DNA of 31,276 bases from a virus. The position numbers and the translations under genes are program-made. The stretch's first letter is position 1; the number at the start of each line of letters is the position of its first letter. The notes below the pieces were generated by a model, which worked only from the letters and a program-made list of their open reading frames with translations, did no database searches and had not been told where the DNA came from. Location: positions 1 to 31,276 of the IMG/VR virus record IMGVR_UViG_3300045141_000293. One strand, written 5' to 3'. Positions 1 to 31,276 of the stretch are shown here, one piece after another.

Positions 1-921
1 ATTCTGGCCAAGCAGCCGCTTGGCGGCCCTAACCTGACTGATGAGCAGATGGCGCAGGTTACGCGGAGCGTGATGGAAAAGGCTGGTATTACCGGCCCCC
101 GTGTCGCTACGCCGGATGTCGTGAAAGACGGGTTCAATACGGTGGGCGGCAAGATCAACAGCTTGCAGAAGCCCTACGCGGTGCCGGTTGATGACACGCT
201 TTTGAATACGGCGGCAAAGGTTGAAAGCGATGTATTGCCGCGAGTAGGCAGGGATAACAAAGGAGCGGTGCAGTATTACATCGATAAGATCACCAATGCT
301 GAGAAGCTGACACCTGACATGGCGCAGTCAATTCGGTCGGACCTTCTCAAGGACATCCGAGGTGCCGAGGGAGCACATCAGGAGGCATTGATCGAGTTGA
401 AGAATGGCCTGGATGACGCGCTGGCGCGGACCATGCAGAAGGCCGGCGACGACGCTGGCGTCGTCGCGCTCAATGAAGCGCGCAACCAGTACGCTCATCT
501 CCACATCTTGAGCGATGCGCTGAACCGGTCAGGTGCAGCGGGTATGAGAGGCGAGCTGACGCCGTCGGCCTTGGCTGCCGCCTTGAAATCCTCTGTCGGC
601 AAGGTCGGCTTTACCAAGGGTGAGGGCGACCTCAACGATCTGGCGCGAGCCAGCGCCGGCTATTTGCAGCCGTCCAAGGACAGCGGCACGTCGACACGCG
701 AGGGTTATTGGAACCCGGCCAGGTATGCGCTTGGAGCGGGCGGGCGGCTTGCGATCAATAATCCGGTGATGCAGAAACTTTGGGGTAACCAGGCGGCTGC
801 CACTCCGGTGCCTCCGTCGCTCCTGCAAGCTCCGGTCGCTGGTGCCGCCAACGCTGCCGGGGCCAATCCTGGCCCCGCCGACCGCATTATGGGTCTGCTA
901 CAAGCGGGTGTAGGTCTGTGA
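1..921 (+). CDS. Phage late protein, 5'-truncated; candidate internal virion/ejection protein
   Basis: The reading frame is open from the first base of the window, so the true start lies upstream; the first internal ATG is at 49. About 306 residues are visible. The sequence is mostly helical, with a segment around LNEARNQYAHL followed by a Gly/Ser-rich stretch and an Ala/Pro-rich tail that includes NPGPADRIMGLLQAG. From memory this pattern resembles long phage virion-associated proteins encoded at the end of morphogenesis operons; that is inference and no enzymatic motif is visible. A 22-base near-palindrome (arms GCGACGACGC) lies inside the gene at 446-467. The end overlaps the tail of the opposing small gene at 898-1176 by 24 bases. 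The next gene on the same strand starts at 1225. Confidence 0.75.
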   Translation: MLAKQPLGGPNLTDEQMAQVTRSVMEKAGITGPRVATPDVVKDGFNTVGGKINSLQKPYAVPVDDTLLNTAAKVESDVLPRVGRDNKGAVQYYIDKITNAEKLTPDMAQSIRSDLLKDIRGAEGAHQEALIELKNGLDDALARTMQKAGDDAGVVALNEARNQYAHLHILSDALNRSGAAGMRGELTPSALAAALKSSVGKVGFTKGEGDLNDLARASAGYLQPSKDSGTSTREGYWNPARYALGAGGRLAINNPVMQKLWGNQAAATPVPPSLLQAPVAGAANAAGANPGPADRIMGLLQAGVGL

Positions 922-1176
922 TGAGACCACCTTGTCCATAAATTCCCCTTGGCTTGGGCAAGGTAGACCCGCTGTTTTGCAGCGCTTGCGCTCTGCGTGC
1001 CATGCCTCCCACGCCTCCCACCATGCCTGCGATGCCTGGGCGCGACCCTTCTCCTCTTTCGCCCAATCTCGCGGCTTGGGCCCAGAAGGGAAGATGAAGT
1101 TGGCGGCGATGCCGATGCCAAGCAGCCACACGAAGATCGTGGCGGCCCAGTTGAGCAGGTCAATGAAGTTGATCAT
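898..1176 (-). CDS. Small membrane protein, candidate leaderless moron-like gene
   Basis: A 92-residue protein begins MINFIDLLNW and has one hydrophobic segment (about residues 8-29, rich in W, L, I and F), followed by a charged, Trp-rich amphipathic helix (WWEAWEAWHAE) and a short Cys-containing tail. Codons end strongly in G or C on this strand, which favours it over the overlapping rightward frames. There is no Shine-Dalgarno before the ATG. A strong leftward promoter (TTGACA, 16 bases, TATGAC; 1185-1212) predicts a transcript start within a few bases of the ATG, so the mRNA may be leaderless. An operator-like 15-mer sits in the promoter. Function is unknown; an exclusion-type or other lysogen-expressed membrane protein is possible. 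Confidence 0.6.
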   Translation of the reverse strand: MINFIDLLNWAATIFVWLLGIGIAANFIFPSGPKPRDWAKEEKGRAQASQAWWEAWEAWHAERKRCKTAGLPCPSQGEFMDKVVSSQTYTRL

Positions 1177-1184
1177 GCCGCGAC

Positions 1185-1212
1185 GTCATACGCATTGCGC
1201 AGGGCCTGTCAA
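1185..1212 (-). promoter_or_regulatory. Leftward promoter of the small membrane gene
   Basis: On the minus strand TTGACA (1212-1207) is separated by 16 bases from TATGAC (1190-1185). This matches the sigma-70 -35 consensus 6/6 and the -10 element at 4-5 positions. It overlaps the ribosome binding site region of the rightward gene at 1225, so the two transcription units interfere physically. Confidence 0.6.
1188..1202. promoter_or_regulatory. Operator-like site O-m (ATACGC ATT GCGCAG)
   Basis: Matches 10 of 12 fixed positions of CTACGC-N3-GCGTAG. Read on the minus strand, its CAATGCGTAT core is identical to the core of the int promoter site, and the -10 element starts at the TA of GCGTA in both. 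Confidence 0.5.
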
Positions 1213-1224
1213 GGGAGGCGGGTG

Positions 1225-2991
1225 ATGGGTCTGCTTGCTGACGGCACCGACGACGGGCTCAATGAGTATCAGATCGTCGTTCCTCCGCGCCCCGGCGACA
1301 GCCAGGGCACGCCGCTCTACAACGGCCCAGGCGGTGCGCCCTCGACCTACGGCAGCGGCTACACGCAGCCCGAGCCTTCCTTCTGGGAGCGCCTGCGCAA
1401 CATGGCGCCGACCCGTGAGGGCGTGCGTCAGTTCCTGACCACGCCGTTGATTAACAGCCAGGGTCTTTCGTCGACAGGCGAGGCGCTGGTCGGAGGCGCT
1501 GTCAATGCGCTGCCAGGTACCTCGGTCGCTGATTTGCCGTCGGCGGGCAGTGAGTTCATGGATGCTCACCGTCGCGCTGATCTGCTTGGCATGGGCACGG
1601 CAGCGCTGAAGGGTGCCAACTCCCTCCTGGCGGCGGTGCCGGTTGTCGGCGCCATTGATCGAGGCCTGCTGGCTGGCGGCAAGGCGCTGACCAAGGAGGC
1701 GCCGGCTATCGTGCGCGACGTCGAGCGCTCGGTGCCGAAATTCACCGAGGGCGGCATTCCGGTGAACGCTAACTCGCCTGCGTTCAAGCAGGCGACGGCC
1801 GAGGCCAAGGCTGGCGTCGAGGCCGCCGGCAAGGGCGCTGGGCCGCTGACCCTCACGGGTGACCAACGCATCCCTGGCATCGTGCAGGAGGACATCCCGC
1901 GCTTTCAGCCGCCGAAGGGCGTCTCGCAGCGCCTGGTTGACGCCATGAATGACCCCAATGTCGAGGCCGGCATCAGGCAGAGCATCGAGGAAGGCAAGCA
2001 AATCGGCGCGCACAATTGGTACCACAACAACCCGCTCTACCAGGCTTTCCAGGATGAGCTGGGGCCGGTGAACGGCCACAAGGAGTTCATGAAATACATG
2101 GACTACCAGTCGGCTGCCTCGCCGCGCAGCGACGTGTCGACCAACATCCGCAACGCCTCGTACTACTTCGTCAACGAGGACAAGCTGCCGGGTGACAAGA
2201 CGTTCTCCACAATGCCGGCCAACCCGCAGCCCTTCGGCCACCTGGCGCAAAATCTCCACCGGGAAAACGCTGACGTGGTGCGCGCCAACCAGGGCGACTG
2301 GGGTGGCTACGACATCATCAAGAACCCCAAGCCGCCGAGCTTCGGCACCAATCTGGGCGGCAACCTGCAGCCGGTCGCGGTGGATGCTCACAACTTCAAA
2401 AACATCGGTATGCGGACGGGTGACCCGCGCTTCCTGGCGACGTCGCTGCAGTCGCTCTCGCCCACTAATCCCTTCGCGTCGAAGATCAACCAGGCGGCGC
2501 TTTCGGCTGAAGACCTAGACAAGCTGAATATGGCACAACGCTTCGGTGAGCCGGCCGGCATGAAGGGCGACAAATACAAGGTCAACTACTACCCGCAGCA
2601 GCTCGTGCAGAAGGGGCTGCTGTCGATGGACGATGCGCTCAAGTACCCGACATTCTGGGATGCCAAGCCGAGGAACAACGAGTACGGCGCGGCTGAACGC
2701 TACTGGCAGGGGATTGGCGGGGACATGGGGCTTGCGCCCGCCGACGCCCAGGCGGCGGGCTGGTCAGGCGCTGGCGGATTAACCGGCCTGGCGACGCCGG
2801 CTGACAAGACATTTGGCGAACTGCATAACGAGCGGGTGCTCCATACCGCGATGGTGCGCGGCGAGGACTCGAAGGACACGCTGCGCTATTTGATCACGAA
2901 GCAGAAGCCATTGCTGAGCGTAGCGGGTCCTGGCCTGCTTGGGGGTGCTGCTCTATGGGGCGCCCAGGATGACGAAGGCACCCCTCAGTGA
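1225..2991 (+). CDS. Large phage late protein, 588 aa, unknown function
   Basis: The start is the ATG at 1225 (MGLLADGTDDG), six bases after GGAGG at 1214-1218; the frame is open further upstream, but that stretch translates as junk opposite the leftward small gene. Residues 1-60 are Pro/Gly-rich, and a small-residue-rich middle contains a hydrophobic stretch near LLAAVPVVGAIDRGLLAG. The C-terminal half has a compact conserved-looking region (NWYHNNPLYQAF, SAASPRSDVSTNIRNASYYF, then PFGHLAQNLHREN) and ends in a short hydrophobic Gly/Ala tail. I recall similar HNWY...SPRSD...NIRNA blocks in large phage proteins of unknown function. Position at the end of the morphogenesis module suggests a virion-internal or ejected protein. 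This role is inference. Confidence 0.8.
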   Translation: MGLLADGTDDGLNEYQIVVPPRPGDSQGTPLYNGPGGAPSTYGSGYTQPEPSFWERLRNMAPTREGVRQFLTTPLINSQGLSSTGEALVGGAVNALPGTSVADLPSAGSEFMDAHRRADLLGMGTAALKGANSLLAAVPVVGAIDRGLLAGGKALTKEAPAIVRDVERSVPKFTEGGIPVNANSPAFKQATAEAKAGVEAAGKGAGPLTLTGDQRIPGIVQEDIPRFQPPKGVSQRLVDAMNDPNVEAGIRQSIEEGKQIGAHNWYHNNPLYQAFQDELGPVNGHKEFMKYMDYQSAASPRSDVSTNIRNASYYFVNEDKLPGDKTFSTMPANPQPFGHLAQNLHRENADVVRANQGDWGGYDIIKNPKPPSFGTNLGGNLQPVAVDAHNFKNIGMRTGDPRFLATSLQSLSPTNPFASKINQAALSAEDLDKLNMAQRFGEPAGMKGDKYKVNYYPQQLVQKGLLSMDDALKYPTFWDAKPRNNEYGAAERYWQGIGGDMGLAPADAQAAGWSGAGGLTGLATPADKTFGELHNERVLHTAMVRGEDSKDTLRYLITKQKPLLSVAGPGLLGGAALWGAQDDEGTPQ

Positions 2992-3095
2992 GGTTTGATC
3001 CAACGGCGCTCGCTACGGTCGTAGACCATGCCGAGTGACTTGCGCCAGCGTCGGAAGCGCGCTGCCAACGCCTTGGGGTGAAACGACCATCTCAT
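2985..3095 (-). CDS. Small basic protein, 36 aa
   Basis: Starts at ATG 3095 (MRWSFHPKALAARFRRWRKS) with a textbook AAGGAG six bases upstream on the minus strand, and stops seven bases inside the 3' end of the opposing late gene. The product has about ten Arg/Lys residues and several Trp, and looks like a short nucleic-acid- or membrane-binding peptide. It is too short for family assignment. The Shine-Dalgarno lies in an inverted repeat (3100-3114, arms GCTCCTT and AAGGAGC), so translation may be occluded. An operator-like site lies 56 bases upstream. Codon choice and the perfect SD support it; the length argues for caution. Confidence 0.5.
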   Translation of the reverse strand: MRWSFHPKALAARFRRWRKSLGMVYDRSERRWIKPH

Positions 3096-3099
3096 GTGG

Positions 3100-3114
3100 G
3101 CTCCTTGAAGGAGC
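3100..3114 (-). promoter_or_regulatory. Inverted repeat covering the SD of the 36-aa gene
   Basis: GCTCCTT and AAGGAGC are perfect inverted arms separated by one base. In the leftward transcript the AAGGAG Shine-Dalgarno forms one arm, so it could be paired and hidden. Confidence 0.5.
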
Positions 3115-3150
3115 TTGCGCCCCCTGCTCGTTGTGGCATCCTGATATGCC

Positions 3151-3165
3151 TTACGCAGTGGGTAG
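3151..3165. promoter_or_regulatory. Operator-like site (TTACGC AGT GGGTAG)
   Basis: Ten of twelve positions match CTACGC-N3-GCGTAG, and it is almost identical to the site at 8859-8873. It lies upstream of the leftward 36-aa gene. Confidence 0.45.
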
Positions 3166-3415
3166 CCTGCCAGACCCCTTTAAGCAACCGAGGCCCAGCA
3201 CGAGCGGGCATGCGCCATGGTCAGGCAGGGGGCGCTGCGGTGATCCTGGCGTGTGGGATTTTGTGGGGACTAGGGGTCCAAAGCCGTCTTTTCTCCTCTC
3301 TATAGACCATCATAAAACCCAGCAAATACAGGCATTCATAGGTCGGCCCATTAATTTTCGATTATCGCAGCGGATACGGAGGCTGTAGCAATAAAAGCCT
3401 GCACCATAAGGGGTG

Positions 3416-3444
3416 TTGACGCCTCCCTACTCAATGCGTATACC
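3416..3444 (+). promoter_or_regulatory. Integrase promoter
   Basis: TTGACG (3416-3421), a 17-base spacer and TATACC (3439-3444) form a good sigma-70 promoter about 43 bases before the int start. The spacer and first bases of the -10 contain an operator-like 15-mer. Confidence 0.7.
3427..3441. promoter_or_regulatory. Operator-like site in the int promoter (CTACTC AAT GCGTAT)
   Basis: Ten of twelve positions match CTACGC-N3-GCGTAG. Binding here would block the spacer and -10 element of the int promoter. Confidence 0.6.
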
Positions 3445-3486
3445 CTCTGTGTGCCCTTGCTGTGTGGGGTCAGAGGGAAAAGCAAA

Positions 3487-4632
3487 ATGACTGTGATGAA
3501 GCGCGCGGGTTCGCCCAATTGGTTCATTGAGTTCAGCTACAAGGGTCAGACGGTGCGCAAGACCTCGGGCGTGCCGCTCGATCAAGTCGGCGGCAAGAAG
3601 GAAGCCAAGGAGGTCGAGGCGCGCTGGCGCGCCGAGATCGACGACGAGATCAAGACAGGCCGCACCCAGGCGTCGCTCTCGGTGGCGATGACCCGCTACT
3701 TCAATGTGAAGATCAAGCCCAACGATCCGACAGGCGAGGACTACTTCAAGAAGATGAAGAAGATCCTGGCGCACTTCGGCCCCGACACGCTGTTGGCCGA
3801 CATCACCAGCCAGAAGATCGCCGACTGGGCCGAGGGCATGCAGGCCGGCGGCCTGCTCGAGCACCGGGGCCACGGTGTGTGGAAGGCCAACAAGGACAGG
3901 GCTTACAAGCCGCGCTCGATCAACGCCTACCTCGCCTGCCTGCGTGCGGTGCTGAAGAAAGCGGCGTCGCCCGAATGGAACCTGCTCAAGGCTGCGCCGG
4001 AAGTGGCGATGGTCGACGGCAAGAAGCCCAAGCTGCGCTTTCTCGATGCCGACGAGGCGATGGCGCTGGTCAAGGCCGCGCTGCCCGACAAGTCGGCCAA
4101 CACCGACAGCCTGCACCTCCAGCAGCTCATCCGTTTCCTGCTCGGCACGGGCGCGCGCAAGAGCGAGGCGCTGAACCTGACGTGGCGCTGCGTCGAGCTT
4201 GCCGGCAACGGCATGGCGTCGGTTCGCTTCGAGGACACCAAGACCGACGTGCCGCGCACGGTGCCGGTGGGCGACACGCTGCGCGACATGCTGATCGAGA
4301 TGAGGGCCGCCCAGCAGGCGGCCGGCTACACCGGCAAGAAGGTCTTCGTCTACCTGAACGGCCAGGGCGAGTGGATGGAGATCAAGGGTGTCAGCAGCTC
4401 GTTCCTGACGGCGCGTGCCAAGGCTGGCCTGGGTGACGATGTCACGCTGCACACGTTGCGCCACACCTATGCGAGCTGGCTTGCCCAGGACGATGTGTCG
4501 ATGGCGAAGATCGCCGTGCTGCTCGGGCATTCGACCGTGACCACGACGCAGCTCTACGCGCACCTTGCGCCCAGGCACCTGGAGAGCAGCGTCAGCGTTT
4601 TGGAGCACCGGATGTTGAAGCTGGAGGCCTGA
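3487..4632 (+). CDS. int: Tyrosine recombinase, phage integrase
   Basis: Site-specific recombinase that would join attP to the host attB and, with excisionase, reverse it. Taking ATG 3487 (MTVMKRAGSPNW, with AGAGGG ten bases upstream) gives 381 residues. The N-terminal region has the arm-type-binding look of an AP2-like domain (WFIEFSYKGQTVRKTSG), followed by a SAM-like core-binding domain (about 75-165). The catalytic domain carries the expected residues: R224 in GARKSE, H322 and R325 in HTLRH, H348 in LLGHS and the nucleophile Y357 in TQLYAH. The set is complete, so the enzyme should be active. The 3' end overlaps the convergent excisionase gene by 41 bases. Its promoter carries an operator-like site. 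Confidence 0.95.
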   Translation: MTVMKRAGSPNWFIEFSYKGQTVRKTSGVPLDQVGGKKEAKEVEARWRAEIDDEIKTGRTQASLSVAMTRYFNVKIKPNDPTGEDYFKKMKKILAHFGPDTLLADITSQKIADWAEGMQAGGLLEHRGHGVWKANKDRAYKPRSINAYLACLRAVLKKAASPEWNLLKAAPEVAMVDGKKPKLRFLDADEAMALVKAALPDKSANTDSLHLQQLIRFLLGTGARKSEALNLTWRCVELAGNGMASVRFEDTKTDVPRTVPVGDTLRDMLIEMRAAQQAAGYTGKKVFVYLNGQGEWMEIKGVSSSFLTARAKAGLGDDVTLHTLRHTYASWLAQDDVSMAKIAVLLGHSTVTTTQLYAHLAPRHLESSVSVLEHRMLKLEA

Positions 4633-4891
4633 GACTATCGATCAGCTTCTTGATGTCGGTCGGCGCACGCCGACCGGGTGACAGGTAGGGCGGCCTTATA
4701 GGGCCGCCCTTCGTGCGTTCGGCAGGCGCCGTCATGCGGCGTTGCAGATGCTCGTCGAGCATCTCGCGCGAGTAGCGTGGCCGGGCGCCCAGCGTCGAGC
4801 GCGGCAGGCGCAGGCGATCGAGCTGGCGGGTCGAGACCCGCAGGTACTGCGCCGCCTCGCGGCGCGTCATCCAATTAGGTTCGCTTGCCAT
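4592..4891 (-). CDS. Excisionase-like MerR/HTH_17 DNA-binding protein
   Basis: A 99-residue basic protein. The N-terminal winged-helix motif (MTRREAAQYLRVSTRQLDRL, about residues 8-27) is typical of HTH_17/excisionase proteins, followed by a Pro/Arg-rich C-terminus. Start ATG 4891 has GGAG seven bases upstream and overlaps the end of the preceding gene by 17 bases; an inner ATG at 4870 is an alternative. Position beside and convergent with int supports a recombination directionality factor that bends attP DNA to favour excision. Two strong hairpins lie inside the gene (4657-4676 and 4687-4710), about 25 and 55 bases past the int stop. They lack T-runs but may slow or end int transcription. 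Confidence 0.75.
   Translation of the reverse strand: MASEPNWMTRREAAQYLRVSTRQLDRLRLPRSTLGARPRYSREMLDEHLQRRMTAPAERTKGGPIRPPYLSPGRRAPTDIKKLIDSLRPPASTSGAPKR
4657..4710. other. Two stem-loops downstream of int, inside the excisionase gene
   Basis: Arms CGGTCGGCG/CGCCGACCG around CA (4657-4676), and AGGGCGGCC/GGCCGCCCT around a six-base loop (4687-4710). Both are perfect. No U-tract follows, so a canonical intrinsic terminator is not shown. Confidence 0.55.
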
Positions 4892-5198
4892 GGAGGATCT
4901 CCGAGACGCGGCCGACGTCGATGTTGAGACGATAGGCGATCTCTTTCTGTGCCAGGGTCGGGTGTGCCGCACGCAGTGCCCACACCTCGGCCCGCTTGGC
5001 GGCCGTGATGGCATCAGCCGTCACGCGCCCGCGCTGCAGCGGTGGCCGGTTGGCCATCTGGCCGCGCAGCTCGCCGAGGACCGGCACCATCTGCTCGACG
5101 AAGCGCCACTGCCGGCTCTCGAGTGCATACTCGAGGATCTTGATGGCCTGGTCGAGCTGCGCGCGCTGCTTGGCCTTGGTGCTGGGTATTTCGAGCAT
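4875..5198 (-). CDS. Small protein with C-terminal helix-turn-helix
   Basis: Starts at ATG 5198 (MLEIPSTKAKQRAQ), with GAGGGG six bases upstream; the frame runs further upstream only through the low-complexity pentamer array. The 107-residue product has an N-terminal helical part (about 8-50) and a C-terminal HTH (TLAQKEIAYRLNIDVGRVSE, about 82-101) resembling Trp-repressor or sigma-like HTHs. It overlaps the excisionase start and is the second-last gene of the leftward operon, so it may regulate excision or early transcription. No family name is claimed. Confidence 0.75.
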   Translation of the reverse strand: MLEIPSTKAKQRAQLDQAIKILEYALESRQWRFVEQMVPVLGELRGQMANRPPLQRGRVTADAITAAKRAEVWALRAAHPTLAQKEIAYRLNIDVGRVSEILHGKRT

Positions 5199-5215
5199 GC
5201 CGTTCCCCTCAGATA

Positions 5216-5470
5216 AAACCTCGCCTCGCCCTGCCATAGCCAGCCCCACCACAACGCACCCGACCTTACCCCGCCATGGCCGGCCACGCCCAACCACCGC
5301 CCTGCCTAACCTCGCCTCGCCCAACCTTGCCACGCCTTGCCATGCCCGACCCCGCCGCACCGCGCCATGGCTCGGCTCGCCTAGCCAAACCTTGCCGAGC
5401 CCGACCGAGACATGCCGGACCACGCCTTGCCCCGCCACGCCCTGCCACGCCAGGCCACGCCACGCCAAGA
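5216..5470 (-). repeat. Pentamer array A1 (sense-strand NGGYN)
   Basis: Roughly 50 five-base units in near-constant phase, read on the minus strand as N-G-G-pyrimidine-N with few exceptions. It fills the gap between the 217-aa gene and the HTH gene of the leftward operon. All overlapping open frames here translate into Arg/Gly/Ala-rich repeats (RRGKAR-like) and are not genes. Confidence 0.85.
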
Positions 5471-5485
5471 CCGTGCCACGAGCAA

Positions 5486-6139
5486 TCAGGAAAGGTTTAC
5501 AACCTTAAAGTGCGAAATTCCGTACCTCCCGTATGTTGGTCTGTTATCGCCAACCCCAACCAACTGCCCTGCGCGTGTCGCGACCTGATGCAGAAAGTCG
5601 GCCGAAATGTACTCGGCCACCGTGATCAAAAGGACAGCTTGGATACGCCATCCGACATTGAACGCAGGCCGGTGCCGGGTGATGCCGTTGCGCTGAACCA
5701 TCACCCGGCGACGATCGACGTAGTGCCATTCGGTGGTGGCTTCAGGGCACAGGATGGGAGCCAGCGGGGTCAGGCAGACTACGCCCGCCTTGAACAGGTC
5801 CATGGCGCTCTTGCGCGGACTGCGCGGGTCTTGCTGAAACTTCGCCGCATGGATGATCGACTGCCGCAAATACTCGCCGGGAAGGCAGATCTGCTGTTCG
5901 TCGTTGCGGTAGACATAGCTTTCGAGATCGTCCGACTTCTTGGCCTTCGATCCCTTTGCCGCCTTTGACTTTTCCTCGACACCGTCGACCGACCAGCGAT
6001 GACAGATCAGGTCGGCGTGGCCGATGATGCCAACCTCGACGTGAAAGGGCGCCGCCCATTCAAGCTGGACTTTTGCATCATTCGTTGGCGGCGAGCCGAG
6101 CCCGCGTACTTTGCCGTTGGTATCTGTTCTCGTTTGCAT
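5486..6139 (-). CDS. Conserved phage protein of the recombination cluster, possible RAMP-like fold
   Basis: Start chosen at ATG 6139 (MQTRTDTNGKV), five bases after AGGAGG; a second ATG directly before it is too close to the SD. The 217-residue protein has a Lys/Ala-rich linker (about 57-69), a motif LPGEYLRQSIIHAAKF, then QDPRSPRKSAMDLFKAG, and near the C-terminus a Gly-rich stretch LVGVGDNRPTYGRYGI. I recall close relatives as unnamed proteins in phage clusters with SSB, NinB and Cas4-like nuclease. The C-terminal Gly-rich element recalls the G-loop of RAMP/Cas7-type ferredoxin folds, but this is a hypothesis from motif shape only. It sits between the two largest pentamer arrays, so a nucleic-acid-binding role is plausible. 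Confidence 0.75.
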   Translation of the reverse strand: MQTRTDTNGKVRGLGSPPTNDAKVQLEWAAPFHVEVGIIGHADLICHRWSVDGVEEKSKAAKGSKAKKSDDLESYVYRNDEQQICLPGEYLRQSIIHAAKFQQDPRSPRKSAMDLFKAGVVCLTPLAPILCPEATTEWHYVDRRRVMVQRNGITRHRPAFNVGWRIQAVLLITVAEYISADFLHQVATRAGQLVGVGDNRPTYGRYGISHFKVVNLS

Positions 6140-6164
6140 CATTTCCTCCTGGTTAAAAAGAACC

Positions 6165-6720
6165 TCGCCACGCCATACCCCGCCATGCCTGACCGAGCCG
6201 GACCCGACCACGCCATGGCCTACCCGACCGCGCCATGCCGGAGCGCACCGGACCCTGCCACGCCATGCCTTGCCCCGCCTTGCCGTGCCCCGCCGTGCCA
6301 GGCCAGACCACACCTCACCGGACCCGACCGCGCCTCACCGGGCCTCGCCTGACCACACCACGCCCAACCTGGCCGTGCCTTGCCCTGCCGTGCCGGAATA
6401 GACCGGACCTGACCGCGCCTCGCCTCACCACGCCCAGCCACGCCCAGCCATGCCTTGCCATGCCTTGCCACACCGAACCAAACCTTGCCCTGCCAGGCCA
6501 TGCCGCGCCGAGCCTTGCCAAGCCGCACCGCGCCATGCCCGGCCTTGCCTCGCCATGCCTTCGCCTTGCCCTGCCCCGGCTCACCGATCCGCGCCCGGCC
6601 CAGCCTAGCCGGACCAGGCCAAGCCGTGCCTCGCCGCGCCTCACCTCGCCATGCCTACGCCCGGCCAAGCCTCGCCCGACCAAGCCTAGCCCGACCTGGC
6701 CGTGCCCTGCCTTGCCCCAT
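6165..6720 (-). repeat. Pentamer array A2, the largest (about 110 units)
   Basis: About 555 bases built from a five-base unit, sense-strand consensus NGGYN. The phase holds from about 6170 to 6540, slips by one base near 6560 and then holds again to 6715. It separates the ninB-like stop from the start of the 217-aa gene and would be transcribed as a long leader. Six-frame reading gives several long open frames of Arg/Gly or Pro/Ala repeats; none has a ribosome binding site and they were left out. Confidence 0.9.
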
Positions 6721-6721
6721 C

Positions 6722-7117
6722 TCATTCGACCTCGATGCCGTGTTCCACCGCCCAGGCGGTGGCGAAGTCGATCAGCTCGCTCATCTCCGAAATCCCCATG
6801 TCGCGGGTGCCCATGAGCAGCGACACCCGGCCGGCGCCGTTCAGTCCCTCGACCAGGCGTGGCTCCTTGCCGGTGGCCAGCATCCAGCCGTGCAGCAACA
6901 GGTCGTGCCACGCGCGTTTGCTTTGCCGTTCGCCGTCCCAGGTCAGCGTCGACTGGGCGAGCTGAGAGCACAGCGCGTAGAATTTCGCCGACTGGTCGAG
7001 GGTCCGGGGCGGCGGGCTGATCGTGACCAGCCAGCCGCTCGGTGCCTGGCGCACATGCTCGCAGGCAAGCTGGCGCGTGTTCAGCCCGTGCAGGCGGATG
7101 GCGATGCCGTCGGTCAC
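6722..7117 (-). CDS. NinB/Orf-family recombination protein
   Basis: A 131-residue protein similar in length and motif to lambda Orf/NinB, a mediator that helps load phage recombination proteins on SSB-coated single strands. The recognisable block is LDQSAKFYALCSQLA (about 40-54), SKRAWHDLLLHGWMLATG (about 66-83) and LLMGTRDMGISEMSELIDF (about 100-118), as in the family. The start is a GTG at 7117 that shares bases with the TGA of the SSB-like gene (GTGA overlap), so translation is coupled. Partners in the operon are an SSB-like protein and a PD-(D/E)XK nuclease, which is a coherent recombination module. The stop abuts pentamer array A2. Confidence 0.85.
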   Translation of the reverse strand: MTDGIAIRLHGLNTRQLACEHVRQAPSGWLVTISPPPRTLDQSAKFYALCSQLAQSTLTWDGERQSKRAWHDLLLHGWMLATGKEPRLVEGLNGAGRVSLLMGTRDMGISEMSELIDFATAWAVEHGIEVE

Positions 7118-7677
7118 TGCAGCTCGGGCCCTGGGTCGCCCGGCTCCATGCCGGGCGGCAGCGGGTCGGACGGGAAGGTGTTCTGAACGGGCTTCGGCTT
7201 GCCGATCAAATCAAAGGCGCGGTTGGCCTCCGAGGTCAGCACCGCGATCTCGCTGGCGGCGAACTTGCCCGAGCCGAGGGCACGCCCGACGCAGCCGGTC
7301 ACGAAGATCTGGCGTGCCTGGTCGGCCCCCGAGGGCATCCCGACAGGCCCGCCGCTGCCGCCCTGCACGACCCGTGGCTGGAAGCCCGTATTTCCCCTGT
7401 AGGAGGCGCTGCCCTGGGCGGGTGGCTGATAGCCCGCCTGGCCGCCTTGGCCCTGTACGGCTCCCGTAGGGCCACTGGCGACGATGGTGACCAGGCGCTC
7501 CTGGTCGGTGCCCTGGCCCCAGGTCTGCTGCTTGATGGCGACGTCATAGGTCTGGCCAGCCTGGAACTGGTCGAGCAGGTCAGGCGGGCACATGATCACC
7601 TCGCCGGACACGGTTTTCAGGTTGCCGTATTTGCCGCCCGGCTTGGGGGAATTGACGTAACGAACTGAGATATTCAC
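7114..7677 (-). CDS. Probable single-stranded DNA-binding protein (SSB-like)
   Basis: Start chosen at GTG 7677 (first residues VNISVRYVNSPKPGGKYGN), five bases after GGAGG; upstream ATGs fall in or next to the SD and array. The 187-residue protein has an N-terminal beta-rich OB-like part (about 1-70), a Gln/Gly/Pro-rich flexible part (about 71-125), a short conserved helical block (IFVTGCVGRALGSGKF, about 128-143) and a Pro/Asp/Glu tail ending PGDPGPELQ, which resembles an SSB-type tail for protein contacts. Overlap with the NinB-like gene, whose family works with SSB, supports the call. The exact OB family cannot be fixed by eye. Confidence 0.65.
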   Translation of the reverse strand: MNISVRYVNSPKPGGKYGNLKTVSGEVIMCPPDLLDQFQAGQTYDVAIKQQTWGQGTDQERLVTIVASGPTGAVQGQGGQAGYQPPAQGSASYRGNTGFQPRVVQGGSGGPVGMPSGADQARQIFVTGCVGRALGSGKFAASEIAVLTSEANRAFDLIGKPKPVQNTFPSDPLPPGMEPGDPGPELQ

Positions 7678-7695
7678 CTTTGCCTCCATAGAAAT

Positions 7696-7795
7696 TGCCA
7701 TGCCTTGCCGTACCTCGCCATGCCACGCCCGGCCTCGCCCAGCCCCGCCCGGCCTCGCCCAGCCCCGCCTCACCACGCCGCGTCATGCCGCGCCG
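7696..7795 (-). repeat. Pentamer array A3 with a tandem 20-base duplication
   Basis: About 20 NGGYN units on the minus strand between the nuclease stop and the SSB-like start; the phase continues into the last codons of the nuclease gene. Bases 7726-7745 are repeated exactly at 7746-7765 (four pentamers), which suggests growth by slippage or unequal exchange in whole units. Confidence 0.85.
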
Positions 7796-8562
7796 GAATT
7801 ACGCGGAAGGACTGCCACCCTCTTTGCTTGCTTCACCGCCTCAATCATCGAGGGCCGCCAATAAAAACTTTCGTAGTTTGGTGAAAAACACGACAGCGCA
7901 TCGATGCCGTTATCGACGCGGCTTAAAAAGCTTTTGAGTGCGAGAGCACCCTCGATCACCCTGTCGTAGGCCTCACCGGTGGCCTGTTGGACGATCTCGA
8001 AACGCGTCCATTTTTTCGGTGACGTGTAAACGAGATCGAACGGCACGCCGAAGAACATCGAGTAGCAGCTCACCTGCTCGACATGCGCCGGGTCAGGCGA
8101 TGACGGGATGCGCCAGGTCGTCTTGAGATCGGTGCCTCGATCGGGCCAGATCCAATCTGAGTAGCCTATTAAGGGCACCGAGATACCCGGCAAGGTCAGC
8201 TCGATCTTCGCCTGGCGCTGCAGTGGCACCGGCATGCCGTCGAAGGCGGTGCGGGCCTGGACCAGGAAGTCGAGCAGCGCGTCGTATTCCTTGACGGCGT
8301 CAGGATCGACGATGCCCTGGGCCTGCTCGTCCCATTTGTTCTGCATCGCCTCGAGCGCCGCGCCACCGTCGAGGCCGAAGAGCAGCCGATCGACACCGGC
8401 CTCGACCGCCTGGCCACGCCAGGCGCCAGGTCCGGCCTCGTCGGGGGCCTTGAGGAGGTACTTGCCAATCCACACGGCCGGCGCGTCGCGGAACAGGCGC
8501 AAGCTCGACGGGCTGAGATGATCTATTCCATGTTTTTCAAAAGGATCGTTTCCTGTGGTCAT
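7783..8562 (-). CDS. PD-(D/E)XK exonuclease, RecB/Cas4-like
   Basis: A 259-residue protein starting at ATG 8562. The N-terminal SPSSLRLFRDAPAVWIGKY is the usual entry helix of Cas4/RecB-like phage nucleases. The catalytic core is visible as GYSDW (D136), D145-L-K147-T and a downstream Gln motif (HVEQVSCYSMF, about 162-172). The enzyme would resect DNA ends for recombination with the NinB-like and SSB-like partners. It lies second in the leftward operon, overlapping the upstream 65-aa gene by 26 bases, with AGGGGA before the start. The last residues (NSGAA) are encoded by the beginning of pentamer array A3. No Fe-S cysteine cluster typical of Cas4 is evident. Confidence 0.85.
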   Translation of the reverse strand: MTTGNDPFEKHGIDHLSPSSLRLFRDAPAVWIGKYLLKAPDEAGPGAWRGQAVEAGVDRLLFGLDGGAALEAMQNKWDEQAQGIVDPDAVKEYDALLDFLVQARTAFDGMPVPLQRQAKIELTLPGISVPLIGYSDWIWPDRGTDLKTTWRIPSSPDPAHVEQVSCYSMFFGVPFDLVYTSPKKWTRFEIVQQATGEAYDRVIEGALALKSFLSRVDNGIDALSCFSPNYESFYWRPSMIEAVKQAKRVAVLPRNSGAA

Positions 8563-8734
8563 CGCCGGTCCCCTTTGCGAGTTGCTCCAGGGTGGTGTTG
8601 ACCTCGTCTTCCAGGCGCATCCGATGATCGGCCAGGGCGATCATCCTGTGCAGGATATGCACTGCCAAGCTCCTGTCGCCCATCTCTATGCGACGCATGA
8701 CTTCAATGAGCTTGTCTCGTTCGTGCCGGGTCAC
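8537..8734 (-). CDS. Small helical protein, 65 aa, first gene of the leftward operon
   Basis: Start GTG 8734 (first residues VTRHERDKLIEVMRR) with GGAGG five bases upstream; the upstream Met gives an Arg-rich tail without SD. The product is charged and helical with a likely coiled-coil region (MALADHRMRLEDEV-like). No family is recognised. As the promoter-proximal gene of the excision/recombination operon it could be an early regulator or accessory protein. Confidence 0.65.
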   Translation of the reverse strand: MTRHERDKLIEVMRRIEMGDRSLAVHILHRMIALADHRMRLEDEVNTTLEQLAKGTGDDHRKRSF

Positions 8735-8779
8735 GCGGGTCCTCCCCGAAGTCCGGGGACGGTGAGCCTGGCGCATGCT

Positions 8780-8821
8780 GGATCAAGCGAAAAAACTACG
8801 CTCTGCGTAGGCGCTTGATCC
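8780..8821. promoter_or_regulatory. Nested palindrome around an operator
   Basis: Arms GGATCAAGCG (8780-8789) and CGCTTGATCC (8812-8821) flank the perfect operator at 8796-8810. On the minus strand the operator palindrome is followed by TTTTTT, so the transcript could also form an intrinsic-terminator-like structure in the leader of the leftward operon. Confidence 0.6.
8796..8810. promoter_or_regulatory. Perfect operator (CTACGC TCT GCGTAG)
   Basis: The only copy with two perfect half-sites. It lies between the repressor stop and the first gene of the leftward operon. Confidence 0.75.
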
Positions 8822-8828
8822 TAATCAG

Positions 8829-8850
8829 GAAAAATCCTCCGCAAAGGATT
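8829..8850 (-). terminator. Weak intrinsic terminator of the repressor gene
   Basis: On the minus strand AATCCT, a six-base loop and AGGATT are followed by a short T-run, 39-60 bases beyond the repressor stop. The stem is only six pairs, so strength is doubtful. Confidence 0.45.
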
Positions 8851-8858
8851 TACGGTTC

Positions 8859-8873
8859 CTACGCAGTGAGTAG
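8859..8873. promoter_or_regulatory. Operator (CTACGC AGT GAGTAG)
   Basis: Eleven of twelve positions match. With 8796-8810 it forms a two-site region (63 bases apart) controlling the leftward operon. Confidence 0.65.
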
Positions 8874-8888
8874 GGGAACGCGGGCTGG

Positions 8889-9596
8889 TCAGCGGATGCA
8901 GTCGTCCCAGGTCATCACCCGGAACATCGAGCTGACCGCCTTGCGCTCGATCGTCGTGTCGCGCTGGGGGTTGTGCTGGCGCAGGGTGAGCTTGCCGGGC
9001 GACTTGCTGGTCAGCAGCTGGCGCACCAGCACGCAGATCTCGTCGCCGTCGCCGTCGGCCAGGTAGATGACGACGTAGTCGTTTTCGCGCGGCGGCCGGT
9101 CCTGCTCGAAGATCACCAGGTCGCCGGCATCGCGCCATGGCTTCATCGCCGCGCTGGCCATGTAGAGGCAACGAATGTCGGTGCGCCCCCGGAAGGCCGG
9201 CAACGTCTCGAAATAGCGCGTCGGCTGCTTGCTCAGGACGACGTCGCAGGCATTTTCCACGGCGCCCGTCGTGGTCAGCACGGGTATCCAGCTGATGCTT
9301 TCGACGCGCGTCGTCGAAAGCACGCTGTTGTCTTTGCCAGGCGGCTTGCCGCCGGTGGTTTTCGTGCCGGCCGGCAGCAGCCGGTCGGCCGCCGGCAGAC
9401 GCCTGATCAGCTCGTCGACCGACCAGTCGAGGAATTGGGCCGTCGGCCCGATCTCGTCGGGCTGCATGCTGCGGCGCCCGGCGATCATCTCGTAAACGCG
9501 CGGACCCTTCAGGTTCAGATGGCGCGTCAGCGCCGCCGGCGTGCGTCCGATCTCGCGCAACCTGGTCTTCAACCAGGGCATTTTTTCCTTTGCCAT
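8889..9596 (-). CDS. CI-type phage repressor, HTH plus degenerate S24 domain
   Basis: Starts at ATG 9596 (MAKEKMPWLKTRL) with AGAGG eight bases upstream, giving 235 residues. The N-terminal HTH spans about residues 10-50 (TPAALTRHLNLKGPRVYEMI). After a Lys/Gly-rich linker (75-95) comes an S24/LexA-like C-terminal domain (about 108-200) with the recognisable frame MKPWRDAGDLVIFEQ. In active LexA/CI proteins the residue before this Met is the catalytic Ser; here it is Ala150 (SAAM). The place of the catalytic Lys reads VLVRQL with no Lys. Self-cleavage on SOS induction is therefore unlikely. It diverges from the Cro-like gene, and its own promoter holds an operator, so autoregulation is expected. 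Confidence 0.85.
   Translation of the reverse strand: MAKEKMPWLKTRLREIGRTPAALTRHLNLKGPRVYEMIAGRRSMQPDEIGPTAQFLDWSVDELIRRLPAADRLLPAGTKTTGGKPPGKDNSVLSTTRVESISWIPVLTTTGAVENACDVVLSKQPTRYFETLPAFRGRTDIRCLYMASAAMKPWRDAGDLVIFEQDRPPRENDYVVIYLADGDGDEICVLVRQLLTSKSPGKLTLRQHNPQRDTTIERKAVSSMFRVMTWDDCIR
9297..9321. other. Perfect hairpin inside the repressor gene
   Basis: Arms GCTTTCGACG and CGTCGAAAGC (10 bp) around a five-base loop, in the coding region for the repressor linker and early C-terminal domain. Confidence 0.6.
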
Positions 9597-9623
9597 CAAC
9601 ACCTCTTGTCCCCACACCCGGCA

Positions 9624-9652
9624 ATCATAGACCCTACCGTTTGCGTAGGAAA
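9624..9652 (-). promoter_or_regulatory. Repressor promoter
   Basis: Minus strand: TTTCCT (9652-9647), 17 bases, TATGAT (9629-9624). The -10 is strong and the -35 weak. The transcript would start about 20 bases before the ATG. The operator at 9634-9648 fills the spacer. Confidence 0.55.
9634..9648. promoter_or_regulatory. Operator (CTACCG TTT GCGTAG)
   Basis: Ten of twelve positions match. It lies in the spacer of the repressor promoter, which predicts negative autoregulation. Confidence 0.65.
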
Positions 9653-9733
9653 GGCCCGTCCGGGGAATTTTCAGCCCAATCCGTTGTGTCAAGCAAAGGC
9701 TCGGCCCCCATTCCATTGAGTTGCACTTTTCAC

Positions 9734-9761
9734 TTTCATGACTGTACGCGAAGCGTAGGTT
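9734..9761 (+). promoter_or_regulatory. Candidate rightward early promoter
   Basis: TTTCAT (9734-9739), 16 bases and TAGGTT (9756-9761). The match is weak, but the geometry (the -10 starts at the TA of GCGTA) equals that of the int and 1.2-kb promoters. TTGCAC at 9721 is an alternative -35 without a good partner. Confidence 0.4.
9744..9758. promoter_or_regulatory. Operator (GTACGC GAA GCGTAG)
   Basis: Eleven of twelve positions match. It lies between the divergent repressor and Cro-like genes on the Cro-like side. Confidence 0.65.
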
Positions 9762-9801
9762 TGCGTTGTCTCGTCGCGGGCGGAGTAGCGTGGAGGGGTC
9801 A

Positions 9802-10026
9802 ATGGAGCGGGCCGTTGATTTCGGCAAGGCGGTCGCCGCCTATGGCGGTTTCTCGGCCCTTGCCCGTCGCCTCAAGGTTCCCCTGTCAACCTGCCACGGC
9901 TGGGCCCGGCGCAACCGGCTGCCGCCGTGGCGCGCCAAGGACATCGCGGTCATGGCGAAGGCCGACAACAAGGACGTCTTTAAGCCTAAAGTCGCGCGCG
10001 GAGCCCGTCGCAAGCGGGTGGTGTGA
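9802..10026 (+). CDS. Cro-like transcriptional regulator
   Basis: A 74-residue protein starting at ATG 9802 (MERAVDFGKAVAAYGG), with GGAGGGG shortly upstream; an in-frame ATG at 9766 lacks an SD and overlaps the operator region. The HTH reads FSALARRLKVPLSTCHGWARR (about 17-37), followed by a conserved-looking PPWRAKDI. This is the Cro/YdaS pattern (Gly-Gly-x-x-LAx-x-Lx-V ... W-x-R-x-x-x-P) common in proteins divergent from phage repressors. The tail is Arg/Lys-rich. It should bind the shared operators and turn the phage to lytic growth. Confidence 0.8.
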   Translation: MERAVDFGKAVAAYGGFSALARRLKVPLSTCHGWARRNRLPPWRAKDIAVMAKADNKDVFKPKVARGARRKRVV

Positions 10027-10151
10027 TGGCGGGCGAGGTCGCGCTCGACGCCGCCACGTTCGTTGTGTTCGCCGTCGTCATCCCGGCCGCCCTGTATGGC
10101 GGCTGGTTGCTCGTCATCAGGCTGACCGATCGGTGGCGGGGCGGCCGATGA
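10026..10151 (+). CDS. Small single-span membrane protein, 41 aa
   Basis: ATG 10026 overlaps the TGA of the Cro-like gene by one base. The product (MAGEVALDAATFVVFAVVIP...) has one transmembrane segment (about residues 10-32) and a short basic tail, predicting N-out/C-in. Its stop overlaps the next start as ATGA, so it is embedded in a tightly coupled operon. Function unknown. Confidence 0.6.
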   Translation: MAGEVALDAATFVVFAVVIPAALYGGWLLVIRLTDRWRGGR

Positions 10152-10705
10152 GAGACAACGAACCTTTGGGTATCTACGAGGAGCTGCAGCGGCGGGCTGA
10201 ATACTACGCCAACCAGGGCGAGGCGCTGCGCCGCCGCATCGTCAAGGCCGGGCCGGCCGACAACGGCGCCTGCGCCCAGCTCAGCAATCCCTTCAACATC
10301 GGCCGCGCGCTCAGGCTCAAGAACGGCGGCAGGCCGTTCTACACGCGCCCCAACCCCGGCCCCCGGCGCCGCCCGGTTCATGCCGATGCGCGTCTCGGGC
10401 TCAACATCCTGCAGGTCATGCAGGCGGTCGTGCTGGAGAGCGGGATGTCGGCCGGCGACATGATGAGCACGAGCCGCCATCGCAGGTTCTCGTGGCCGCG
10501 CCAGGTCGCGATGTGGGCGATCGATCGCTACTGCCCGGAATATTCGTATCCCGAGATCGCCTACGTCTTCAGGAAAGACCACACGACGGTGATGCACGCC
10601 ATCCGGGTGGTCAATGATCGCCTGCAATGCCATCACCCGGCGACCGTGACGCTGACCGGCAACATCCACGAGCGCCTGCTGCACGCCGCGCAGGTGCGGT
10701 CGTGA
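10148..10705 (+). CDS. Protein with DnaA domain IV (DnaA-box-binding domain) only
   Basis: A 185-residue protein starting at ATG 10148, which shares bases with the previous stop (ATGA). The N-terminal half (1-85) is a charged, unassigned region. Residues about 90-165 match the C-terminal DNA-binding domain of DnaA: SWPRQVAMWAIDRYCPEYS, then YPEIAYVFRKDHTTVMHAIR, where the D-H-T-T-V signature contacts the DnaA box. There is no AAA+ ATPase module. Placed just before nuclease, zinc-ribbon and primase-helicase genes, it likely marks the phage origin or competes with host DnaA. No TTATCCACA-type box was found by eye in the window. Confidence 0.85.
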   Translation: MRDNEPLGIYEELQRRAEYYANQGEALRRRIVKAGPADNGACAQLSNPFNIGRALRLKNGGRPFYTRPNPGPRRRPVHADARLGLNILQVMQAVVLESGMSAGDMMSTSRHRRFSWPRQVAMWAIDRYCPEYSYPEIAYVFRKDHTTVMHAIRVVNDRLQCHHPATVTLTGNIHERLLHAAQVRS

Positions 10706-11211
10706 GAGGGCAATCGGAAGCCCAACTCCAGGTGGCTGTCGCCCACATGCTGCAGATCGTGCTCGATCCCGAGCGGACGTGGTGGAGCGCGATTGACCAT
10801 GGTGCCGGCAAGCTCAGCAAGCGTGCCGCTGGCATGATGAAGGCGCGCGGTGTGAAGCGCGGCATTCCCGATGTCATCATCATGTTCGCCGACGGCCTCA
10901 CCGATCACGCGCACCTGATCGGCATCGAGCTGAAGTTCGGCAAGGGGAGGCGAAGCGAGGTTCAGGAGGACGTCGCCGCGACCTGGGCGATCTTCGGCAA
11001 CGCCGTCTTCGTCGCGCGCAGCCTGGAGGAGGTCCAGGAGATCCTGGAGTTCTGCCACGTCCCGATGCGCCGCCGCATGACGATTTTCGGAGGTAGCCAT
11101 GAAGGCATCGCTCCTCGCCGACCTGCGTCGCCTCGGCATCGTCGTGCGCGACATCCACGGCAATCAAAAGGTGCTCTGCCCGTGGTGCAGCGCCGACCGC
11201 AAGCACCGTAA
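10702..11211 (+). CDS. VRR-NUC domain nuclease
   Basis: The start is the GTG at 10702 (first residues VRGQSEAQLQ), overlapping the previous stop as GTGA. VRR-NUC proteins are PD-(D/E)XK-type nucleases acting on branched DNA. The core is visible: WWSAIDHGAGKLS, KARGVKRGIPDVIIMF and the catalytic IELKFGKGRRSEVQ. The frame runs on to 11211, giving 169 residues, but the last 38 (Arg/Pro-rich) overlap the zinc-ribbon gene by 113 bases and look unlike a normal VRR-NUC end. The domain itself ends near residue 125. Either the long overlap is real or a small indel has extended the frame. Confidence 0.8.
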   Translation: MRGQSEAQLQVAVAHMLQIVLDPERTWWSAIDHGAGKLSKRAAGMMKARGVKRGIPDVIIMFADGLTDHAHLIGIELKFGKGRRSEVQEDVAATWAIFGNAVFVARSLEEVQEILEFCHVPMRRRMTIFGGSHEGIAPRRPASPRHRRARHPRQSKGALPVVQRRPQAP

Positions 11212-11389
11212 GGACCCGTGTCTCAGCGTATTGTTAGAGGCCGACCATGCTCAATGGAATTGCCACAACTGTGGCGCCAAGGGTGGAATGGGAAATGGAC
11301 GAGGCGCACGGGGAGGCGCTGGAGCAAAGAGGGCTAAATCCCGAGACGGCGGTGCGGCTTGGCTGGCGTCCATGCGCCGGCCCTGGTGA
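11099..11389 (+). CDS. Zinc-ribbon protein, probable N-terminal part of the primase
   Basis: ATG 11099 follows GGAGG by five bases. Residues 27-59 form a primase-type zinc ribbon (C27-P-W-C30, C41, C55-H-N-C58-G). After residue 60 the frame becomes a Gly/Arg-rich tail without structure. The next frame, in +1 register from 11247, carries the Toprim-helicase and already reads EALEQRGLNPETAVRLG, the usual linker after such zinc ribbons. In T7 gp4-like proteins both parts are one chain, so this is either a split gene, a +1 frameshift product or the result of an indel. Confidence 0.7.
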   Translation: MKASLLADLRRLGIVVRDIHGNQKVLCPWCSADRKHRKDPCLSVLLEADHAQWNCHNCGAKGGMGNGRGARGGAGAKRAKSRDGGAAWLASMRRPW

Positions 11390-12710
11390 CCAGCTGTGGA
11401 TCGCCATCCCGATCATCGAACAGGGCAAGCGCGTCGGCACCAAGCGACGCACGCTGACCGGCAAGAAGACGTTCACCCAGGACAAAGGCACGCCGCAGAT
11501 TTTGTACAACATCGACTGCCTGCGTGATCCGCTGCTCGCAGGCTTCCCGCTGATCATCACCGAGGGCGAGATGGATGCCCTGGCGGCGATCCAGTGCGGC
11601 TATCCGAAAACGGTGAGCGTGCCTGGCGGCGCGCCAGATCACGACGATGATACGATGAGCAAATACTGGCACTACCTGGAGCATGCGCAGCCGCTCCTCA
11701 GGGAGCAGCGCCCGATCGTGCTGGCGGTCGACAACGACAAGAACGGCAAGGTGCTCGAGGCCGGATTGGCGCAGCGCCTGGGCAAGAGCCGCTGCCAGGT
11801 CCTGGAGTATCCCACCGGCAAGGATCTCAACGACGTGCTGAAGGAGCGCGGCGAGCGCGCGCTGCGCGAGACCGTCGGCCTGGCGCGCTACGTGCCATTG
11901 CCCGGGCTGCTGCGGCTGAGCGAGATCCCGGAGCGCGCGCCCCGGCGCGCGCTCGACACCTGCATCCCCGGCCTGGAGCCGCACCTGCGCCTGCGCCGGG
12001 GCGACCTGGTGGTGGTCACCGGCCCGCCCGGCCACGGGAAAAGTTCGTTCGTCGCCAACCTGGCCTGCAACATGGCGTGGCACTGGAAGGCGAGGACGGC
12101 GATGGCCTCGATGGAGCAGGCGATCGTGCCCGACCTGCGGCGCGTGCTGCGGTCGTATCGCAGCGAGTGCCTGGAGCGCGACATGGGCGAAGGCCAGAAG
12201 GCCTTCGCCGATGCGTGGATCGACGAACACTTTTTTTTCCTGCAGGCCGACGAGGGCGAGGACATGACGCTCGACTGGCTGCTCGAGCGTTTCGCGGCGG
12301 CAAAGCAGCGTCACCAGGCGAGCATCTGCGTCATCGACCCGTGGAACGAGCTGTCGATTGCCGCCAAGCCGGTCGACTGGACGACCGAGCAGTGGGTGTC
12401 GCAATCGCTGCGCCTGATCAAGTCGTTCGCCCGCACCCACGATGTGGTGTTCATCGTCGTCGCCCACCCGCGCAAGCTCGGCCGCGACAAGAACGGGAAA
12501 ATTCCCAAGCCGGGCGCCTGGGATATTGCCGACAGCGCAGCCTGGGCGAACAGGGCGGATGCCGTTGTCGTGATTTACCGTCCAGATATGCACGATAGTG
12601 CGATCACAGAAATTTCTGTCGAGAAAAGTCGCGATTGGTACGCAATCGGTAGGCCCGGGTGTATAAGCCTGCAGTACCAGGCTGAAATATCGCGGTTTGT
12701 CAGACCATGA
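11247..12710 (+). CDS. Toprim primase / DnaB-like helicase (T7 gp4-type)
   Basis: A 487-residue replication protein that would unwind DNA and prime the lagging strand. The Toprim domain shows TEGEMDAL (E106) and VLAVDNDKNG (D162, D164). The RecA-like helicase domain has Walker A GPPGHGKS (259-266), Walker B CVIDPWNE (D364) and the VVAHPRK motif (about 404-410). ATG 11247 has GAGG six bases upstream and lies inside the zinc-ribbon gene, so a form without zinc ribbon can be made, comparable with T7 gp4B. Two strong perfect hairpins lie in the coding region (11931-11954 and 12186-12209). The stop overlaps a short ATG that leads into the next SD. Confidence 0.9.
   Translation: MLNGIATTVAPRVEWEMDEAHGEALEQRGLNPETAVRLGWRPCAGPGDQLWIAIPIIEQGKRVGTKRRTLTGKKTFTQDKGTPQILYNIDCLRDPLLAGFPLIITEGEMDALAAIQCGYPKTVSVPGGAPDHDDDTMSKYWHYLEHAQPLLREQRPIVLAVDNDKNGKVLEAGLAQRLGKSRCQVLEYPTGKDLNDVLKERGERALRETVGLARYVPLPGLLRLSEIPERAPRRALDTCIPGLEPHLRLRRGDLVVVTGPPGHGKSSFVANLACNMAWHWKARTAMASMEQAIVPDLRRVLRSYRSECLERDMGEGQKAFADAWIDEHFFFLQADEGEDMTLDWLLERFAAAKQRHQASICVIDPWNELSIAAKPVDWTTEQWVSQSLRLIKSFARTHDVVFIVVAHPRKLGRDKNGKIPKPGAWDIADSAAWANRADAVVVIYRPDMHDSAITEISVEKSRDWYAIGRPGCISLQYQAEISRFVRP
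11931..12209. other. Two perfect hairpins within the helicase gene
   Basis: Arms GAGCGCGCGC around CCCG (11931-11954), and GGCGAAGGCC around AGAA (12186-12209). Each has a 10-bp perfect stem and a four-base loop. Confidence 0.6.
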
Positions 12711-12721
12711 GGAGGAAGCCA

Positions 12722-13024
12722 ATGCCCCGTCGATGCCTGCTCACGATGACGCCGCTGGCCGACGCCTTCGCCCGGGCGAAGGCGAGCGTGGATGACGTGC
12801 TGCATGCGGCGATCGACGAGATCGACAGCTTCTGCCCGGCCGACGAGCAGCCCAATGGGCTGTTCACGTTCACGACGGGTGGCCAGCTGTACATCGGCAA
12901 GTGCAACGGCGACGGCAACGTGCTGATCGACACTGCGACCTATGAGGAAGGCCCGCTCATGACAGCGGGCCCGTTCAAGGGCAAGCGCCTGGTGCTGCCG
13001 AGGGGCGACAGCGAGGAGGATTAG
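12722..13024 (+). CDS. Hypothetical protein, 100 aa
   Basis: Start ATG 12722 (MPRRCLLTMTPL) with GGAGGA five bases upstream; the earlier ATG at 12707 lies before this SD. The acidic protein has an N-terminal helix (about 14-40) and a beta-rich part with Gly/Asn turns, ending in an acidic EED tail. No family recognised. It is the last gene directly behind the helicase. A perfect 22-bp palindrome (CGCCTTCGCCC and its complement, 12763-12784) lies near the start. The TAG stop is the first part of pentamer array A4. Confidence 0.7.
   Translation: MPRRCLLTMTPLADAFARAKASVDDVLHAAIDEIDSFCPADEQPNGLFTFTTGGQLYIGKCNGDGNVLIDTATYEEGPLMTAGPFKGKRLVLPRGDSEED
12763..12784. other. Perfect 22-bp palindrome in coding sequence
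   Basis: Half-site CGCCTTCGCCC followed directly by its reverse complement. Its core resembles the helicase hairpin at 12186-12209. Confidence 0.6.
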
Positions 13025-13062
13025 GCAGGGCGCGGTGGGGTGTGGTTTGGTATGGTGAGGCG
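13023..13062 (+). repeat. Pentamer array A4 (eight units, NGGYN)
   Basis: Eight consecutive five-base units in perfect phase (aggca, gggcg, cggtg, gggtg, tggtt, tggta, tggtg, aggcg), beginning inside the stop codon of the 100-aa gene and running into hairpin H1. The G-rich strand is the plus strand, matching the rightward genes here. Confidence 0.8.
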
Positions 13063-13081
13063 TCGCTAGGTTACTAGCGAC
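13062..13081 (+). repeat. Hairpin H1 (GTCGCTAG GTTA CTAGCGAC)
   Basis: Perfect 8-bp stem and GTTA loop, directly after pentamer array A4 and 25 bases before the start of the 59-aa gene. Confidence 0.8.
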
Positions 13082-13106
13082 CTGTTGCCTCTACAGGGAG
13101 GGCACG

Positions 13107-13286
13107 ATGTCCGGTGAAGATACGGCTGCCTCAATTCAACCTCTGGCGGATCAAATTGTGGAATTGTGTCGAACCAGCGCCTACGACGATATGGGCTGGA
13201 ATGAAATTGATCGCGCGCTCACCCTCGCCAGCCACCAGATCAAGCTGATCATCATGGAACACGGCACGCTCGACCCGTCGCCCTAA
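13107..13286 (+). CDS. Hypothetical protein, 59 aa
   Basis: ATG 13107 (MSGEDTAASIQPLADQIVEL) follows GGGAGGG. The acidic helical peptide contains YDDMGWNEIDRALTLA and ends at 13286, four bases into the end of the convergent gene. The pattern of a few helices with conserved-looking Trp resembles small phage early proteins of unknown role. It lies after array A4 and hairpin H1. Confidence 0.6.
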   Translation: MSGEDTAASIQPLADQIVELCRTSAYDDMGWNEIDRALTLASHQIKLIIMEHGTLDPSP

Positions 13287-13558
13287 TTCCTGGCCGGCAT
13301 TTCGGCATCCATCTCGCGCAGCACTTCGACAAGGGAATTGCGCATCATCAGCCGGGCATCGGGCGGCAGCTGCCGCCAGTCGGGCAATGGCACCATCTGC
13401 ATGATCGCCTGATCGAGCAGGATCTGGTGCTTGAGTATCTGGGTATGGCTGGCCAGCAGCAGATTTACTGTCTTGGTGATCCACCATGACGCCGTCGACA
13501 GGCCGAGAATGGCGGCGGCCAGGGTGAGGGCCAGCCATAGGTCAAGATTGAGTGTCAT
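13283..13558 (-). CDS. Small membrane-anchored protein, 91 aa
   Basis: Start ATG 13558 (MTLNLDLWLALTLAAAILGL) preceded by GGGAGGAAGG. One N-terminal membrane segment (about 5-27) is followed by a cytoplasmic or periplasmic helical region (about 35-60) and a C-terminal helix. A holin or spanin subunit cannot be excluded, but no lysis enzyme is in the window and the gene is the last of a leftward accessory operon, so this is left open. Confidence 0.65.
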   Translation of the reverse strand: MTLNLDLWLALTLAAAILGLSTASWWITKTVNLLLASHTQILKHQILLDQAIMQMVPLPDWRQLPPDARLMMRNSLVEVLREMDAEMPARN

Positions 13559-13776
13559 CCTTCCTCCCTCTCGCGTCGCGCCCAGGCTTCGCGAACGCCG
13601 ACCAGGTGCAGATCGAGCAGAGCAGCGCGTTTGGCCTTCGGGTGGCGCATCAACCACAGGGTGAGCGCCTGGGCGAGCACGGCGCCCTGGCCGGCAAGGT
13701 CGTCCTCGAGCTCGCTGCACAGCAGCAGGTCAACGCCGCTGAGCGTCGCGATGACGAGGTCGGTTCGTTCGCTCAT
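13555..13776 (-). CDS. Hypothetical protein, 73 aa
   Basis: ATG 13776 (MSERTDLVIATLSGVDLLLC) follows GGGGAG. A short, mostly helical protein with an acidic middle and an Arg/Glu-rich end (WARREREEG). It overlaps both neighbours as ATGA junctions, so the leftward genes 14473 to 13283 form one translationally coupled operon. No family recognised. Confidence 0.6.
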   Translation of the reverse strand: MSERTDLVIATLSGVDLLLCSELEDDLAGQGAVLAQALTLWLMRHPKAKRAALLDLHLVGVREAWARREREEG

Positions 13777-14024
13777 GTCCAGTTCTCCCCGCCACCGTTC
13801 GCGGTGCACTCTGCAATGTAGGCTATGGCGAGCGCCGTGCGCCCTTTGAGTTTGAGCTTGGCGCACATCTTGCGCAGATGGCTTTTCACCGCGCCCGGCG
13901 TGATGCCGAGTTCGTGGGCGATCCGCTCATTTCCCCAGCCATGCTCGGCAAGCACAGCGAGGACCTGGCGCTGGTCTTCGGTGCAACGATCCCAGATCGG
14001 CCTATTCACCATGCGGTCGTTCAT
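13773..14024 (-). CDS. LuxR/GerE-type HTH protein, 83 aa
   Basis: ATG 14024 (MNDRMVNRPIWD) with GGAGG six bases upstream; MVNRPI is an alternative start. The whole protein is nearly one GerE-type DNA-binding domain: LAEHGWGNERIAHELGITPG, then AVKSHLRKMCAKLKLKGRTAL (about 25-68). There is no receiver or ligand domain, so it is a stand-alone regulator. It is in an operon with the DUF2493/SLOG protein and may control accessory or host genes. Confidence 0.75.
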   Translation of the reverse strand: MNDRMVNRPIWDRCTEDQRQVLAVLAEHGWGNERIAHELGITPGAVKSHLRKMCAKLKLKGRTALAIAYIAECTANGGGENWT

Positions 14025-14473
14025 CGCCCGCCTCCGTCGCTGTCCGACAGCGACCCGTCGTCGCCTGCGGTGACCTGCACGATGGGAATGCGGCTGGTCC
14101 GGCAGCGCGCCAACATGTCGTGCACGGCAGGACCGCCGGGCAGGCAGGCCAGGCAGAGATCCGGGCGGTGCTGCTTGAGCAGGTAGCGGGCGCGCTCGGC
14201 GCCATGCCGGGCGCCGCTCTGCCGCCAGTCGACGCGCTCGGTGAAGAGGTGGCGATTGTTGTGCCACGCCCAGCTGCGCGCCAGGGCGGCGACGCCGGGC
14301 GTGCCGCCCTGGAGGACGGCCATCTCGATTTTGGGGATGGCGAAGTCGCACAGCGCCTCGATCCGGTCGAGCATGTCATAGACCGGATATTCCTCGGCCG
14401 GGGCGCGGCCGCCGATGACGAGGACCATGAGCAGGCCGCGCTGGTTGAGGCGGGTGGGCAGGCTGATGTTCAT
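14021..14473 (-). CDS. DUF2493/SLOG-superfamily protein, 150 aa
   Basis: ATG 14473 (MNISLPTRLNQRGLLMV) follows GGGGGAG. The Rossmann-like nucleotide-binding pattern of SLOG proteins is visible: LLMVLVIGGRAP near the N-terminus, VLQGGTPGVAALARSWA in the middle and LCLACLPGGPAVHDML with IPIVQV towards the end. SLOG proteins bind nucleotides or NAD-derived ligands; phage DUF2493 members have no firmly established role. The first gene of a leftward operon, with an operator in its upstream region. Confidence 0.75.
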   Translation of the reverse strand: MNISLPTRLNQRGLLMVLVIGGRAPAEEYPVYDMLDRIEALCDFAIPKIEMAVLQGGTPGVAALARSWAWHNNRHLFTERVDWRQSGARHGAERARYLLKQHRPDLCLACLPGGPAVHDMLARCRTSRIPIVQVTAGDDGSLSDSDGGGR

Positions 14474-14495
14474 TGTACGCTCCCCCGGAACATCC

Positions 14496-14510
14496 CTACC
14501 GTATGTGTAG
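14496..14510. promoter_or_regulatory. Operator (CTACCG TAT GTGTAG)
   Basis: Nine of twelve positions match CTACGC-N3-GCGTAG, and its left half is identical to the repressor-promoter site. It lies 23 bases upstream of the DUF2493 start; a candidate -35 (TTGCGC) lies further upstream on the minus strand. Confidence 0.5.
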
Positions 14511-14605
14511 GATGTGGTACAGCGCAAGTAGCCATTGCCGGACAACGACCGGCACGCCCGTATTTGATTTAATCAACACGAGCTTTGTGTGCTTGGACCC
14601 CGCGC

Positions 14606-14680
14606 CATAGAAGTGTGACAATAGCGCACAGCCAACAAATGCCGTTGACATAGAAGTGTGTCAGGCATAGATGTGTGGCA
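14606..14680. repeat. Three CATAGA direct repeats (iteron-like)
   Basis: CATAGAAGTGTGACA (14606-14620), CATAGAAGTGTGTCA (14649-14663) and CATAGATGTGTGGCA (14666-14680). The second and third overlap the spacer and -10 of the promoter at 14645-14673, so they could bind a regulator distinct from the CI-type repressor. Confidence 0.6.
14645..14673 (+). promoter_or_regulatory. Strong rightward promoter
   Basis: TTGACA (14645-14650), exactly 17 bases and TAGATG (14668-14673), about 30 bases before the 60-aa gene. Confidence 0.65.
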
Positions 14681-14703
14681 GGCAATCAACCGGAGCCGCA
14701 CAC

Positions 14704-14886
14704 ATGACCACAGCCACATTCAAGCGCAACCAGCCAGTCCGCATTCAGCACGCCGCTGGCAAATTCGAGACTGGCCGCATCGTGCGCGCCGACCGCCAGC
14801 TGGCGGGCTGGTACATCGTCCGCTTCGACATGGACGGGGCGACACTCTGCGTTGCCGCCACCAGCCTGCAAAACGCCAATCCCTGA
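14704..14886 (+). CDS. Small beta-rich protein, 60 aa
   Basis: ATG 14704 (MTTATFKRNQPVRIQHAAG) with GGAG about ten bases upstream. The pattern of short strands (VRIQ, GRIVRAD, WYIVRFD, LCVAATSLQ) suggests a small SH3-like or KOW-like barrel. It has its own promoter pointing into it and is followed by a stem-loop and the secreted peptide gene. Function unknown. Confidence 0.6.
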   Translation: MTTATFKRNQPVRIQHAAGKFETGRIVRADRQLAGWYIVRFDMDGATLCVAATSLQNANP

Positions 14887-14922
14887 GGGGCTGCTGCCTG
14901 GGAACAGCGCGCTTCAGGACTG

Positions 14923-14956
14923 ACCCCGCCACGGCTTAAAGGCCGTGTGCGGGGTT
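14923..14956 (+). other. Stem-loop between the 60-aa and secreted peptide genes
   Basis: CCCCGC-CACGGC pairs with GCCGTG-GCGGGG with one bulged base. No T-run follows, so it may be an mRNA-stabilising or attenuating structure rather than a terminator. Confidence 0.5.
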
Positions 14957-15020
14957 GGAGCATTGCGGGGCCGTGCCTGTGAAGGCACTGGATGTCCCCG
15001 TTTCTTGCAAGGAAAAACAA

Positions 15021-15155
15021 ATGCTGAAGCGTTTCGCTCTGGCGGCGGTGGTCACCGTCGCCCTCTATGGCACCGCCTACGCTGGTTACCGCCAGTGTCA
15101 GACCTCTTGCTACTGGGTCGGCCAGCAGCAGTACTGCAACACGCAGTGCTACTAG
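15021..15155 (+). CDS. Tiny secreted Cys-rich peptide, 44 aa
   Basis: ATG 15021 (MLKRFALAAVVTVALYGTAY) follows AAGGA. A classical signal peptide (K-R, hydrophobic core, AYA cleavage site after about residue 21) leads to a mature peptide of about 23 residues with four Cys in two CxxxC pairs (CQTSC and CNTQC) and several Gln and Tyr. It should be exported and could form two disulfides. Its own strong terminator follows. Together with the 60-aa gene it looks like an independently expressed lysogenic-conversion cassette. Role unknown. Confidence 0.65.
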   Translation: MLKRFALAAVVTVALYGTAYAGYRQCQTSCYWVGQQQYCNTQCY

Positions 15156-15180
15156 TTCCGGCGCAGCAGCTGCGAGATCA

Positions 15181-15209
15181 GGGCCGCTCTTCGGAGCGGC
15201 CCTTTTTTT
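15181..15209 (+). terminator. Strong intrinsic terminator
   Basis: Arms GGGCCGCTC and GAGCGGCCC around a TTCG loop, followed by seven T. It ends the transcript of the secreted peptide gene. Confidence 0.9.
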
Positions 15210-15258
15210 GACCGTCCTGCCATGTCATATTTCCATGCTCTACCGTTTGAGGATACAA

Positions 15259-15278
15259 GTTGCTTGGTTACAAGCAAC
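15259..15278 (+). repeat. Hairpin H2 (GTTGCTTG GTTA CAAGCAAC)
   Basis: Perfect 8-bp stem and GTTA loop immediately before the SD (AAGGTGA) and start (15290) of the next gene. Confidence 0.85.
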
Positions 15279-15289
15279 AAGGTGACGCG

Positions 15290-15478
15290 ATGAACGAACA
15301 GGAATTCAACGCGCTCGCTCGCGACCATGCCGCCCGCGCCATGCTGGCCGCGCTGAAGGTGGCATGGCACGAGATGCGGCATACGACAGCCACACGCAGC
15401 AGCTTCACGGATGCACTCGATGCCGTGGACGCCGCCATCGCGCAAGCCGAAGCCGCAGGCATCAAGGTGGCGTCATGA
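15290..15478 (+). CDS. Small helical protein, 62 aa (paralogue 1)
   Basis: ATG 15290 (MNEQEFNALARDHAARAML) with AAGGTGA just upstream, behind hairpin H2. The protein is helical and ends in AAIAQAEAAGIKVAS. The following gene ends in the same block (AAIAQAEAAGIKVMT), so the two are tandem paralogues. Function unknown. The stop overlaps the next start as ATGA. Confidence 0.6.
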   Translation: MNEQEFNALARDHAARAMLAALKVAWHEMRHTTATRSSFTDALDAVDAAIAQAEAAGIKVAS

Positions 15479-15654
15479 GCCGACGCCAGACTTACCGCGA
15501 ACGCGACAGCGCACGCGCCGCCGAAATCGAAGCCGTCCGCGCCCTGCTGGCGGCCTGTCAACTGATGATCGACGGCGATTGGATCACGGCTTGCGCAGCG
15601 GCCCGCGCCGCCATCGCCCAGGCCGAGGCCGCCGGGATCAAGGTAATGACATGA
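15475..15654 (+). CDS. Small helical protein, 59 aa (paralogue 2)
   Basis: ATG 15475 (MSRRQTYRERDSARAAEIEA) overlaps the preceding TGA. Helical; the last 14 residues are nearly identical to those of the upstream gene, while the N-terminal halves differ (here Arg/Glu-rich). The stop overlaps the HTH gene start. Function unknown. Confidence 0.6.
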   Translation: MSRRQTYRERDSARAAEIEAVRALLAACQLMIDGDWITACAAARAAIAQAEAAGIKVMT

Positions 15655-15878
15655 CCCGCACCATCCTGAAGCAGGCCGGCGAGGCGCTGTGGGGTCCGCA
15701 ATACAGGTCGGAGATGGCGCGCCAGCTCAGGGTGCACCTGCGCACGGTGATGCGGTGGGATGCCGGCGAGACGGCGATCCCGGCCTCGGCCGGGCGGCGC
15801 CTGGCCGAGCTGCTCGAGGAGCGCCAGGCACGGATCGGCTTGGTGCTCAGTCGCTTACGCAAGCCCAAGCAAGGGTGA
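15651..15878 (+). CDS. HTH DNA-binding protein, 75 aa
   Basis: ATG 15651 (MTRTILKQAGEALWGPQYRS) overlaps the preceding stop. The HTH is clear: EMARQLRVHLRTVMRWDAGE (about 21-40), the XRE/YdaS-like arrangement also used by small phage regulators, followed by a helical C-terminus ending RLRKPKQG. It is the last gene of a three-gene operon and ends directly against a leftward gene. Confidence 0.7.
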   Translation: MTRTILKQAGEALWGPQYRSEMARQLRVHLRTVMRWDAGETAIPASAGRRLAELLEERQARIGLVLSRLRKPKQG

Positions 15879-16139
15879 TCACGACCGGCCTCTTTTCCAG
15901 CCCGGCCACAGCAGTTCGCCGGCATCGAGGTCGGCCACGAGGCGACGGGCGTTCTTCCAGGCCGCTTCATCTTTGGTGCCGAAGTCGCTTGTATCCAAGC
16001 GACGTGGCAGTCCGCCCTGTTGCTTGGTTACAAGCAACTCGATCACGTCCAGCAGTTCGACCAGGGCCTGGCGCAGCTGCAGGATGACCTGGGCGATGTC
16101 GGCGGCATCCGAGGCGGCGAGGTCGCTGGCCAGGCTCAT
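15879..16139 (-). CDS. Hypothetical protein, 86 aa, with two hairpins in its coding region
   Basis: ATG 16139 (MSLASDLAASDAADIAQVIL). The N-terminal half is a leucine-rich helix (about 12-40); the C-terminal half (DFGTKDEAAWKNARRLVADLDAGELLW) is conserved-looking. Hairpins H3 and H4 lie inside the gene; H5 stands only three bases before the ATG. The only SD-like bases (GAAGAGA) are on the far side of H5, so folding of H5 would bring SD and ATG together, as known for T4 gene 38/25-type starts. Confidence 0.6.
   Translation of the reverse strand: MSLASDLAASDAADIAQVILQLRQALVELLDVIELLVTKQQGGLPRRLDTSDFGTKDEAAWKNARRLVADLDAGELLWPGWKRGRS
15984..16003. repeat. Hairpin H3 (GTCGCTTG TATC CAAGCGAC)
   Basis: Perfect 8-bp stem and TATC loop, in the coding sequence of the 86-aa gene. 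Confidence 0.8.
16019..16038. repeat. Hairpin H4 (GTTGCTTG GTTA CAAGCAAC)
   Basis: Identical to H2 and H7; 16 bases after H3, inside the 86-aa gene. Confidence 0.85.
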
Positions 16140-16142
16140 GTC

Positions 16143-16162
16143 GTTGCTTGCAGCCAAGCAAC
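16143..16162. repeat. Hairpin H5 (GTTGCTTG CAGC CAAGCAAC)
   Basis: Perfect 8-bp stem and CAGC loop, located between SD-like bases and the ATG (16139) of the leftward gene. Confidence 0.8.
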
Positions 16163-16167
16163 TCTCT

Positions 16168-16395
16168 TCAGGCGTCGGCAGCTTCGACGACGACCTCGTC
16201 TGTGACGGCTGCCGGATCTTCGGCCGGCGGCAAGGGCAGGCCATCGCCGCTCGGCGGGATCGGCCACGGCACGCGCTCCTCGATCGGCTTGTCGGCGGCC
16301 GAGGGATGGCCCTCGGGCGGCGGGGCGTCGGCCGGCTCAGGCTCGCCGCCCATCCTGGAGACGCCGGCAGAATACGTGGTCTTGTAGGTCGACAT
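16168..16395 (-). CDS. Pro-rich hypothetical protein, 75 aa
   Basis: ATG 16395 (MSTYKTTYSAGVSRMGG) with GGGAG seven bases upstream; an upstream GTG (16413) is less likely. Mostly disordered: Pro/Glu-rich (PEPADAPPPEGHPSAADK, then PPSGDGLPLPPAEDPA) with an acidic end (VTDEVVVEAADA). No family recognised. It precedes the 86-aa gene, separated by hairpin H5. Confidence 0.55.
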   Translation of the reverse strand: MSTYKTTYSAGVSRMGGEPEPADAPPPEGHPSAADKPIEERVPWPIPPSGDGLPLPPAEDPAAVTDEVVVEAADA

Positions 16396-16433
16396 GGCGA
16401 AACTCCCTTCCACGGGAGGGCAGAGCCTACGCT

Positions 16434-16461
16434 GCCCATATCTGCCCGTACAGCACGATTG
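16434..16461. repeat. 28-base dispersed repeat, copy 1
   Basis: Matches 24 of 28 bases with 17704-17731. In one frame both copies encode PYLPV followed by a similar pattern, so they may be coding relics. Confidence 0.6.
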
Positions 16462-16494
16462 TCATGGGCCGGGCCGGGGGAGGCCCAGGCTGGC

Positions 16495-16797
16495 TCAATC
16501 GAGCCTGGCGGCCTCCCAGGTCGTTTTATCGGGCTGCAGGATGACGACCCAACTGCCGGGGTAGACGATCAGTATTTCGTCCCTGAAGTACAGCGCACTC
16601 AGGGGTTCGAAGGGTGGGTCGCCAGGGTAGCTGAGGACCCAGGTCTTGGGATTGAACGTGAGGCGAGGCGGTGCCGGGTGCCAGCCACCTGGTTGGCGGT
16701 CATGGATCTGCTCCTTGGCGGGGCGTGGATCGTGCTCGCTGAGGAAGCCTGGGATGAAGCCCCAGTCTTCGGGGTCGCCGCCCAGGATGGTGATCAT
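16495..16797 (-). CDS. Hypothetical protein, 100 aa
   Basis: ATG 16797 overlaps the stop of the upstream gene (ATGA). The protein (MITILGGDPEDWGFIPGFLS) is rich in Trp, Pro and aromatic residues with a beta-rich C-terminal half (LYFRDEILIVYPGSWVVILQ). It looks like a compact domain of unknown family. Translation is probably coupled to the coiled-coil gene before it, since no good SD is present. Confidence 0.65.
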   Translation of the reverse strand: MITILGGDPEDWGFIPGFLSEHDPRPAKEQIHDRQPGGWHPAPPRLTFNPKTWVLSYPGDPPFEPLSALYFRDEILIVYPGSWVVILQPDKTTWEAARLD

Positions 16798-17054
16798 GGT
16801 TCGGCTCTGAAGGCTTTTGCCTTGGCGATGGCTGAGCGGGCTAATCCGTAGGCTTCATCGAGATCGAGGTATTGTTCGACGAATTGTTCCAGAGCCACCT
16901 GCAATTCATCGATCAGCGCCTGCTGCTGACCGGCAAACTTGCCGGCCTCGAAGAGCTTGTGGTTGGCAGCGATCAGCTGCTGTTGCAGCGCCAGCACCTC
17001 ATCATCTCGCTTGGCGATGTACTTGGCCGCCTCCAGCATCTCGTCCTCGGTCAT
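16794..17054 (-). CDS. Coiled-coil protein, 86 aa
   Basis: ATG 17054 (MTEDEMLEAAKYIAKRDDEV) chosen because GGAGG lies six bases upstream; GTG 17060 is less likely. The product is one long helix, heptad-rich and Gln/Ala/Leu-rich (LALQQQLIAANHKLFEAG, LIDELQVALEQFVEQYLDL), probably a dimeric coiled coil. First gene of a leftward operon with hairpin H6 and a promoter containing operator sites upstream. Function unknown. Confidence 0.65.
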   Translation of the reverse strand: MTEDEMLEAAKYIAKRDDEVLALQQQLIAANHKLFEAGKFAGQQQALIDELQVALEQFVEQYLDLDEAYGLARSAIAKAKAFRAEP

Positions 17055-17069
17055 CAGCACCTCCAGGCT

Positions 17070-17089
17070 GTCGCCTGGTTACAGGCGAC
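17070..17089 (-). repeat. Hairpin H6 (GTCGCCTG GTTA CAGGCGAC)
   Basis: Perfect 8-bp stem immediately before the SD of the leftward coiled-coil gene. Two stem positions differ from H2 with compensating changes. Confidence 0.85.
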
Positions 17090-17154
17090 GAGTGGCGCAG
17101 CAGCCCTGCTGTGGACAGGGTTTTCGGTAGCTTAAGCCTAGCTGCGCCACCAAT

Positions 17155-17183
17155 ACCGTACGCACTGCGTAGGCCAGCGTCTA
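17155..17183 (-). promoter_or_regulatory. Leftward promoter of the coiled-coil operon
   Basis: Minus strand: TAGACG (17183-17178), 17 bases, TACGGT (17160-17155), with the same operator geometry as the int promoter. An alternative reading is TTGTGC (17206-17201), 17 bases, TAGACG. Confidence 0.4.
17158..17172. promoter_or_regulatory. Operator (GTACGC ACT GCGTAG)
   Basis: Eleven of twelve positions match. A further half-site (CTACGC) lies at 17190-17195. Confidence 0.65.
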
Positions 17184-17310
17184 GCTGTCCTACGCACATC
17201 GCACAATGCCGTGATGTGTTCTGGGTTTATGGGGATAAGTGCTGTGACAAGAACAATGTTCCTCTTGACGAAAGATTGTTGCTCGGCAAACTCATGATCT
17301 CCCTCTAGTA

Positions 17311-17327
17311 TATGACGAACCGTCATA
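17311..17327. promoter_or_regulatory. Palindrome TATGACG-AAC-CGTCATA
   Basis: Perfect 7-bp arms with a three-base centre, adjoining a good minus-strand -10 (TATACT). Possible operator for an unidentified dimeric regulator. Confidence 0.5.
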
Positions 17328-17426
17328 CTCGGCGTTCTGAGGGAACACCTGGGCGGACGCAAGGGAGCCCAGGTGATGAAGGCTCTCTCCACTCATCATC
17401 CCCAGTACTAGCCTCGTACATACAGT

Positions 17427-17450
17427 CAGCACCGCCTTAAGGCGGTGCTG
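17427..17450. other. Perfect 24-base palindrome
   Basis: CAGCACCGCC, TTAA and the reverse complement; followed three bases later by hairpin H7. No T-run. Confidence 0.65.
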
Positions 17451-17453
17451 CTA

Positions 17454-17473
17454 GTTGCTTGGTTACAAGCAAC
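17454..17473. repeat. Hairpin H7 (GTTGCTTG GTTA CAAGCAAC)
   Basis: Identical to H2 and H4; in non-coding sequence, not before a gene start. Confidence 0.85.
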
Positions 17474-17588
17474 GAGTACATGTACTAGCCTCATACATGC
17501 TCATCCTACAGCTGTTTCAGTAAGACTATCTCCAGGAAGAGAGTGCGCGCGCGCGAGGCTGTCGCCCCGCGCGTCATGACTTGAGACC

Positions 17589-17765
17589 ATGAACAGCACG
17601 GCGGTCCTCAACCTCATGGCGGCGGCCCTCATGGAGTTCCTCCAGGCCAGCGATCGTTCGTGTACGAACGAGTTGCCTCAGAAGGCAACGATCTCTCCAG
17701 GAAGCCCATATTTGCCCGTAGGGCGCGATTGGACTACGGTGGCCGTACATGGCCTGGCGGGCTAA
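17589..17765 (+). CDS. Possible small protein, 58 aa
   Basis: ATG 17589 (MNSTAVLNLMAAALMEFLQA) to TAA 17765. The N-terminal helix and the later YLPVGRDWTTVAVHG look protein-like, but the SD is poor and the frame contains two hairpins (17656-17671 region and H8) and the second copy of the 28-base repeat. It may be coding or a structured leader of the terminase operon. Confidence 0.35.
   Translation: MNSTAVLNLMAAALMEFLQASDRSCTNELPQKATISPGSPYLPVGRDWTTVAVHGLAG
17672..17689 (+). repeat. Hairpin H8 (GTTGCCT CAGA AGGCAAC)
   Basis: A 7-bp-stem relative of the family, directly after a second hairpin (CGTTCGT/ACGAACG). Confidence 0.65.
17704..17731. repeat. 28-base dispersed repeat, copy 2
   Basis: Counterpart of 16434-16461 (24/28 identical), located 39 bases before pentamer array A5. 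Confidence 0.6.
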
Positions 17766-17769
17766 GCTT

Positions 17770-17844
17770 CGGTGCGTCGGGGCATGGCTGGGCATGGTGA
17801 GGTCAGGTTCGGCCTGGCCAGTTCTGGCACGGTAAGGCATGGCG
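17770..17844 (+). repeat. Pentamer array A5 (about 15 units, NGGYN)
   Basis: Fifteen in-phase units with two imperfect ones, the G-rich strand being plus, just upstream of the terminase small subunit gene on the plus strand. It would lie in its 5' leader. Confidence 0.8.
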
Positions 17845-17878
17845 CGCCTTTCAAGGCGCAGTCACCCGGAGTAGCGTT

Positions 17879-18361
17879 ATGGGTGAAAGACATCGACAAG
17901 CCGCACTCTCACGCCGGCAGGTCAAATTCGTCGAGGAATTCGCCCATCTGCCCAACGCTACAGGGGCAGCGAGAGCTGCTGGATATACAGACGGACCAGG
18001 CCTTAAGGTCACCGCCAGCAGGCTGCTAACCAAGGCTAACGTAAAAGCTGCGATCGCCAAGGCCGAGGCTGAGATCGTGGAGGAAATCACGCCTAATCGG
18101 GTCAAGCGTCGGCTACACGAAATCTCCCACGCTTCTCAAGAGGCCGGTCAGTTCGGGCCCGCAGTACGATCTGAAGAGCTGCTTGGGAAGAGCCTTGGTA
18201 TGTGGGTCGATGCGTCGATCTCGCTGACCGGCACCATGAGCGACAGCCACATCGCTGCGCTGCTCGAACTGGCGCGCAAGCGGCAGCAGGAGCCGATCGA
18301 CCTGCTCGATGACCAGAACCCACGCAGCAACTCCTCACAGAGCGAGAACGAGGACCGTTAG
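17879..18361 (+). CDS. terS: Terminase small subunit (Terminase_2-like)
   Basis: A 160-residue protein starting at ATG 17879 with GGAG nine bases upstream. The N-terminus matches the terminase_2 small subunit pattern: LSRRQVKFVEEFAHLPNATG, then AARAAGYTDGPGLKVTASRL and LLTKANVKAAI (about 10-60), an HTH that recognises the packaging site. A middle helical oligomerisation part and an acidic Ser/Asn-rich tail follow. It precedes the large subunit. The leader carries pentamer array A5. A hairpin with 10-bp arms (CGTTAGATGC) spans its stop codon. Confidence 0.85.
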   Translation: MGERHRQAALSRRQVKFVEEFAHLPNATGAARAAGYTDGPGLKVTASRLLTKANVKAAIAKAEAEIVEEITPNRVKRRLHEISHASQEAGQFGPAVRSEELLGKSLGMWVDASISLTGTMSDSHIAALLELARKRQQEPIDLLDDQNPRSNSSQSENEDR

Positions 18362-18386
18362 ATGCTGATGCCATCTGCATCTAACG
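18356..18386 (+). other. Hairpin across the terS stop
   Basis: Arms CGTTAGATGC and GCATCTAACG (10 bp) with an 11-base loop; no T-run. It could limit read-through into terL. Confidence 0.55.
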
Positions 18387-18416
18387 AGGGTGCCACGATA
18401 GTCCACAGGTATTGCG

Positions 18417-20291
18417 GTGACTAAGCCTGCGTCCCGGCGCGCAACGCAGGCTGCGTCCACGTCCACGCCTCGACGTGGCAACCTGGACGTGAACGTGCGT
18501 CAGGATGCAGGCAGCGTGGACGCAGGCGCTCGTAGCGATGCTGAACGTGCAGGGACCATGCTACTTAAGGCCCCCCGGGGGTCGACCACCCCGGCCGGGG
18601 GCTCGCGCGCGCGCCACCCCCGCTCTACAAAACCCAACCACCACTCCCCTTCTGGTGGCGTGAAAGACCCCAACCACCACTCCCCCATTACGCGCCAGAA
18701 AAAATATGAAAATGCTCTACCTGAGGATGCTACGCATTCAGTAGATCCTGGGATGTTGCTGGGGGTTGGTGGGGTTCAGCTTGCTGTGGCCACGGAACCC
18801 CCCGGAACCCCCACGGGAGGGGTTTCCGGGGGTTCTACGGTGCCCGTACAGCCCGTACAGGGGGTCTGGTCGACGATCGTGGCAACCTACCGGGACAGGC
18901 CCGTAGCCTTTGTCGAGGACCTGCTGATCAGGAACTACCCTGATTTCAAGATTGAGGACTGGCAGAAGCGGTTTCTGAAGGCGGTTGGGCGGGGGGAGCG
19001 CAGGATCAGCGTCCGGGCGGGGCATGGCGTTGGCAAGAGCGCGGCGTGCTCGTGGGCGTTGATCTGGTTCATGTTCACGCGGTACCCGCAGAAGAGCATT
19101 TGCACGGCGCCGACCCAGAGCCAGCTTTTTGACGCTCTGTTCAGCGAGGTCAAGCGCTGGGTCAACGAATTGCCGAAGTTCATGAGGGACCAGGTCGAGG
19201 TCTACTCAGACCGGATCGAGTTGAAGCAAAGCCCTGAGAACAGCTTCATGTCGGCGAGGACCAGCTCCAGCGAGCGCCCGGAGGCGCTGGCGGGGGTGCA
19301 CAGCGATCATGTGCTGCTGGTGGTCGACGAGGCCAGTGCGGTGCCTGAGGCGGTGTTCGAGGCGGCGACCGGCTCGATGTCGAGCTTCAACGCCACCATG
19401 GTCCTGATCTCCAACCCTACCCGCAATACTGGGTTGTTTTTCAAGACCCACCATCAGCTGAGCCAGGACTGGTTTAGGCTGCATGTCAGTTGTCTCGACA
19501 GCCGTTTGGTGCCGCCGGATTTCATCCGGCAGATCAGGTCGACTTATGGCGAGACGAGCAGCGCCTACCATGTCCGGGTGCTGGGCGACTTCGCGCCGCG
19601 CGAGGACGATGTCCTGATCCCGGCCGAGCTGGTCGATGCGGCGATGAACCGGGACGTCGTGCTCGATGTCGGCGAGCCGCTGGTCTACGGCCTCGACGTT
19701 GCGCGGTTTGGCGACGACCGCACGGTGTTGTGCAAGCGGCAGGGCAACGTGGTGATCGAGTTCAGGACCTGGAGCGGCCAGGATTTGATGCACACGGTGG
19801 GCCGGGTGATCCACGAGGTCGGCGTCGATGGCGGCACGCAGGACAGAGCGGGCCTGTGGAAGGGTGGCCCGGCCGAGATCTGTGTCGACAGCATCGGCCT
19901 CGGGGCCGGCGTGGCCGACCGGCTGCGGGAGCAGGGTTTCAACGTCCGCGACGTCAACGTGAGCGAGGTCTCGGCGCTCAACCCGACGGCGGCCAAGCTC
20001 AGGGACGAGTTGTGGCTCACCTTGAAGGACTGGCTGGGCAAACGAAGCTGTCGTTTGCCCCGCAGCGACGAGCTGCGCGGGGAGCTGGTCGGGCCGACCT
20101 ACACGTTTCTCTCGAACGGCAAGATCAAGGTCGAGAGCAAGCAGGACATGAAGCGGCGGGGTCTCAGGAGCCCGGATATCGCTGACAGTCTTTGCCTGAC
20201 CTTCTCGGGCCCGGCCGCCCTGGTCGGCGGCCGGGGCTCGTTCTGGGTCAAGGGCAAGTGCCTCCAAAGAAACATACGCGGCGTGGTTTAG
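18417..20291 (+). CDS. terL: Terminase large subunit (DNA packaging ATPase-nuclease)
   Basis: Motor that cuts concatemers and pumps DNA into the prohead. From the GTG at 18417 the frame gives 624 residues. Residues 150 to the end form the enzyme: Walker A AGHGVGKS (201-208), Walker B VLLVVDEASA (D304, E305), and the RNase-H-like nuclease with VYGLDVARFGDD (D427) and ICVDSIG (D491). Residues 1-148 are low-complexity, Arg/Pro/Ser-rich, with a repeated PNHHSP block, and unusual for the family; a later start at ATG 18753 (MLLGVGGVQLA, residue 113) is possible. This N-terminal stretch holds a big hairpin (18795-18835) and an operator-like site (18730-18744). A 25-base hairpin also lies at 20036-20060. 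Confidence 0.9.
   Translation: MTKPASRRATQAASTSTPRRGNLDVNVRQDAGSVDAGARSDAERAGTMLLKAPRGSTTPAGGSRARHPRSTKPNHHSPSGGVKDPNHHSPITRQKKYENALPEDATHSVDPGMLLGVGGVQLAVATEPPGTPTGGVSGGSTVPVQPVQGVWSTIVATYRDRPVAFVEDLLIRNYPDFKIEDWQKRFLKAVGRGERRISVRAGHGVGKSAACSWALIWFMFTRYPQKSICTAPTQSQLFDALFSEVKRWVNELPKFMRDQVEVYSDRIELKQSPENSFMSARTSSSERPEALAGVHSDHVLLVVDEASAVPEAVFEAATGSMSSFNATMVLISNPTRNTGLFFKTHHQLSQDWFRLHVSCLDSRLVPPDFIRQIRSTYGETSSAYHVRVLGDFAPREDDVLIPAELVDAAMNRDVVLDVGEPLVYGLDVARFGDDRTVLCKRQGNVVIEFRTWSGQDLMHTVGRVIHEVGVDGGTQDRAGLWKGGPAEICVDSIGLGAGVADRLREQGFNVRDVNVSEVSALNPTAAKLRDELWLTLKDWLGKRSCRLPRSDELRGELVGPTYTFLSNGKIKVESKQDMKRRGLRSPDIADSLCLTFSGPAALVGGRGSFWVKGKCLQRNIRGVV
18633..18685 (+). repeat. 17-base direct repeat in the terL 5' region
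   Basis: CCCAACCACCACTCCCC at 18633-18649 and 18669-18685, 36 bases apart, hence in frame (PNHHSP twice). Confidence 0.6.
18730..18744. promoter_or_regulatory. Operator-like site in terL (CTACGC ATT CAGTAG)
   Basis: Ten of twelve positions match. It lies within the doubtful N-terminal part of terL, just before the alternative start. Confidence 0.35.
18795..18835 (+). other. Large imperfect hairpin in the terL 5' region
   Basis: A 17-base left arm (GAACCCCCCGGAACCCC) pairs with 18819-18835 with one shifted bulge; seven-base loop. Confidence 0.55.
20036..20060. other. Perfect hairpin in the terL nuclease domain
   Basis: Arms GGGCAAACGA and TCGTTTGCCC with a five-base loop. Confidence 0.6.
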
Positions 20292-20292
20292 G

Positions 20293-20724
20293 ATGGCCGG
20301 GTTGCTCACTGACATCGACGAGACGCAGCTCAAGAATTTTCGGGCAGCTGACAAGGCGTTGAAGCTGACGCCCGAGGAGCAGGCGCTTTACCGGCGACAC
20401 CTGGAGAATTTGTGGGGCAGTGGTGGCGTCGACAATCCTGATGGCAGTCGGTCGAGCCTCTACCAGGCGGTCGAGCAGGGACCGGGCGGTCAGTATCACA
20501 ACATCCCGACAGTGTGGGATGGCGCGATCCTGCAGCCCGGCCAGGCGCGCAAGAAGGTCGACGCGGTCGGCTGGGACAAGTTCCCGGCCTACGAGACGCC
20601 GGAACAGGCCGACGACCGCTACATGCAGATGCACGACTACATGAACCGCGATACTGGCGACTACTTCGCCGTGCGTGGGCCACAGCCGTTGCTGCCGCAG
20701 GGTCTGCTTGGAAGGGGACTGTGA
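20293..20724 (+). CDS. Conserved phage hypothetical protein, 143 aa
   Basis: ATG 20293 follows the terL stop by one base, without a strong SD, so coupled translation is likely. The sequence has a helical start (TQLKNFRAADKALKLTPEEQ) and the block GPGGQYHNIPTVWDGAILQP, then DKFPAYETPEQADDRYMQMH. Such blocks (x-NIPTVW-x-G ... YxTxEEAxxRYxxMH) recur in unassigned phage proteins near terminase or lysis genes. Function unknown. The stop overlaps the tailspike start. Confidence 0.75.
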   Translation: MAGLLTDIDETQLKNFRAADKALKLTPEEQALYRRHLENLWGSGGVDNPDGSRSSLYQAVEQGPGGQYHNIPTVWDGAILQPGQARKKVDAVGWDKFPAYETPEQADDRYMQMHDYMNRDTGDYFAVRGPQPLLPQGLLGRGL

Positions 20725-22499
20725 TGCCTGACGGAACATCCTCGTCCCTCAGCCAGGTCAAGATCAGCGAACTGCCGGTCGCACCGACCGTCAATGATGC
20801 CGATCAGCTTGAAGCCAATCAGGCAGGCACCAGCCGCTCGATCACGGTCGCGCAGATCAAGGCGGCGGTTCCCCTGCCGCCGCTTGGCGTGCCGGCCGAG
20901 CGGTTCGGCGCGGTCGGTAATGGCGTGCATGATGATACGGCGGCTCTACAGGCCGGCATTGATTTCCTTTTCGCGCGGGGCGGCGGGGTGCTTGCCCTGA
21001 CCGGGCGCTACCTGGTCGACAGCGCGAACCTGGTGGTCAAGGATCGCGTGTTTCTTCAGGGCACCTTGGAGAATTTCGGCGTCCCGACGTGGCTCGCGCC
21101 GTTTGATTACAGCGGCATCCAGAGCTGCCTCGTCATCAATTCCGCCTACACGATCCAATGCTACGGACGGAGCGGCGGTCTGCGCGGGCTTGCCATTCTG
21201 CGCAAGGGCCTCACCGTTCCCACCGATCTGGCGAGCGGCCAGGCTCTGAAATTAACCTTGGCCTCTGGCGGCACGGCGGTCACGCTGGGCGACGGCACGC
21301 CCAGCGGCAACGGCGCCGACTTCTACCTCGGCCACCTGTTCATCGCCGGCTTCAACTGGGGCATCTACACCAATTACGCCGACCGCTACCGCATCGAGTA
21401 CATCAGCGGGCATAACTGGGCGGAAATCTACTCGGCCCACACCTACGACATGGGCCACATCAACAACTGCCATTTCTGGCCGTTCCTGGTGGCCGGTCAG
21501 TCGTGGACCCTGACCGGGGACGTGTGGCGCACCTATCGCGGCGTGTTCCTTGAGCAGGGGACCGACGGTACGGTCGTCACCGATGTTTTCACCTTCGGAA
21601 AGTCGGTCGGGTTCGAGAACACGGCAGATATCGTCAGCTACATCGGCTGCTGGTGCGATGGCAGCGCCACGGGAACCTACGCGGGGTCGGTCGGCTTCAA
21701 GATTTCGTGGCCCGCCAAGACGACGCGGCTGATCGGCTGTTCGGTGTCGCAGCAGGATAATGGCGTGGTGATCGACACCCATTCGACGCCCTATGCCGGC
21801 GACACGATGTTCATCACCAACGGCAACTTCTTCGGCAACATCACCAACGCCGTGCTGGTGACCAACGGACAGGCCGTCGTGAGCGGCACTGCCCTCGCCA
21901 ACAGCACCAACGGCCTGAATGTTCAGTCAGGCCGCGCCGTGATGTATTCAGGTTGCATATTCGACAGCTGCACCAATCCCGTCGTCTTTCCCAGTCCTGC
22001 AACTTCACTGCTTCGGCAGTCCAGCAAGAACCTCTTCGTGCGCTGCACCGATCCTGTCGGCAACAACCTCGTCGGCCAGACTACTTTCACTGGACCCGAT
22101 AGCCCGACGAGCGTGCGCATTGCCGGTGCTACCAAGGGCATCCGCTTCGGCACCGACAGCACCGGATCGCACATAGACGGTGTTGACAGCACCGGCACCG
22201 GGTCTTTCCAGCCGCTGTTTATCAGCGGCAGCGCAGTCAACATCACTGCTCCGGTCAGTACCACTGGCAGCGTCAGGACAAATTACCAGACAGCCATCGC
22301 AGCAGGCAGTGCCAGCCAGTCACTCATTATGGGCTCAGGCGTTGCCAACTTCGGTGTCTTCTACGGCTCCGGTGCGCCAACATTCGCCGCCGCAGCCAAC
22401 TCGCTCTACATGCGGAGCGACGGCAACAGCACGACGACGCGCATGTACGTCAACACCACGGGCTCGACGACATGGGCCACCGTTACAACTTCAGCTTAG
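20724..22499 (+). CDS. Tailspike / tail fibre with pectate-lyase-like beta-helix
   Basis: ATG 20724 (MPDGTSSSLSQVKISELPVA) overlaps the previous stop; AAGGGG lies upstream. The 591-residue protein has an N-terminal attachment domain (residues 1-50, SLSQVKISELPVAPTVNDAD as in many tail proteins), then the hallmark FGAVGNGVHDDTAALQAGID (about 58-77) of the pectate_lyase_3 right-handed beta-helix, continuing to about residue 430, and a Gly/Ser/Thr-rich C-terminal part with trimer-like strands. It should bind or degrade surface polysaccharide. It lies between terminase and portal genes. Confidence 0.85.
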   Translation: MPDGTSSSLSQVKISELPVAPTVNDADQLEANQAGTSRSITVAQIKAAVPLPPLGVPAERFGAVGNGVHDDTAALQAGIDFLFARGGGVLALTGRYLVDSANLVVKDRVFLQGTLENFGVPTWLAPFDYSGIQSCLVINSAYTIQCYGRSGGLRGLAILRKGLTVPTDLASGQALKLTLASGGTAVTLGDGTPSGNGADFYLGHLFIAGFNWGIYTNYADRYRIEYISGHNWAEIYSAHTYDMGHINNCHFWPFLVAGQSWTLTGDVWRTYRGVFLEQGTDGTVVTDVFTFGKSVGFENTADIVSYIGCWCDGSATGTYAGSVGFKISWPAKTTRLIGCSVSQQDNGVVIDTHSTPYAGDTMFITNGNFFGNITNAVLVTNGQAVVSGTALANSTNGLNVQSGRAVMYSGCIFDSCTNPVVFPSPATSLLRQSSKNLFVRCTDPVGNNLVGQTTFTGPDSPTSVRIAGATKGIRFGTDSTGSHIDGVDSTGTGSFQPLFISGSAVNITAPVSTTGSVRTNYQTAIAAGSASQSLIMGSGVANFGVFYGSGAPTFAAAANSLYMRSDGNSTTTRMYVNTTGSTTWATVTTSA

Positions 22500-22510
22500 G
22501 GAGACTTGCA

Positions 22511-22582
22511 ATGCACGACATGATCAAGGCCCTCGCATGGCTGTACCGTCCCCGTAAATACATCCCGATACAGGGCTACTGA
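22511..22582 (+). CDS. Micro-protein, 23 aa
   Basis: ATG 22511 with GGGAG seven bases upstream: MHDMIKALAWLYRPRKYIPI plus three residues. It is amphipathic and basic. The good SD and operon position (between tailspike and the next gene) suggest translation, but the size allows no assignment. Confidence 0.4.
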   Translation: MHDMIKALAWLYRPRKYIPIQGY

Positions 22583-22588
22583 GGAAGC

Positions 22589-22840
22589 ATGTCCGCCTGC
22601 TGGCACACCCAACCGTCATCCTCCACGACCTGGAGCTTCGATCTTTCAGGTCTCGGTGAAGTCGTTCGCCTGGCCGAAGACGGTCGCGTGCGTGTGACCG
22701 AGCAGACCATCGTCCGCATCATCGAGCGCATGGGCATGCAGTGGACCTCCGAGACGACGCCACCCTTCAACAACTGGGTGACCGAGATCCAGCCTGATGC
22801 CTTCGACGACACCGCCTTCGACCCCTGTGCATTTGAGTAA
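22589..22840 (+). CDS. Hypothetical tail-region protein, 83 aa
   Basis: ATG 22589 (MSACWHTQPSSSTTWSFDLS) with GAGGAAG upstream. It has beta-like strands, a helix (about 40-50, EQTIVRIIERMGMQW), and an acidic end (DAFDDTAFDPCAFE). It sits between two receptor-binding genes, so it might be a connector or fibre chaperone. No family recognised. Confidence 0.65.
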   Translation: MSACWHTQPSSSTTWSFDLSGLGEVVRLAEDGRVRVTEQTIVRIIERMGMQWTSETTPPFNNWVTEIQPDAFDDTAFDPCAFE

Positions 22841-22844
22841 GCCC

Positions 22845-25082
22845 ATGACCGTCGATCTTCGTCATCTCTTCGTCTCGCCGGTCACCGGCACCAACTCCAA
22901 CCGGCTCGTCCAGGGTCCCAACTGGAACGAGGGCCATAATCTCCAGCAAGGCCCTCAGGCCCTGCTGGGGCGCAGCGATGCCGTTGCCGGACAGGCGCCC
23001 ACGACCGAGGTCCCACTCGATCCCGCGACCATGGCGTTTGTCGGCGGCAAGCTCGCCGCCATCAGCCCGACCAGCCTGCCGCCGAGCGGGTTGGCCGGCG
23101 GTGATCTGGCGGGGACCTATCCAAACCCGACCGTCAAGCCGTCGGTTACCAACGGCCAGGTGCTGACGACGGTCGGCGGAGTGTCGGCATGGGCCACGCC
23201 TGCGCCAAGTGGCGGTAGCGTTACCAGCACGTCGGTGGTGAGCGCCAACGGTCTGGCCGGCACGGTGGCAACCGCAACGACGACCCCGGCGATCACGCTC
23301 AGCACGACCGTCACCGGCATGCTCAAGGGCAACGGCACCGCGATCAGCGCAGGCACTGCCGGCACCGACTACATGACGCCGGCCAACGTGAGCGCCGCCT
23401 ATCAGCCGCTCGATGCTGACCTGACGGCACTGGCTGGGCTCAACGCAACGGCAGGACTGGTCGAGCAGACCGCAGCGGCGACCTACACCAAACGCCTGAT
23501 CGGTGTCGCCAATACGACCGACATCCCGACGCGGGCCAATGCTGATGCGCGCTATGCGCCGATCTCGGTCAATGGCACGGTAACTGGTGCGTCGGTGGTC
23601 TCGGCCAATGGCTTCGCCGGCACGGTGGCGACCGCAACCACGACGCCCGCCATTACCTTGTCGACCAGCATCACCGGCATGCTGAAAGGCAACGGCACGG
23701 CGATCAGTGCGGGCGTTGCCGGCACCGACTACATCACACCGGCTGGCCTGCCGACCAGCCTACCGCCCAGTGGGACGGCAGGCGGTGGCTTGGCCGGCAC
23801 TTATCCAAACCCGACGATCAAGCCCTCCACCACCAATGGCGACGTGCTGACCACAGTGGCCGGTGTGGCGACATGGGCAGCCGCCAGCGGCGGCTCAGGT
23901 TCTTACCTCCCGCTCACAGGCGGCACGCTCACGGGGCCGCTGACCGGCACGACGGCGACATTCAGCGGCGATGTAACCAGCAACGGTTCAGCCGGTAATT
24001 TCCGGCAACACGCCTTTCAGACTGCTGGTGTTTATCGCTGGACGATGGGGGCCGATAACGTCGCAGAAGGCGGCACGGCTGATGGCAGTGATTTTGGTAT
24101 TTACCGCTTCGATAATACCGGCGGGTTCCTGGGACGAATTTTCCAGATATCTCGCGCAACAGGCGCGGCGACGTTTAGCGGCCCGTTGAGCGCGACGACG
24201 GCGACTTTCAGCGGCACTGCTGGTGTTGGCGGTGCCGGTGCTGGCGCAGCGATACTCAGCAACGGTGCCAGTACTAACACCGGCTATATCCAGTTCAACC
24301 AGCCGGACGGCACACGACGCGCTTACATCGGCTTTGGCGGCAGCACCGTTGGAACAGGCATTGTCTACGCGACTGATGACGGAGGCCCGCACGCATTCAG
24401 CGGCCTTATCAATGCCAACAATAAACTCAAGGTATACGGCACGAACGCTCAAGAAAGTCTCAACGTCTATGATACAAGCGGCGTCAAGTATCTAACTGTT
24501 AAACCGGAAGTAGCGACCAACACGGGACAGATTGGTTACTTCACCGGCTCTTTCTGGGGGACGCTGGATATTCCCAGTGCGCTGACCGCCACGACGGCGA
24601 CGTTCAGCGGCACTGTCATGGCCCCCGGCGCGCAAATCCAGATGGTGAGCACCGAGACCGGCGCGGTGGCGACCGGCACGACGACCATCCCGGCCGACGA
24701 CACGATCCCGCAGATCACCGAGGGCGACCAGTATATGTCGCTCGCCATCACGCCCAAGAGCGCCACGTCGAAGCTGGTCATCGAAGCTCTGTGGCAGGGG
24801 TCGTTTTCTGCGACAGGCGCGTTTCTCATAACAGTTGCGCTTTTTCAGGACGCCACGGCGGGTGCTTTGGCCGCGACCTGGGCACCATCGCCAACCAGCG
24901 GTGCCGCCATCTCCACCAGCCTGCGTCATGTCATGACCAGCGGCACCACGAGCGCAACGACATTCAAAATACGCGTCGGCGGCAATACGGCAGGCACGAC
25001 GACGTTCAATGGTTTCGGTGGCGGCCGCCTTTACGGCGGCGTCATGGCCTCCAGCATCGTCATCCGCGAGGTCGCGCCGTGA
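22845..25082 (+). CDS. Tail fibre protein with internal duplications, 745 aa
   Basis: ATG 22845 (MTVDLRHLFVSPVTGTNSNR) lies five bases after the previous stop. The shaft contains the GGDLAGTYPNPTV motif twice (about residues 86 and 322), two near-identical blocks (SVVSANGLAGTVATATTTPA and SVVSANGFAGTVATATTTPA), and at least three SATTATFSG-type repeats. The C-terminal 150 residues (GDQYMSLAITPKSATSKLVI, later FNGFGGGRLYGGVMA) resemble a globular fibre head. The internal repeats suggest expansion by recombination and length variation. It likely attaches to a second receptor beside the beta-helix protein. Confidence 0.8.
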   Translation: MTVDLRHLFVSPVTGTNSNRLVQGPNWNEGHNLQQGPQALLGRSDAVAGQAPTTEVPLDPATMAFVGGKLAAISPTSLPPSGLAGGDLAGTYPNPTVKPSVTNGQVLTTVGGVSAWATPAPSGGSVTSTSVVSANGLAGTVATATTTPAITLSTTVTGMLKGNGTAISAGTAGTDYMTPANVSAAYQPLDADLTALAGLNATAGLVEQTAAATYTKRLIGVANTTDIPTRANADARYAPISVNGTVTGASVVSANGFAGTVATATTTPAITLSTSITGMLKGNGTAISAGVAGTDYITPAGLPTSLPPSGTAGGGLAGTYPNPTIKPSTTNGDVLTTVAGVATWAAASGGSGSYLPLTGGTLTGPLTGTTATFSGDVTSNGSAGNFRQHAFQTAGVYRWTMGADNVAEGGTADGSDFGIYRFDNTGGFLGRIFQISRATGAATFSGPLSATTATFSGTAGVGGAGAGAAILSNGASTNTGYIQFNQPDGTRRAYIGFGGSTVGTGIVYATDDGGPHAFSGLINANNKLKVYGTNAQESLNVYDTSGVKYLTVKPEVATNTGQIGYFTGSFWGTLDIPSALTATTATFSGTVMAPGAQIQMVSTETGAVATGTTTIPADDTIPQITEGDQYMSLAITPKSATSKLVIEALWQGSFSATGAFLITVALFQDATAGALAATWAPSPTSGAAISTSLRHVMTSGTTSATTFKIRVGGNTAGTTTFNGFGGGRLYGGVMASSIVIREVAP

Positions 25083-25114
25083 CGCTACACAACACCTGGA
25101 CGTAGGAGACAATC

Positions 25115-25462
25115 ATGGCACTCAACAAGAACCATCAGACCCATCAGGACATGACGGCGGCCTTCGATATGGCCGACAAGAACACGCCGCGCGACAGCCT
25201 GGGCGGCGCCACCTATGGCATGGGCGCCAAGGGCATGCCGCGCACGCCGGCCCAGCAGGCCAGCGTCAAGAAGGCGGCGCTGAAGTCGGCGACGGCGCGC
25301 GGCGCCCGCGCCGGCACCCTGGAGGCCGGGCGCTCGCCCAAGGCGCCGGTCACCCCGGGCCCGGCGGCGCTGCAGGCGCCGTCGAGCCTGGTCAAGCCGG
25401 CCGGTGTGTCGACCGGCTCGCTGTCGATCGCCAAGCCCAGGAAGGGACTGCTGTCACTATGA
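25115..25462 (+). CDS. Hypothetical Ala/Pro/Lys-rich protein, 115 aa
   Basis: ATG 25115 (MALNKNHQTHQDMTAAFDMA) with AGGAG upstream. Strongly basic and mostly unstructured, with a possible helix in the middle (QQASVKKAALKSATARG). It could be a virion-associated or DNA-binding minor protein. The stop overlaps the next start (ATGA). Confidence 0.65.
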   Translation: MALNKNHQTHQDMTAAFDMADKNTPRDSLGGATYGMGAKGMPRTPAQQASVKKAALKSATARGARAGTLEAGRSPKAPVTPGPAALQAPSSLVKPAGVSTGSLSIAKPRKGLLSL

Positions 25463-25863
25463 CCGAGCAGGAGTTCCGCCGGAAATACCCGCACTCGACC
25501 GACGAGCAGGTCCGGCTCTATGCCGAGGCGGTTGCCGCAGAAGCGGCCGGCCACATGCCGGCCGTCGAGCCCGACATCCCGATGGCGATGGTGACTGTCC
25601 CCGAGCGTGTGATCCCGACGGTTACCACCTATGCAAGCAGCTTCTTTGCTCGCAATTTTCACCTCGACGATGTGCCGCCTGAGTGGACAGCGCCCGACTG
25701 CACGGGCGAGATGCGCGAGATCCTGCTCGGCCGGCACGGCTTCAACGCGGGCCTGTCGCCCGCGTCGAGGCAGCGCCTCGAGACGACCGATATGACCGAA
25801 GACGAGATGCTGGCAATGCTGGTGGGCGCGCCGAGCGCCCGGGAGTTTGCCGATCTGGCGTAG
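25459..25863 (+). CDS. Hypothetical structural-operon protein, 134 aa
   Basis: ATG 25459 (MTEQEFRRKYPHSTDEQVRL) overlaps the previous TGA. Two helical regions flank a more beta-like segment (VTVPERVIPTVTTYASSFFA); the C-terminal part has a conserved-looking ETTDMTEDEMLAMLVG. It lies directly before the portal gene. No family recognised. Confidence 0.65.
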   Translation: MTEQEFRRKYPHSTDEQVRLYAEAVAAEAAGHMPAVEPDIPMAMVTVPERVIPTVTTYASSFFARNFHLDDVPPEWTAPDCTGEMREILLGRHGFNAGLSPASRQRLETTDMTEDEMLAMLVGAPSAREFADLA

Positions 25864-25881
25864 TTACAGGAGGCCGCGTAC

Positions 25882-28470
25882 ATGGCCGACATTGCTTATT
25901 CCAGCGGCTCCGGTGGCCGCACCGTCGCCGACGTCGATGACCAGCACGTCTCTTCGGCGCGCGCCTCCGACACCGCGCCCGAGCCGATGGACGATGCGCA
26001 GTTCGCCATCACGGTGAAACAGGCGCTCGACGATGCCGTCGACTACATCGACGGCTACGTCGCGCGCCAGCGCGCCAACGCCACCAGCTACTATCGGGGC
26101 GACCTGTTCGGCAACGAAGAGCCTGGCCGCAGCCAGATCGTCATGACCGAAGTGCGCGACACCGTGCTCGCCATGCTGCCCAGCCTGCTGCGCATCTTCA
26201 CCACCTCCGAGCAGGCTGTCACGTTCGAGCCCCGGACGAAGGAGAAGATCGAGCAGGCCGAGCAGGCGACGGATTATGTAAATTACATCCTATACACCGA
26301 CAACAGCGGTTTTTCGATTTTGTACGACGCCATGAAGGACGCCCTGGTGCGCAAGTCGGGCGTGCTCAAGTGGCGCTGGGACGAAGACGTCGAGATCGCC
26401 GAGTACGAATTTGAAAACCTGACCGATGGTCAACTCCAGCAGGTCATCACGACAGAAGACGTCGAGGTGCTGGAGCAAAAGTCGAAACCAGATCCCAACG
26501 CGGCACCACCATCGATGTCGGCGGGCCTCCCTGCACCTCCCCCGTTGCCCGGCCCGCCGCCGGGCCCAGGTGGGCCTCCCCAGGGTCCACCTGGTGCGCC
26601 TCCTCCTCAAGGCATTCCGATGCCTCCTGGCATGATGCCTCCCGGGCCTGCGGCGTCGGCTATGCCGCCACCCATGGGGGGTCCGGCACCAGGTGGGCCC
26701 GCTGGCCCACCGCCTGGCATGATGATGCCACCACCGGGACCACCACCACCGCCGCCCATGCTGCACGACATCCGGGTGCGGCGGCGCTACAGGAAAGAGC
26801 GCGTCACCGTCGAGTGCGTGCCGACCGAGGAATTGCTGGTCAGTCGCGACGGACGCGACCTCGATCATTGCCTGCTGGTCGCCCATCGCAGCCTCAAGAC
26901 CTACAGCGACCTGGTGAAGATGGGCTACACCGCCGACCAGCTCGACAACATGTCGGGCCTGGGTGACGTTTTCATGTGGAACGTCGAGGCGGTGACGCGC
27001 AACCCGGCGATCAACGCCTTCAACCAGATGCCATCGTCCAACGACGGCAGCGCCACCAAGGTCGTCTACAACGAGTGCTACGTCCTGATCGACAAGGACG
27101 GCGACGGCATCGCCGAGCGCCGCAAGGTCTGCATGGTCGGCAACACCGTGCTGCACGACGAAGTCGTGAACGAGGTGCCGTTCGCCATCCTGTGCCCCGA
27201 CCCCGAGCCGCACATGATCATCGGCAACTCGGTTGCCGACCAGACCATGGACCTGCAGCTGCTCAAGTCCAACGTCGTGCGCAACACGCTCGACAGCCTG
27301 GCGCAGTCGATCCATCCGCGCACGGGCGTCGTCGAGGGCCAGGTCAACATGGACGACGTCATGAACGTCGAGACCGGCGCCATCATCCGCATGCGCGCGC
27401 CCGGCATGGTGCAGGAGTACAGCACCACCTTCGTCGGCCAGCAGGCGATGCCGATCATCGCCTGGCTCGACGAGGTCAAGGCCAAGCGTACCGGCGTCGT
27501 GCCGGCCTCGGCCGGCCTCGATCCCGACGTGCTGCAGAGCACGACCAAAGCCGGTGTCGACGCCACCGTGCAGGGCGCCCAGGAGCGCACCGAGATGACG
27601 GCGCGGCTGTTCGCCGAGAACGGCATCAAGCGGCTCATGAAGGGCATCCTGCGCCTGGTCTGCCGGCATCAGGACAAGCCGCGCATGATCCGCCTCAGAG
27701 GCAAATGGTTTGAATGCGATCCGCGCAGCTGGGACGCCGACATGGACGTGATCGTCCACGTTGCGCTCGGCCGGGGCACCGATGCCGACCGGCTGCAGGC
27801 GTTGGCGCTGATCGCCACCAAGCAGGAAGCCATGTTGGCGATGGGCGGCATGACCAACCCGATCGCGCCGGCCGACGCCTACCACAACACACTGAGCCGC
27901 ATGACCGAGATCATGGGCTACAAGAATGCCGATGAATTTTTCCCGCCGATCAACATGCAGGCGATCCAGCAGCAGCTCGCCCAGCAACCCCAGAAGCCCG
28001 ATCCCAACATGCTGGTGGCGCAGGCCCAGATGGCGAAGGTCCAGGGCGAGCTGCAGACCAAGCAGGCCCAACTCCAGCTCGACCAGCAGCGCGCCCAGAT
28101 GGACGCCCAGCAGCAGCAGATCGATGCCCAGCAGAAGTCAGCGCAACAGCAGATCGACGCCCAGCTCAAGCGCGAGCAGATGCAGATGGATGACCAGCTG
28201 AAGCGCGACCAGATGAAGCTCGACGCGGTGATCCGCCTGCAGGGCCTCGAGTTGCAGTACGGCACGGCGACGTCGTCGAGCAACGTCGAGGCCGAGCTTG
28301 ACCAGGCGAACCTGCTGGCCGACGTCGCCAAGCATCGCGAGCGGCTGGTCATGGAGACGCATGCCGATCTTGCCAAGCACGCCATGACGATGGACCAGAA
28401 AAACCACGCGGCTGAGCTGATGGCCGCAGCCAAGAGGGAGCAGCCCAGTGGCGGCGCCGCAGCTCAGTGA
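25882..28470 (+). CDS. Portal protein (P22-like) with a proline-rich insertion
   Basis: ATG 25882 with AGGAGG eight bases upstream gives 862 residues. The portal forms the dodecameric DNA gate of the capsid. The N-terminal part fits P22-type portals (SYYRGDLFGNEEPGRSQIVM, then VRDTVLAMLPSLLRIFT). At about 203-292 an 85-90 residue stretch is almost entirely Pro, Gly, Met and Ala; the portal fold resumes at HDIRVRRRYRKERVTVECVP. The core continues to about 670 (SVADQTMDLQLLKSNVVRNT typical of the family). The C-terminus is a long Gln/Lys/Asp-rich coiled coil (about 690-800), which fits a P22-like barrel. The following gene overlaps its end by 23 bases. Confidence 0.85.
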   Translation: MADIAYSSGSGGRTVADVDDQHVSSARASDTAPEPMDDAQFAITVKQALDDAVDYIDGYVARQRANATSYYRGDLFGNEEPGRSQIVMTEVRDTVLAMLPSLLRIFTTSEQAVTFEPRTKEKIEQAEQATDYVNYILYTDNSGFSILYDAMKDALVRKSGVLKWRWDEDVEIAEYEFENLTDGQLQQVITTEDVEVLEQKSKPDPNAAPPSMSAGLPAPPPLPGPPPGPGGPPQGPPGAPPPQGIPMPPGMMPPGPAASAMPPPMGGPAPGGPAGPPPGMMMPPPGPPPPPPMLHDIRVRRRYRKERVTVECVPTEELLVSRDGRDLDHCLLVAHRSLKTYSDLVKMGYTADQLDNMSGLGDVFMWNVEAVTRNPAINAFNQMPSSNDGSATKVVYNECYVLIDKDGDGIAERRKVCMVGNTVLHDEVVNEVPFAILCPDPEPHMIIGNSVADQTMDLQLLKSNVVRNTLDSLAQSIHPRTGVVEGQVNMDDVMNVETGAIIRMRAPGMVQEYSTTFVGQQAMPIIAWLDEVKAKRTGVVPASAGLDPDVLQSTTKAGVDATVQGAQERTEMTARLFAENGIKRLMKGILRLVCRHQDKPRMIRLRGKWFECDPRSWDADMDVIVHVALGRGTDADRLQALALIATKQEAMLAMGGMTNPIAPADAYHNTLSRMTEIMGYKNADEFFPPINMQAIQQQLAQQPQKPDPNMLVAQAQMAKVQGELQTKQAQLQLDQQRAQMDAQQQQIDAQQKSAQQQIDAQLKREQMQMDDQLKRDQMKLDAVIRLQGLELQYGTATSSSNVEAELDQANLLADVAKHRERLVMETHADLAKHAMTMDQKNHAAELMAAAKREQPSGGAAAQ

Positions 28471-28708
28471 CGAGCAGCTCGAAATCGTCCGCAAGTTCGT
28501 CGAGAGCGACGCCGCCGAGGTGTTGTTCAACCAGATCGAGGCCAACACCATCGCCGACTGGGTCATGTGCGAGGAGCCTGTGGGCCGTGAGACCTGCTGG
28601 CGCGAGCTGCAGGCTATCCTGCGGCTGAAGAATACCCTGCGCGACAGCGCAGCCATGAAACGGCTGAACGAGCGCAACCAGGAGCGTGTACGGGCCTATA
28701 CGACATAG
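28448..28708 (+). CDS. Small helical protein, 86 aa, after the portal gene
   Basis: GTG 28448 with GGGAG upstream, starting inside the portal gene. The protein (MAAPQLSDEQLEIVRKFVES) is helical and ends LKNTLRDSAAMKRLNERNQE. Small genes of this kind are common between portal and scaffold genes in podovirus-like operons; the role is unknown. Confidence 0.7.
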   Translation: MAAPQLSDEQLEIVRKFVESDAAEVLFNQIEANTIADWVMCEEPVGRETCWRELQAILRLKNTLRDSAAMKRLNERNQERVRAYTT

Positions 28709-28728
28709 TACGACTGGAGTATAAAGCG

Positions 28729-29718
28729 ATGCCGACCACCACCGCTGATCAGCCCCAGGGGCCCAGCCTGGAGGAAGCGGCCCAGCGCATGGAAAGTCTC
28801 CTGGACCTCGACGACGGCAACCAGGACACCACCAGCCAGGCCGACAAGGAAGCCCCCGCCGAAACCGACGAGGGCGTTGCAGCCGACGCCGAGACGGAAG
28901 AGACACCCGCGCAAGCGGAGACCGCCGAAGCCGAGGCAGCGGAGACCGACGACGACACCGAGGCGACCGGCGCCGAGCAGCCGCAGATGGTCACCGTCAA
29001 GATCGACGGCAGGACCGAGACGGTACCGCTCGACGAGGCGCTGCAGGGGTATCAGAGGCACCGCGACTACAGCCGCAAGACTGCGGACCTTGCCAACGAA
29101 CGCCGCCAGGTGGACGAGCAGGCCAAGGCAGTCAAGGAAGAGCGCCAGACATACGCCACCATGCTCGTGGCACTTCGCAACCAGCTCCAGACGGGGCAGG
29201 AAGCGGAACCCGACTGGAACCAGGTGTACGAGGCCGATCCCATCGGATATGCGCGCAAGCGTGACGAGTGGCGCGACAAGCAGGACAAGCTGGCTGCGGC
29301 CAACTACGAACTGCAACGCCTACAGTCCGTGCAGCAGCAGGAGCAAGCCGAGAACCTCAAGCAGGTCGTGGCGCAGGGCCGACAGAAGATGGTCGAACTG
29401 CACCCCGCCTGGAAGGACCAGAAGGTCTGGGACGCCGATCGACAAGCCATTGTCGCCTACGCGCAGACCCGAGGTTATTCACCCGAGGAGATCGCGCAAG
29501 CCTACGATCCGCGTGCCATCGTGAGCCTTCACAAGGCACGCCTGTACGACGAGTTGATGGCCAAGCGGCCCCAGCCCGTCGTATCGCGAGGACCGAAGGT
29601 CGCCTCTGCCGGCGCAGCACCCCAGGGAACCGCCTCGAGGCTCAATGCGGCCCAGCAACGTCTCGCCAAGAGCGGCAGCGTCTCCGACGCGGCCAAGGTT
29701 TTCGAGCAGCTGCTCTGA
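28729..29718 (+). CDS. Capsid scaffold protein
   Basis: ATG 28729 with GGAG nine bases upstream, 329 residues. An acidic, Ala/Glu/Asp-rich N-terminal third (TDEGVAADAETEETPAQAET) is followed by a conserved small domain with the pattern VTVKIDGRTETVPLDEALQG, then YQRHRDYSRKTADLANERRQ, as in phage scaffold proteins, then a long helix and a basic end. Directly before the capsid gene. It would guide prohead assembly and then leave. Confidence 0.75.
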   Translation: MPTTTADQPQGPSLEEAAQRMESLLDLDDGNQDTTSQADKEAPAETDEGVAADAETEETPAQAETAEAEAAETDDDTEATGAEQPQMVTVKIDGRTETVPLDEALQGYQRHRDYSRKTADLANERRQVDEQAKAVKEERQTYATMLVALRNQLQTGQEAEPDWNQVYEADPIGYARKRDEWRDKQDKLAAANYELQRLQSVQQQEQAENLKQVVAQGRQKMVELHPAWKDQKVWDADRQAIVAYAQTRGYSPEEIAQAYDPRAIVSLHKARLYDELMAKRPQPVVSRGPKVASAGAAPQGTASRLNAAQQRLAKSGSVSDAAKVFEQLL

Positions 29719-29768
29719 GCGCAGGCCTTCAGAGGCCAAGGGGCGGCTGCCAAGCGTGAGGCAGAGCC

Positions 29769-30740
29769 ATGGCGTTGATTACCAACACCCTGACCCGATA
29801 CGACGCGACGCGCGCGGTTCGGGAAGATCTTTCAAACATGATCTACAACATCGCGCCCGTCGATTGCCCGGTGATGAGCAACGCCGGTCGCGATACGGCG
29901 AAGCAGACGTTCTTTGAATGGCAGACCGACGTGCTGGCTGCGCCGGTCAACAACCCGGTCCTTGAAGGCGATGACATCACCGGCACGACCGACCTGCGCG
30001 CGCCGACAGCGCGTGTGAACAACTACACTCAAATCAACCGTTCTATAATCACAGTCAGCGGAACACTCGAGGCTGTAGATAAAGCAGGCATGAGGTCATA
30101 CCTGGCCTACGAACTCGCGAAAGCAGCGAGCGAGCAAAAGCGCAACATGGAGACCGCCGTCACCGGCACGCAGGTCGGTGTCGCCGGTTCCGACAGCGTG
30201 GCGCGCAAGACGGCCGGCATGGGCGCGTGGATCATCTCCTCGTACATGCCCGGCGCGACCGGCGTCGCGCCGATCATGACCAGCCCCAACAACGGCACGC
30301 CAACCACCGCTGCGGTGCCCGGCACCCCTGCGGCCTTCACCGAGGCGATGTTCAAGACGGCGCAGCAGAACATCTGGACGCAGGGCGGCGATCCCAAGGT
30401 CGCCTTCATGAATGCCAAGCAGAAGGGTGCGTTCTCGACCTTCGCCGGCATCGCCACGCGCTATCGCGATGTGCCGGCTGGCAAGATGGCCACCATCGTC
30501 GGCGCGAGTGACGAATATGTCGGCGACTTTGGCACGACGTCGGTCGTCCCCGACCGCTTCATGCCGGTGAACCTCGTCTATATGGGCGACACCGAATACC
30601 TGTCGCTCGCCTATCTCCGAAACTTCCGCACCGAGGTGATGGCCAAGACCGCCGACGGCGAGAAGCGCATGATCCTGTGCGAGTGGGGCGTCCGCATGAG
30701 GAGCGAACGCTCGTGGGCCACCATCGCCGATCTCAACTGA
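29769..30740 (+). CDS. Major capsid protein, SU10/DUF5309-like
   Basis: ATG 29769 (MALITNTLTRYDATRAVRED) with GTGAGGCAGAGCC upstream, 323 residues. The HK97-fold family signs are IAPVDCPVMSNAGRDTAK near the N-terminus, NNYTQINRSIITVSGTLEAV and ELAKAASEQKRNMETAVTG in the middle, and TEYLSLAYLRNFRTEVMAKT towards the end; this matches DUF5309-type capsids. It follows the scaffold gene. Two hairpins and a strong terminator follow, so this is the end of a high-expression unit. Confidence 0.85.
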   Translation: MALITNTLTRYDATRAVREDLSNMIYNIAPVDCPVMSNAGRDTAKQTFFEWQTDVLAAPVNNPVLEGDDITGTTDLRAPTARVNNYTQINRSIITVSGTLEAVDKAGMRSYLAYELAKAASEQKRNMETAVTGTQVGVAGSDSVARKTAGMGAWIISSYMPGATGVAPIMTSPNNGTPTTAAVPGTPAAFTEAMFKTAQQNIWTQGGDPKVAFMNAKQKGAFSTFAGIATRYRDVPAGKMATIVGASDEYVGDFGTTSVVPDRFMPVNLVYMGDTEYLSLAYLRNFRTEVMAKTADGEKRMILCEWGVRMRSERSWATIADLN

Positions 30741-30783
30741 TCTCTTCCTGGTCTCTCTGCGCGTACGTGCAGAGGGGGCACCT

Positions 30784-30823
30784 GGAGGGCGGGAAGCGTA
30801 GCGTACGCCCGCCCTCCATTTTT
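30784..30823 (+). terminator. Intrinsic terminator after the capsid gene
   Basis: Arms GGAGGGCGGG (30784-30793) and CCCGCCCTCC (30808-30817), a 14-base loop, then ATTTTT. A second hairpin (CTCTGC...GCAGAG, about 30756-30775) precedes it. Confidence 0.8.
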
Positions 30824-30836
30824 CCAGGAGGGTCAG

Positions 30837-31142
30837 ATGACGAAGCGTCTCTTCGCCGTCGACCCGCTCTCGGGCACGGCGTCCTACGTCGACTATGACG
30901 AAGCCACCGACACGTTCACCCTGGTCGACGAGGTCGACCCGGCCGACCTGATCGAGTGGAACAAGCGACTGTTCAACGACGCGCCCGACCGCTGGGGCGA
31001 TGGCGCCAGCGCCGCCCGGTTGCCGGCGCTGCTGCGTCACCAGCTCGTGCAGGCGGGCATCTGGGACGATCCCAAGGCCAGGGCGAAATGGTTAAATGAC
31101 AGTGATAATAGAGCTTGGCGTATCAGACCGGGAAAGGTGTGA
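30837..31142 (+). CDS. Hypothetical virion-operon protein, 101 aa
   Basis: ATG 30837 (MTKRLFAVDPLSGTASYVDY) with AGGAGG seven bases upstream. A beta-rich N-terminal part and helical middle (PALLRHQLVQAGIWDDPKAR) precede a tail (KWLNDSDNRAWRIRPGKV) in which codons become AT-rich (TTA, AGT, AAT, AGA). This change begins about 50 bases before the stop and continues into the HNH gene, so the end of this gene may have been replaced during HNH acquisition. No family recognised. Confidence 0.7.
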   Translation: MTKRLFAVDPLSGTASYVDYDEATDTFTLVDEVDPADLIEWNKRLFNDAPDRWGDGASAARLPALLRHQLVQAGIWDDPKARAKWLNDSDNRAWRIRPGKV

Positions 31143-31145
31143 GGT

Positions 31146-31276
31146 ATGCAGGCTCGCTTTGAGAAATTCGTATCACCGGAACCGAATAGCGGATGCCATC
31201 TCTGGATGGGGACCGTTGATGACTGCGGATACGGACTGTTTGGTGTCGGCGGTTCAGGCAATAGTCGCCGCGCTCA
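31146..31276 (+). CDS. HNH endonuclease, N-terminal fragment
   Basis: ATG 31146 three bases after the previous stop, with GAGG close by; runs off the window. The start (MQARFEKFVSPEPNSGCHLW, then MGTVDDCGYGLFGVGG) is the typical N-terminal pattern (GCxLWxGxxxxxGYGxF) of short phage HNH homing-type endonucleases. Base composition is clearly AT-richer than the neighbours, a sign of recent arrival. Confidence 0.75.
   Translation, partial: MQARFEKFVSPEPNSGCHLWMGTVDDCGYGLFGVGGSGNSRRA

Follow-up and report, generated by a model that had tools for sequence, protein, structure and literature searches.

The window, by which we mean the entire stretch of DNA analysed, covers the whole of a 31,276-base virus record. 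Genes for an integrase, a repressor, NinB, a terminase, a portal and a major head protein were present in it, which points to a tailed, temperate phage or a portion of such a phage. An open reading frame on the minus strand (6139 to 5486) encodes 217 amino acids plus the stop codon, and lies between the two largest arrays of GGYNN pentamers, A1 and A2, both on the same strand as the gene. We refer to this gene as vipr, after VIPR (Viral Interference Programmable Repeat), a system reported in a 2026 preprint that consists of a RAMP protein and guide RNAs (vrRNAs) made of GGY/NN pentamers (PMC13142463). The features of the locus were as follows.

4875..5201, minus strand: 108-aa HTH-like ORF after A1 (phrog_23243, of unknown function, E 7e-9; weak HTH matches)
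5216..5466, minus strand: array A1, downstream of vipr and leader of the HTH-like ORF (34 + 16 GGYNN units)
5486..6139, minus strand: vipr, 217-aa single-domain RAMP homolog (SUSP1 Vipr profile match and AlphaFold model)
6160..6716, minus strand: array A2, vipr leader, with several putative guides (12 + 19 + 80 GGYNN units)
6722..7117, minus strand: NinB/Orf recombination mediator, upstream of A2 (PF05772, E 6.6e-23; phrog_72)
7695..7794, minus strand: array A3, with two putative guides, units 1 to 8 and 9 to 16 (20 GGYNN units)
7783..8562, minus strand: the phage's own PD-(D/E)XK nuclease gene, directly 5' of A3 (Pfam PDDEXK_1, E 7e-4, under the curated cut-off)
13024..13063, plus strand: orphan vrRNA candidate O1 (8 units; score 8, the highest among 200 Markov sequences being 6.0)
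13062..13081, plus strand: 8-bp hairpin, putative 3' vrRNA tail of O1 (sequence and fold)
17781..17845, plus strand: orphan vrRNA candidate O2, just upstream of terS (13 units)
17844..17859, plus strand: hairpin, putative 3' vrRNA tail of O2 (sequence and fold)
17879..18361, plus strand: the phage's own terS, directly 3' of O2 (phrog_51, terminase small subunit, E 2.3e-16)

Pfam gave no match to the 217-aa protein at an E value of 1 or better, NCBIfam and PADLOC gave nothing, and PHROG assigned it to phrog_4652, function unknown. Among solved structures, a phmmer search with the single sequence returned one match, SUSP1 Vipr (36pp_D; E 1.3e-4), and a profile made from 52 homologs matched the same chain with an E value of 3.8e-22 over profile positions 30 to 202, nearly the full length. 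An AlphaFold model based on 50 sequences reached a pLDDT of 87.8 and a pTM of 0.80. When it was compared with known structures by Foldseek, the best 50 matches listed were all CRISPR effector chains (top E 6e-7), and VIA-align gave a Z score of 12.2 to a Cmr-beta chain (153 aligned residues, 3.0 Å), with Csm3 chains tied. The element LVGVGDNRPTYGRYGI is present near the C terminus, and in an alignment of 50 sequences G191, G195, D198, R200, P201, G204 and R205 were invariant in this glycine-rich stretch. The sequence-only reading of this DNA had likened the element to the G-loop of Cas7/RAMP proteins and had called for a ferredoxin/RRM fold related to Cas7; the conservation of the element and the Csm3/Cas7 matches of the model (Z of about 12) bore out both. 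Judged by sequence and predicted fold, the protein belongs to the RAMP type and has a Cas7-like G-loop; its sequence identifies it as a phage-carried relative of Vipr.

These results leave very little room for a single-strand-annealing-type recombination protein that happens to lie near low-complexity repeats. Such a role would suit a gene that adjoins those for NinB/Orf and a PD-(D/E)XK nuclease, and RecT, ERF, Sak4-like or DUF669 genes were found near 14 of 92 relatives with a small probe set. However, both the sequence and the fold match Vipr and the CRISPR RAMPs, and GGYNN arrays accompany vipr across relatives whose neighbour genes are unrelated. No SSAP fold appeared among the best 50 structure matches listed, although a list of this length does not by itself argue against one.

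The arrays themselves are far beyond chance, in agreement with the earlier description of the ORF as flanked by the two largest pentamer arrays: segment scores reached 72.5, whereas 200 first-order Markov sequences matched to the window in composition and length never exceeded 6.0. In the 181 units of the minus strand, G occupied position 1 in 99% and position 2 in 94%, position 3 was C or T in 99 to 100%, and positions 4 and 5 were nearly free. A2 ends about 20 bases ahead of the vipr ATG, just before an AGGAGG ribosome site, and is thus the leader of the vipr mRNA, as had been supposed. The register of A2 shifts at window positions 6656 and 6560 (minus strand), in both cases by one additional A, after which GGCATGGCGAGG follows each time; this possibly marks a guide boundary. 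A staggered tiling of NN words along the long arrays was considered and rejected: 7 repeated four-unit words were counted, against a mean of 2.26 and a maximum of 8 in 50 shuffles, so that tiling is unsupported beyond A3. The long arrays A1 to A3 lack a recurrent SUSP1-like 3' tail, and neither array ends nor orphans folded more stably than shuffled sequences (z of −0.71 for the whole O2 fragment and −0.41 for O1).

Each of the three arrays stops just short of the gene that follows, ahead of its ribosome-binding site or its start. Binding at these places could block translation, and a RAMP protein might in this way control its own and neighbouring genes through the leaders A2, A1 and A3, with no DNA targeting. 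We consider this autoregulation quite improbable, since two guide-like RNAs lie on the opposite strand 7 to 12 kb away, since the guides, read in codon register with one base skipped, agree with foreign genes and are mismatched to the alleles that the phage itself carries, and since homologous Vipr ribonucleoproteins bind DNA (PMC13142463). Given the match to VIPR, we take the arrays for guide RNAs and not for sites that an autoregulator would bind. Thus, of the earlier proposal that the protein uses the arrays as its RNA target, the association of arrays and protein stood, whereas the arrays are best read as guides to DNA. The suggestion of a new kind of regulatory system had to be given up, as this kind of system has already been described (PMC13142463).

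In VIPR, the NN dinucleotides of the guides pair with DNA, and in each unit one base of the target, usually the wobble base, is passed over; a vrRNA has 9 to 16 repeats and a structured 3' tail, and the characterised homolog represses transcription (PMC13142463). We regard it as highly probable that this is a phage-borne VIPR locus whose guides O2 and A3 are aimed at genes of relatives and lie beside the phage's own divergent copies of those genes. Direct support for it comes from the homology, the fold, the arrays, the target matches in codon register, the mismatch to self and the placement of the guides.

The clearest target was that of O2. Read with a one-base skip in codon register, its units 1 to 9 spell MWIDQSLQL of terminase small subunits, matching terS at 18 of 18 positions in one related locus (L100), at 17 in another (L148) and at 16 in L097, L102 and L105 (the same as L169). 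Lower values were obtained with L101 (15), L145 to L147 (14) and L099 and L149 (11), and seven more distant loci (L103, L104, L150 to L154) gave 10 to 12, which is noise. The phage's own terS, which reads MWVDASISL at this place, matched at only 12 of 18. None of 200 permuted O2 guides reached 18, and the O2 pattern with up to three mismatches was found in 5 of 13 records, against none for the reversed pattern. On these sequence matches, O2 would be a guide against the terS of related phages that spares the phage's own copy.

For A3, the candidate target is the PD-(D/E)XK gene of three close relatives (G004, G012 and G005), whose homologs are 64 to 71% identical. Units 1 to 8 matched MAAEGWDR of G012 at 15 of 16 positions, and units 9 to 16 matched GWDRLIET of G012 and AWDRVIET of G004 at 15 of 16 each, all in codon register; the two target sites overlap by four codons. 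Units 1 to 8 scored 12 of 16 in G004, and G005 gave 12 and 13 for the two guides. The phage's own gene matched in frame at 9 and 11 of 16. In the set of close relatives, 9 of 200 permutations of A3 reached a best score of 14, and 1 of 200 gave three hits of at least 13; taken alone, the A3 signal is therefore only moderately beyond chance. The nuclease encoded at 7783..8562 is weakly similar to phrog_1706, labelled CRISPR/Cas system associated (E 0.012), and a homolog in another relative (L221, 3200 to 3946) matches it at E 6e-5, giving a Cas4-like flavour next to a RAMP gene.

The early genes of G004, G012 and G005 follow the same order as in the window, with no arrays or vipr match in the stretches examined, and the VIPR module thus looks inserted between NinB and the excisionase gene.

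Two further sets of matches were discarded as chance because the skipped base fell off the wobble position: one of A3 in a TerL gene (L181, score 16; skipped base at codon position 1 or 2) and those of A2 in portal genes (L197, L207 and L212; score 15; wrong codon register). These wrong-register matches of 15 to 16 mark the noise level.

No target above noise was found for A2 in the DNA compared. The exact nine-unit patterns of the first blocks of A2 and A1 gave no match in all IMG/VR contigs, the 12-unit block of A2 gave none with up to three mismatches in 30 related records, and neither array matched NinB, vipr or HTH homologs at 13 or more. For O1, there was no match of at least 14 of 16 in 16 related loci and the window. 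A1 and A2, for which no target was found, make up most of the 181 minus-strand units, which counts against the VIPR reading, as do the missing recurrent tail and the unremarkable folds noted above.

IMG/VR contained 150 relatives of the 217-aa protein; a tblastn search based on the repressor yielded no relatives. GGYNN arrays were detected in 73 of the 90 relatives' loci L007 to L096 (all of these loci being counted) and the same detector found none in the other 17, a further point against the VIPR reading; all but four of the arrays listed were on the vipr strand. Applied to SUSP1 (50 kb), the detector found two arrays, both flanking vipr; since SUSP1 carries four vrRNAs (PMC13142463), it misses weak ones. 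No family of neighbour genes occurred in more than 5 of 93 records as a common accessory gene, except for one cluster whose ORFs run through the arrays. Apart from phage LESphi2, the DNA compared held no homolog of SUSP1 vap1. The HTH-like ORF at 4875..5201 is a possible candidate for an accessory (vap) gene.

Several features of individual relatives were also recorded. In L054 (3081 to 3641) and L059 (4443 to 5023), discrete guide RNAs of 11 to 19 units are separated by a nearly identical tail of about 54 nt, a classical multi-guide arrangement among relatives of the window's Vipr. A GC-rich hairpin of the GGGCCGCG..CGCGGCCC type is conserved between array and start codon, 20 to 60 nt before vipr, in the leaders of L007 to L009, L011 to L016, L019 and L021, and is perhaps the guide 3' tail of that subclade. 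In one subclade with a longer Vipr (231 to 234 aa), a GGYNN-like stretch of 11 units, with a score at the noise limit (6.0), lies inside the vipr coding sequence (L050, 2694 to 2748; L067, 644 to 698; L068, 3180 to 3234; L078, 5355 to 5409). The Vipr of phage DSL-LC04 (OR003939.1; L004, 5685 to 5853) is 55% identical and bears the annotation of an HTH regulator; arrays lie upstream of its gene, and this phage is a possible laboratory starting point.

The skip rule also emerged independently when 186 array segments were compared with related DNA. Matches of at least 15 numbered 46 at a skip of one base and 5, 8 and 4 at skips of 0, 2 and 3, respectively, most of the 46 coming from the single guide of L050. 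This ten-unit guide corresponds, in antisense, to the codons of the Vipr G-loop; in all IMG/VR, its exact pattern occurred 28 times, every time inside the vipr gene of another phage, and it matched its own vipr at 16 of 20. Similarly, an array after a PD-(D/E)XK gene (DUF3799) in L089 matched that gene in L129 and L138 at 20 of 20 and its own at 14; an array ahead of a helicase gene in L137 matched the helicase Walker A region in L120 and L130 (22 of 24 in L120, 18 in its own); and an array after vipr in L033 matched the vipr of L023 at 20 of 22 and its own at 17. For each of the 11 guide-target pairs listed, the guide's own adjacent gene scored below the foreign gene, which is partly expected because a single own gene was set against the top scorer among many foreign ones. 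No segment had a match of at least 15 in its own record.

The position of guides next to the kind of gene they match was assessed with those 176 of 193 distinct segments whose adjacent ORF had homologs in the DNA compared. In a wobble register, 10 of the 176 scored at least 13 against homologs of the adjacent gene; the two wobble registers gave 7 and 4 such segments, where permuted guides gave 0.38 and 0.25, and the other four registers gave 2, 0, 1 and 2, against about 0.4 to 0.6 each, one of these non-wobble matches being a wrong-frame double of L137. At scores of 17 or more, five segments matched homologs of the adjacent gene and none matched elsewhere, adjacent-gene homologs representing 2.2% of the DNA compared. 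Loci L003 (the window itself), L017 and L053 (contigs of L001 and L002) were left out before the scans, and L111 to L114 before the adjacency test. Duplicates were retained (L169 is the contig of L105, and several of L115 to L136 repeat contigs of L007 to L015), which inflates counts of hits and leaves the counts of segments with hits unchanged.

The DNA compared consisted of stretches around vipr and TerL genes and was therefore enriched for their neighbours, which favours the adjacency result; moreover, vipr was the only adjacent gene with homologs for 93 of the 176 segments. Below 17, outside matches exceeded adjacent ones (6 versus 5 segments at 16, 48 versus 9 at 14), as noise takes over. 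The guides might thus be aimed at rivals with their adjacency being a side effect of this sampling and no rule. We think this unlikely, given that the five segments scoring at least 17 all fell on adjacent homologs, 2.2% of the comparisons, that three of the five targets were not vipr (terS, PDDEXK/DUF3799 and helicase), and that permuted guides gave 0.63 segments against 10 to 11. In a swapped-gene control the region sets were not size-matched, so the adjacency rests on the permuted control and the whole-DNA count.

According to the VIPR reading, Vipr would bind pentamer-repeat RNAs transcribed and processed from A1 to A3 and from the dispersed O1 and O2. In the complex, the GGY bases would be held by the protein and the NN pairs would base-pair with DNA, one target base being skipped per unit. 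O2 would be aimed at the terS of relatives and A3 at their PD-(D/E)XK nuclease, the phage's own copies escaping because their sequences diverge at the guided codons. In a co-infecting or resident relative, DNA-bound Vipr would repress the transcription of genes needed for packaging, for recombination or for the relative's own VIPR, presumably to the benefit of its carrier in mixed infections. As O2 and A3 spell the genes of rivals and spare the own copies, the system looks like a weapon against rivals.

Guides appear to tend to adjoin the phage's own divergent copy of the attacked gene, which by analogy resembles the marker exclusion exerted by homing endonucleases. We tentatively extend this to a large Vipr clade, as a reading with somewhat less than an even chance of being right: in an RNA-guided marker exclusion, guides planted by a recoded allele of the phage's own would silence the rival allele, be it of terminase, nuclease, helicase or vipr itself. 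With guide and immune allele as neighbours, recombination with the attacked relatives would seldom separate the pair. If so, guide and immunity would be inherited as a single block on recombination, like a natural target-and-rescue gene drive, and, with NinB and a nuclease nearby, Vipr binding might even help the VIPR-bearing segment to replace the rival allele. Such a pattern would explain how a phage avoids attacking itself while recombining with the relatives that it attacks. The placement also suggests where new guides may originate, and offers a shortcut to VIPR targets, namely to inspect the gene next door. More generally, the results point to a further abundant VIPR clade with readable targets in the packaging and recombination genes of close relatives, in which vipr is also targeted, at its most conserved codons.

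Among known systems, the CRISPR Class 1 proteins Cas7 and Csm3 share with the 217-aa protein the RRM-type RAMP fold with a G-loop (Z of about 12). In contrast to them, the locus has no cas neighbours, eight regional proteins being an integrase, NinB, an HTH protein, the PD-(D/E)XK protein, a repressor and unknowns; Rfam gave no family at gathering score, CRISPR repeats included, and the protein is far nearer to Vipr in sequence. A similar way of working is found in the free-standing homing endonucleases of T4 (SegF, SegG and others), several of which adjoin the gene that they cut in T2 (PMC2988022). In both cases, an element beside a gene would attack a relative's version of it while its own phage is spared. 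The endonucleases, however, are DNA-cutting proteins, as opposed to an RNA guide with Vipr; the 217-aa protein has a RAMP fold, with no Pfam match to an endonuclease domain at an E value of 1 or below, and the resemblance is one of working, not of membership.

The closest relative is the SUSP1-type VIPR, with which the locus and its relatives share a phage-borne RAMP protein of the Vipr family, flanking GGY/NN arrays on its own strand, targets in other phages that are read with one base skipped at the wobble position, and, among the relatives, guides sometimes aimed at other vipr genes. Seven VIPR types, I to VII, have been set by phylogeny, vrRNA architecture and vap, and natural targets are given in the main text mainly for two clades (PMC13142463); no other VIPR paper was found in the literature collection searched. 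The locus described here differs from SUSP1 in its long arrays of up to 111 units with no recurrent tail, in candidate guides dispersed away from the vipr locus, and in having no vap1 homolog. A word search of the main text of PMC13142463 found no mention of neighbours or adjacency, and what is new here with respect to that text is the placement of guides next to the phage's own allele of the gene that they would attack.
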